A stretch of DNA of 64,000 nt from Albula goreensis (lineage: Eukaryota > Chordata > Actinopteri > Albuliformes > Albulidae): the NCBI GenBank assembly GCA_022829145.1, contig CM040753.1, positions 16,707,884-16,771,883 on the forward strand, given 5' to 3'. This document shows, one piece after another, positions 1-64,000 of this stretch (positions within the stretch are counted from its first letter, which is position 1; every line of letters begins with the position of its first letter). A model generated the notes under the pieces. It ran no database searches. It saw only the letters and a list, made by a program, of their open reading frames with translations, and was not told the origin of the DNA. The translations under genes were made by a program, and so were the position numbers.

Positions 1-780
1 CTACAAACACAGTGCTACAAACTAAGTCGGCAAAGTCTGAGGCAGGTTTGAGTGTCAATTATCAATGAAGATGCTCACAGTTTGCCAGCTGGTCCAGAAT
101 CAAAATCTGTACCCAGACTAATGGGGAAAACACACAAAAGTCTAGGGAAAACAGTGTGACTTTGAGATTAACATTTCCTAACCAATCACATCAACTCAGT
201 AAAGGTAGGGGTCTAAAGTAAAGGTAATGATTGAAACTGATGTTTCTGACAACAGCTATAACAAATGTCATACTTCCCTCTGAGCAATATTTAAGCCGAC
301 TGATGTCAACACAATCAAACGTCACTGATGTCTGGTGATTGCTGCTACAATAAGTTCTGTTGCCAGATGGTAAGACAGTGCCTTGAAATCTCTTGAGATC
401 AGATATACTCACTCCAGAGTCCATACTTCCAATGTTGGCTCTCCATGGCAAGTACACAGTCTAGGATCACTTCCAGTATTCCTGTTCCACCCAGCAGCAA
501 TTCCACCTGCTTGTCCCTTTCTGAATCCTTATTAACTCCTTATCATTAGAACCCAGGGCCCTCGCTAGCAAGCGCTCATCCTCACATCTTAAATTTCCCC
601 AATATGGGCTGCAACCCTTTGTTTGTGGGCCCTATCGCCTTTGGATCAAATGGTGAACAGACAGACTGAGATAAAGCTAATTCATTTCTGAGTAAACTTT
701 TCATGCCTTATTCCCCCCCTCTTTCAAATTCCCAATGGGAAGATAAAGCAGAGTATTATTCTTGGTGTATTCGCTGCCAA
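1..780. other. non-coding flank, nothing recognised
   Basis: Complex AT-rich sequence with no long open frame, no recognisable repeat and no splice-flanked coding segment. The longest frame (minus strand, 88 codons, about 191-457) matches no family I know and lacks splice context. Confidence 0.5.
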
Positions 781-990
781 ACAACAAGGTCAAAACGCTG
801 AGGAAAAAGTAAAGGGTGTAATAAAGAGAAGCAGACGGGTGTCATTAGTCTTCTCTCTAATCTCGGCGCTTTTGAAAGAAAGCGAGCTCCGTCCTCTCCA
901 TCAGCTGCTTCTCCCAGCACAAATCCCCACTTTTGTTCGATAGCGGAAAGCCGCTTTGCCGTGAGGTACAATCCCCCATTATAATAACTA
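781..990. other. candidate conserved non-coding element
   Basis: Non-repetitive island that keeps several CpGs (AATCTCGGCGC, AAGCGAGCTCCG, GATAGCGGAAAGCCGC) inside otherwise CpG-poor AT-rich DNA and ends just before a (CA)n tract. Both strands lack coding potential. Retained CpGs with no coding signal suggest selection on regulatory sequence. This is inference from texture; no alignment was possible. Confidence 0.35.
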
Positions 991-1002
991 AAAACACAGA
1001 TA

Positions 1003-1026
1003 CACACACACACACACACATACACG
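1003..1026. repeat. (CA)n microsatellite
   Basis: Short CA/TA dinucleotide run followed by degenerate ACGC units. Confidence 0.9.
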
Positions 1027-1235
1027 CACGCATATGAAAATAATAAATAAGGAGAGAAAGCAACAATCTCAACCCCACCCCACCCCTCCCTAACCCCCCA
1101 ACTCTGTAATCTTTAAATCACAATATCTCTCTGATTGTTAGGCTGTCTTTCTCTGGAGGCTGTATCAGTTTTAATCAGGATTATCTCCTCTGACACTGAG
1201 ATAGAAGAGTTAATTTATTTATTTAGATTATTTCT

Positions 1236-1470
1236 CTTTCCAATTATACTTACCACCATGCAAGTCTTGCTGCGTTCAAATGCCAGGCCCATGAAAAAGA
1301 AGTAAATAAAAATGAACGCAATACGCTGTGTGGGACTCAGTAATGGGCGGACGTGCGGCTTTCCTGAAGCTTCGGGATGTGTGTGACAGACATGCCAGAG
1401 GTGGAGAACACTCAGTGACATCACAGAGTGAAAACAGCCACATCTGTAGCCATCTCACCTGATTGCAGGA
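1236..1470 (-). other. possible minus-strand exon(s) or CNE with two donor-like sites
   Basis: On the minus strand two strong splice-donor matches lie 205 bp apart: CAG|GTGAGA with the exon side ending at 1459, and GTG|GTAAGT ending at 1254. A pyrimidine-rich stretch at about 1285-1310 could act as an acceptor for a very short exon ending at 1254. No reading frame across the block resembles a known protein. It may be a non-coding or alternative exon, or simply a conserved element. Low confidence without RNA data. Confidence 0.2.
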
Positions 1471-3569
1471 ACCTAAAAACCATTATGTAAGTCCAAACAA
1501 GAAGGCCAGGGGTTGTGAAATGACAACAAGGAAACTAAATTAATGGAATCTGAGCGGCAGTTTTCTTCCCATTTCCACTGGAACCCTGGCTGCTCTTACA
1601 ACTTTTTTTCTTAAAAAAAAAAAAAAACACTAAGCATTGAAACGTCAATGCAACATTTCTGTCACACAGGTCTTTCGGATGGTGTAGTGTTTCCAAAGCA
1701 GCATGCATGACAAATATTTCCTTTCTTCTCCACTGAAAGACAGCCCTATGATTCACCGTGAAGAGACGAGGGAAACAAAGCATCTCTCGCTTTCCCTTTT
1801 ACGCACCAGTGATGCAGTGTAATTTTCTGACTCTGTGCGAAAAACAGTTCTTTGGAAAGCCCTGCTCACAGTACTTCACAGCATCATTGCAATAATTATG
1901 ACTGGTGATTGGTCTTTTATGGAGATCATTAATGGTAAATGAATGTTTTCATTCGTTCAGTTTTTTTATTCTGAATTGAGAAATCAATTTTTGTATGTAT
2001 ATACAGATCTGCTGGTGACACACACATATTTGTGAGCATTTACGTAATTAGCTTGAAAATAAAACAATGCAATACTTACTCATTGTAAATCTCACAGTTA
2101 AAAAAATTCATAAAAATTCACAATTTTTATTTGTAGCATTATATGTAGATGTGTAATCTACATATAATTATGTGTAAACACCAAAGTACATGCATTTTCC
2201 TACCACAAAAGCACATCTGGAGAATTCCATAGAAAAAATCTGTTCCTTGCACATGTTGCCAGTCCCTAAACAGGACACAGTCTCAAAAGCTCTCTGAGTT
2301 TCTCTGTGGTGCTGTCAAAGAAGTGGGAAGACACTGTCATTTGCTATTTTATGTCCCCCCTGGGCTATTCCCTGCAAATCATCATTCTGGAAAATCACTC
2401 TCAAGTTTGATCCTCTGTTGACAAATGTACATATGCTAATGTACTATGTCCCATTTTCCCTCATTGTGGCCTCAAGGTTTTACAGCATTACAAAGTTAAG
2501 CATGCCCTGCCCCTAAAGCTACTACATCTTGTACAGACACTTAACTCATATATGCAAAATATTTCAACTCAGAATTTCATATTCTGATGAAATTGCAATG
2601 ACTCCTCTAGAGTGTGAAAGAACATTTTACTAACCAATAAAATTGGCTAAAGAATATTTTTTGATGATTGGTGAATATATTTTTAAAATTTATACTGATC
2701 TGCAGCAGTTGTGCTGGCATTGAAAGAGTGTTTCAAGTGATTTGTGACCAAGGTCTGAATATATTGCTTCTGCATCCACATGATTTCTGGCTCCTGCATC
2801 ATCAAAACCCAGTTGGGATCTAGCATAGCCTCTGAAGAATCTCTACCACACACCCACCTTTCAGGAAAATTAAAAATAAAATGAAATTAGTCCTGTAAAT
2901 CCTGTACTATGTGTTAATTCTGTCAATACCATGTTTAAAAAACAAACTGATGACTGCAGTGATGTGTTGTACACTGAGGAAATAGTAAAACCATTTCCCA
3001 ACACACAGACAACCAAAGCTAAATGTATTCTCATCATAATCAATTTCAACCCATTAAGAGTACTTAGGTCTACAGGGTAAGCATACAATAACTTAAATAT
3101 ATAATTAATAAACTTACATTCAATGGTTGCATTAGAACAATTTCTAAACCATGATGCTGTTAACATCAAATGACCCACAAAATCTCTGCAGCGCTACAAG
3201 TTAAATTAAAAACATGCATATAACTAGGGAAGAAGAAGAGAAACCACAGTAGAGTGATGGAGGAAGGAGAGGCGCTCACTCAACAATCTCGCTAAAACCC
3301 AAGAGCCCTGAGAATCTACAGGAATGCACAGAGGTGCTCAGGGACAGCCCATTCATTCATTCAAAAATAAAGACGCATACTACTCCTGATACAAACTGAG
3401 GAACAGATTTGAACTGGCAGCCCCTTTATCTAAACTGTCTACCCTTTTCTGGACGTGTGAGTAATATGACAGCACATGGGAATGGTTAATAACCCACTGT
3501 TCTCCTAGGGGACCACGTTTTATCTCCTGCATTACACACAATTACTCATATCCATCAATAGGCCACTAC
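1471..3569. other. AT-rich non-coding stretch
   Basis: Contains a poly-A run at about 1612-1627 and a TACATATAA-rich patch near 2140-2170. I see no genes, recognisable repeats or structured elements. Confidence 0.5.
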
Positions 3570-3720
3570 AACCACCCCCGACTCCCCACCCCACCCCCAA
3601 TCAGTCCCTCCCTCCCTCTCTGTTACCCATCATCTCCTCACCCCCCAAGCTCCCCCCTCAACACATTCCCCACCCCCACAACCTCCCCTCCCTTCCCCCA
3701 CTCTTGCTCTACCCAACAGA
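3570..3720. repeat. C-rich / polypyrimidine low-complexity tract
   Basis: Plus strand is dominated by CCCCAC, CCCTCC and CTCC words for about 150 bp, so the minus strand is G/A rich. It is a low-complexity region with potential to form unusual secondary structure. Confidence 0.8.
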
Positions 3721-6343
3721 TGTCTGTTGACTTGGGGGAGATGACAACAAAGGAGAGCCTTATGAAAGGGCCAGAGTAGAGCCAGCCCCTGCTCTCTCTG
3801 TCCCTACACAAAAGCCAGAGAATTAACAGCTTTTAGCACAAAACCCTCCTGCTCTCTTTCCCTCTTCCTCACTCTCTCAACCTCAACGTCTACTCCTTAC
3901 CACCACACACACACATGGTCATTGGAAATGAGGAGACTTCTTCCACCTGAGTTCGCTAACCCAACGCGTTTCTCCCCCCGGTTTCCGTCTCCAACAAAAG
4001 CTTTTCATCCCATATCCTACTCTCTCCATCCAGGATAATCTCCCCATTTACATACTGTCACAAGCTGCCTGGGTTCATGTTCTTCACAGGTCACAAGCAG
4101 GACCTGTACAGTCTCACCATGGCTGGGACTCACCTGACGATTCACAGCTTCATTCTATTTTTAAGATTAATTAAGAAAATACAAATGTTCAAACCATCTT
4201 AACAGCCACAATTATTTACCTTTATTGCTGGTTATTCTGTTCTGTAATCAGCTGCCAAAGAGTGCAAAAGCTCTTGATCTTCATAACATATTCTCGAACC
4301 TTTATGACATACCAAAGTCCTCCATCTCTGGCTCTGGCTAAGACATTTTGACTATACTCACATTGTAGGTCTTGATGCTCATAGCCATTTTGTATTTGCT
4401 ACAACACTTCCTTGTCCAAACCCAAATTTCAAGTGACTGAATCGAATCTGTGTGTTCAGACAAGCTATTGGCTTGCAATCATTCGCTGAAATTGCTATAC
4501 TATGGCTGTTATTATTCTTGGCACGGGGTGATGATGAAAGTCGTGTTGTGTGGGGAATGATGGAAAAAAGGCACAAAAAAATCTGATTTGACCATTCAGA
4601 CAGAAGTTGCATAGAAGTGTATCAGATTTATATCATTATTCAGAACACCTCTGAACATTTTAAAAAATCAAAACACATTTTAAAAAAAATCATGCATTTT
4701 TTCCTGTTTCAACTGGAGCAAAGGATCAGATTTCAAACTGATTTGAGTCGCTTTAAAAGGCAAAAGTTAACAAGAAGTCTCAATATCAGTATTTCTTTAT
4801 TAATCTAGAAAAAAAAATCATGGGTAAAATAAACACATCAAGGATTTCTTCACTTTCCAATACAATTTGTGAGCATATATTCTGGTATGTCAAAACCAAA
4901 TGAATATCAGAAGGGATGCATTCAACACATTGCATAATTATTCCTTTTCAAATGAGAGAGCACAACAGGCAAGAACCTTATCGCCAAAGAACAGGTTTAG
5001 GTAGACACAATGGAGCAGAAGGCATTTTCCATTCTGTTTTCCAGTATGTTTTCACATGTATCGACTTATGGCCTGGACTTAAGCTCAGGCTATAGGCTCA
5101 GTGTATTTGTTGTGGAATGTGAGCTGTCATGGATTGAGGTATTGGGCTATTTAAGGGGCACGTTCCTTTGTTTGTCCTGAGTTACTCCTGCCTGACTGCA
5201 TCAGCTGCCATGTAGGTTTGGGGGCCCTAAACAAAATCCTGCAAAAAGTATGCTCTCCCCTAAGCGGGTTTCAGCATTCAGTGTTTTAGACCAGCTTTCC
5301 CATTTTCTGACTCTTCAACATCTACAGTCAGTTTTAAGAAAATACTATTATATCTATAAGCATATATAACTGAGTGTAATGTTCTCCAAAAATGCACTGG
5401 AAACAGTAACAATAACAAATTACCACCATTTCTTACATACATTCACTTAAGACTTAGTATTTTGGAATTGTACACTAAAATGTTTACATTTGTCACTGAT
5501 TTCCAAAAATCAAGAAATCACATGTTCTGAATTCTCGCTCAAGCACAATCGTGGTAAGACATTTTCTGTTGTCTACCATCTAACACTGACCAGCTAGGTC
5601 TATGGGACTGTACCACTTGGACTTATTGGCTTCATGTGCTAGACCCTTAGACAAGAACTCCTGCCATATGAGTGCTGTTTCAGCCTTTTCCCCTCCCAAA
5701 ACCTCGCGAGGGCCATAACTCAGGCAAAGGGCCGGATGAAGTGTGTTTATGATGGACCTGTCTTGTCAAGATGCCCCAAGAGGAGATCCATCAATTTGGG
5801 GAGTGCCAGCTGGTAATTACCCCTTTACAAGCTGGAGACCAGGATGGAAGAGAGGAACAGGGGGAGGGATGTGGTAAAAAAAACTACACTTATCCAAGAT
5901 GGATGTTAATTACAGCCCACTAAAGAAACTCTTTCCCCTGAGGTGCACAACCTTACAGATGGGGAGCAGAGCAGCCAGTGAGGGTGATTTCTTCAACCAG
6001 GGTCAGAAACATCAGTACTTTTGTTTGGGTGGCATCACAAAACAAGTGAAGCAAAGACAGTGTTGCTTTAGTCCAGGAATCCCAGCAGGAGTGAAGCTCA
6101 GTGCTTTATCCTCAGCTCCAGTCCCCCTCAGACATCCACACAGCAGGACACGCCTTTCAAAGATCTTAACAGCCAATCAATCTTATACAAAACATTTTAC
6201 AGATTGATGAAAAAATGCAATGAGTTTGACTGGAAAGGTATGAACTCTTCAACTATCCATAGTTGTTGACATTTAGCTTTTTTAGCAACTAAAGGTAATT
6301 GCTTAGTATTTTAAAGTTCAACACTGAGTAATCCAACACTTGC
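3721..6343. other. non-coding, nothing specific recognised
   Basis: Moderately AT-rich unique sequence. Open frames of 63-102 codons (4379-4612 minus, 4617-4808 plus, 5899-6207 plus) show no domain, no signal sequence and no plausible splice context, and I treat them as chance. Confidence 0.45.
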
Positions 6344-6507
6344 CAGTCTTTCTCAACCACTGTGCCATGGGCCAAACCAGGCACACCATGCAAAACCTAA
6401 ATCAATAAATAAGGTTTATAAAAACCTGGTGGCTTTGTGGAGAGAGCAGTGGGATTTCATAATTAATGGAAAGTGTGCCTTGCTGGAAGAATATTGAGAA
6501 ATGCTAG
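6344..6507. mobile_element. short non-autonomous hAT-like DNA transposon
   Basis: A 164-bp element. The left end reads CAGTCTTTCTCAACCAC and the right end, on the opposite strand, reads CTAGCATTTCTCAATATTC, sharing the TTTCTCAA core of an imperfect terminal inverted repeat. GTGCC words follow both ends internally. The TTCTCAACC terminus is typical of many vertebrate hAT (Charlie-like) elements. It has no coding capacity. A target-site duplication is not clear, so the exact limits are approximate. Confidence 0.55.
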
Positions 6508-6780
6508 ATTAAGATGACTAGTCAAGTCCATCCCTTACTGGAAGAGCTTGAGAACCTGGCATGGGATCAATCCTGTAACCCATGGCACCTCTCATAAGAG
6601 GTTTCTTTTGTGCTGTCTTAACCTGTATAATTTAAGGTAGTTGCATGAGGATCATTTTCAGGAGGAATATATTCTAGGTTTGATGTCCTAAACTGTAGGC
6701 AAGGCTCTCTGACCTGCTAATACAAAATGGCTTTCTGCCCCCTACCAGTGTAGTCACTCCTACCAGCCACCCTCCCCCAC

Positions 6781-7134
6781 AGATGGAATATACTCCCTAC
6801 TGATGTCAGAACAGCTGAATCATTAACTGCCTTCCAAAGCAGGCCGAAGACTCATCTTTTCAGAGATGCACCTCATATGAGGTTTGTTGGTGATGGTTTT
6901 GAGTGTCTGATATATTTCCTAGTAGTATTTATTGGCTGTATTTTAACTTAGATTAGCATGACCAACTTGCACTGTTGCTTAGCAATGCTACTTCAGAACT
7001 TGCTGGTCTAGAAATGTGGTTAGTTAAGGTCTGGAACCATTACTCATAATCGGGTGGATGCACTTAATATTCTCCCAAACTCTACGTCACTCCAGATGAG
7101 TGTCTGCTAAGTGACTATAATGTAATGTAAATGT
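6781..7134 (+). mobile_element. LINE 3' end (ORF2 C-terminus plus tail)
   Basis: Frame 1 from 6781 translates with WNILPTDVRTAESLTAF followed shortly by PKTHLFR. This is the 'WNSLP..VR.AESL..F...LKTHLF' block at the C-terminus of reverse-transcriptase proteins in fish L2/CR1-type LINEs. The 3' tail at about 7090-7134 (AGTGTCTGCTAAGTGACTA, then ATGTA-type repeats) is the usual fish LINE/SINE terminus. The copy is 5'-truncated, as is normal for target-primed insertion, and keeps no endonuclease or polymerase domain. It is dead and only marks an old insertion. Confidence 0.8.
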
Positions 7135-7149
7135 TTGCAAATCCATAGA

Positions 7150-7640
7150 GATCTGACGGGAGTCAACTTAATAACTGATTTGGCCTTCACTAGTTAGTCT
7201 AGGAGCCAATCTGAAACAAGCCATCAATAATTCCACCTGAGTAATCACTTCCCCAGGATGCACTGTGGTCTCAGGTGCAAATGGAGTCGGGGGGCAAGAT
7301 GGAGCTTGGAAGCCTGGGCATTCTCAGTGTCCACTTTGGAAATGGTTCGTTTGGAAGTCACAAAGGGCCCCGACATGGCGGAGCCAGAACAGCCACTGCA
7401 GGGAATGCGGTTGGAGGACCACTCAACTGCCATGCGGATGTGGATTTTTTTTTCCCCCCACTGATCATCAACGGGAAATGTTTACCACACAAAGAATGAT
7501 CATAAGGAATAAGGGGGCACATTTCAAGGAAACAAAGTGAGTTTTTCTCCTCTTGCTCACCACTTCACAAATTGCAGCCACCATGAACCACAAAGTGCCG
7601 ATTTAGTACTCCGAACAAATTAAGAGGAATAAACACAATT
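7150..7640. other. candidate conserved non-coding element
   Basis: Complex sequence with balanced composition immediately after the LINE tail. It includes AATAACTGATTTGG, CAATAATTCCACC and a GC-richer core at 7255-7440. Overlapping frames of 60-90 codons are open on both strands here, as expected of stop-poor GC-richer DNA, and none is recognisable. Possible enhancer; texture-based inference only. Confidence 0.3.
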
Positions 7641-8339
7641 AGCTGCAGAGAGAAGACACCAGTGCACCACACTGCACGTCTCTCTATTTGCCTCTCCTCC
7701 CTTTGCTTCTTCTCTGTCATGTTCTACTTTTCTCTCCCCTGAAATTCTCTTTGAATCACTCTGTAAAGTAACTACCCCTTCCAAAAACACAAAACTTTGG
7801 ATGCCCCAGGTGTGGCATATGCACCAGGTGGTAGCCAGTGTAGAGTACAAACAGCAACCATAGTGTCTTTTCACCATTCTGCTCCTGCACAGTGCTAATG
7901 GTAAGGGCCATTCTCAATCTACCAACCTAAATCTACCCAATTCACTATACTTTGGCTGCACTAAAATCCACTCCTTATGATCATGTAATCTGGGGTCATT
8001 TATAATGGACGGATAAATGTCAGTTTGCAGAAATACAAATTATAGTTACACAGGTTATGTTTTCAAGCTGTAAAGTCCATACATAGGTGTCAAGGTAGAA
8101 AATAAATTCCTCTTGTGGAATTTATTTACTACTAAGGGGCGAATAAAGCTGAAAATTGATTTACCTAGCTAAGAAGTTGTAAGAAAACGCATTGAATTGG
8201 CTCAGTTGTTCAGTTTCTCTACTGAATTATAAAGATGAAAAATCTGTAGCTTTCTGATTTTTTTTTTCCTTCTAGCTTAGCTAGATAATAGAAATGCCTT
8301 GAAAACATTGAACTGCTCAATGCCAACAAGTTTCTTCGA
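7641..8339. other. non-coding, nothing recognised
   Basis: Unique AT-rich sequence with no repeat, RNA or coding feature that I can support. Confidence 0.45.
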
Positions 8340-8560
8340 CAGAAATAATGCAGCCAAAACAGGGTGAGTGACAGAGCGAGTGTGTCTCAAAGCAGACTTT
8401 AACATCTCCAACCCCACCCCCTCACCCTCCCCTTACTGTCCACCTCAACAACTGGCCTACTCGTTGACGTCAGCAAGCGTATGTTGAAGGATCCTCACGT
8501 GAAAATGAGGGAGGGAGGGGGAGAGAGAGAGAAAGGGTGGACTGAGATGCAGTCTCTCTT
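8340..8560. promoter_or_regulatory. candidate regulatory element with CRE and E-box
   Basis: Holds a perfect palindromic cAMP-response element TGACGTCA (8465-8472) and a perfect palindromic TCACGTGA E-box (8495-8502), 30 bp apart start to start, with further CpGs nearby. CREB/ATF and USF/MiT factors bind these words. Palindromic CpG-containing sites usually decay when methylated, so retaining two together suggests function. A GAGA run (8510-8535) follows. Confidence 0.4.
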
Positions 8561-9940
8561 CAGCAGGCCTCAAAGATGTCTGAAATCTGACTTTAATGGA
8601 TTCCACTGGAGATGGTAGAGGGGTCAGGTTCATGCCTGCCAGCTCCTTATTTGGGGGAGAGCGGTTTGTCCTTTAACCTGCTCTTCTGTAAGAAACCCAA
8701 AAGTTCCACTAACAGGTCACAAACGAGTTGTGTATCGTCTGCCCAATCAGAAATCAAAGACCAAAACACAAGAGTTGGCACTTACTCTGTACATCAGAAG
8801 GTCCAAATGTGTAAAATGTAATATTAAAGAGGAGGTTAACACAGATTTTCAGCAGCGTTATTCCTTTGCTGACATTCAGAGTGTGACCTTGCATTAACAT
8901 ATTCTTACCCAGCCATGGAGTGGAACAAACAATGTACCAAATAACACTTTACAATATTACACAGCTTATACACACATACCTAATGTAACCTGCTTAAAAA
9001 CCTAATAAACAGAGCGGTAGCCAAATTACCATCTTACACCTATTTTCTTAGCAGAGCAAGTATTTACAAATAGAGTATTCCTTTCAACTTGTTCAAACCA
9101 TTCCTTTGGTCATGCCAAAAACAACCCTCTGATGAACGGAGATAAAGAAAAAATGGGAAAAAAAGAAAACAGCCCTGAAAGTAGTAACTAGCAGATAATT
9201 CTTTTTAAAACCCTGGGGAAGGCACCTTCAAAACTAACTTTATATAAAACATATATTCGAGGAACAAGTCAATGAATTTATTTTACTCAGAGGGGTAAAC
9301 GCTTTTGGGAAATCAAAGGTTTATCCAATAACCAAAGTTATGGATGAAATATCTTTTTCACTGAGCAACCTTTTTTGACCAATTTAAATCAACGGCTTTG
9401 TGCATCTATCTCAGATAATTCTGCTGTTGAATGAGACTGCATTAAAACAAACCGTACATGAACCCACCTTTCCAAAATGGAATTCGTTGTTTAAAACTTT
9501 CATTAAATATCACCCAAACACACAAATACCAGCTCAAAAAAGCTGAACTTTTGTACAAGTAATTCACGATCTGGACAATATGTGATCTGACCAGTCTATT
9601 TATTCCATGCTCCAATAAAATATGCAACAACAACAAAAAAAAACTACTTCTGAAGAGTCCCATTCAATACATTCACGAATCACATATTCAAACAAAGGAT
9701 TGTGTGTTCTACTTGGTTACAACTCCTGTTAGATTTAGTTGGTCAGTGTATTTATGTCGCTATTGGTTTAATTCAATTAAAGGGGTCATGTTGGTTTCTT
9801 TCTTCTTGACGTTTGAAACCAACAACATGATACCAATTTTAATAGCAACAAATTTCTTAACAATGCCATCATTAAAAAAATCTACTTTCCTCTTGTTTAG
9901 CAGTGGTTCAACAGCACTTTGTTTCTTTGCGTCTAAATAG
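8561..9940. other. AT-rich non-coding stretch
   Basis: No gene or repeat recognised. CpG frequency starts to rise toward the right end, leading into the CpG-retaining block. Confidence 0.45.
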
Positions 9941-11298
9941 TTGTAACGGGAACTAGGTACATACAGTTAGACTGGGAGGAAAAATTCGCAGAGACAAATT
10001 CCGTACAATTACGAATGTAACTTCAGTGAGGCAAACAGGAGAGCAACTGAGTAGAGAGCAGTCCCTCCTACTTTCAAACACAAACATGTATTGTCTTTGA
10101 AAAGTTAAGCTTGTCCACAGACTCATGTGTCTCTGATTATTTAAAATACAGTGCAACATCGTTTTCTGTATTTGAACTTCTGAAATGTTAACCTTTTCCT
10201 ATAAATGTAGTGATTTTGCGCGCATTACAATATATAAGACAAGACTTTAAATATTGCATATTTAAGACATCCACTTCATTTTTAAATGGCTATTCTAAAA
10301 GAATAAGTTTGTAGTGAAATGCTCTTGTGAACCTAAATGTGCATTTCATCCAAAATGTATCAATTCACTTGTCTTGTTTATTTCATGAATTAAAAACAAG
10401 TCATACACTGCTGATGACATATTTATTTCTGAGGTGATTTCAGAATTTATATCCCCAGGATATAGAAACACAGAAGCGTAACTGCAATGACACGTTTTCA
10501 GGGCTGTACATGTAATAAACAGAGAAACTGCCTCCAGCTACATTTAGAATTTTGAGTTGCAAGGCAAAGAGTCAATGGAACTAATATGATAATGACCATT
10601 GTATGATACTTTCAAATGGTACATCTTTTGTGTTGAACGTTCGGTTGAGGTAATTAGGCTAGACTACGAACTGCATGATGCCTGGCTCGAAAGGGACACG
10701 ATAATCCCAATGAAAAGTTTTTTTTTTATTCTGAAGAATTTGATGTATCTGCAGCAAGTGGATATAACAATTCCACTAAGAATTTCGCTATGAGAATCAG
10801 AGAACTGACACATACTTCCAAAACATGTTTAATTGCACCACCGTCAATACATGCGTAGACAGACACTAGTAAAGAAAATCCTCAATACAATCATATACAA
10901 AGAACATCTCAGTTATTAAAACAAAGACTAGTTTTTAATCCAAATTCCAGTTTCTATATATTTTACGATGCATTGCGTCGTTTTAAAACGCGAAACCAGA
11001 CACAAAAAAGGAAAAAAGTGTTAGCTAGCAACACACGTCCGTTTGAAGGTAAATCACATAAACAAGTAGGGTATTATTGTTGAAAAACAACGCCTCATAA
11101 ACGTCAATGAAATGTGGCCAACAACATAACCGAGTTATCAGAAAAGATGCTAGTAAATCAATGCGCAATAACATTTGGAACAAAAGCCTGCAACAAGTTG
11201 GCAGGTATAAGCTTTTTTAGTCATCGTTAGAGCTACTTTTGAAATACGGTAAAAAAAAAAAAAAAGGTAAAAAAAAAAAAAAGTATTTTTAGCCTTAC

Positions 11299-11420
11299 CT
11301 GAGTAGTAAATGTTTGTTTATCCTTTTAACGCTGCCCCCTATGGACTGTACGGTGGGCAGATGCAGATCTTAAGATTCCGTTTCCTCTTCCAAAATGGTT
11401 TATGTTGCATCCATTAAATC
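11299..11420 (-). other. putative non-coding first exon ending in a consensus donor
   Basis: Reading the minus strand, the sequence ends CTACTCAG|GTAAGG (exon end 11299, intron from 11298), a near-perfect splice donor, downstream of the CpG-rich core at 11,700-11,900. No open frame runs into the donor with a recognisable product, so it would be 5' untranslated. The start is undefined; 11,420 is a placeholder and transcription could begin anywhere up to about 11,900. It could serve a separate transcript or be an internal alternative promoter of the gene starting near 59 kb. Confidence 0.35.
11331..11341 (-). promoter_or_regulatory. CTCF-core-like site
   Basis: The minus strand reads TAGGGGGCAGC, matching the invariant core of the CTCF motif (AGRKGGCRS). 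The upstream half of the motif is degenerate. It lies in the CpG-rich promoter block next to the donor-bearing exon candidate. Confidence 0.4.
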
Positions 11421-11750
11421 GGAAGATAGTAAATCCTCAATTTGAAATCGTTATTGTGAAAAATTATTTGCAGACCACTTACACTTTGAGTACGGTCCTG
11501 GGGAAGTGTATATTCCTTTTTCAAATTTCAAATCATGCAATTTTTCGAGCCAAGAATGTGCGATTGGAATCCACTCACACGTACGCTTTTGGTTGCTATG
11601 AGATCGTTATGTGTCCAGTATGTGAATTCTTTCTCTCTTATCCCGTCTTTTCGGTTGGGGGTGGGAAAACGTGTGTGAGATGGCCCCCTTGTCGAGACCC
11701 CCTTCCAAAAAAAAAGTGAGCGAGGGGGGCGAAGCACGGCCTCCTAGCGC

Positions 11751-11760
11751 TCACGTGACC
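11751..11760. promoter_or_regulatory. USF/MiT-type E-box
   Basis: TCACGTGACC, the high-affinity USF/TFE word (GTCACGTGA on the other strand), in the most CpG-dense part of the block. Positionally plausible as a proximal promoter element for the minus-strand exon candidate. Confidence 0.45.
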
Positions 11761-12063
11761 ATTCGCTCGTGAATTACACAACGGAGTGGAAACAGAGGCG
11801 GGTCTGCTGACGGCCGTTACTCGAGACTATGTAGATTTGGATGGAAGAACTGGGACAAGGATGAAAGGGCTAAAGGAGAAATCGCCTACTTGTGGTATTC
11901 AGATGCGTCGGTTCGGTTTCCAATGTATTATTTCACGTAGCATTGTTCAGTCACATCGGTAATAGAAACGCAAATTATCTAGGATATTTCAGTGAGTTCA
12001 AAGTAAATCATCCGTGAGGTACAGGGTATGTCAGACTGAACGCATAATTAAGAGTGTTTGAGT

Positions 12064-12065
12064 TT

Positions 12066-12128
<63 letters not shown>
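12064..12128. repeat. (TTTC)n tetranucleotide microsatellite
   Basis: About 16 uninterrupted TTTC units, purine-only on the minus strand. It sits at the boundary of the CpG-retaining block and is likely to vary in length between individuals. Confidence 0.97.
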
Positions 12129-13539
12129 CTTTATGATCAAGGAAATTAGGAACTTTATTTTATATAATTTATTTTTCATTTTTAACTAGTTAAATGTTCA
12201 ATGAGCTAAACAACACCCTTTTTGTAGAATTAAATGGCAATTTTCACGCAGCATCACAACATTAGATTACTTAACTGAACATTGGAAACCTGACGGATGA
12301 GATTCATGGAAAATCTATTAGATTTGAGGGAGGGTGACTGGTGTGATCAAATCTGACTTTTTTTAGTTTAGAAGGCTGGCTCATTTCCAACAACCCTGGT
12401 GTTCCATCCAAGATGTTTGAAGCACCACTCAGCAACTAATGATTTTCAAATGTCCAAAACAAAATTTTATCACATACATTTAAGATGTACACTTGTATTG
12501 TACAATAAAAATAGCTAAACTAAAATTTCATCTACTGTGTTGGCAACACAGTTATAGTAACTACTAGAACCAATCACAATAAAATAATGAAAAGGCCAGT
12601 CAGCTAGGCAAAATCCAGTTTAGACAAAGAATACATTGAACTGACTTGGAGCACAGTAATACAGTTTACAATCAGACACCAGATATGCAGCAATCTGTAG
12701 GCCTAGGCCCTGAGCTTGACTTATGAGTAGCTTCTTCCATGTATTTCAGCAAGTTCATCTCATCTGCTACCTCAATGATACTAGCTTTCGGGCTGGTATC
12801 TGTTGGGTTACAACTGGAGGTCCCTTTAACCTTTCCTGTAAAGACTGATGTAGCAAGACAACCTTTGCTAGTGAAGATGGGAATATACAAAAGCATTTTA
12901 TGTCATGTTATTTAATTGTAGTTTTCAAAAAGATTAATTTTACCTTATTTTTAACACACAACCTTTCATCGTTTTTTTCTGTATTTAAATGAACAAGATT
13001 GACTTTTAGTTTCCTCTGTGTAATAGCATTTAAGTAAAAAGGTCCAAAAATCATATCCACCACAGAGTTGTACACTGTTTCAGATATTATTATTATTATT
13101 ATTATTATTACCACGAGATAGTGAACATGGACTAGTAGTCAGATGATTATATACAGACTGAAGCTCGAATTTTGTAACAGCCAGTAACATAAGATAGGCA
13201 GATGGAAACATAAGACAGAAGAATGGAAGGCTACATCAGGATAATGGAGGGTGTGGGGGAAGCCATGTTTTTCCTCTATGGAGAGATGGACACAATGGGC
13301 CCATCAGCTCATCCTAAAGAGACAAATTACACAGAAGTCAAATGCCATACTATTGCTGTGTTGAATAACCTACGTTCCCCGTTCCATGGTCCCGTTCCAC
13401 ATCTTTATTAAGCACACACAACACTACAGTGTTGTGTAGCAATCCAAAAGACACAGAGATAATCAGTTTAACCACAGACTAAAGCATTTGCGTGATTCTG
13501 TATTTATTTTCTCTGTACCTCATATTCACAGTTGCCTTA
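12129..13539. other. AT-rich non-coding stretch with an (ATT)n tract
   Basis: No gene. An (ATT)n array of about 26 bp occupies 13,085-13,110. Open frames here are short and unrecognisable. Confidence 0.5.
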
Positions 13540-13690
13540 TTTAATCAGTGCGATAAATCTTAGCAGCGCACACCACTTTCCCCTGGTGGCGTGTGGCTTT
13601 AACGTGGTAAATTTCACTTGGGTATGAAAATGTGCTCTGTGGCCGGGTTATTGGGAGAAATGATAAAGGGGTACTTACTGTTTGACATGT
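13540..13690. other. candidate conserved non-coding element
   Basis: Island of complex sequence with retained CpGs (GCGATAAAT, AGCAGCGCACACC, GGTGGCGTGTGG, TTTAACGTGG) and a partial CTCF-like CCCCTGGTGGCG, flanked by AT-rich DNA. Inference from composition only. Confidence 0.3.
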
Positions 13691-16345
13691 GCAATCCATA
13701 ACACTGTAATGAGCTCAGAACACTGGAGCTTTTATCCATTTCCCCTTATTGTTTTTTTCCTCTGTGTGTGCATACATAGACTATGTAAATCCATGCACGA
13801 AACCTGAGTCTTCTAAGGCCACTGAAAATATTTATGCTGAATAAAAGAATGCATTTAACCTCTCTCTCCCTCTCTTTTTTCCTTCCTCTTTATGACTATC
13901 AGCACTATAAACATGCTGGAGAAATCAATTTCACAGCTAAATTCTGGACCTGACTCACACTCACTTATTTTAATTACACAAATAAATTATTTTTCTACCC
14001 CTTATGTAGATTGTCTCAATTCAGGTACTATCTCCATTTATCAGGGTTCATTTATTTATTATTTTATTTTATTTATTTATTTCCGCCTTCAAAGTCCCAT
14101 TGAAAGTATATATCCCCTTTTCCTAGCCAAGAAGAAAGAATTATTTTTTTGGCAGAACAATTAGCCAGTAAGCCAAAGTGACTTCCAAAGTTGCCATGGC
14201 AGACAGCCTACAGTAGGACAACTACAAGTATGAGAGCACAGTAAGCAATAACACTATAAATAGATTTAGTGCAAAGACAACTAGACAGTCAGTAAGCTAG
14301 CAGACATTAAGCACATGACTACTGAAAACAATACTTGATGCTGATCAGCAGAACATACTTTATATCCAGTATTGCACTGGAAACAAACTCAGCTGAAATC
14401 ACAGAAATAGAGCAAGTTCTGTAATTATCAGTTATCTTTTGCTATGAATGTGTGTTAAATACATATTTGAAATACTCTTGCTATTTAGATGCTGGAAAGT
14501 TTAGATTAATTCCTGCAAATCACTGAGAATTTATGTTAAGTCATAATTTGATTTTGAGGTAATAATAAGATTATTCAGTTCTATTTTATGTCAGTCTTAG
14601 AACACACTTATTTCTGAACACTGGTTTAACCAGTGTCACAGAAAAATGTTGTAAATGTCTCATACAAACTTACATTTACATGTATTTACATGACATACCT
14701 GGAAAGGTTCTCGGTGACAAACAAATTCTGTCAAAGACACAGCAACGGGTACCAGGCATATTGCATACAAACTTACTATTACCATCAACTGATCGAAAAA
14801 CATCATAGCAGATAATGTCAAATACATTTTTAGAATGTTCCAGAATGACTGTCCACAATTATGATTTTTAATTGAAATAACAAAGCTAAAGGCCATTAAT
14901 ACAATGTTACATTCTGGGGTTTTAGAAGGGGAGCACTATTTTGTAGAAGCCGTTGTCCTTGACATAAGGCATATTAAACTGAAGTTGTTAATGATCCCAT
15001 GAACGTTCTGAAAGACTGAAAAGGGCCTGGCCAAAGTTTCACATAAACTCTCTTCATCTGACCAATTGATCCTCCTTTACATCTGATTTGCCACACAATT
15101 TCTTGTTACCCTTTCCCACATTATTTCTTCAGGTCTTCACTGAAGAAGAGATTTGAGCTCTCAGATATTAATCTGCCTGGTCAAACACAGGTAAAATGAA
15201 TATTAATAAATCAAGTGTACAGCCTAGCAATGGTTCACAGGTAGAGAGAGAGACATTCCTTTTACAGCTCACCAGCCAGCACCAAGGTTTAATACTGATG
15301 CAGGCTGTGATCAGCAGCTGATGGAGTTTGAGATGAGCTGCCTCAATGCAAATGCACCTGAGTAGTTTATTGGTGCATGTTGGGAGACATACTTTCAGTG
15401 AGTAACACTACTCCAGGCCAGAGATTACAAGGGCTGATGCAGACAGTTAGGCAGGGATTGAGCTCATAAGAGCAGCATAGACATCATTCCACCAATGCTT
15501 CATTGTGGATCATCACATCATCCTCAAAAAGCAGTGATTGTCAAGGGTATTATAAGAATTTAGAGTATGCCTACAAAAAATTCTGGGGATGTACAGTACA
15601 CCCACATATTAGCCTTTCTACTATTACTACTGTGGCACAGTGGCAGGTGTGGCCACTGGGCCAGGTGGTGAGTGGAAGAAGAAACACTTTTACCCCTTTT
15701 GGGGAGGAAAGGAAATACCAAAGAATAAACACAAAACAGGGCCAAAATTCAGAAGCAGCACAGCCACTGGGAAACAACACCAAAACCCAAAAGACATCTT
15801 CCAGCCTGAAACGCAGTGCTTAAATAAATGGCCTAACTGAAGGGAAGTGCCCACACCTGAGTCGACAGGAAACCACCTCCAGCTGAGCCTGCCTTTTTCT
15901 GAGGCTGATGCTGTGCAAGTTCCTCATTCTCTCAAAGCTGAGGGAGGGAATTGGAACAGACAGCAATCCAGGGGAGAGGAGCAGAGGGGCTTACTCCTCC
16001 CTTCATCTCTCCTGGCACCACATTACATATTAGCTTTGGTGTTACAATATGCCCACCTTCTCAATCAGTATCCTCACCGCCTCAGTCACAGCTACCAGTC
16101 AATAGGAGATCTTACTTTCAACTCAAGCAGAATTTCTTGACAGAAAAATAATTTAAAAAGAAAGTTAAAGTAACTTTTAAGTTACCTTAAGTTTTCAACA
16201 TGCCATTTACCCCCACCTATGATGGAGTATTTGTCAGCTTGTGGATAAGGCCCAGTGCACAGACTTTCATGGAAAACACATCAATTCTCAGGAGTCAAGA
16301 CATCCCTGAGGGCCATGCTCAACACTTACTATTCAGCTGTGCTGG

Positions 16346-16348
<3 letters not shown>
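13691..16348. other. non-coding stretch, nothing specific
   Basis: Includes an ATTT-rich patch (about 14,045-14,085) and a perfect 19-bp palindrome (14,618-14,636, separate entry). Overlapping 60-106 codon frames at 15,500-16,150 look like chance. Confidence 0.45.
14618..14636. repeat. perfect palindrome, 9-bp arms
   Basis: ACACTGGTT, one central T, then AACCAGTGT. It could be a dimeric factor site or the remnant of a transposon terminus. No matching partner was found nearby. Confidence 0.7.

Positions 16349-16406
<58 letters not shown>
16349..16406. repeat. (TC)n microsatellite
   Basis: About 29 pure TC units. The serine/leucine repeats in overlapping frames are translation artefacts of this array. 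Confidence 0.97.
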
Positions 16407-16409
<3 letters not shown>

Positions 16410-18839
16410 CTCTCATGTCAGAAAACAGAAAAAGAAAAGTAAACTCCCTGTCTTTTTTGTCTTCTGGACATTCTGCTCTGAAAACAGCTGGAGTAGAAAG
16501 GCCCTGGAAGTGGAGTAAGTGCAGTTTCTTAGGAAAAGCAGCCCACAACAGTAACAGTTGAGGTTTCACAGGATAATACATGGAGAGAGGCTAGCACATA
16601 AGAAGGAGCAGGCAGACCACTAATTGCACACCATGATGCTCTCTTATCACACTGATAAAAATCTACAAAATAACTCTGCAGAGATTACGAATTCATTACC
16701 TTGATTTCCCAGCATTGGAGAGAAAGGGTGGAAAGAAGGAAAGCGGTTCTGTCGTTAACTGCTTTTCATTTTTTAAGATTGTTTTTGATACAGGCAACAG
16801 CTGAAAAGACAATAGAGAATCAAGGACCTTGAGATATATCTGGGCCGTTTCCTGATTGTTTTTGTGTTGCCTTGAATACCCAGCCTTTTGTATGTGCAGT
16901 GGCAGCAGGCTTCTGCCAGCTGGTCAAAGGCTAGGAAGGTGCATCAGGGCTGCCTGTCCAATCAGACTGCATTTGCCAGAGCTGGGGGCATTGTCCACAT
17001 GGCTGTACTGTGACACCAAGAGAGACTATGTTTGCGATAAGTGGAAAATGAACTGAATGCTACACTAAAAACAAAAAAAAAAAAACTACACACTCTTTCT
17101 CTCATTCATTCTATGTTTTTTCCATTTTCTTTATTTCTTTTTGGATACTGTAAGAAATCAAGCTACTTTTTTATTGTTTCTTTCATTTCAGTGCAACACA
17201 AAATTTTATATTGACATTTAATTATATTGCCAAAGCTTTACATAAACAAATGTTTAACTCAGTAAACAACAGCAGCTAGTCTTCGGGTGGCTGCCACAGT
17301 AGAAATGCATGATTGTGGCATTTGCTCAGTTGCTCCTGCAGTCAGATATACCAACACCAGCCATGCCGATAGCATTATGTCTACAGCCAGATGTATGCAC
17401 TGGTGGGGTAACAACCAGTTCAGCCTCTCTGGGGATAAACAGGGTGAATAAAGTCAAATCTCTATTTGCCTCTCCTGGCTGGCCAAGCACATGTAAGATT
17501 CAAAAACTGTTCATATGTTGACTTCTTGATACTTCTTCATCCTTGAGCAATTGTATTGCAACTGCAGCATGGAAGCTGCAATAGTCAGACTAACTACTAA
17601 TAGTCTAAAATAAAAGTAGTCCAACTTGGATGACAGAAATGTGAAAGAACCACAACTAACTAAACTCAAAACCTCTGTAGTTAAGGGGGCTGTTCTCTGT
17701 AGAGCCGCCATTTTGGCAGTCGTATTTGGTGCTGGGTTATTACAGTGGGAACTGTGCATGCTGCATTTACACAACAGGTCACAGGGCCCGTAAACATCAG
17801 TCTGTAAAGTAAATACAGTGTCTGTTGCCCTGAGAGATCAGGATGGCCTTTCCACATGCACAGGCTGGTGTATAGAGGTATCCACAAGCTAGTCTCAAAT
17901 ACAAATGTTCAATATGTCATTTAGACATCTGGACCTGTGTTTTTTTGTGATCATGCTTTTTAGTTTTTTAGCAGAGCAAATCTTGTGAAGTTGGGATCTT
18001 TGACAAACCTGGAAAGAGATGTTATCCACAAGTTAACCCCTCCACTGTTCTACTTAATTTCTCACCAAGCATGCCTTTCCTCCCGTTCCTGTGTCTGTTA
18101 GCAATGAGCCCATAAAAGAGAGCAAGCTTATACAACGGAAGCAAAAGGGCCAGGCACTGTGCTCCCCACCGCTTCTGTGCCCCTGTTCTCACACAGAGCA
18201 TTCGCTAACACAACAGTGTTCTCTCAACCAGCTCTAACTCTGCCTGGCAAGCCAGGGCTTAGCCATTGATAGTCATCATTCTGGATTATTCAAAGCCTCA
18301 GGCGAAATCGGCCATAACTATTAATCTTTCAGATACATTCTCCCCAGCAGCTTCTACTAGTTTGATTGATTTTTTTATTATTATTTTAAATCACCCAAAA
18401 CTTTTGATAATGCAGCAGCCTAGGAAATGATGCACATCTTAAATGGTACTGCCTGTGTCATTTTTTACTGTTTTAGGTAGTAGGAATTATTCACTGCCAT
18501 AGTCCTTTTAAAAGCAAGTGTTCTATATACTGGTTAAAATCAATGAGTTGAATGAACCTGGTCTGAATCAGCTGGCCTAAGGCCTCAAGCCATGTTTTAC
18601 ACACAATGGTCTCTTGCCAATTAATCAGAATTTGTAGCCCTAAGCAGATTTCCAAAATAAGATAAATAAATATAACTTATATGCACTGGTATGATGATAA
18701 ACATTACACAGACAAGACCTTTTTTTCTTTGTTTTTCTTTTTTTAAAAATGCGACACACTACTTAAACAGCTTCCATTACTGGAAAATCTAAAAAGAAAT
18801 ACGCCTTTGATTCCCAAACACCATGAAATTATATACGCC
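16407..18839. other. non-coding stretch, nothing specific
   Basis: AT-rich unique sequence with small homopolymer runs (poly-A about 17,072-17,085). No repeat family, RNA gene or coding exon recognised. Confidence 0.45.
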
Positions 18840-19170
18840 AGTATAATAAAATTCATTACCTCAAGACTTGAGGTTAATTTACATTTCTTTAAATACAGCC
18901 ATAAATAATTGAAGCGTTTATAATTGAATAATGGTAATTTATTGCTGTTTCTTTATGATGTGTGTTACGGAAAGTGTTAAGCCAGCACAGCAGAGTGCAG
19001 GGCCCATGGCGCGGGGTGCTCGCTTATGGGCACATTAAACAGCTTGTCAGACACTGCGGCAGACGCACGTTGTCCGCTCAAACAAAATGCCTCTGATGCA
19101 AGCACTAAAAATTAATAGAGCTTTGTTTAATTGTGCTTCTAAAAGGCAGGCTACCGAAGCAAAAATGTTC
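18840..19170. other. strong candidate conserved non-coding element
   Basis: Left half is rich in homeodomain-type words (GGTTAATTTACA, CATAAATAATTGAAG, TTATAATTGAATAATGG). The right half is CpG-bearing (CCATGGCGCGGGGTGCTCGC, GCGGCAGACGCACG, TTGTCCGCTC) and is followed by AAAAATTAATAGAG. Abrupt alternation of AT-rich homeobox sites with CpG-bearing unique sequence, and no coding potential, is typical of deeply conserved vertebrate developmental enhancers. Not alignable here. Confidence 0.5.
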
Positions 19171-19984
19171 TGCTCATCCACACCATTCGTTCAAGCCTGG
19201 GTGTTCCAACTTTTTATTGTCGCTGCGTATGGTTCCAGTGGAAAAGAAGTATGGTAAGGTTTTACAGAATTGAACCCTATCCCCTCTGTCCCTCTCAGCT
19301 CTTGGTATAGAACACAAGGAACATAGCCCATTACCACAGGTGGGATTAAAATATGAAAATTGAAAATGAAAATGCAGGATGCTCCTTTTCCTCACCTCTG
19401 ATGTTGGAGAACCATAGGGTCAGCTTGTTGTTTCTCAGCTCTAAATTGATCATTTGAAGAATCTGAAGACAAGGTGAACGCAACTGACGTGGTCTCTCCC
19501 TGGTCTGAATTGTTTGTGGAATGTAAAGAGAAAACTCCTGGCTCTCCAGGAGGAGAACTGTGAATCACTGCAATGTGTGAACCCTCCTCCCAATAAAACT
19601 TATGGCAAATTGCAAACCACATCATGCCCCTAGCTTTTAAAAATATCCCTTATGGAAGAATCCAGTCAATTCTGAAAATGCTTCTCCATTTCACATATGA
19701 TTCTTGAATATATTACACATTGAAACATGTTTACCACACATTTGCACAGTGTGATCACATGTTGCCACATTACCTCACTGGTGTTCGCATAAAATCACAG
19801 ATTTTCATCCTCTTGGCCTTTTGCAGGTTGAACTGATTGTTTATAAGAGTAAAAATACTGTGAAAATGTTTTTCAGTATGAAATCTTTCCTTGCATTACT
19901 TAGTGTACAAATCATGTAGGCATAAATTGAACCATTTTATGCATGTTTGCACCTCCCACCTGTGTATATTTATATTACACAGAT
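19171..19984. other. non-coding, nothing recognised
   Basis: Unique AT-rich sequence. Minus frames of 73-77 codons at 19,174-19,625 show no family features. Confidence 0.4.
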
Positions 19985-21180
19985 ACTGCTTGGGTCAATC
20001 TGAGGTGAGAGTGGAGGCTAAAAGGGGCTAGGAAGGCTCCTCCCACACTTAGTGGTTGAATGAAAAAGCTTCTTAAATGGTTCTGCCTGGGGGTCCTACC
20101 AACACTACACTCTTTGGCAATATCTACTGACATCTTGGCATATGAAAAATGAGTTATATGAGCTGAAGGTGAAAGTCCAGCCTCTGGGTCACATCCTTGA
20201 TCATGGCAATGACATCTGTGACCTTGATCACGACAGTGTAGTAGAGGGGAAAGTGTCCAAGAATGACGTCAATCTTGACGTCAGTTCTGATCATGATTAT
20301 GAACTGTCAGATGAGGAGGAAATGGATATTGCACCCTAGCCAACAACTCCAAACCAGACATCCATGTCAAATATATGGCCAAATAGAAAGGTGCTTGTCC
20401 CCCATGTCCATCAGGCAATGATATTGGCTGCAATAAAGACCATAAGTATGAGTCTAGAGGGAGGCATATTTTTGGGCAGAAGTAGCAGGACCTGGAGGAG
20501 CTCATTTACAGGCTTACTTAGGGCTGCTCATCCAGGTTGGGATTTGTGAAAGTAAAGAGAATCCACAGCCAACTGGTGAGATGCAGAGACAGGCAGGGCC
20601 ATATTATGTGCCAACAGTTGTATGGAGAACTTCAATTTCTCAAGCATCATCAGATTTAATCATCTGTCTTCTGTCTGTGTTTATCAGCATGACCCTACAG
20701 AAATTGCTAAAACATTATGAAAAAAGACATACAAAATTAAATAAAAAATATATCTTTTTGCAAAAGTAAAAAAAAACAGTTTTTAGGTAATAAATGAATT
20801 ATCATAAGGAACCACTGTGTGAGAGGGCTCTAATGACTGATTATGTTGATTGTAACTGGGATAAAGATAATTTTTTTGTTTCATCAAACATTTTGGATTC
20901 TAGTTTTGACCAATTTTTAATTAAACATACACTGTACTATTGGGTCTGGGAAATCTTGTTGCTACTGACAGTGAAACATAATAGCAGGGTTAATGTGCTT
21001 TTTGGGCATTTCACATATCAAAATTCATAACATATTTTTCCCCATGTTTATCATTGAGGTGTTCCCCATGCACTTGAATGAAACCAATGTATGTTCAGAC
21101 CTTATGGCCCTGTATGATAATCCAGTCCTGTAGGGTTTGCGTGTCTTCTGGTTTTTGATATTATTCAGGTTCACACGTAA
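19985..21180 (+). mobile_element. possible decayed DNA-transposon remnant with acidic ORF
   Basis: A 65-codon plus-strand frame (20,142-20,339) is strongly acidic, with ELSDEEEMDIAP near its end, similar in character to the acidic N-terminal leaders of some transposases such as piggyBac-like ones. Further short plus-strand frames follow at 20,364-20,549, 20,581-20,769 and 20,794-21,030, as in a degenerate coding region broken by stops. I see no catalytic motif and no clear terminal repeats. An unrelated chance frame is equally possible. Confidence 0.2.
20264..20283. promoter_or_regulatory. tandem pair of perfect CREs
   Basis: Two full palindromic TGACGTCA sites (20,264-20,271 and 20,276-20,283) separated by four bases. 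They fall in the acidic frame, where they encode Asp-Val twice, so the pairing may be regulatory or coincidental to coding. Confidence 0.45.
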
Positions 21181-23379
21181 GCTGAAAGCATAACTGGTTA
21201 TTCAAGTCACTGATTGATTAAAAAGTCCATACAGCCTGTTTTTGAGAGCCTAAATTAGCTGCTGATTGAATAAAAATCACAACTGCATGTAGATACTCTA
21301 GTCCTCCAGGACATGACACCATTGCCTTATGACAACACTGCCTCCCTGTGTTGCCTGCCTGGCCCTCCCAGCACTGGACCCTGAAGTGGGGGCCCAGATC
21401 CACCATCTCCGCCCCCAGCCTACCACTAACACAGTAAATGAAGCGGGTCATTGCAAGCAGGATATCACTTTGCAGAGTATGCTCAGTGCAGCTGTTCGGA
21501 TGCTACTCTTTGCCTTAAGGCAGCACAGGCATCTGGACCGCCTGCATTAGGAGGGTGGAGCAGGCGCAATCTTCCATCTGTCCTCTGTCTGATATTTAAC
21601 CAGGACCACCTTTACTACCTTTGCTAGTCTCTGTGTGTGGTCAGCATGTGAGAACATGTTGAGCAAAAGGAGGCCTAATAGCAAATAAGTTCATTAACAA
21701 AATCGGTAAGATTTACAAGAGATCCCTTGGCAAGGACTAAAGCCAACGGGTTCTGGGAATGCTTCACAGTCAATCCTTTTTCAAAGACTGGCTATGATAT
21801 CCACAGTACATACAACCTGAATTGGATCCTGTGAAAAAATCTTTAACGCTAACTTGCTTCGACAGGTTAGTGATGACTTTCTTTCAGCTGGTGAGACCCT
21901 GACAATATAGATGGATGGGCTTTGTGGAAAGCTGACAGCGACAAGTAACACGAGAATGACAGTTCCACACACAGTACAGTCTCTGTTATAAACAGCATGG
22001 GATATTCCTATCACAAGCTGTAGTTTAAGCTATGTTTTCCTCATCTGATGTATGTAGGGGATTTCAGACAATAAATCTAGCAGAAAGTCCTTTGTTTTAA
22101 CCAATATGCTAAGATTGCATCATTCTATATCATATACATTTTTAGATATAAAAAAATCTTGTTGAATTTACCATCTACATGCTACAGAAATTTTATTTAA
22201 CAATCATTAAGGTCAATTGCATTTTGGAAAATTTAATTGTTATGACCTGGATAATGTCTGTAGAAGTGAAGATGATTTTATTTGTCCTACATTAGTGAAT
22301 TTTTGAATAAGTGAATAGATTTCAGGAATGGGTGGAGAATTTGAAGGTCTTACCACTCAGTTGTTTTCAAAATCCCTTTAGTTTCATATCTTCTGCTTTT
22401 GTGTTCTCTTCTTTAGTCAGACGACAGCAAACAGTATGCCTGCACCAGGAGGAAACAGAAAATAAAAAGCAAAAAATGTTCATTAGAGGCACCCATAACC
22501 CAGCACTTCCTTATAGCCCTTACAGTAGAGTGTCAAGACTGATAAGAACTGAAGAGGAACATGTCAAACTCACAGACATTGCACTGTGTCCTGAGAGCTG
22601 GAGAATAAATTGATGGAGAGTCTTGGGGAGTGATTCTACATTAACTTTCAGCCTGCCTTTCTGATCATTTCTCCTTCACATCAGTAATGAGTGAGCTTTG
22701 AATCTGCTCAAAGTGCAGCCTCTCCCGTGTCAGTGGCTCACTCAATACCCAGTCGATTCTCACAGTAACAGTATTTTCTGTTGGCTGAGCACAGCAGCCA
22801 GTCAGCTTATTGAACAATACAAGAAATCAATTGCACAGTTCCCAGTCTTTCATGAACATAAGGATGGACATGTCTTTTAAATGAGTGACTACAATGTATT
22901 ATTGTGTTTGTCATTAAGCATACCAGTTCAAAATAAAGGTGTTGTTTCCTGCGCAGGGTATACTGTTTGTGCGGGTTTGTGCTGTGTGTTTCTGTGGCCT
23001 TGTCAGCAATTGACTACTGAGAGTTGAGTTTTTACTCCCTCTCTGTCTACCCCCACCTCCCCACCCCTCCTCCTCCATACTCCCTGATCTCTCTTCACAG
23101 CCTGTAACCAGGCCCCAGCAACCTCTGGGGGCATTGTTACCACGACAACCAGCTAGCAGGCGGACACAATTCCTCATTCTGACGGGCACTGCTTTAATTT
23201 GAGCCCGTCCAATCATAACAGCCGATGGGGTCCAGGGAGCAATCCCATGTGGCCCTGGGGCAACGGGGTGGGCTGCTCCTGAGTCCTCTCAGGCTCCACT
23301 GCCAAGATGAGCCAAGTGTATGAGCCTGTGACTGTGAGCATGGAGGGGAATATACACAAACATGCAATATTTATTCCTT
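21181..23379. other. non-coding stretch, nothing specific
   Basis: Mixed composition. A GC-richer portion at 21,320-21,560 and a unique stretch at 23,040-23,330 carry open frames without recognisable homology. Confidence 0.4.

Positions 23380-23410
<31 letters not shown>
23380..23410. repeat. (CA)n microsatellite
   Basis: About 15 pure CA units. Confidence 0.95.
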
Positions 23411-23412
<2 letters not shown>

Positions 23413-23765
23413 CTGCTGCTTCACAGCTCCTCAGCATGAGGTGCTTCCAAGGGTCAGCTGGAGTTTTACTTGATGGTCACAATATTCCCATTCTCACCTC
23501 CTAACACTTGTTGTTTAAACTGGCTAATTATTAAGGCATAACAAGACCAATCAATAATCATTTTTGTTTTTTCCTTATATCTTTCCCTTTTTGTCATAAA
23601 AACAGCAAGAATACAGGCAAGGTACAATAAAAAACAGATGAGTTGATGGAAGCATTAGTACCTTAAATATTTTGCATGCACATTTTTTTCTGGTCTATGA
23701 GGAAACACACATTTCAGGTCTACTATTGTTAGCACTTGTTAGCACATTTTGCTCTAGATTTCTTA

Positions 23766-23900
23766 ACCTTTATTTAACCAGGAAGTCCCTTGAGATCGAT
23801 TTTTCAAAGAAGACCTGGATAAGATAGCAGTACAAAATACAATGCATAAATGTTTTACATCGCATAAACGCATTGCTGAACTAATGTAATGAAATGGAAT
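23766..23900 (+). mobile_element. dispersed fish repeat, copy 1
   Basis: Shares an ordered set of words with a second copy at 62,645: CCTTTATTTAA, then GAGATC, then AGACCTGG (AGATCTGG in copy 2), AAG(A/G)TAGCAG and an AATACAATGCATA/ATACAATACATA region. The CCTTTATTTAACCAGG...GACCTGG...AGATAGCAG string is one I associate with a widespread teleost interspersed repeat. Family assignment is from memory; the two-copy similarity is seen directly. Confidence 0.7.
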
Positions 23901-25199
23901 ATAATGTAATATGGTGTTCCACAAGCCTGGTCTGGAGCCAAACCCAGCTCTGTGGTGGAAGAATGCAGAGCCCCTGTGGCTTTAGTGTTCCATGCTTAAC
24001 AGGGTAGATGAGGCACTGATGCAGGTAATGTGTTCATTGTTAATGTATAAACATTTTTTTCAACTAGACTGAGGAAGACCATATTAAAGGAACAGAGGAA
24101 TGACATCTGCAGCTGATTCACTGGTGTGCTTATTGTGACCCTGTGACATGTTGGCATGGAGTGTGGTCTCCATGGAGACAGATGGCAGAGCATCATGGTG
24201 CACTCTGAATTTTGGAGATGGTTGAGCTGAGCTATGATGACAATGTAGTCAGCTCTGCCACCACAGTGAGCAGGTCACATTTTGAGCAAATTGAACAATT
24301 TGCATGTACTGGTCAAAGATTTAAGGTCAGCAATGAGTTTAGTTTTTTGTTGTAACGCATAACACACAATTCTGATGCATAATTCTGTCACTTCTGGGCT
24401 GTACTGAATTCTAATTTAAAACGTCCTGATTCTACTAAAATGCTCACCTAAGCCTCTATCATACAGCTCATGACATGCAGAGCCTGTACCCCTGGCAGCT
24501 GCCTATTGTCTGCCAATGAATGTTAGTGCTTCACTTTTTCTTTTGAATTCTTTTGAAGTCATTTGAATGTATGTCAGGATAGCCCACTACAGCCGCACAC
24601 TCTCCAATGCTCTTGTGTTGTTGCACGTGTGTGTGCTTGTTTGAAGAATGAATCTTTCATACTGTAAGTCACTGATTCATTGTAAATCATTGAATGTAGA
24701 TGGCCTCAGGTAAAAGATGAAAGAAAGGAAGTCCAAGCCCCAGAGCCAAAACCACAATCAAATGTATGTTCACCTTGCTACTGCACTACAGTGTGAACCA
24801 CACTTACATATTACAGTTGGACTGAAAACCCAGCCATGTCCCATCTCAACATAGATGTGGTTTTTTTCACTTGCATTTGCTGTGCATTTATTTACCTGAA
24901 ATGAGTACTACTACTACTGTTACTACTACCACAAATAATAATAAATGGATTGCATTTATATGATGCCAATTTTCACATGATCTGAATGTGGTTGCCAGTG
25001 AAAGGGGGAAATTACCTCAAGCACCATCAATGTTATTACCCAGTAAAGGTGGTGAATGGCAGACATTAATGCCAGAATACCCTCGTGGTAGCTATACACT
25101 GACTACAGTAACCTGCTTTTGTGTAATAACATGTTTACACCCTATAATTGCAGGGTACTGATAGAGCACTGCTAAACGGATGGAGCTCATGTCACTTTG
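23901..25199. other. non-coding, nothing recognised
   Basis: Unique AT-rich sequence with a CTACTACTACTG patch near 24,905. No gene features. Confidence 0.4.
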
Positions 25200-25570
25200 T
25201 TAACCGTCATGCACACGTGCTAAGGTGGAAGGCCTTCCTCGTGAGATGTTGTATTAGCCACCTTTTCCCCAAGTGCTCCGCGCCTCTGTTTGAAATTTCC
25301 CTCAGACTCTCACTCTCCAGCGGCAGCCACTCTGACTCGAGTTTCATTAGCGGGGCTGGTCTGTGCCGATAAGTGCAACGGCGCCCATTATATTAGGCGG
25401 CTCTCAGCAAAGCTGAATAATAATTACTGCCACGTCTGTCAGACAGCATAGCTGCGGTGCATCTCTTAGCAAAGCAGACTCGAAACATTCAATTACCATA
25501 CCTGCCCTTCTCTGGACTCAGTATGCCTCCGCCAAATCAGTCACTTTCTTAAGCAAGCAGACTGCATTTA
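25200..25570. other. strong candidate conserved non-coding element
   Basis: Complex, balanced sequence with many retained CpGs (AACCGTCATGCACACGTGC, TGCTCCGCGCC, CTCCAGCGGCAG, TTAGCGGGGCTGG, GCCGATAAGTGCAACGGCGC) mixed with homeobox-like AATAATAATTACTGCC and CATTCAATTACC. No coding frame is supported (the 74-codon plus frame is chance). It ends abruptly at AT-rich DNA near 25,570. Confidence 0.5.
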
Positions 25571-25723
25571 TTACAACAGAAAAATACTTTATTATATAAT
25601 AATAAATATTAACAATAATGAAAACTTAATTTAAAGTAATTATGATAACGTGTGTAATCTCCACAAGGTAACAACACTTAAAACGTACACTACAGCTACA
25701 ACTACATAATAATTACAAATTTC

Positions 25724-25769
<46 letters not shown>
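25724..25769. repeat. (ATT)n microsatellite
   Basis: About 15 pure ATT units, with a poly-A run about 60 bp further on (25,833-25,850). Confidence 0.96.
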
Positions 25770-25854
25770 GAAAACAGCATGTCAGGAGTTTTTCATATTT
25801 TACCTGGTTTTGTAAGGGAAATAGCATGAGATTTAAAAAAAAAAAAAAAAGGCG

Positions 25855-26045
25855 TGGACTTCATCAGCTAATTGAGCGGCTGGCTCAGGCCGGCAGTGTC
25901 AGAGTAGATAACTATGCCCTTTAGTTTAAGTGTGACATTAGCGGCCGCACTAAGCCACAGATGTGTCCTGGCTTGTGGAACTGGACACAGCGGATTAATT
26001 ACAATAAATTATTTCAGGCACGTATCTATGATGGCCAGCCCCTAC
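25855..26045. other. strong candidate conserved non-coding element
   Basis: Contains a retained NotI word GCGGCCGC, GAGCGGCTGGC, GGCCGGCAG and ACAGCGG, plus homeobox-like GGATTAATTACAATAAATTA. It is sharply bounded by poly-A on the left and T-rich DNA on the right. No open frame of note. Confidence 0.5.
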
Positions 26046-26744
26046 AGGTGAGGTGCATTCACTCAGGAAGGTGTTTTTTTTTAGGCATTACATTTTTTTA
26101 ATGCTGTGCTTGTGCAGATGCATATGGCTCGGATCTCTCCACAGACAGGTAAGTAGTTATCGTTGTTACACTTTTACCTCACGTGACCCATACAAAGCTG
26201 CAGTGCTAACACAGTAACTATCATGAACAAAAAACAAGCTGAGAGCAAAGGGGAAAGAAAAAGGGTTAGAAAGTTGGTTGTTTCAAGCATATCAGACCTT
26301 AAGTAAAGCCTTTCTGTGCTTGTTTTGTATGGATATATTGTGCATTGCATCTTGGCAAGACACCCTTGCAAAAGAGATATTCATCTTAATGGGACTCTCT
26401 GGGCAAAATAAAGGATAAATGAAATAAACGTACAACCCAAGCCCCTCGCCTCCCCTCCACCCACACCAAAGGGAAACAACTGTCACGGTTTTTCCAGCAT
26501 GAAATTGAAAAAGAAAACTTCCTGAGTGTTACTTCCCTTCACAAAATAAATACATAAATATCCAGAGCGGAAAGGTGAAAATAACCTACTCTAGTACAAT
26601 CAGGAGGGGGAATGGGGGGTAGGGTTGGCTGGTGGGGCTAGGGGGAGGTTTATGTACCAGCATGGCAACAGTGGCGGTGCTTGCTGGAGGTATGAGGAGT
26701 AGAAGTAATTTAGTTTATTATTACTATTATCTACTGTTGTTGCG
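26046..26744. other. non-coding, nothing specific
   Basis: Contains a G-rich patch (about 26,603-26,650, GGGGG and GGGGT words) that may form G-rich secondary structure. No gene. Confidence 0.4.
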
Positions 26745-27250
26745 GGATTTGTGGCACTGAAATGGAAGCTGCCTTTGACCTCTCCAGCCTTGGAGCATGG
26801 CTTTGCAAAGCCAGGATCATCCTCTCTAATCCGCTCTCATTAAGGATGAGCTGCATGATAGCCCACAAAACCTCCATCCACTGGCCACCCCACTGTGGGG
26901 AAAGTGGCGGCTTTGGATGACAAATTTAATAAATTACTCCCCCGATCATTACTTGCATTCCCCGGTAAATAACAACACACCCACACACTGCAATAACCAT
27001 GGCACAATAATAGTGATTATAATAACAATAACTATTAAAAACAGAGGAGTGAGGGCAGGGGAGTTCTCAGTTGATAATGATAATTGAGGGCTTTCATTGG
27101 GAAAATGAGAGGCTTTCTCAGGAATGAAAAGGGGGAGTGGTTTTCATTCTGTGGGTGTTCCGCCGTTTCCATCATGGTTAGAGGCCGTGACAGCCTGCAG
27201 CAGATCTTAATTGGCAATTTTGTTCATTCATGAACTCTCTCCCCTGCTCC
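26745..27250. other. strong candidate conserved non-coding element
   Basis: About 500 bp of unique sequence with repeated homeobox-like and AT-hook-like words (GACAAATTTAATAAATTACT, AATAATAGTGATTATAAT, GATAATGATAATTGAGG, TCTTAATTGGCAATTTTG) and a few CpGs (CCCCGATC, TTCCCCGGTAAATAAC, GTTCCGCCGTTTCC). Typical texture of a developmental enhancer; not testable here. Confidence 0.45.
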
Positions 27251-27489
27251 ACATTCTTTTCTCAACTATCACTTCATTGCAAGATTTTTTTAATCATATG
27301 GTTGGGCAGATGCTTTACCTCAGGACAGGAGATATCTAATAAAATAATATTTTTTTTTTATTGATATTTTTTTCCTGATTTTTCCCAACCCGAACTCAAT
27401 AAACTATATTGACTGTACCACAGCACCTGTTCTGCAGGCTTTTGGAGGAGAGGCCAAGCATGTGACTCCTCCGGTTCACATGACAATTC

Positions 27490-27785
27490 TTGCTTCTATA
27501 CATACTGCAGTCACACCACTAATCGCACACTGCCTATGACGTTGCAGGATGACATAGTCAGCATACCCTCAGTACAGCCACCACAGGTGCCCAGCATGAC
27601 CTGAGAAGGCACTATGAGACCAATGAACCTGGCTGGCTTACCCTCTATCCTCCCTGGACAAGGCTTGGCCGATTGTTGCCTCGCCAATGGGGACCTCTGA
27701 CCATATCCAGCAATGGCGAGACTGGGATTCAAAACCCCAATCACAGGGCTCCCAGGCAACCTTGTAAGCCAGCCAGAGGACCCTT
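27490..27785 (-). mobile_element. possible tRNA-derived SINE
   Basis: On the minus strand GGTTTTGAATCCCAGTCTCG resembles a polymerase III B-box with following discriminator-like sequence. It is followed by TTGGCGAGGCAACAATCGGC and a run of ordinary unique-looking sequence ending near the left limit. Consistent with a degenerate tRNA-headed SINE; A-box and tail are not clear, so limits and identity are uncertain. Confidence 0.35.
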
Positions 27786-28214
27786 AACAAAATGATAATT
27801 GAGGCATTGGTTGTACTTCTTCAAAAAAAGAACATTTAAAAAAAATCACAGAAGTGTTTGAGGAAAGTTGGGGCACATTCTGGTTAGGTTGTCTTTTGGT
27901 TGCCATTATGCTAAATGTTACACCTTAGGATGAGAACATAACAATCTTAGAACATGACACCTGTATCACATCATGCATAATCCCTAGCGCCATCCCAGAT
28001 TGTTGTCATTTGCTCATGAAAAACCATCAGGGAGTGTCAGGAATACATTTTAAGGATTTTTTAAGAATACATTTTAAGAAGCAATAGTATTAAAATGGCA
28101 GATGTGTTCACCATGTGTTAATAATGAACAAAATTACCATTTGTAAATTGAATTCTTTGTTTGACTGGAATGACTTTAAGTCAGACTTTGACTGTGCTGT
28201 TCTTTGTGATTAAT
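27786..28214. other. non-coding, nothing specific
   Basis: Carries a small direct repeat (AATACATTTTAAG at about 28,042 and 28,066). No gene. Confidence 0.4.
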
Positions 28215-28640
28215 GCCTTTTTTCAGTCTAGCGGTATTAGCGGAAGGACAGCAGGTGTCTTTCCTGCCCTTTCTTGTTTCAACCAAAATAACTCTCTGTG
28301 TGCCTTCCTTAAATAAATTATAGCAGCACCTCCCTTCCTCTCCATTCTTGAGCAAATTAAAAATTTAAACCCATTTAGCAAGGTGCCCAGGCCGAAGCGT
28401 AACTTGAAACAGTGTGGTTGGCAGGCGTGATATTCACTCAGATCCGTATCTCAAGGTCCCTTTGAATAATGGCGCCAGTCAACCAATGGCCAAAGAGGCA
28501 GATGTAAGATTTTTTACTCCAGCTGAAACTGATATGTGTGCCCAAGCTATTTTTACATCCTTTCAATCCCTGTTCTTAAATCAGCATTATTCCCATACAG
28601 CTACTACAGTTGGGACAGTCATTCATTCAGAAATGGTATG
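28215..28640. other. candidate conserved non-coding element
   Basis: Unique sequence with retained CpGs (TCTAGCGGTATTAGCGG, GGCCGAAGCGTAAC, GGCAGGCGTG, GATCCGTATC, TGGCGCCAG) and AT-rich binding-site-like words (TTAAATAAATTATAGC, GCAAATTAAAAATTTAAACC). No coding signal. Confidence 0.4.
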
Positions 28641-30679
28641 ACTCGGTGATAATTGTGGTCGTTGGTTTTTTTTTTCCTTTTAGAGCAAGCAAAAGCTGTT
28701 TCGCTGTTCAGCTTGGAAAGACTTCTAGAGTTTAAAAGCCACCCCTATCACAGAGTCACATTTGAACCAAGACAGCTAAAAGGAAGAGAAGAAATCAGAT
28801 GACCGATTAACTGTGGCACAGAGGATTGAAGATCTGGGGTGTCTGTGTGTGGGCGGAATGCCCATCTGATTCCTCCAGTGTAGGGAGAGCCACAGCAGAA
28901 TCCTCTCTTCTGCAGGGCCCTATGTTACACTCAAAACAACTGCCCTTACAGTCAGCTTCAATTCCATATGCTGGGGAGAGTGACCTTAAGAATCTCTAAG
29001 TTAAAATGTCATACTTACAGGTTATTTTTCCCATATCAGAGTGATCTGGCTTTAATACAGATGAGTAATCGATTCTCATGGAAACTTGAATGTGTAAACT
29101 TGTATTGGTAAAATATAGGTGCAAGTTACAAACTCACTCATAACATCCAGAACAGCTACCAAACAAAGACATTGATTGTGAATTTGAAAAATAAAAGATC
29201 ACCTTCCTGTAAGCACAGAGATACCTGCCTGCTCTGATCCCTTCCTGCCATCAAACTGGATGCCTAATTAGGCCTTGACTCAGCCCGACATGTTACTTTA
29301 TCGACTGCCCATTGGTTTTAAAATGAAATTACTTATGGACATATCCATGGCTCATCAGTTCTGGAAGTTTTGTTCAACTGAATGTGAAAACTAATTTTCC
29401 TATATTATGCCTAGTCCTGTACAAGGTTGATGAGCCAACATACTTTTGGCTGAAATAAGTATACGATTAAAATAGTAATTCAGCCAGTTCAGTGACAATA
29501 ACCACTACTAACTATTTATTAAAACTGTGTAATTTTGTTAATAATATTGTGTTAACCTTAACACTAAACAAAGATATGATAAAAGTGCTCTGAAGTACAC
29601 TCACAAGTAAATGAAAATTATGAATAAATACCGTGAAGTTTTTCCTGTGCTGTGGTAAATAACTGCGAGTGGAACATGAAGCTGTACTAATCTCGTCCTC
29701 ATTTTCACCTTTTGACTGATTCACATGCATCCTGCCTGATTTTCTCTAAGTCTGTTGTTTACCTTCTCCTCTTACCATCAAACTGCAATGCAACAATCAA
29801 ACCACAATAGCAGACAGAGGGTGGCCTGCAAAGCTTCACTGAATTTTAGAAGCCTGCTCTCAACAGGAAATGTCAATTTAAAGAGACACACAGTATATTC
29901 TGGTGATATTCTGGGTACCTGCTTAAATGTTAATAAAGATATTAAGTTGAATCCCTTGCAATTATAGTAAGGTTAACTCTGTAACATTGTTACTATGGCC
30001 AAGTTTATGAAGTAGTTTTAGAAGATTATTATATTTCCACCTTTACACAAATTACATGCTCTATTTCCTGGCAATTTAGAATAGAATACTGTAGAACAGA
30101 ACAGAATAACATCGTATTTTTTTCTTGTAAGAATGTCAGGTTCATGTATAGCTTGTGGGTTTTGTGTGTGTAAGGAATGGGGAATTAAATTGTAAAAGAT
30201 ATCCAGGATGAAAAAGAAGGGAAGTGCAGGCAGGGAGAGTGACAGTTACACAGACTGGCTCTACCCAATCATAAACATTGCTCTGCCCAGTCGTGACATA
30301 GTCATGGCCCCCCAGGTTGTGACAACATAGATGCAGGCTGCGCCACTGGATCAGAACAATACAGGGTACAAGCAAACTTCAAGTTATGGGATCACCAAGC
30401 TACATCAGGTATTTGTAATAAATATGTAGAAGCTGAGTTACCTCAAACTTCATAGTCCATTGTAATGTGTGTCATTTTTTTTGACTGTAAACTTAGAAGG
30501 ATTAGTTGAGCTTTATTTACTTTTAAATGGGAAGAGAGGATTCTTCTGGGATAGGGAGGACCAGAGTTGTGATACAAAAAAATTGTGCTGCAACCTTTGT
30601 GAAATGAAAGCTTTGGGTGGCGTTTTCATCGACTTAGCTCAAACAAAGCAAATAAGACAGCTAGCAATTAAACCCCAGT
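28641..30679. other. non-coding, nothing specific
   Basis: AT-rich unique sequence. Frames of 70-77 codons are unrecognisable. Confidence 0.4.
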
Positions 30680-30970
30680 CAAATTCTCTAAGAACCTAAT
30701 CGCAAATTAATGTGTTCCAATAACAGACGTGAGTTTCTATTCTTAACTAAGGGCCAGGCTACCTGCAATTGATAACATTCCTTTATTAACAATCGATAGG
30801 CTTATAATGAGGGTAAGGAATTGCCTGTTTTATTCGCCTATAGTACACTCTTTCAATGTGCCACATGTTCGTTATCAGACATGAAGAAAGCTAATTATAT
30901 GACAAAGAAAAAAGCCCTTTAGAGAAAAAAAAACAGAAATGAGATTCAGCATAGAAAGAATGCCTTTCCC
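30680..30970. other. candidate conserved non-coding element
   Basis: AT-rich but complex: AATCGCAAATTAATG, AATTGATAAC, TTAACAATCGATAGGC, TTATTCGCC, ATGTTCGTTATC, AGCTAATTATATG. CpGs are retained inside homeobox-like words. Confidence 0.35.
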
Positions 30971-32507
30971 TTCATTAACCCGCTTACCAAGTAAATTAGA
31001 GTTTTAGAATGCTGCTTCATTTGGGTTGAGAAAGAATCTAGAATGTAGTCTTTCAATGTTTGACCTTCATTAATAGTTCCTTTCATGTTCTTCACTCTAG
31101 TCGCAGATCATTTAATGCAGATTGCTTTTTGCATCTGTGTACCTCTTTGCTGTTTCAATACCACCTTTTTTAAAATTCACCACTTTATTAAGGGTGATAT
31201 TCTTAGCCTCATGTTCATGGATATTAGGCTTTTAGGATTTGTCTATGTCTTGTGAGCTTCATTGACGTTGATCATTAAAGATATTCGCAGACTGGTTGTA
31301 GATGTACATTGTGGGATTGGCTTGTGCACCAAATGTAAGGACATGGGGGTTAGGGTTTTGTGTAACAGGGCCCGGGGTCAAAAGGTACAGTATGCTTTAT
31401 ATTCATAGTCCAGCATAATCTTTATATTCATGGATTAAGAACGTGTTACTTGTTAATTTGAAAAATGAGAGAACTCCAGCGATACTTTATACATGAAATA
31501 TTTGTATGTTAATGAAAATATGCTGTTTTTTGCATACCGAAAACATGTAATTTCAAGATACCTTGGAATAGATCCTAAACATTTTCACCCAGTGGGTGAC
31601 AAGCTGAGAGCTTGCTGGAGCATCATACTCCTGAGCATGGGGTTTTCATTCAAATCTCTGCTTTGGTGGATTAAGCTAATCAAAAGATTAATCAGACATA
31701 CATCAACAAAGGCATTTGCAGTAGCTGGTGAATTAGGATGTGATACAGGGAAATGAATTCCCCCATAGCCTTACCTACTTCATTGCTAGGGGTACAAGAT
31801 CCAATCGGCATGATGGTGTGAAAGGATCTTCACCCAAACTGTGTCATTCAGGCCCACATCACCCTTACAAAAACTTAGTTACACATGTGCACATATCATA
31901 TTTCTGAAACACATATATTATTCTTCTAATTGTTTGTTTTTTAACTACTGAGTATTTATACTAATTAATAAACAGCACTTTGTATTTGTTCAAAATAAAT
32001 GGGAGGTACTAATGAGGCAGGTTGCAGTCTGAAACACCATCGACTGGCTCACTATGCAGAGCCTATGAAGAAGCCTCCTTTTCAATGTACCTGTACAAAG
32101 GAAGCCTGTGCAAAGCTACAGTCACATAGGAGACTGATAACCAGGATGTGTCTGCAGAGAGTTTATAATATACCTGTCCAATGGTGATCGGAGAAGGTGG
32201 TGTAATGACACCAAAAATGGGCAAAACTAAAATGAACTGTGAATCACCAAAATGTCTGAACTAGTCAAAAGGCTTTTCTCTTTACAGAAAAAACAGAATG
32301 ATTCAAATCCTTGTGTGTCACTGGTAGCATATAGTAGCTGCATTAGGCATTAGTGCCCCCAAAAGAGTGTATTTAAGTATTAGAAGAATATAAAGAATGT
32401 TCTCTAGCCTTTCTTCTAATGAAACATTTCTGGACCCATGCCAAATACAGCCATGTATACTGAAACACTGTCCAATCCTCTGTCAGCCAGTCTGAATTCC
32501 TAGGAAT
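30971..32507. other. non-coding, nothing specific
   Basis: Contains a short direct repeat CTTTATATTCAT (about 31,396 and 31,420). No gene. Confidence 0.4.
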
Positions 32508-32700
32508 TAAGTATCGCCATACCACCCTGAACCTTTACATGTGGAAATTGCTGAAGCTAAACAGGTGTGGTATAGGGCAGTACTTGGGAGGGTGAAATCT
32601 TGGGAAAACTAAAGTGCTACTAGAAGTGCTGTTGTCGAGTAGGGGCCACTCTCTGGGCCAAATAGAAGTCCTGTGCCCCAGGACAATAACAGAATGTGCC
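32508..32700 (+). mobile_element. 5S-rRNA-derived SINE (SINE3 type)
   Basis: Collinear with vertebrate 5S rRNA: CGCCATACCACCCTGA (32,515-32,530), GCTGAAGCTAAACAGG (A-box region), GGGCAGTACTTGGGAGGGTGA and CTTGGGAAAACT (C-box region), then AGTGCT, over about 117 bp. Non-5S sequence follows without a break (GAAGTGCTGTTGTCGAGTA), as in the SINE3 family, which carries a 5S-type polymerase III promoter. The middle (CTTTACATGTGGAAATT) has diverged from 5S, so it is not a functional 5S gene. The right limit is uncertain. Confidence 0.82.
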
Positions 32701-33344
32701 ATCCTTTGTATGAGGAAAATAAACTTAACATCTGGCTACCTAATCATCCCCTACATCTGACTGTACACATTCCCTTGCAAATCCCTACCCAATTCCCTAG
32801 ATTGTCACTGCTAAAGAGAAATGAGTTGTCAGCTGACCTACCTGGGTCTGATTCAATTGGAAAATTTTATTTTATGGTTAGATTGTTTGCCTGTTCAGCA
32901 ATGTCCTGTGTTTTGCATCACTCCTCAGGAACTATCCCATGAGTATGTCTGGCTTACTATGGTGCAATTGTTGCAATAACCAGAAAAGAAGCTGCTGACA
33001 TATGTAAGAATTGTGTCAAACTATTCATGATTGGTTTATCAGCAGTTGTAGTAGCAGCACCCCGGTTCAATTCAGGACTGCTTAAGCTTATAACTGATTT
33101 CAATATTTTTCCAAGATCTTGAATCCACCTCAATTTACAAACAGTGATTAACAAATTCAGGGCCTCCCTCACCTCACCTTTGAGATTGTTTAGAGGGAAT
33201 ATGGATTTTACTTCCAAAAAAATAAGATCAGTACGTAAGCTCCCACCGGTCTTATACCATGGGATTGCAGCTGCTGGCTCTCTGAATGTGGCACTATTCT
33301 TTCTCCATGTTTGTCAAAGTGCTTGGCATCAGGACATGAAACAC
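32701..33344. other. non-coding, nothing recognised
   Basis: May include the remaining SINE body at its left end. The 86-codon minus and 89-codon plus frames are unrecognisable. Confidence 0.4.
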
Positions 33345-33560
33345 CATTAAGGGAAATCCTTCCTCTCTAAATAGGGATTTAAAGGCGCGATGATCCGATT
33401 GCTCCGAAGCCACTGGAAATTAGTTTTTCGTGTCCTGCTACAGTTGCTCACTTCTTTAAATGGGATAAAAATCTGTCTGCAAGGCTGCCCCGGTCTCTGT
33501 TTCGAGTCAGTGTCACCACATGGTGAAGTGGAGTGGAAAAGGGCGGGGGTGGGGGGTTGA
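33345..33560. other. candidate conserved non-coding element
   Basis: Island with retained CpGs (AAAGGCGCGATGATCCG, TTGCTCCGAAGCC, TTTTTCGTGTCC, GCCCCGGTCTC, TTTCGAGTCAGTG) surrounded by CpG-poor DNA. Non-coding by frame. Confidence 0.45.
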
Positions 33561-33759
33561 CCGTAATGAGAGTTTCAGAGAAGGCTATATATCTTTAATC
33601 TGTGTGGAATAAACAAACAAAACATGGTCAACAATTACTTCTCCATCTGTCTGCCTTGAATGCTGCCACATTTAGACCATCCTGAAGCAGAGCAAATATC
33701 CACTGTTAGAGACCTGGAAACATTAAAGGGGAGGGAAAAATGGGCTCAGATTTTTTTTC

Positions 33760-34110
33760 TGCACTACAGCTTTAAAGTGACACATCGTCAATATGGGTCA
33801 TTCTAATCTTTCACTCACTGAGTGAAAAACATAATTCGCTGCACACTTGTTCACCAGTGCAGTGCAAGACTTGTAACCTCAGAGCCCAGTCTATTATTTG
33901 GATTTGGTTTTTTCCCAAAATTGATTAAACGGTACCTGGGTCCTCACATTGCGGTGGGAAATCTTGCACCATTTAGGTTCCTCGGTCAACTAATTACGTG
34001 AACTTCATTTTGTGACCACAAATCCCCAGGGAAGTCACTTTTTCTAAAGGAGGAATTGTTACTTGTGGGAATAACCTGCCAGGCTTAGTGAAAATGCAAG
34101 AAAGGCCTAA
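33760..34110. other. candidate conserved non-coding element
   Basis: Contains CATCGTCAATATGGG, AATTCGCTGCACAC, AAAATTGATTAAACGGTACC, ATTGCGGTGGG, CCTCGGTCAACTAATTACG and TTTGTGACCACAAAT (Runx-like ACCACA). Dense in recognisable transcription-factor words and free of repeats. Confidence 0.45.
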
Positions 34111-34919
34111 CAATTTAGAAGCCCATGAATGGGAATGTGAAAAACCAACATAAGAAAAAGTAGCGACTAGGCTATTTTGATCGTGCGAGCAGTCCCCCTG
34201 GGAACTATCGATCTTGGACTCTCATCAAGGCTTTTCTTGAAGAAGTACAATGCATACATCAGGTATCGACAGTTTTTTTTTCTACGCATACCTAAGATTC
34301 TATTTCAAGAACTGAGCTCTCTGTGCTCAATCTACATGCACTTAAACAAGAGATGAGAGGAAAAGAGGAACACTTTAAAGCTGTGCACAGAGGCAGCTAC
34401 GAGATTTATAATCAGGACCCATCTGCTGAATTTTATGCTGTTTTATTATGAACACAACAATGTTCAAAAAAGAAATTTTGACTGTGGTAAATTGATCCAT
34501 TCCTCTGTTGCGTAAAGTAAAACAGCTCTCATTTGTATTCCACCAGGCACAAGGCATTCCTCTCAGGGCTCTGCCCTGCCAAAAGTGGTAATATATAGAC
34601 ATAACGTATACATACTGACACCTAAAGAAAAAATACAGTTTCACTATATGTTACAGGCTTGTCCGTCACCAGGACGCAGTCTTGTTTGTGACTTTAACAA
34701 ATTCAGGGATGCCACAGATAACACTTTGACAAATAGCACCTCTCTCCTCCTCCAATAACCAATACATCTCTCCCCTGTCCAACTGTCTCCAGGCCATATT
34801 AGATTGTATTATGTGATATTATATCACAACACAGCTGAGCACATTAACCAGAGGATGGGGGGTGGTAGGACTGGGGAAGAGAGAGAGGCGGGTGCTGCGA
34901 GGGGCCGGCAGAGCACTGC
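34111..34919. other. non-coding, mostly unrecognised
   Basis: Includes a near-palindrome GTGATATTATATCAC (about 34,816-34,830) and a CpG-bearing patch near 34,180-34,270 (ATCGTGCGAGCAG, CTATCGATC). No gene. Confidence 0.4.
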
Positions 34920-35110
34920 TGCATGCTATAGAGGAGAGCAGGAGTGATGAGGCTCGATAATCCCGCTGTGAACTATCCCCCCTACCTTGTCATCACGTAT
35001 CGAGCACTTCCGCACGGTGACAGGTAATATGCAAAGACAATTGGCCCTTTGAGAGATGTCTGTTCCGGACGACATGCCACATGACATGCAAGCCTTTATT
35101 TTCTTTGCCC
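34920..35110. other. candidate conserved non-coding element
   Basis: Retained CpGs in unique sequence (GCTCGATAATCCCGCTG, ATCACGTATCGAGCAC, TCCGCACGGTGACAGG, TGTTCCGGACGACATG) and ACAATTGGCCCTTTG. No coding signal; overlapping minus frames are artefacts of the adjoining GT-rich strand. Confidence 0.4.
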
Positions 35111-35409
35111 TGCTGTCCACCAGCCCATCCCACCCCACCCCACCACACACCACCCCCCCTTCTCTTGTTCCTCCTCGCCTGCAGCACACATGCAATGTAG
35201 GTTACACATTTGAGCTAAGAAAGGGGAAGCAAAGCGTAAGCCCCATTCATGACCTGGGTCTGCTCTATAGCAACCAATTTAGCCTCACCAAACAAAATAT
35301 CCTTTAGCTGAGAATTCTGAATGTTGTTCATTTATTTGTTTGTATTTTTATTTTTGGGGAGCATAAGCTTGTGTGTATGCAAGGACCCCCCCACCACCAC
35401 CCCATGAAG

Positions 35410-35640
35410 GAGGCAGGAATAGTCACCAGCTGCGTGAAGGGGCACCCCTGCGTAGAGCCAGCTGCCCCCCTCCGGAGATTGAGGAGGGGGGTATCCTCCC
35501 ACCCAGCCACAGGCACAGATAAGAGGATTATCCAGCTATTATCTACCCCAGGAGGGGGGCATTACCCTGGGAGAAGAATCAGCGTTTAAAAGGGCAAGGC
35601 CTCGCTTTCTGCTCTGACGAAATAACACATGACTGCTGAA
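35410..35640. other. candidate conserved non-coding element
   Basis: Unique GC-richer stretch (AGCTGCGTGAAGGGGC, CCTCCGGAGATTGAGG, GAGGATTATCCAGCTATTAT, AATCAGCGTTTAAAAGG, CTCGCTTTCTGC). GGATTA words resemble Otx/Pitx-type sites. No gene. Confidence 0.35.
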
Positions 35641-37199
35641 CTTGTGGCATGGAGCTGTTGTGAGAGGGTGTTGTGAGGTGCTCGTTTTGCTCTCATCTAC
35701 TTACCACTGAACCAACAGATTATTTTAACATTACAGGTGCACAAAAACTCATCATCCTTAGCTATTGGTCTGTCATCTCTACTCCCCAGACAGGAGTGAG
35801 ATGGACATTTCTTGGAATAATAGGAAAGATGATTTCAAAAATATATTTATTGTGGTGATTACGTTTCCCATGTTATGCAGACTACATCATGCAATTAATT
35901 TAAATACAGGAATATCATTCTGATTTAGATAAAGCTGGTAACTTGATGCTGGGGGTTACATCGACATTCATAACAGCATATAGTGGTGGGTTGTAGCAAC
36001 ACCCACAAAAGTTTCATAAAACATTTATTCAACAATAATGCAATTTGTGAAATGTAGAATACAATTTCATAGTACAGGAGATGATTTGAAAAAAAGTTTA
36101 TTTTATAAAAATAACCTTCTTGGCTGTAGATGTGCATCCTGAATTTTATTTCCTTACTAAGGTAGTAAACGAGTAAGCAATGTTAAACTTGCTATCACAT
36201 GTACAACACATGTTAGTCAGTCCCTACATTCAAGGTCCGTATTCCACAGGTATTTCTCAATTGCATTGTAATACAAATACATAACATACATGTTTGTATG
36301 CGCAGTCCTTACACACAAACATGTATGTAAGGAGCGCGCACACTCCTGATGTCTCTTAAAGCATTCATGAAAAGTAAGGACCAAGAAATCTCAATATGTT
36401 GGCACTTTGTGGCCAGTTTTGGCTTATGTGGGATAATTGCTGTCAATCACTGGGCCCTTGGACCGGAGAGCTGGGGACCACAGACCCCAGTGAGGTGACC
36501 CAGCTGTTCACTGGCACAAAGAAAAAGAGCTCTTTCATAGCCAAGGAGAGACAGGAAATGAAACTCCCTGCCAGATCTCCAGTAACAAGCTTAAAGAGGT
36601 CTAATACAGAGACCACTCCATGCCCTACAATACAAACCACTGAGAGTAACCTGCCTTGGCCGCTCCATTTCATTCAATGGAAAGAGAGACACACATTGAA
36701 ACTGTCACCATTCACTGCCAAGGCTTTCCTACCCAGGAACAATCCCCCATTCTTTGCACAAAAGAAATACCTTTTCCTCTCTTAGCACACTATATTGCTG
36801 GTTAGAAGAAAATACTTCGGCAGAAACTTTGACCAAACTCCCAAAGTGAAATTTGAGGAAACCTATAGAGGAAAATTTAATTTATACATGAAACATGGGA
36901 GCACCATATTGGAAGGCCAAGAATGCTGGATGGAGCTGCCAAGTAAAAATAAATGAACAACATTAGCCTGATTGTTGTCACTTGTAGGATTCTCCTGAAA
37001 GGTGAGATGCTTCATATTGATCCGTTTGAACCCTGCTACTACAGCATGTAACGCACAAGGGAAAAAAATCTGATGGACCTTCTGATTACCTGAAAAATAA
37101 ACACCAAATGAATAAGAGCACAAATGAATAAATAAAAAGAGAGGAGAGAGAAAACAAATCAAATCTTGAAAAATTCATGGGTAAAAAAAATTCTGGTTC
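35641..37199. other. non-coding, nothing specific
   Basis: The 129-codon plus-strand frame at 36,396-36,785 is the longest here but shows no domain, repeat or membrane feature and has no splice or promoter context. Confidence 0.4.
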
Positions 37200-37205
37200 C
37201 TCCAA

Positions 37206-37228
37206 CAAGGTCAAGTGACCTTTGACCT
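37206..37228. promoter_or_regulatory. clustered nuclear-receptor half-sites (ERRE-like + IR2 + perfect DR1)
   Basis: Three perfect half-sites in 21 bp: AGGTCA (37,208-37,213), a 2-base gap, TGACCT (37,216-37,221), a 1-base gap, TGACCT (37,223-37,228). The last two form a perfect DR1, the preferred site of HNF4, COUP-TF and RXR dimers. The first two form an inverted repeat with spacing 2, and CAAGGTCA also fits an extended monomer site (ERR/NR5A). A CpG-bearing island follows. Confidence 0.6.
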
Positions 37229-37265
37229 TTAGGTGGCCCTTGTTGTTTCTTGTCCCACACTCACC

Positions 37266-37300
37266 CAGCCCCCCCCCCCTCCGCCCCCCCGCCCCCATCA
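37266..37300. repeat. poly-C tract
   Basis: C runs of 7-9 bases interrupted by TCCG and G; G-quadruplex-prone on the minus strand. Confidence 0.85.
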
Positions 37301-37620
37301 CCTCCATGCACACAGACGCTCACTGTCCAACAGTCAATATTTTCAGAAGGATCGCATCCCTGGGGGACAGCAGGCAATCTGGATCGTCTCAGGGCCCAGT
37401 GCAATGAAAGTGCCTGTGATTGCATTCGACCGAGCCTTAAAAAGATGTCATACATCAAACGGTAACAGATAAAAAGCCATCCAGGGCAAGTTAATCAGAA
37501 GAGTGCCTTTCACGGGTGTACAACCATTTGCCTCAGTGTTATAAATAAGGCACTCTGCTCCAATGCTTGAGAATGTGGCGACTCAAGCCTTTCATTAAAA
37601 AAAGCACACATGTAAATAAC
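37300..37620. other. candidate conserved non-coding element
   Basis: Unique sequence with CpGs (ACAGACGCTCACTG, GGATCGCATCCC, GGATCGTCTC, TTCGACCGAGCC, AAACGGTAAC, TTTCACGGGTG) next to the nuclear-receptor cluster. No supported coding frame. Confidence 0.4.
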
Positions 37621-38489
37621 TAGCAATATCTTTCCTGTCCACTATGTGTGCCCTGCCTGTTTAGTTACCAGTGCTGTCCTCATATTTATTCAGACAGAGA
37701 AGGAAGGCTGAGATTTCACCTTCAGTGGGTCGTATATGTATGGTGCTCTTTACTCTGTTACATTTCATCAGTGTGCCTGTGAGGGATAGATGGGGGTCGC
37801 TAGCAGAGATCACAAAAGACTCATCCTCTCCTGGTGATTATCCAGCTATCAATTTCTGGCTACTTCTGGAAAATTAGGATAAATGTTTCCGAAATGAAAA
37901 TCTGCCCAGTCTCCTCAATTTCCCTTGCACATTATTTAGCCAGAAATGTTTTTTTCTGACCTTGACAGAACTTGAACAATAATATGTCCTAGGACTGTTT
38001 CGGAAAGTGTTTCTCAAAAAGAAGTAGGAATTCAACTAAAGTCTTCCATAATGGAAATATTTTGTGTAAGCTGGATATGAATTTGCATCAAGTTGCCATG
38101 GACAACAGTTGTGATTCCTGTTGCTGTTGCTGTCTGTCACCTGTTACTCATACCAGTGGATTGGGAATAACCAGGAAGTAACCAAATGCAGGGCACCAGC
38201 ATTACTTGATTTGCATTTCAGTTAAACCCAGACTGCAATGGGGTTAAAGACCACAAGACATATAAAAGAAAAAATGAAAGGATGCAGACTCAGCCCTGGG
38301 TGTATGTTTGTGTCTGTAGGAGGGGATTACCTATATCAAATTGCACTGAAAAGGCATCCTATCTATCATGTGTATAACAAGGTTGCAGCTTGCACACAAT
38401 GCAAGAGATTTAGAAGTAAAATCTTTTCCAAATTAATTAAATACCAATGTTTCCATGACACCATACTGAAGGACATCAAGTTGGGATGA
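37621..38489. other. non-coding, nothing recognised
   Basis: Unique sequence; plus frames at 37,671-37,877 and 38,238-38,489 are unrecognisable. Confidence 0.4.
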
Positions 38490-38830
38490 GTTACCATCCT
38501 GGTTGAAAAAGCTTTTTTCCATTCTTCCTCCCCGAAAGCAATTTGATTCAGCTTTGTCTGTAGCCTCTGTCAAACTAAACAGAGAGCTGGATCTGTCAAG
38601 CCAGGTTAGTGTACGTGTCTCGCTTCGCCTTTGAACATAAACTTCAGGACTTGGGAATTGGCTGCTATTCCTCCCAGAGCGCACTGGCGGGATCTGTGCC
38701 TCGTCTGCTGGCAAGTGGCTCTTTGTTTTCAGTTAACGTCAGCCCCAGGCATCAAGATACTGTGTAGTCCTACATTGTGGAAAGACCAGTGGTAACGAGT
38801 TACCATCTGTCAAAGCCCCCTTAGCTTCTA
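38490..38830. other. candidate conserved non-coding element
   Basis: Contains TAGTGTACGTGTCTCGCTTCG, AGAGCGCACTGGCGGG, CCTCGTCTGC and GTTAACGTCAGCC in unique sequence. A 93-codon minus frame overlaps but shows no family features. Confidence 0.35.
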
Positions 38831-41800
38831 CAAAGACAGACTGGAGTGAATTACGCACGGGTCAATATGGTCACATAATGTTTGCCTTAAGGGTATGACC
38901 TTTGCTCCTGGTCCATGACTCTACTAATGAGGTCCTGGGTCCTGTGCTCCTGAGGATTGTGTATTAGCCACTACCCACTGCTTGACCCACCCCACCCCAC
39001 CCCAGCCTCCTTCCTTCACCCCTATCAACATGTCCTTGGAGGCTCTTGGGGGACCAACTCTCCCACTGCCATCAATATTCCATGTGCACCATCCTCTCCT
39101 GCTTCATCATGTCACCGTGTGGGTAATTTTCCCCACAAAGCTTTTTCCATGCCAAAATCAAACAACCACACAAACAAATTGCAACCCCCAAGGTTGCTTG
39201 AATGACAACCACAGCTAATGCTTTAACAGGAACATGGACATACTCTGCCACTGCTCACTGCCGTATAGGGAGACGAGAATGGGAAGAAGGGGAGAAGGAG
39301 AGGAGAAAAGAGAGAGGAAGAGACAGCAAAGATGTGGGCAAGCTCCAGGACAAACTCTCTCTCCCTCTCTCTCTCTTCTGAGAACAGTGGAGATAATGCT
39401 GCCTCTGAATTATTAATTACTAGATGACAAGGAGTCAGACTAACTGGGAATTATCTGATGGAAGGTCAAACTAGGGGGATTCTTTAGCCTTAAACCAAAT
39501 CCCTGCTCTTTTACTCTCTACCCCTCTTTTCTCCCTTGCTGGCCAAAAAAGGAGAAAAAATTCCCTTACATATGTGCACTCAGTAAAAACCTGCTAATTG
39601 CCTGACTTATCCGCTCTGTCCTGTGTGACTCAGGACAAAGGAAAAAACAAAGTGCACAAACACTAGCCTCCTCTGGAGCTTGGCTCTTCATTAATATTGA
39701 AGCCAGAACAGCTTTCGATCTGCAGTCCTGATCCAGGCCACACCCAATATGCTTGTCCTTCCAGTAAACCCTGCTGGCAATGATCAAGTCAGCAAGGGCA
39801 CACCTTGTTGTGTTGAAGGATGACCTTCTGTGTGTCCTAGAGGTATGCCAAAGAGGAAAACGGTACCTTTTTTTAATGAGAAATCCCTGGTTGAATGTAA
39901 GCATGCCAAACATATTCAAAACCCAAAATCCACTGGCAACCTCGTTCTACTGCCTCCATTGCTCAACAGTGGGGAGAATGAAGACAAAAGGCTAATGCTA
40001 AGCTTGGTCTTTGTGCACTAGATTTGTGTAGGTGTTTTTGTGGGGAATGGTAAGCTTTATAGCTATATTCACATTGGGGAATGTGCCAGCACAATATAGT
40101 AATATTGTACATGTTTTTTTTTTAACCAGACTATATCACTGTATAAAAGAGTTGCAATCTGCACACCTGATAATGGTTTATTGATACATCACAGCAGCTG
40201 CATACTAGAAAACATGGCCCGGTCCTTTTGTGGTCAGTCTGTATGACTCCACTGAGGATGTCCTGATTGATTAATGGGACTTACATGTGTATGAGGTGAT
40301 TTTTTAGGATGTGTGCCGTATGATTTCACATTTTGATGGAGGTCTAACACCCCACAGTGTTCAGGTTTTTTTTTCCATATGCAGCTCTTGCATACTGTTT
40401 GTGTCTTTTTTTCAGCAGACTAAATTATACCTGTAGAACTCACAAAAAGAGTGGTTTCCTGCTGGCCATTCAGATTGTCTATCTTTCTCCTTTTTACATT
40501 TTTTGTGGAAATGAACTCATGCAAAGTGTGACTACTAATACACAGGTAGCTTGTAGAGAGTAACAAATGTGTTGCTTTGCATATTGTTTAGGTGTGCCAA
40601 GCTGCAATACAGTATGTGTTTGATGATTATTTTTATCTTATTCTAAATTACATTGAATGGTTATGTTCAGCTTCAGCTAAGACACATGTACAACAAAATT
40701 TATATACATAATTATCCATAAATTATATGTGATAAATTACACACTTCCATAACAGTGAAGCATGCAATGTGAAACAATGGATTGCACAGTCTAAATTACA
40801 GAGAAACTACTGCATTTCTATGAAGACCTTTGTGTTTGGTGGAAATGGTACTTCCCCTGATGATTTTCATAAATACACCCTTGTTAACCTCAGTTGCCCA
40901 TGCCAGTTTAAACATTCATTTTGCACCATGAGCCTGGCCGCTTTAGAGGTAGACTGAAAGATCACCAGTGTGCCAGACTAAATGACCAGTGCACCATTAC
41001 ATTTGGGCCTTGCATTGTTTTGTAGCATAAGAGATATGAATGTAGTTCAGCAATGGCCATCAAAGGTGAGATAATTTATGGAAGTCTTCACTCTTAACTG
41101 CACTTTCATCCTGCAGGCGTAAAATTAAACACAAAGACAGAGGAGAGGCTAAAGATAGATGAAAATATAAACAAAACAGTGGATGAAACCAAGAGGATAT
41201 AATACCAAACAGATACATATAACTGAACATACTACAGCAGTCATTTGCATGAGGGTCTATGAGGGCCATTTATTTGAACAACAGGTAGTATCTACTGAGA
41301 CAGTTTTAGAGCATGGATTTAATGACTCATTACTTAAAAAATAAACAAATTGCCCCTGTATTTGGACAACTATAATAAAATTGCCCCTGTATTGATTTTT
41401 AGATTTCACAGTCCCACACACGATAAGAGGGAATGTGGATGATTAGCTGGAAGCATGTATATCCTTATGTCTGCACGCCCAGTGCAACACCCCGCGCTAT
41501 AGGGGGAGGCGTCATCTTTCTTCTGCAGTTGGGGGGAGGGGTGGAGTGGACGGTGGGGGTCAATCCAGCCTCTCTCTCCATCCTTTAGTTCAGAATGGAC
41601 AAATCCATGTGGATGATGTGGGAAGAAAAAGCCAGGAAATTCAGAGCTGTGCCTACCCCTGCGGGTTTAACAGTGATGAACACAACTGAAAACACTATGC
41701 AAAAATACTCAATATCCAGGGGTATCGTGTGTTGAAATGTTTTGGTGTGTTAAAAATGCAGACTGCTTCTGAATCATATTCAAGGTTTTGTTGATATGCT

Positions 41801-42849
41801 CCATAATCTGACAAACATTAAATCTCAGGTTGAACCTTCCATAGGCCTAGAGGATTCCTCCAGATATCACATACACTATGCCTGGCTGTCTCAGGGACAA
41901 ATAAGTTTGCATAACAAAGGCTTGGAATTTGTTGGATTTGAGCTTGAGGCATGGAGAAATGCTTCTAATCCAAATTTGGGAAGCTAGAAAATACAAAGAC
42001 CAAAATACCTCTGTATTCTGTATATTTTTTGCCAAGTAACACCATCTCAGACACAGCCATGAAGCAGATATCCAATTGTCTGGAAGGATTTGGAGGTCTG
42101 AAAGCAGCAATGTTTCCAGCCATCGTGCTGAAAGGAAGATGGCAGAAAAATGTATTCCTCTGGGGGGCTGTAGCACATCGATACCTGAGCCCTCTCACGT
42201 ATTACGGGGTGACAGAGATCGAACATCCATCACCCCTCAACTCGTATAGTGTGCAGAGGGAAAACGCTATGTGATTAATGACGTTCGGCCTCTCTCACAG
42301 ACAGGAACTTCCACACCGATGAACTGAAGGTCCTTTGCAGCGCAGAGAAACACAAGATGTGTTGCTTGCCTCCCATCCTTTTCATGCAGGCAGAATAAGT
42401 GTAAATGGAGAAAACTGCCAGAAATGTGGTGTAATGCAATGGTTAAACAGCTTTTCTCCCAACTCAAAGGTGATAGTTTAATTCCCAGGTAAAGAACTGC
42501 TTTTGAGAGTTCAAAATTCTCAATGGAGTAAACCACTTGTTTTTGCACCTTTCTTTGTAGAAACCAACAATGGCCTCTAATCACAGGGTGAAATCTGGCA
42601 TTGGTTGCATGAAGCAAAAAAATGGCTAGCAGAAAATGAGAGAGAGAATGGGATGCATCTGTTAAGAGTTGCTGCAAGAGTGAGCAAATAGCTGCTTAAT
42701 AGCATTAACATTATTTACAATTTCCATTAACTGCTACAACCATTATTTCCTTTCTGTGCAGTTAGTAGCAGTAGCTTGGTTAAACAACATTAATTTTTGG
42801 CAAAGTGAGGAATCTGAAGTGTTACCCTTAAAAGAACTGCTTCTCCTAA
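38831..42849. other. non-coding, few features
   Basis: Includes a CT/GA-rich patch (39,270-39,380), a C-rich patch (38,980-39,005), a 16-bp direct repeat (AAATTGCCCCTGTATT at about 41,348 and 41,378) and a small G-rich patch (41,500-41,560). Frames up to 136 codons (42,267-42,677 minus; 39,566-39,919 minus) have no recognisable content. Confidence 0.4.
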
Positions 42850-43170
42850 TGGTGTACTCAGTTGCATTATAGTCATCTTCAGGGCAGACCAAACGCTCTC
42901 CGGTTCTTAATGAGCTTTCGCCCTGTGTGGTTTACTTTGGCACAGTGAAACGGTCATCTGAAATGAGATGTGTCAGAGGAGGCCAGTCCACCAGTCGCTC
43001 TTCTGCCAGTGTCCAGTCCTCCAGTTTGAACATCTCCCCACTGTGTTGTCATTCTAAGCGTGCGTACAAATTTCATTAGTGCGCCATGCGGGTGCCTTCA
43101 TGAATATTCAGTGTGGCGATGTGTAGCCAGATAACGACACTTGGGCAACCAATGCTCCTCACCAGCAGAG
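42850..43170. other. candidate conserved non-coding element
   Basis: Retained CpGs in unique sequence (AAACGCTCTCCGG, CTTTCGCCCTG, AAGCGTGCGTAC, AGTGCGCCATGCGGGTGCC, GGCGATGTG) with CATTAGTGCG and GAATATTCA-type words. The right part (43,050-43,140) is the most CpG-dense. Non-coding. Confidence 0.4.
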
Positions 43171-43391
43171 GCCTCACTCACTGTGGTGTGGGACTAGGAG
43201 CTGGCCCTGCTTCAAAGGGGCAGGTTCCCCTGGTGGCTGAAAGCTGGGTCCTGATTGGATAGAGCCAAGCTAGGCACAGGGCCTTCTGAGACTGGGAGGA
43301 AATTGAAGCTAAATGAAATAACAGATTCATCACTCAATGGAGCTGAGGCTTGGCTGAGTAGGGCTGCACTAGCTGCAGCCCATAAATACTT

Positions 43392-43545
43392 ACACACACA
43401 CACACACACACACACAAACAAAGGAACACGCATTCATACACACACCAACATACATGAATATACATACATAAAAAACACACATACACACACACACATGCAC
43501 ATACACATTCACACACACCCTTAAATACACACAAACACATATATA
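43392..43545. repeat. (CA)n-rich degenerate tract
   Basis: Pure (CA)n at 43,393-43,416, then interrupted CACATA/CATACA repeats to about 43,545. The repetitive frames on both strands are artefacts of this tract. Confidence 0.92.
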
Positions 43546-44809
43546 CATGCATAATCAATTTTCAGGTATAAACCAGGATGGAAGCTAGCAGAAACCATTT
43601 GGTAACACTTAATCTATGGTACTCACAGAGATATGCATCATAATTGTAAAGTAGGCTCTGTATTGATTGGTCTTGGCTAGTCCCTTTGTGATGGGGGAGG
43701 TGTATGATGTAGATGTAGGATTAAGAAGATCAATACTGACATATACATACATACATAAACTGTAGGTGTGCAAAGGGTCCAAAGGAATCTGAGGGAATTG
43801 CAAACCCACTGATGGAGAACCAGAACACATTCAACACCATTTAATTTAATTTGTAATTACTAATTAATGCTTGTATGCATTTTGTTTGGATCCAGGTCAG
43901 TTTCTCATTCTGAGCCCTTATGCTCTATAGCTTCAAAGCAAATTGATTAAGTTGTAATAGACCAAAATTTTGTTTTAAATTTATTTAATGAATGTTTGAA
44001 TTGAGGGGGGTTACATTGCATTGGGTTTTTTCACTTAAGGTAAATGAGTGGATGGCAAATAGTATTTTAATCACATTCATACAACATCCCTTCATAGAAA
44101 TAAATCATCAAGTTTTAAATTATGAATGGTGACTATGTAGCTTTACTGAAAAGAGAGAAGATCAAAATAAACACAATCACTTTATATGTTAAATTACAAA
44201 TTATGATTTTTCAATGGAAAAAATATAGACAAATTATAATTTGTCAGACTGTTGATAACAGTTAATGTTAGCCATTTCATTACTTGAGAGAAATCACAAA
44301 TGGATGCAGTTGTCATCACTGAAATACCCATTTACTAAAAATACCAAAGAGTATCTGAGACTCTTCTGCAGCAGGGTTTTACACCAGTGGGACCCACATG
44401 TACTGCGCCTCTGCGACCGTGTGATCGATCATGCTGGGAAAGCCAGAGACAGGATGCCATGCTCTGGTTTGTAAGGACAGCCCCTCAGTCTCAGTGGACA
44501 GTATTGGCAAACCTAGTCCATCATTCTGGGTGACGTATGATCCTGTGGTGTGCATTCGAAAACCTGTCACAACAAGGGTAACCATGTCAGACACTGGATA
44601 TTTTCAGGGGTGAGGAGCGCCTTGCCTCGCTTGCGCCAGGACACTTCTGACCTTGAGAAAGTGGGAGGGGTTGGGACGTGGGGGGAATGGAAGGGGGGAG
44701 TAACTCAAAATGTTGGCCCGCACACACAGAGGTCTGTCAAACAATTTACGGGGGTATAATAATTTTTCTTTTAGTACTGATGATATCTCAAAGGAACATC
44801 CATTATCAT
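43546..44809. other. non-coding, nothing specific
   Basis: AT-rich to 44,260, then mixed. No gene, repeat family or structured element recognised. Confidence 0.4.
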
Positions 44810-45250
44810 TGCCCCTTTCTCTTTCTCTCTTACCCCCTCTTTCTGTCTCTTTCTCTCAGATCCATACACACACTCTCTCTCCGTCTATCTCTCTCAAAAC
44901 ATATTCCGCTCGCTAATGGATTGAAAGTCTTGGGGTGAACCGACAGTCATTTAAAGATTAATGCCATGCCTGTTTTTTCTGAAGGACAAGCTCCACAGAG
45001 AAGAGTATAGAAAAAGAGAGTGAGAAAGGGAAAGAGGGGAAGACAGCGAAATGGAGAGAAACAAGACAGAAAGAGAGACAAAGAGAGAAGAGACTGCATG
45101 TGACAGAGGGTGAGAGAGGGAGAGGGAGACCTTATTAATGTAGCTCTGCTGAGATGCCCTCTTTATTAGCAGCCAGGAGGAAAGAGGGAGGGCAGAAAGA
45201 GATGAGCGCTGAGAGAGTGACAGAGAGACAGGGACACAGGAGGGGCCAGG
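44810..45250. repeat. pyrimidine tract followed by purine tract
   Basis: CT-rich plus strand (44,810-44,900) followed after about 100 bp by a GA-rich plus strand (45,000-45,250). Opposed polypyrimidine and polypurine blocks could pair as an imperfect inverted repeat. Confidence 0.7.
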
Positions 45251-45373
45251 GAGAGAGGCTGGTGTCCCCACACAGAATGTATTTGCCTGTTTCTGTGTCC
45301 TTGAGCGGGACCAGACAATGTGATAGTGTGATGGATACTCTGAAATTAGGCCAATGTCTGAGTAGCAAAATAA

Positions 45374-45401
45374 ATAATAATAATAATTATTATTATTATT
45401 T
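45374..45401. repeat. palindromic (AAT)n(ATT)n microsatellite
   Basis: AAT units switch to ATT units at the centre (AATAATAATT/ATTATTATT), making a self-complementary tract able to extrude as a cruciform. Confidence 0.85.
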
Positions 45402-47164
45402 GCTTTTTAAAAGTAATTCCTAGAACTAATTATGATGGTTATATTTTAAATGCCACACTCAATGATTGTAGGGCATAAGGCAGGGCTCCACACAAGAATC
45501 ACACATCTTCTGGGCTGGAGGACATTTCCACTGAAACTGTCATGGCAGACAGATATGTATTAGATATGGTGAGGAAACTACTATTTTCTGAATTTTAATT
45601 GCAATGTGCAAATTAAATATTTGTCCCCAATTTTTCCTGCATTTTAAACATGAATACTATTAAAATACTTAATTACACAGTTGATTCTACAGCGAGCACC
45701 TGGGTTGGCTGAGAATCTAATGTGCTTCAACTGCCTGGAAGTCAACCATGCTTGTCAGTATACAATTAACACTTCAAATTAACTTTATATTAATTACAAT
45801 CATTCAAATGTGCCCTGCATAAACATGGAGATAAAAAAACAACAAAAATTCTCAGTCCAATACTGTGCAGATCCCATAAACAGGCATCCCATAGTATATT
45901 AGTGTTGGCAGTGATATGTCCTGTGAAGCTTATGATTATTTCAGAGTTTCCTGAGAACACCATCCACTCACCCGACACTTGACCTTGAGAGTAATTCAGC
46001 TGCTTTGTTTCCACTGCCAAACACTCAGAGTCTAAAGCCATATCCAAAATAATAAATACAACAGAGACTTCCAGTTGCACCGATTTCGAAATAGCATGAA
46101 ACGGCTAAGGCCACACCAGTATGTTTGATCTATGGGCTGTGCGATCAGGTGATGTACTTTGGAGAGTGAGCTGAAAATGGATTGCCCTGAAGCTTTTATA
46201 CACACTCATAAATTAGGCCAAATTTGTCAAAAGGGAAAAAAACATGCACACCCAGTCAAGGCTAAGTAGTCTACAAATAAAACTGTATCATAATATCACA
46301 TCCATTATCCTGTCAAAATGTTGGTGAGGAAGGGGGATTAACTTAAGGGCAATATGCAGATATGCTGCACCGTTCCGACAGTGTTTAAGCACCGCTGCAT
46401 GTTCTTAACTTAGCACAGCCACTGGGATTGACAGCTGCTTTTCCTTTCAGCAGACTCAAATTAGAGGAAATATCTTCAACCTAAAAGCATGCTGTCAGAT
46501 CTATTAAAAAGCTAAAACTATTCATGGATCTGAGTCTTGAAAACAATATATTTCAGAAGAAATCAAAACTACAAAGAGACTGCTGTATCTAAGAGGATGA
46601 GGGGGGCAAGGGATATAGGAAGATGACTAAAAACCCCAGCAATCCAGAGGACTGTCCCTATAACAAAGCGGGATACATCATTCATATACACAGTCCTCTG
46701 TGGTGTGTCAAAGACGTCATAATTTGCCATTCCCTTTGCCGATGGAAAAAGGGAGCTTTGAACCTGCATGTCAAGTTACAAATATGCAAAACTTCCCGGT
46801 GCTGCGATGCCAGGGTAATTATTGTGTCAGCCTTGCGTTTTCTTTCAGTCATTAAGGGAGGCATCACAAGGAATCTTCCAGGCTTAGCAGTTCAGTTCTC
46901 CAACGTGACACACGCAACATGCCAACCTGGCTCCATGTGCTTTAACCAAACCCTGCCAGCCTGCTGCTACATTTAGCACCAGAGACAAGGAGAGACACAC
47001 AGAATGTTCTACGGCCCCTCTGTTGTCAGCAGTTGCGCTTAGAAACAGAGACCGAGGAAGGAAAAAAGATGGGGTAAAAAAATGCACCTTTTGGTGATCC
47101 CTCTCTCCCTTCTGTCTCTGTTTCCCATGAGTGAAACCTTGGAGTCCTTCCTGGCATTGTACAT
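45402..47164. other. non-coding, nothing specific
   Basis: Unique AT-rich sequence. The 117-codon plus frame (46,623-46,976) is unrecognised. Confidence 0.4.
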
Positions 47165-47345
47165 TACAAGAGTGGTGAAAAAGAGATAGACAGAGAGAGG
47201 GAGAGAGAGGGAGGTAAGGGACTTAGAAAGAAAGTATGAGAAGAGAGAAATGCAAAAAGATGAATGGAAATAGGGACAGAAAAAGGCTCAGTGGGGAATG
47301 CTTGAGAGAGAGAAGAGAGAGAAAACAGACTGAAAAAGAGGTGAA
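47165..47345. repeat. GA-rich purine tract
   Basis: Imperfect GAGA/GGGA/AAGA repeats over about 180 bp, followed at 47,455-47,500 by a CTCTC-rich pyrimidine tract. Confidence 0.8.
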
Positions 47346-48872
47346 ATATACACCAGGAAAAAACGCTGGCAAAAAAAGAAGAGCCGTGGGTGTCTTATCT
47401 CAGAGCAATTAAAAGCGGGGAGAGCAAAGAAGGTTGTGGCCTTGACTCCAACCCCTCTCCATCTCTATCTCCCTCTCTCTCCGTCTCTCCAGCTCCTCCA
47501 CCTGGCTGTGCTCTCACTGTGAGATGAGTCACTGACGAGCTGCAGGTAGGAGGCCGGACTGCTCCTCCCCTCCCCTCTCCAGCGCTCCCCTCCACCGTGT
47601 CCCTGACAGGGACCTTCTGCTGCGGGCTGCCTGCCACCGCCTGCCATGATCCCCACATTACTGACGCTCTGTGTGCAGCTTACCCTCACGCAAACCAAAC
47701 GGAAACGTTTCTGTGTTGTCATCTACTGTTTGGTAAATCGTGTTTAACGTGTTGTTTGATGAACTATGAAAATTGGCTTTTGGGTATTTTGAAAATTGCT
47801 GTGCAAATTAAATGAATAATTTAAATAAATAAATACATAATATTAGTATCTTATTAATTAAACTGCAGTGTGTTCTGTATATTTGCAAGCTTTTTTGAAA
47901 GGTGAAGGTTTTTGTGAAGGCCAAGACAGTGAGGTTGGAAACTGTAACAATGAACATATTTTCTTTGTAGAATATATGTAGAAATCCTAATTCAGGCTTG
48001 TGCTGGGCCTTAGTGAAAAATATTCCCAAGGTAGTCAGAATCATGTTGCATAGATTCCAGATCACAGATCATTAACTCCAGTGTGAAACAGCCATGCTGT
48101 TATTTCAGTACTCACAAAAGACAATATATTTTACCAAAGAACAGCAATTCACAACAGATATGAGGACAACTAGTTATTGATTTTGCAGGTGTTTCACACT
48201 ACAGCCCAGATGGGTAGTTACCTTATAGCCACCTCAAATGTCCTCCAAACCTTTTGTACTTATATAGAAGTGTTTTCTTTAAAGATGGTCAGTTTGTTGT
48301 AATGTCCATTTATATGCTTGTGATTTGAGGTTTACATTACATTTAAGCCAAAAAAGCAGCAAAACACCCACCCCCCAAGTCAACACTGCCACACTGACTT
48401 CAAGGACCTGAATTAAACAGGAGAACTTTCCTTGGGAACCAGCCTATAAGCACTTAGCAAAGGGTAATAAACAACAATATATTTGGCACTTCCTCTTCAC
48501 ACAACAAAGCGACAGAAGAAATAAATTACCTTTAAATGGACTTCCATTCCTTTCACATCCTTCTGCTCTCCCTTTCCCCCTCTTCCACAGCTGTTCCCCT
48601 CGCTGCTGCAATACATACCGACAAACTGCCTGTCAAATGATGGGAATGAACGATGTTCAGCCCAAAACCTGGGGGGGGAGTATGCGTGTGCCTCACTAGA
48701 GTGGAAGCTGGCCTCTGGGGCTCCCGCTTTTAACGCTCTGTTGATGCCGCGAACTTCACGCCGTGCCAAAAACATTTAGAATGTCTGACTGTTCTCTCCG
48801 TCAAACCTAAGTCATCTTTAGTCAACTCCTGGACATAATCTCCACCTATCATCTCAGGAACTGAAGCAACAA
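47346..48872. other. non-coding, nothing specific
   Basis: GC-richer patches at 47,500-47,660 and 48,540-48,780 keep a few CpGs and may be regulatory. No recognisable coding exon. Confidence 0.35.
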
Positions 48873-48879
48873 GTCTCTC

Positions 48880-48957
<78 letters not shown>

Positions 48958-48966
48958 TATACACAC
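48873..48966. repeat. compound (CT)n(AT)n microsatellite
   Basis: (CT)n with one GT interruption (48,873-48,916) runs directly into (AT)n (48,916-48,950) and then ATATACACAC. Such compound arrays are unstable and often break assemblies. Confidence 0.97.
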
Positions 48967-50029
48967 TGCAAAGTGCCTGCAAACTCTTCATATTCAGGTC
49001 TCTATCCCAGAAAATTAAAACTAACAAAAGCACACTTCACTACATGGTAAGAACACTCTGTACATGTGAATTGAGGGGATGTATAGACTACTCTCCCAGC
49101 ACAGACCCCAGATCAGTTCTTACAATTTCTGACATAACGACTGTGGATAATGAGAGGAGTTCATGGCTGATCCTTGATCAAGCAGACAGTAGCTGAGCAT
49201 CCAAAGTGCAACTAATACCGCTTGTGCCATTAAAGAGATAACTCAGGGTAATGAAGCATACTGCCTCTTCTTGACTGAGCTGTTTTTCACAAACAGAATA
49301 TATGCAACAGTGAGATGCACTGCTGTTTTCCTGCTCTTTCACCAGTATTCTCCGGGCTTCCCTCCACACAGCTGCAGTCACTGCCATCACCACCAGCACG
49401 TGCACTTATGGCTGGATGGCCATGGGGTCATTACTCAGGCAGAGGTAAAACAATTACCAGAATCCCAAAATCAATGTCACTAGACAAACAATAAATTCTA
49501 ACCAGCTGCAGCAAAGTGGGGAGAAAATTGCTCATGTCTAATTGAATTGTACCTTCCTGGTGTGTTATCTTTTTCTAATAGGTTCACTTGCCTGGAATTT
49601 AACCTCTTGCAGGGTTGTGTTGGTATATCTGTGTACATATGTATTGATCTGAATATCAGAATTATCAGCAGAATAAATACATGCATGAACTAAATGCAGA
49701 GGGGGATTTACACAAGCCTGTTGTTAAGTACAATATTGCTGGTGGTAGGACATTAAAATACTAATCTTCTTCCCAGCATACAGAATTGGAATTCACTAAC
49801 ATGCGTACACAAACACACAAACATACACACACAGATGTGCATGAATTCAGACAAAGTGTTTTATGCCATATTAGGAGTCCAAGCAGTGGTTAAAACAAAT
49901 GACATAGGAATGAGGTATGAAAATCCATTTGGATTCATGAAGCTTAGTTTGAGCCGATGAGAAGAGAATATTTACTGAAAGGAGATGGAGGGAAAGACGT
50001 GATAGCTGTACGTTTAAGGAATACAATGT
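48967..50029. other. non-coding, nothing specific
   Basis: Unique sequence with a few ACACA words at 49,805-49,835. No gene. Confidence 0.4.
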
Positions 50030-50660
50030 TCAGATGAAAAAAATAATTGCAGCAGTGGTGGGGAAGTTTAGAATGATAATCATTCGGCACGGGGGAAGTG
50101 TTTTCAACGAACCACTACAACATGAGGGATATAACCTCAATCAATATTTGTTGATGCCTCTCACAACTGCTAGAGGCTCTCCATCTTCCCTCCACTCCTT
50201 TCTCTCTCTATTCCTCTCTCTGCTTCTGTCTTTCGTACTTCCTTTCACCCCTCCCCTCCACCCTCCCCCACATCCTCCCCCCACCCCCTGGCCTTAGGTT
50301 CTCTCAGAGCATTGTTACATCCAAACTGAAGCTTACACACCACCACACCACTCTCCCTACGCTGAAATAAATCATTTACGAGCCCCACACGGGCATGCAC
50401 AGAGCCTAAATGGATTATTCTAGGGGAGATCAATGCACCGGTATGAGGATTTTATTATTACGCCAGATGAAATGTACAAGGCCGAAAGCCCCTGCACTAA
50501 TTCAGCACTGCATTCAAACAGCCACCACACAACCCCCCCTGCCCACCCCCCATCCCTTCACAGCAGGGGAAAGGACGAGAAGGAGGAAAAAAGGCATAAC
50601 CAAGAAATAAATTAAAGACAAGTATGAATTATTCATAGATATTATGCCAATAAATAAGTT
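50030..50660. other. candidate conserved non-coding element(s), split by a C/T-rich tract
   Basis: The left part (50,030-50,150) has ATAATCATTCGGCACGGG and CAATCAATATTTG. A pyrimidine tract spans 50,180-50,295. The right part (50,350-50,660) has AAATCATTTACGAGCCCC, GCACCGGTATGAGG, TTTATTATTACGCC, AAGGCCGAAAGCCC, AATTATTCATAG and GGCAACGTTAATAATG. Retained CpGs next to homeobox words suggest enhancers. Confidence 0.4.
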
Positions 50661-50880
50661 ATGGCAACGTTAATAATGAGACTCTAGTAGGGGTAAACAA
50701 ACTGCTCCCCTTTGTTGTGTAAACACGTTAACCTCTGCTGGTCCCCATTTGGATTTAGATATTTGGGGTGGTAGAGGAGAGAGAGAGGTATCCAGTACAG
50801 CTTTGACTTGACCTCGAAGGCTGCAGTTGGAAAAGAATACATAGTTACAACCTCTCTCACTTCCCCGTCCCTGAAGAACC

Positions 50881-50909
50881 CTTTCTCTCTCTCTCTCTCT
50901 CTCTCTCTC
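50881..50909. repeat. (CT)n microsatellite
   Basis: About 13 CT units. Confidence 0.95.
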
Positions 50910-51199
50910 CCCCACTCCAGCAACACTTCCAGCCCAGCAAGATCTCTCTATGGCTGAAGCACTCTGGGACCACGGGTAGGAGGTAGGAAGTAGGTGCTTG
51001 TTTCGTCAGCATGTGCTCGGCCGTCTTTATAAACTCCCATTGCTGAGTCTTTGCCGATGGGAAGAAGGCATCAAGAAGCTGCTATGTGCATCCTTTTGCA
51101 TGGTGCTGATGGGGGTGACGCCCGCGCAGCGCCACTCGAGCGGCAGTGGGAGTGTGTGAACAAACGATGACAAGGGGACACTTATGCAGGCTACAATGC

Positions 51200-51440
51200 A
51201 GCATAGATGACACCGCACACAAAATTACACACATACACTAAGCCATAAGCTGTACAGCAACACACACAAAAACAAACACTATCATGACTCACAAACACAC
51301 ACAAAAGGACAAATGCACACACACTGTATCACAATATGACACAAAGTACACAAGGACACACACACCACTATAACTGACATAAGACATGCAAGGATGCACA
51401 CACATGCACTGTAAGTGGCACAGGTCTCATACAAATTCAG
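51200..51440. repeat. degenerate CACA-rich tract
   Basis: Dispersed ACACAC, ACACAAA and GACACA words over about 240 bp; a decayed dinucleotide array rather than a pure microsatellite. Confidence 0.75.
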
Positions 51441-54400
51441 ATTAAGTGACAGAACACACCAGCAGACATGTACAATATGTCATAGCTTATACGATACACA
51501 TAAGTGATACAGCATACTCACTATACCTTAAGTAACACTTCCATTCACTGTACATCAGTCATACAACACACAAAGTTTGAATAAATTACAAAGACAAGGA
51601 CATGCACACTATATCAAACGTGACAGCAGATGCATGCAAAAGCATGTCCAGAAACAGTAAGGGCTCGCTAGTATGAAAAGCTGAGTAGATAGTGCCGTCT
51701 ACATAGATATGTAATGCTGCACATAATTTCACACACAGCAAGACTTCTCAGACATGAACACTGAGAACATGTTGGCGAATGGGACATATATAGATGGGAC
51801 AGATATAGATATATAGATGGATTCACACACTTAGTCTCTTTTAGGCCATATGCAATTTGATTAAAATAGACATTACATTACAACATTTTCACATTTTAAG
51901 TACACATTTTCTTTGTGTACATATTTGTTGTTATATTTTGTTGCAGATAATTAAACGTGTCCTTTGGAATGTGTTATTTTCATTCTAAAATCAAATAACA
52001 TACACCCTTGATGAGATGAAGCCCATCTTGATGGACTTGCATATGATTAAAGTGCCTAAGTGCATGTGATTGAATCTAGTCCTTTATCTTCTCCTGGAAA
52101 AAAACAAGGCTGGCATTGGTGTTAGTCCATGCCACCACTGTGCATTGCTAACTCTTCCTCATATCACAGTCTGCAGTCCTTTTTACATGCCGGATGGGAA
52201 ATTAAAATAAGGCTGAAAGAATGTCCATTACTGCATGTCAATAAAATAAGAGACCAATAAAACATCTCTGACCATCTTCACCGGAGCTCAGTGGGACTTG
52301 TAAAGAGAGCCCCCTGAAGCACTTAAGTACACTCCTGCCTGCTCTTACACAAAGCCACTCAGGTCACCTGCTTCCATCCCCATTCATATGCTTCTCTCCA
52401 TCTATTAATTCACCCATATATTCATCCATCTATCCCACAATCAATAATGCTGCTTCCACTGAGACTACAAACAAGTGGGTTTAATTTCACCACATCAGAC
52501 TCAACGTACCAAATTTGGTCCTAGCCAGCCAATGCCTAGACTACTACTGTGTCATGGGGCTGGGTTTTTATCCTTGATTACCTCTTCCCAAATGTTTCCA
52601 AACACAAATGTGTTTCTGTGGGTTGCCGCATTTCTTATTCATGGACTGAACTGATATTTCTTCAATTAGGCAAATTCATGAGGAGGTGATTACCTGTCGG
52701 TATAAGCAAGCAGTGCAATCATCTGCAATCACTTCAGACTGCTCTGAGTGTAGTTTATTCTGTAATTCCAAAAAAAAATAAACTGCATATTTATCTTTAG
52801 CATAAACAAAATTAAATTTGTATATAAGTGTGTGTAGGGTTGGATGGGGGATTAGTCTTTTTGGGTGGGTAAATATAATAAATATTATTTAACCATTGTA
52901 CTATGTACCACACTATTTCACATATTAGTATTCAGGCTCCAAGTTTCAATGCTGTGAATGTAGAGGCCTGGGTTACTGCTACAGTATTTCCCGTTCTGCC
53001 ACAGCTCCCCACAGTGTAGTCTGGTGGAAACCCACACATTACTTTTTCAACATTAAGCAGAGCAGAAATTCTGCATCAAGGAGTTATTTCGGCCTGGCTG
53101 TCACTGGGAGCAGCTATCTTGCTCTCTCCTTATTGATTGTGCAGCCACGCTGTGCAAGGCAAGACCTTTTCAATGCCCTGTGCCTTCTGTTACACCATTC
53201 GTGGCTTCAGTTGAAAGCTTATGGGATTCTTCTCAAAAAAATACCCCCCTCTGTCTACTGCCACAATCCATTTTGTCGAAGAAAAGCCTGTCAGTGAATT
53301 AATTCCTAAAGAAGACAATGCACTTGATCTACTTCCCATACAAAGGAAGACACTTTGCTTATCCACATATGCATGGCAACAACCTATTTCTGTAAAACCT
53401 GCTTGTAAGAGAGCTACACTTCAAACCCATTAAAGTGTCAAGGACCACTTTGCTTAGACCCCAAAAATGTTTTTGTAATACCCTCAATATAAGATATGAA
53501 ACTGTTCTTAATATGTAGTCTACTATGTCAATATACCTTTAGCAAGCTTGAATAAAAACAAAAAGTCCAATCCTTCATGTTGAAAACAGAAGACAAATAG
53601 GATTTAACTATACATAATAATGGGAATATGACAGGAAATATAGTAGCTTCAACAAACACTTTGCATGTTTTTTAAGTCCTTTTGGAAACATCTGGTCTTA
53701 GAAACATCACAGGCCGTCCCTCTGTAAATGCATTATGTAAACCGTTTGGCAGGACTATGTGAAAATGTTTTATCATGCTTTCTTGGCCCTCTTTTTGCTG
53801 ACCCTTTCCAGTGCAATGTCTAAATTGTCTATCCATCATGCATCACAGAGACAACATATAGTTCAGTACTCTTGTTGAAAAACTTTTGCAAACTAAATCC
53901 CCGGATATTCACATTTCTGGAAAAGAAAGAAATTCTGAGAATGTTTGTGCATCTGTGGTAGAGGGAGGAATATTTTGACATTGACATTTTCCTGCTTAGA
54001 AATTCAAATTCTCTAACTTGCAGAAAACATTAAAGAAAAAAAAACCTGCCTGTTTATCTAAAGGTGACAACTAACAAGCTCCCTCCTGATAATTAGGCTG
54101 CCACATTTTGAGCAATGAGGATTTGCATAAAGCCAATGTATCTTTTTTCCCTTTCAAACTTCATGAGGTTCCTTTGGGTAATGTTAACTCTCCCCCAACA
54201 CAATTTTCCTTTTTTCTCTCTTCTAGACTTACTGCATCAACATTGCAACTGTTCACTGTTCAAAGGTATGATGGAAAATAATGAAGTTGCTGCTTGTGAC
54301 TCATCCATACACCGCCAGTCTGTGATAAAGAGAACAGATACAAAGTCTATGTTACTGATTGGGGGTATAACCAGGCCCCACCAATCCACTACAAACCAGA

Positions 54401-54999
54401 CATGTGCAACTCCACTCTTAGGAGTCTAGGAGATATGTATATTTTTATATCCTGAATTATCTTTATCAAATTAACCAATTATCTGCAAAAACTTACATCA
54501 GTTAATTTAATTATTACACCACAATTAAACATTCAATACAGGGGACATAAGAACCTGCCTTTACTTCCCACTTAAGCGTGTATGAATAAGTTTTGATAAA
54601 AGGTCACACTGCATAAATGACTGGGCTATTAAAAATGCAAAAGAGAGAAGGGTGGCATGAAATCCAGAAACAGACATGGTCCTCCTTGCCAACCACTGGT
54701 ATTGACAGAATCCATTCTGTACCACAAGACAGTGACAGGAGTTCCAAATGGGGCAGAAAGGCCGTGTGGGGTTATCTCAGTAGTGACCTCTATTGGGTTG
54801 CTGTGGCACGTGCATTCCCGAGCAATGGCCGTCTCAATAGGCCTGGACATCAAAAAAACTTAGCCTGGAAACCTCTGGCACAGAGCATGAGAGGAACGCC
54901 AGCCTTTTTGTCAATAAACAGAAAGTGTGTGTTTTATCTACACTAGGGGTAAGGTGCTGGTTTCGTCACCTAAAACGGGCGCAGGCAAAATCTTTTAAA
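51441..54999. other. AT-rich non-coding stretch
   Basis: No gene, structured RNA or repeat family recognised. Frames of 70-109 codons (53,221-53,433; 54,115-54,429; 54,617-54,946) lack family features and splice context. Confidence 0.45.
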
Positions 55000-56116
55000 A
55001 GAGAGACGTTGTTTTGATGGCCACATGACATACTTAAATGCCGTACAAACCTGTTGCGAAACACTCAGCAAGCCGAATCTCCCAAGGGCCATCCTGTCAA
55101 ACGCTTTTGAACGCCAGGTATTCTCCAATATGTGTCCAGCACAGGTGTTTTGCTATGAGTGAATCGAGGTACATAAAGGCTGTTCACGCTGGGAACCTCT
55201 GGATGAGACACTATTACCGCCAGAAAAGCTCTAAAGCAGGCTTTAGAATCAGAGAGAGAGGAGAGCTGCCCTCACTGCCAGGCTCTCACGTGCTGTCAGG
55301 TGTCCTTCACAGAAGCGGGAGATGGGGATGGGACGAATGGGCGGGCCTACGCTCAGGGATAAAGCCAGTCCCGCTCTCCGAATTCAAATATTGAATAATA
55401 TAGACACAACTATAACAATAAAGACACAAGTATAATACCTCTTTTGTGATAATTATGCAAAACGATTCAAAACATTTTTCTGGCATACAATGTCGAGCCG
55501 GCACTCATTTTAGAAGGACGGGCATGTAACCGCCCACCACATTGTCCAACTCATTAATATACACCCTCATTACTCTAATTCATAGTGACAGTGGTTTCTG
55601 AATCACAACATCTACACAAAGATATTTTATTAAACGCGTAAACATGTACTATTACCACTAGTATAATACTATTATATTTTACAGATTTATGTTAGTTTGT
55701 ATTTTAAAGACCGGTTACTGCACTGAGTGGTGCATCTCTCTGTCAGCTATACCCTTACAATATTATATATTTCGTTTATTTGTCCGGAAAATAAAATGCT
55801 GTGCGATTTGACCACCGAGGGGAGCTACTAAAACCAAATCAGAAGTATTTTCAAAGGGTAAGATGTGATGGAACTTATTTCTATCGCCAGAGGCAGGGCT
55901 GAACACAAGTCCTAAATGAAAAAGTCTTCATTTCTTTTCCTCTACCTTTGCCCAGTTGAGTGGATTTTGGGCAAATGCATCACAGCCGCTGGCAAATAAG
56001 TGGAGATGTCTCCTATACATAAACGCGGTGCCACCGCCGAAGGTGCTGAGAGAAGACACAATTTAAAGATTTCTTCTATCGAAACAAGATATGGAACATA
56101 GATAGAGGTTACTTAC

Positions 56117-56177
56117 TGCAGACGTTTCCTGGACAAACGCATTTTCTAATGGAAGTAGGCAATGCCTTAGGAAATCG
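56117..56177 (-). other. possible second exon (Cys-containing), uncertain
   Basis: On the minus strand a consensus donor GCA|GTAAGT ends an open segment at 56,117. With an acceptor at ATTCAG (next base 56,177) the 61-nt exon follows the first coding exon in phase 0 and reads through to IRKCVCPGNVC. A closely spaced C-x-C-x4-C pattern after a signal peptide would suit an extracellular Cys-rich domain. Against it: the polypyrimidine tract before that AG is weak, while the strongest acceptor upstream (T-rich, CAAG, about 56,251) would put stops in the frame. Treat as a hypothesis. Confidence 0.2.
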
Positions 56178-57502
56178 CTGAATGCTCAAGATTTTTTGAG
56201 AGGGCCCACTACACCGGCTTTCTTAAAATGTTTATCTTTCTTATACGCGCTTGAAAAAATAAAAAATAAAGTACATTGTAAAAAAAGTTTTACTAGCGAA
56301 TTAATTATTGTTTCTCCGTGAGATACGTGGATCTAAAAAGGAAAGTTAGCCACTTTATCTTGTAAATATTGGATTGCTATTTTATAACATTTTGCAATTA
56401 TGTGTGCACAACCCATACATCCATTGAGTGAGTTCTATCCATACAGAGCCGTACAAAACAATTGTGTGCGTATGTCCTCGCGCGAGTGTGTATCCTGGTG
56501 AGGTGATCACGAACTTGTTTCTCGGGAAAATCTATTCTATATTGAATCAAATAAAGAATTCTGCAACTTTAATTATAACTGTTAATTATAACAACAATGA
56601 ACAAGCCCCATACATAAGATGTATATTTAACGCGCTGAAGACTATGCACAGTATAATTTCAAATTAAATGATATATTCAAGAGGAATTGCTAACTTAAAT
56701 ATGTATTTACAGTTTACCGTATTTCATACAGAAAGCATAATACTTTGATAGCATTTATCAAAGTGAAACACGTGTAAATATTCATAAATACGTCTGGAAA
56801 ATACATAAAATGTAAGACTGAATCGTGAAAGGTTGAGTAAAATGCCTTACCCCATCTCCAGCTTACATACCTATACATTAAACAAGTCCCACATACCTAT
56901 CCGTTTCAATATTGCTCATGAGAACGCACCCATTCCATATTTTTCATGTGATGAAGAATAATGGAGAACTATAATACACATCTACATCACAGTACGATTA
57001 GATTACACTATTGTGCTAAACCCGAGGCCGTTTCCAACCATCAAAAATAGGCAATAACAACATTAGTTGTGAATAAACCCATTTTCTTAAACAGTTTGGA
57101 ACAGGCAGGAAAATGTTCACTATTCCCTATTACACCCTCCCCGACTAAGCCATTATGCCGCGCGCAAGGCACAAGCAGATAGCCACTATAAAATAAACTC
57201 GTTTATTAATGTAATGTGTCGCTGATCAGATTCAATCAGAGTTGACACACCTCTTCTTTCTTACCCTAGCCCATTTAACCCCAAATTATATTTTTCACCG
57301 TAAAATTTGTCGACAATTTACAATGGTTGGGTTGTAATGGCTAGGTAGCTTATTAGTTTTACCAAGACAATGAATGCGCATATGACGGAGACTCATCACA
57401 GCAGGGCAATAACGTTGTCTAAGCAATGGACTGGCAACAATGCCTGCACCGCATCCCTGTTCTTAACGAGTTATGTTCGTATTCTTTTTATCGAGGGAAA
57501 CT

Positions 57503-57511
57503 TATGTTCGA
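57503..57511 (+). other. isolated B-box-like word
   Basis: ATGTTCGAATCCGC resembles the polymerase III B-box (GTTCGAATCC), but no A-box or cloverleaf can be drawn around it. Not a tRNA gene. Confidence 0.2.
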
Positions 57512-57545
57512 ATCCGCTCACTTGAACAGAGCTCGGTAGTTAAGT

Positions 57546-57569
57546 GCACAAGCTCTACAGAGCTTGTGC
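57546..57569. repeat. perfect hairpin, 10-bp stem with TACA loop
   Basis: GCACAAGCTC, TACA, GAGCTTGTGC: an uninterrupted 10-bp inverted repeat in the CpG-retaining domain. It is too short for a microRNA precursor. It could be a cruciform or a dimeric-factor site, or could form in the nascent RNA. Confidence 0.75.
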
Positions 57570-58932
57570 TCTACATTTATGTCAATGCGATGTTGCCAAA
57601 CGATAACGTTTCAAAGTCCAAGCAGACATTAATATATTACCAAAAATAATAAACATTTACTAAAATGCTATACATAAATATCAAACACATTTAAATGTGA
57701 ATTACGAATGCCCATGTCCCTTGAGAATATACACTGGACGCACACGCACAAGTGGCTGCAACCTAGTGCAGTTAAAGTGATATGTATCTACAGTTAACCT
57801 ATCTACCTGACCACATGTAATCAAACCTCTTTAGAAAGCCTTATCTGATAGTTAAAACAACGCACATATTTTAATTTCCAAATTCCCAGCCTTTAAACTT
57901 CCGACTGGACTAAACAAGGGTGTCAACTGCAATCCTTTACTGCCTTCCTTTACTGTTGTATCTTGTAAGAATTTCATATTTGTAAAATTGAACGCTTTCT
58001 GTAATAAAACATTATGTGATTTGAATGACAATAAAAACGAAAAAGGGAAATATGTAAAAACTTGAATCTGGCAGTTATTTATATAAATAAAGGCTGAAGT
58101 ATTCGCGAGAATATTGCAACCAACACGTTCCATATCAAATAAGCCTTTTGAAAATGTGAAGCTGTTCATAAAAGTTGACGTTTGACTGACGTGTGAAAAC
58201 CACTTTCAATGCCAAAATTATACAGTGGTAATCAATTATATACCAACTGTAATTATTTACATTATATAGCCTGCTATAGGCAAGGGGAAAATCGAATTAA
58301 GATTGAACTCATTTAAATAACCATGAAGTAGATGAACGAGAAGGTTAAATTTCATAATAGGCGAAGTATGCAGTAGCGTATAATCATACAGTAAGTCAAT
58401 ACCGCACAGAAAACCCCAAGCTGCGATTGAATAAATTATAGAGAAGGGAAAAGACACAAAGCTCGTTGCGCCCTCTTTCAAAATGATTTCAATAAAATCA
58501 ACATTTCTGATTATAAACTCAAATCGATTAAATCGGTACCTTAAGGAACTCACAGAATAGTGCAAAAAGGTACCACATGCACAATCCGAATATTGTCTGT
58601 CGGATTTGAAGCGGTACCTCGTGTATTCTTATTTGAACAATGAGATGGCGGGATGCAAACAGTTTTTGAACCTAGCAGGATGGCAGTAGCATCGGGTACA
58701 TTCGCTTTCCACTACGTACCAGCATCATCTTTGCAGTATCAGCATCAGTTTAACCCCACCAGCTCAAAGAGATCGAATGTTAACCCTAAACGCAGAGCGC
58801 AGTTCATATAGACCTGATACAACGTGCGAACGACTGCGCCCGACTCTTACAATGGTCTTATTCGATGGTATTTGTTCCTCTGTCTCATCCAACTCAGCCA
58901 GCTGTAATGCAAAGTAAATGGCAGACACTCAC

Positions 58933-59028
58933 CGTGGGTTCAGCATCCTCTACACATTCCGAAAAAACGAGTGACAGGTAAGTCATAAGTAATAGAATAC
59001 AAAATTGAATGGTAAAAATGCCGCTCAT
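58933..59028 (-). CDS. first coding exon of a secreted/membrane protein (partial gene)
   Basis: Thirty-two codons from ATG (59,028) to a consensus donor, ACG|GTGAGT (intron from 58,932), in phase 0. Residues 5-22 (FTIQFCILLLMTYLSLVF) form one hydrophobic helix. A small residue (Ser23) and a polar, acidic stretch follow (CVEDAEPT at 25-32), so a signal peptide cleaved after Ser23 is likely. An in-frame TAA lies 21 bases upstream of the ATG, which fixes the start. The Kozak context is weak (T at -3). The exon lies in a CpG-retaining domain, about 560 bases downstream of a TATA-like box. The protein would enter the secretory pathway. The remaining exons must lie to the left and none could be confirmed. 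I do not recognise the family. Confidence 0.6.
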
Positions 59029-59591
59029 GTACTGCGATCCCACCTTTTACCAAAATAAACTGTGCTTACCTTTTTTGGTAACGGTGTTCCTTTCGTTATT
59101 GTTGTACACATAAATAACCCCTCACATCTTCTTTGCAAATAAATAAATAAAGAGTAATCCTGTATATAGGCGTGTTGCAGCAGATCCAGGGAGCTTGGGT
59201 ATATCTTAGCAATGAATAATTTTTTTAAAATCCCCCCGATAGCGCTGGTTGCTCGGCGTGTGTGATATTGCAGGACTTGCTTCTCAGCCCCGCTTCGAGA
59301 AAGCACAGCTGGCCGCGTTGGAAGCTGTAGGGTGATGTCATAGACACCCCCACCCCTCTCTTTCTCATCCCCCTCCCTTTCATCCACCCCTCCACTCCCC
59401 ATGTCCCCTCCCTCCCCCCTCCCCTCCTCTCTCCCCTCCCTTGACGTGATGAAGTCATACCATTTCTCCACGCCTCCAAAAGTAACGTCCTCCCGCCTTC
59501 TCGAGCATCCTTCGCCCAGGATGAGTAGCATGAAACAGACCAATACCAGGGATTTGAAAGCTACCTCCCCCACATGACACCGTGGTGTCAT
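59025..59591 (-). other. probable 5' leader containing a 188-codon upstream ORF
   Basis: An open frame begins at ATG 59,591 and stops at TGA 59,027-59,025, so its stop overlaps the main ATG as ATGA. The first 45 residues include a hydrophobic stretch (FKSLVLVCFMLLILGEG), but residues 50-80 are Gly/Arg/Glu low complexity encoded by a purine-rich repeat. The rest shows no family features. I regard it as leader sequence in front of the 59,028 start. A real alternative protein, perhaps spliced near GAGAAATG|GTATGA, is not excluded. If transcribed from its ATG it would strongly influence translation of the downstream start. Confidence 0.4.
59341..59441 (-). other. G-quadruplex / triplex-prone purine tract in leader
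   Basis: The minus (sense) strand carries repeated GGG-GGGGGG runs separated by A, GA or AGAGA (densest at 59,404-59,440), satisfying a four-tract quadruplex pattern several times over. It is a near-pure polypurine block of about 100 bp. In the proposed transcript it would lie in the 5' untranslated region. Confidence 0.7.
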
Positions 59592-59617
59592 CTCTTCCTT
59601 TTAAAGAGCAAGCCACC

Positions 59618-59626
59618 TATATATTT
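59618..59626 (-). promoter_or_regulatory. TATA-like box
   Basis: Minus strand reads AAATATATAGG at the right edge of the CpG-retaining domain. A start about 30 bases downstream would fall near 59,590, consistent with the leader proposed here. AT-rich words are common in this DNA, so a chance match is possible. Confidence 0.4.
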
Positions 59627-59659
59627 TTATTACTGTGTAATCTGTAATGAGACACGCCA

Positions 59660-59691
59660 ATAAATAAATAAATAAATAAATAAAATAATAA
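59660..59691. repeat. (AATA)n microsatellite
   Basis: About seven AATA units followed by AAATAATAAT, marking the outer edge of the promoter domain. Confidence 0.93.
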
Positions 59692-62092
59692 TTGTGATAC
59701 ATAACACATAAATAATTATAATGCATCACATCTTGTTAGAAATGTCCTTGTTTGTATAAATTATGTATGAAAATAAACCATATACATTTTAAATGACATG
59801 AAACAACCTTTTAAAAAAAGTTCAACCAAACTCATGTGGATTGCTCTCTATGTAACAAGGGCAGAGATCTGACTCATACCACTGTTAGGTATTTATGAAT
59901 TTTAGCTCTGAATGTCACTTACAATTTTGCAATGCTTTAGAGTATCTAATTTACAAATGAAAGTGATTTCAATTTCTTAACTTGAATGAGCTTCTCTTTT
60001 TTCCTAATTATGAGATCCAACAATTATTGTGTTCAAAAAGAACAAAATTTTGCAACAAAATGAGTTATTGAAAATCTGTCTGTTGGCTTTCACTCATACA
60101 TGTTAAGTTCTTGAAATTACGCCTGAAGGTGTGGCATAACATACCATTTAAAAAGCTACTAATTACATAATCACATTCAATTTGGAAATATAAGGATGTG
60201 TCCACCTCCCACAAGCAGACAACACCTTACTGACTGAATAACCAGTTAAGTATCAGCAGAGTTGAGTGAGTTATTATTTATCAACACTGAACAGCAATGT
60301 CTCATGTAGCTAGCTACCTAAATACAGCACTGGCAGAGAATGTAATGATCATCGCTTTTGCCATGCAAAACAGATGTTAGATTAGTAAAAAAATCAACCA
60401 TAACCTTTTTTAAAAATCAAAATTAATGTTCAATAAGTGAGAAAATTGTTTTGTTTGTGGTTTTTATAGTATTTAAGGGAGAACACTGGGATGGTTGGGT
60501 GTGAGGATCACATTTCTAAATAATCATCACCTGGCCTTGACTGACAGCCCTTTGAGAAACACCTGGTAGCTTACATCACACATAAATTCACGCAGGTATG
60601 ACTTGATGCGAGTGTTAGCACATGGTGGTCTGAAAAATAATATTATCTTTTACCAGACTGAGTCAGAGTTTTATTTATGCTCTAGTGAGGAAGAAAGTCA
60701 CACTATTTGTGAGCAACTTTCACACCAACCTTTATCTCAATAATAAATAACTTCAGATTTAGCTAGCTGGGCATCATTACCATGTGTGCCTTGATAGGAT
60801 TACAATTTTATCTTATCTTGCTGGCATCTCTCTCAACAGTCAATTTTTTTTACTATATCTTTAGCAATGTGCTAGTTTGTGTTGGGTGATTCAGTATGAC
60901 TAAACAAAATCTGGGTAGTTAGCAAGGACAGAAAATATTTTTATTGTATCATGTAGTTTCACTGAACTCTGTGATTACTTCTGAAACTTAAATAAGACTA
61001 TTTATTCCAGAACATTTTAGTACAGTGCAGAGTTGATTTGCAATGCTGAGTATCAAAGTTTGACTGTAATTATGTGCTGGAAGCATATCACAATTGGGAA
61101 AGAGAGATGATCTTGACTATTAGTGTACTCAGATTAAGGACTCCCTGACATCACTGGATTTGCTGACATCACCACTGTTGTGGAAAATAACCACTCTCTG
61201 TTTAGGTAGCCAAATCATTCATTTATGCAGCATGGACAGAGATACACATACTGAAGATATCTTTAGCTCTCTGAGAGAGATCTTTTATATGTTAAATGTG
61301 TACATCAGTAGGACAGCAGGAAACAAGAAAAGGGGAACTTGTGGTTAGAGAGTTAATTTTCAAAAAAATTGTGACCATATTTTTGCTTTTATAGTATAGT
61401 AGTCTGCGACACCAGACATTGTCCAATCACTAGCCGGTGCAACATATTAATAGTTGGTAGACACAATTTTCGTATGGATCCTTACAATATTTTGTACTTT
61501 TACTCCTTCATTGATTAATGCAATATGGTATCCATGTATGGTTATTTACATAGACATAATAATAAAATAATGTTGTGATGTTGTTTGTAAATTATGATTT
61601 ATTTCATTAAATAAATCAATTAATATTACTGTATGAACAGTTTACAGTTTATTACTGTAATAAAAGTAACATGACTAAATACTTCAAAAACTCATCCATA
61701 CCAGTAAGAAATAATGCTCTGAAACCATATGCTGAATCTAATAAGAGAAAATGCAAAACTTTTGTAATGTCCTTGGTAGTTTATAAAATTTGCCCATCTT
61801 TGTCCATGATTTGAAGTAAATTAGTGAAAAATTAATGGATAGATCCTTCACCGGCCTTGAAGGGAATTTACTTTATACATTTCATTATTTTAGTAAGAAA
61901 ATCACATACAATACATAACAATCTGGAACTTCAATATATAAAATAATGTTGATTATCCTGAGTATTCTATGTATTATATAGCAATAGGTCATATTTTTGG
62001 CAAAATTCTTATTTTTTCTGGATTTTTCTCGTTGTCCCTTCCAAACACAGCTGGACAGTTTTGCCTCAAGCTGCAGCTCTCTCTCATTGATT
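59692..62092. other. AT-rich intergenic flank
   Basis: CpG-poor and rich in A/T words. No gene, repeat family or structured element recognised. Confidence 0.45.
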
Positions 62093-62365
62093 CAGGAGAA
62101 GGTAGGCATTGCAACACAAAACTTTTCTATGCCAATTGCATACTGCTAATGTTATCAGAGGATGAAGACATAAGAATGTACTTAGTTTGTGCATCTACAA
62201 GTGCCCAGCCAAACAAGGGTTAAGGTGGAGATACTATGCGGGGGGTAGTGGGCTGTAGAGGGTTTTTCTCTGTTAGCTGAGATGTAGCTGAGGGTCCTGA
62301 CTCACAGTTGTCAGTAAACAGTCCCACAGTCCTTTTATTAGGGGCATAATCCCTTGACATCCCTA
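62093..62365 (+). repeat. tandem duplication, unit 1
   Basis: Begins CAGGAGAAGGTAGGCATTGC and continues with CAACACAAAACTTTTCTATG, CCAAACAAGGGTTAAGGTGG, CTGAGGGTC, TTAGGGGCATAATCCCTTGA. The same words recur in the same order in unit 2. Confidence 0.85.
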
Positions 62366-62610
62366 CAGGAGAAGGTAGTCATTGCAACACAAAACTTTTC
62401 TATGCCAATTAATACCCTTGACAGAGGATCGTAAGAATTTACTACATTTGGCCAAACAAGGGTTAAGGTGGAGAAAATAACCTGAGGGTCTGTCACATCT
62501 GATTAGGGCATTAACTCATGTTCTCATAACTATACAGCCACAAAAATAACCTCTGTATCTGATTGACTATAGAATCCCTTGAAATATCCCAGGCCGTCAC
62601 TGCAAAAGCA
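62366..62610 (+). repeat. tandem duplication, unit 2
   Basis: Second copy starting CAGGAGAAGGTAGTCATTGC, with internal deletions relative to unit 1 (about 30 bases missing between the GCCAATT and GCCAAACAAGGG blocks). It ends near the second AATCCCTTGA block. Divergence and indels indicate an old duplication. Confidence 0.8.
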
Positions 62611-62644
62611 AACTGGATTTTGCAGTTACTTTTTTATTTATTCA

Positions 62645-62960
62645 TTTGCCTTTATTTAATGATTTGGAACCTCTTTTGCAAGAGAGATCTGGCCAAGGTA
62701 GCAGCCAACAAAATTTCAATGTAAAACAATACAATACATATAACATATAAAACATGCAGTTTTAAAAATCACAAGAGAAAATTTGGTACAGTAGCTTCAC
62801 AAAAAGCAATTACCTGATTCAATGTTACAGTGTTTTGTATAGTGCATTTCAAGTCAGCCACAGATATGAAACAGTCTAATTTGAGCTCCTTTTGTAAATT
62901 GTTCCATGATCAAGTTAAATGAAACTGGTTAAATAAAGGTCAAAAATGACTCAAAGACTC
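62645..62960 (+). mobile_element. dispersed fish repeat, copy 2 (longer)
   Basis: Shares CCTTTATTTAA, AGAGAGATCTGG, AAGGTAGCAG and ATACAATACATA in order with the copy at 23,766, and extends further right (TTGTTCCATGATCAAG, GGTTAAATAAAGGTC). Same orientation as copy 1. Right limit approximate. Confidence 0.65.
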
Positions 62961-63520
62961 TAACTTGTTAGCTTACACCTGTGGTTACAGCCTTTAGAGA
63001 CAGCCTTGTATCTCCAACAGATGTTTACGGTACAATTTTAACAAATACTTTTTAGATTTATTTAATATAGATATTTTTAAACATATTTTATATCATTTTT
63101 ACTCCTTCTGAAGTTAGCTTTTATAAAAAGATGTGTGGAAAAACACACCAAAATTATTCATTATTCCACTGCAGAAACCACCAAAGGAATAATTAACAAA
63201 AATGAAAACTTTACTCATGCCTAAACAATCGTTGCAATGCCTGGTGAGAAGGATTGTATATTCAATACTTTGCCAGAGGCATTTATCTGTTGTGCTGTTG
63301 TTTGTTCAAACATTTTATTAAGCACACAACATTTTCAGTAGTTCTGATTCAGTTTAAAATGGGAGGCACTCAGTCATTTGATTTAAGAAGGAGGAGTGGG
63401 GCAGGCAGCAACTGTAATTATGGCCTGGTGAGAAAGACACAGTTTGGCCATCATTTTCCTTTCTGACCTCTTGAATATTCAGAATCTGAAGATATTAACC
63501 CCCGTATTCTCTTAAAATTT
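62961..63520. other. non-coding, nothing specific
   Basis: AT-rich; the 70-codon plus frame at 63,254-63,466 is unrecognised. Confidence 0.4.
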
Positions 63521-63559
63521 CTTGCCTTTCTTCCCATAAACTCAGAAGGGAGCCACTAC

Positions 63560-63760
63560 CGAGCTATGGGACTGATAAATCTTAACCAAGTAACCCCCAT
63601 TTTACAACAGCGAGGCTAAGCCATTTGTTGCCCCACCTTTGCAGACCTCCATTATAATCGGTAGCGGTAAAGCTGGGACTTCAACACCCAATGGCAAAAC
63701 TCATGGCTCCACCATGAACAGGGCCCTTTACTGTGCAAGCCACCTGAAGGCCCCGACTCT
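63560..63760 (-). mobile_element. possible MIR/CORE-type SINE remnant
   Basis: On the minus strand GTTGAAGTCCCAGCTTTACC is followed some 60 bases later by TGGCTTAGCCTCGCTG and TGTAAAATGGGGG. This is the order and approximate spacing of tRNA-derived MIR-like SINEs (B-box/CCCAGCT, CTTAACCTC, TGTAAAATGGGG). Strongly diverged; family assignment is tentative. Confidence 0.35.
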
Positions 63761-64000
63761 CAGTTCTCAACACTGAGAGCTCTTTCTCCCTTCCTTCCAC
63801 GTAGCAGAAACATTACAGTTTAATGCCTCTTATGAGAGTTCATTAAGGGGCATGATCAAGGACAATGATGTAATGCAGCACAGGAAACTCTTGATACCAG
63901 TGGGATCGTCCTGTAGTCAGCAAAATGAGAGGATGGAAGGAGCATAGGAACTGAATATCTGGTGGATCTATAGAATCTGTGATAACACCTTTCCTTCCCC
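63761..64000. other. non-coding window end
   Basis: Unique sequence with no supported feature. Confidence 0.4.

Follow-up and report, generated by a model that had tools for sequence, protein, structure and literature searches.

The minus strand of the 64,000-nucleotide stretch of Albula goreensis DNA analysed here (the window) carries at positions 58933 to 59028 a short frame that begins with ATG and runs directly into a splice donor motif, which raises the question of whether a gene whose product is secreted or membrane-bound has its first coding exon here. This was found to be the single likeliest of four readings of the locus, though it is held tentatively. None of the four calls for a new kind of object, and the exon, if real, is of an ordinary type; the locus is a fair, unproven gene-annotation lead. 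A real exon would supply the missing start and signal sequence of a gene whose other exons are distant, and such exons are of the type that gene finders can lose. Otherwise, what remains is a clear multi-kilobase CpG-retaining domain, a candidate promoter or developmental control region.

The 32-codon frame and its donor

Positions 59028 to 58933, translated on the minus strand, gave ATG and 31 further codons, encoding the 32 residues MSGIFTIQFCILLLMTYLSLVFSECVEDAEPT. The surrounding open frame spans 59046 to 58897. An in-frame TAA lies seven codons above the ATG, while in an unspliced transcript the frame would stop 12 codons past the donor. The donor-like GTGAGT at 58927 to 58932 follows the last codon in phase 0 (ACG/GTGAGT). 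The anatomy given in the original prediction, namely a short exon running from an ATG to a phase-0 GTGAGT below an in-frame stop, was therefore confirmed by translation and by reading of the minus strand.

With vertebrate donor weights, this GTGAGT scored 6.58 and ranked 15th of the 7,127 GTs that the two strands of the window contain. A rival donor-like GTAAGC on the same strand at 59064 to 59069, which lies upstream of the candidate ATG and 137 bases upstream of the first donor, scored slightly higher (6.98; rank 12 of 7,127).

The peptide had also been described as a convincing signal peptide, and this proved too strong. The hydrophobic region (best 12-residue mean hydropathy of 2.56) and the putative V-F-S cleavage site, one of three that pass a simple -3/-1 rule, look satisfactory. 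However, no K or R precedes the h-region, so that a basic n-region is absent, the ATG sits in a poor context, with T at -3 and A at +4, and there are two rival ATGs upstream. The readiness with which T-rich DNA yields hydrophobic residues would also count against the candidate. A known kind of vertebrate first coding exon codes for a signal peptide and has its donor inside a promoter island. The candidate resembles such exons in its size, its position at an island edge, its phase-0 donor, its hydrophobic start and its acceptable cleavage site, but differs from them in having no basic n-region, no good ATG context and no identified downstream exon or homologue.

Codon usage in the candidate was ordinary rather than coding-like, with a score of -6.2 that was matched or beaten by 55% of the 24,256 open 32-codon frames in the window, 32 codons being a weak test. 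Read in its other two frames, the stretch scored lower (-16.3 and -11.0). These scores use a human codon table, and a signal-peptide stretch of this length gives them little power.

Searches of Pfam and PDB with the 32 residues returned no matches at E values up to 10, and such silence is expected because the peptide would be a signal sequence. The first ten residues were found in none of the open-access papers searched, and among the matches listed for literature on unannotated first exons and micropeptides, as far as their accessible text goes, none concerned this locus. The peptide is not known to match any vertebrate secreted protein or receptor.

The CpG-retaining domain and the upstream elements

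The exon had been placed in a CpG-retaining domain behind a TATA-like box, and both features were found. A domain of 4.5 kb, at approximately 55000 to 59500, has a CpG observed/expected ratio of 0.82 at 39% GC. Elsewhere in the window the ratio is 0.25 (calculated after removal of this domain and of positions 9001 to 12000, which include a second such domain), a strong CpG depletion of the sort expected in a vertebrate. Retention of CpGs thus extends over kilobases, and the candidate exon is still within the domain, a few hundred bases short of its right edge. The second AT-rich domain, at 10000 to 11900 and possibly another promoter, has a ratio of 0.85 over 10001 to 11800, and its GC-rich edge at ~11.7-11.8 kb holds TCACGTGA. 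A near-perfect inverted repeat, ATGACACCGTGGTGTCAT, is found at the edge of the first domain (59574 to 59591).

In Long et al. 2013 (PMC3583005), non-methylated islands in zebrafish overlap 55% of transcription start sites, whereas predicted CpG islands overlap only 17%. The likeness of the present domain to these vertebrate islands lies in CpGs kept at an AT-rich composition over several kilobases, and it is probably a non-methylated island of the zebrafish type, as judged from base composition. The published islands were mapped, whereas the present one is predicted from sequence, and the class of broad islands in the same source is defined by coverage of more than 90% of a gene.

The TATA-like box (TATATA) was read directly on the minus strand at 59163 to 59168. 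Upstream of it, between 59333 and 59457, a motif scan located three CRE-like octamers, each one mismatch from TGACGTCA. These are three of the 15 sites in the window with at most one mismatch to that octamer, a total that is at expectation (shuffle mean 15.56). The order of CRE-like sites, TATA-like box and exon matches that of a minus-strand promoter, the clustering and the box both having been picked post hoc. Two exact copies of TGACGTCA, 12 bases apart, are present at 20264 to 20283, and the only other exact copy in the window is at 8465.

Between the TATA-like box and the candidate ATG, the minus strand holds two ATGs, at 59127 and 59111. The first opens a start-stop, ATGTGA (59122 to 59127), and the second a uORF of 28 codons (59025 to 59111), the TGA of which overlaps the candidate ATG as ATGA.

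If the locus is a first coding exon, the promoter of a minus-strand gene would be formed by the right edge of the putative non-methylated island (~59.1-59.5 kb), and transcription would begin near 59135, ~30 bases downstream of the TATA-like box. The signal peptide supplied by the exon would be cleaved after VFS to leave ECVEDAEPT, and the exon would be spliced in phase 0 over an intron that may be tens of kilobases long, the next exon being either unrecognised in the window (short or odd) or outside it. In the latter case the first intron would have to exceed 58 kb.

This coding reading is favoured by the open frame with its strong phase-0 donor and by the rarity of that pairing in local shuffles. 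The position just inside the CpG edge also speaks for it, given the resemblance to islands at zebrafish start sites (PMC3583005), as does the presence of three of the 15 CRE-like octamers just upstream. Against it were counted the weak ATG, the upstream ATGs, the missing basic n-region, the ordinary codons, the better donor at 59069 and the lack of a downstream exon or homologue, which together hold it somewhat short of an even case.

The same edge could instead be a real promoter with a noncoding first exon, belonging to a 5' UTR or a lncRNA, in which the 32-codon frame is untranslated. Transcription would then start either close to the TATA-like box or higher up, within the GC-rich stretch, and the exon would be left through the donor at either 59069 or 58932. 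This explanation is one of the two main rivals to the coding reading, and a less likely one. The slightly higher score of the 59069 donor suits it, as do the upstream ATGs, the weak start context and the ordinary codon score, and in zebrafish 64% of lncRNA start sites are associated with non-methylated islands (PMC3583005). However, it leaves the rare pairing of a hydrophobic frame with a phase-0 donor to chance. 

Small or upstream open frames can be carried by noncoding first exons. The candidate is like these in its short frame and in the neighbouring uORF that overlaps its start, but differs from them in having a hydrophobic N-terminus that runs into a strong in-phase donor.

Chance pairings and the longer upstream frame

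The frequency at which such pairings arise by chance was estimated from shuffled sequences, the scans being limited to ATG-started exons of 20 to ~100 codons, with hydropathy taken from the best 12-residue stretch and donors scored by splice weights. When the whole window was shuffled at order 2 and both strands were scanned, two of 30 shuffles held a frame whose hydrophobic stretch and donor were no worse than those of the candidate; for shuffles of the surrounding 5 kb, minus strand only, the figure was one of 300. Block shuffles, which preserve local composition, were run on the minus strand for the island edge and for the domain. For 58600 to 59600, the candidate's own values were reached in 0 of 1,000 shuffles, medium values in 4 and relaxed values in 12, and for 55000 to 59600 the corresponding counts were 0, 8 and 33 of 400; the thresholds were chosen after the exon was seen, which makes the relaxed counts the fairer guide. 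At the relaxed values of the block shuffles the real window holds six such loci, the candidate and five others, and at its own values the candidate is the sole such frame. A separate scan of the window at similarly relaxed values yielded 8 rows, from 5 distinct donors, where the shuffles averaged 2.97. The pairing is thus unusual at its position, yet not beyond chance when the whole window is scanned.

These counts bear on a further explanation, that the frame is an accidental one in a regulatory CpG-retaining domain and is not an exon at all. The island would then be an enhancer, or the promoter of a gene on the opposite strand or of one starting at the left edge. This, the other main rival, is less likely again. 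It draws on the 33 domain shuffles of 400 that hold such a frame at relaxed values, on the six loci in the window and on the ordinary codon score, and a further 40% of intergenic zebrafish islands were classed as putative enhancers, with noncoding-RNA starts set apart (PMC3583005). It sits poorly with the absence of the candidate's own values from all 1,000 island-edge shuffles and with the TATA-like box and CRE-like sites lying upstream in a fitting order.

This edge is also covered by the window's longest open frame, which measures 191 aa from stop to stop (minus strand, 59025 to 59600). Its ATG at 59591 has a purine at -3 and is followed by basic residues and then by a hydrophobic stretch. 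A length of 191 was reached in one of 500 local shuffles, and at least 191 aa in three of 20 shuffles of the whole window. Its codon score of 32.9 was the highest among the ranked frames, and its first 55 codons scored 9.6, where the two alternative frames gave -11.5 and -2.3. The total derives from these 55 codons and from a GA-rich stretch of 32 codons, which contributed 11.2; the last 90 codons scored -6.6. That the true coding exon is instead the 174-codon frame running from this ATG, with a hydrophobic N-terminus of its own, to the GTAAGC donor at 59069 is very improbable, as it matched nothing in Pfam at E values up to 0.05 or in PDB at E values up to 1, and as the TATA-like box falls within it and transcription would have to begin at the CpG-poor side of the edge or further out.

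The search for downstream exons and other features of the window

The first-coding-exon reading, which remains ahead of the noncoding exon, the accidental frame and the 59591 frame, in that order, predicts a phase-0 exon further along the minus strand. Of 564 scored acceptors, the top ten under either of two rankings included none that opens a convincing one. The best phase-0 terminal candidate, at 7460 to 7245 (71 codons; codon score 15.3), was rejected on its weak acceptor (0.3), and a nearby candidate at 57998 to 57852 (48 codons) had an acceptor score of 0.06 and a codon score of -15.3. A free exon scan of both strands, using codon and splice weights with acceptor and donor scores above 3, gave no strong internal exon among the best 60 non-overlapping rows.

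Pfam was further searched with the best 300 of 1,165 open frames, made up of the 150 best by codon score of 597 on the minus strand and the 150 best of 568 on the plus strand, each frame having at least 30 codons and holding an AG-to-GT span of at least 66 bases. The 11 families obtained at E values up to 0.05 (best 0.013) are mutually unrelated and were taken as chance matches. Searches of the window with Rfam, at gathering thresholds, and with ARAGORN returned nothing, and a bacterial promoter scan was uninformative for the locus.

The fuller proposal is a long shot. In it, the exon would be the N-terminal one, missing from current annotations, of a secreted- or membrane-protein gene that possibly encodes a fast-evolving or lineage-specific ligand, and the gene would be driven by CRE-like and TATA-like elements in an island promoter.

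Self-comparison of the window revealed simple repeats and one 45-base pair, with none at the exon. The two copies of the 45-base direct repeat (62093 to 62137 and 62366 to 62410) are 98% identical and lie 273 bases apart.
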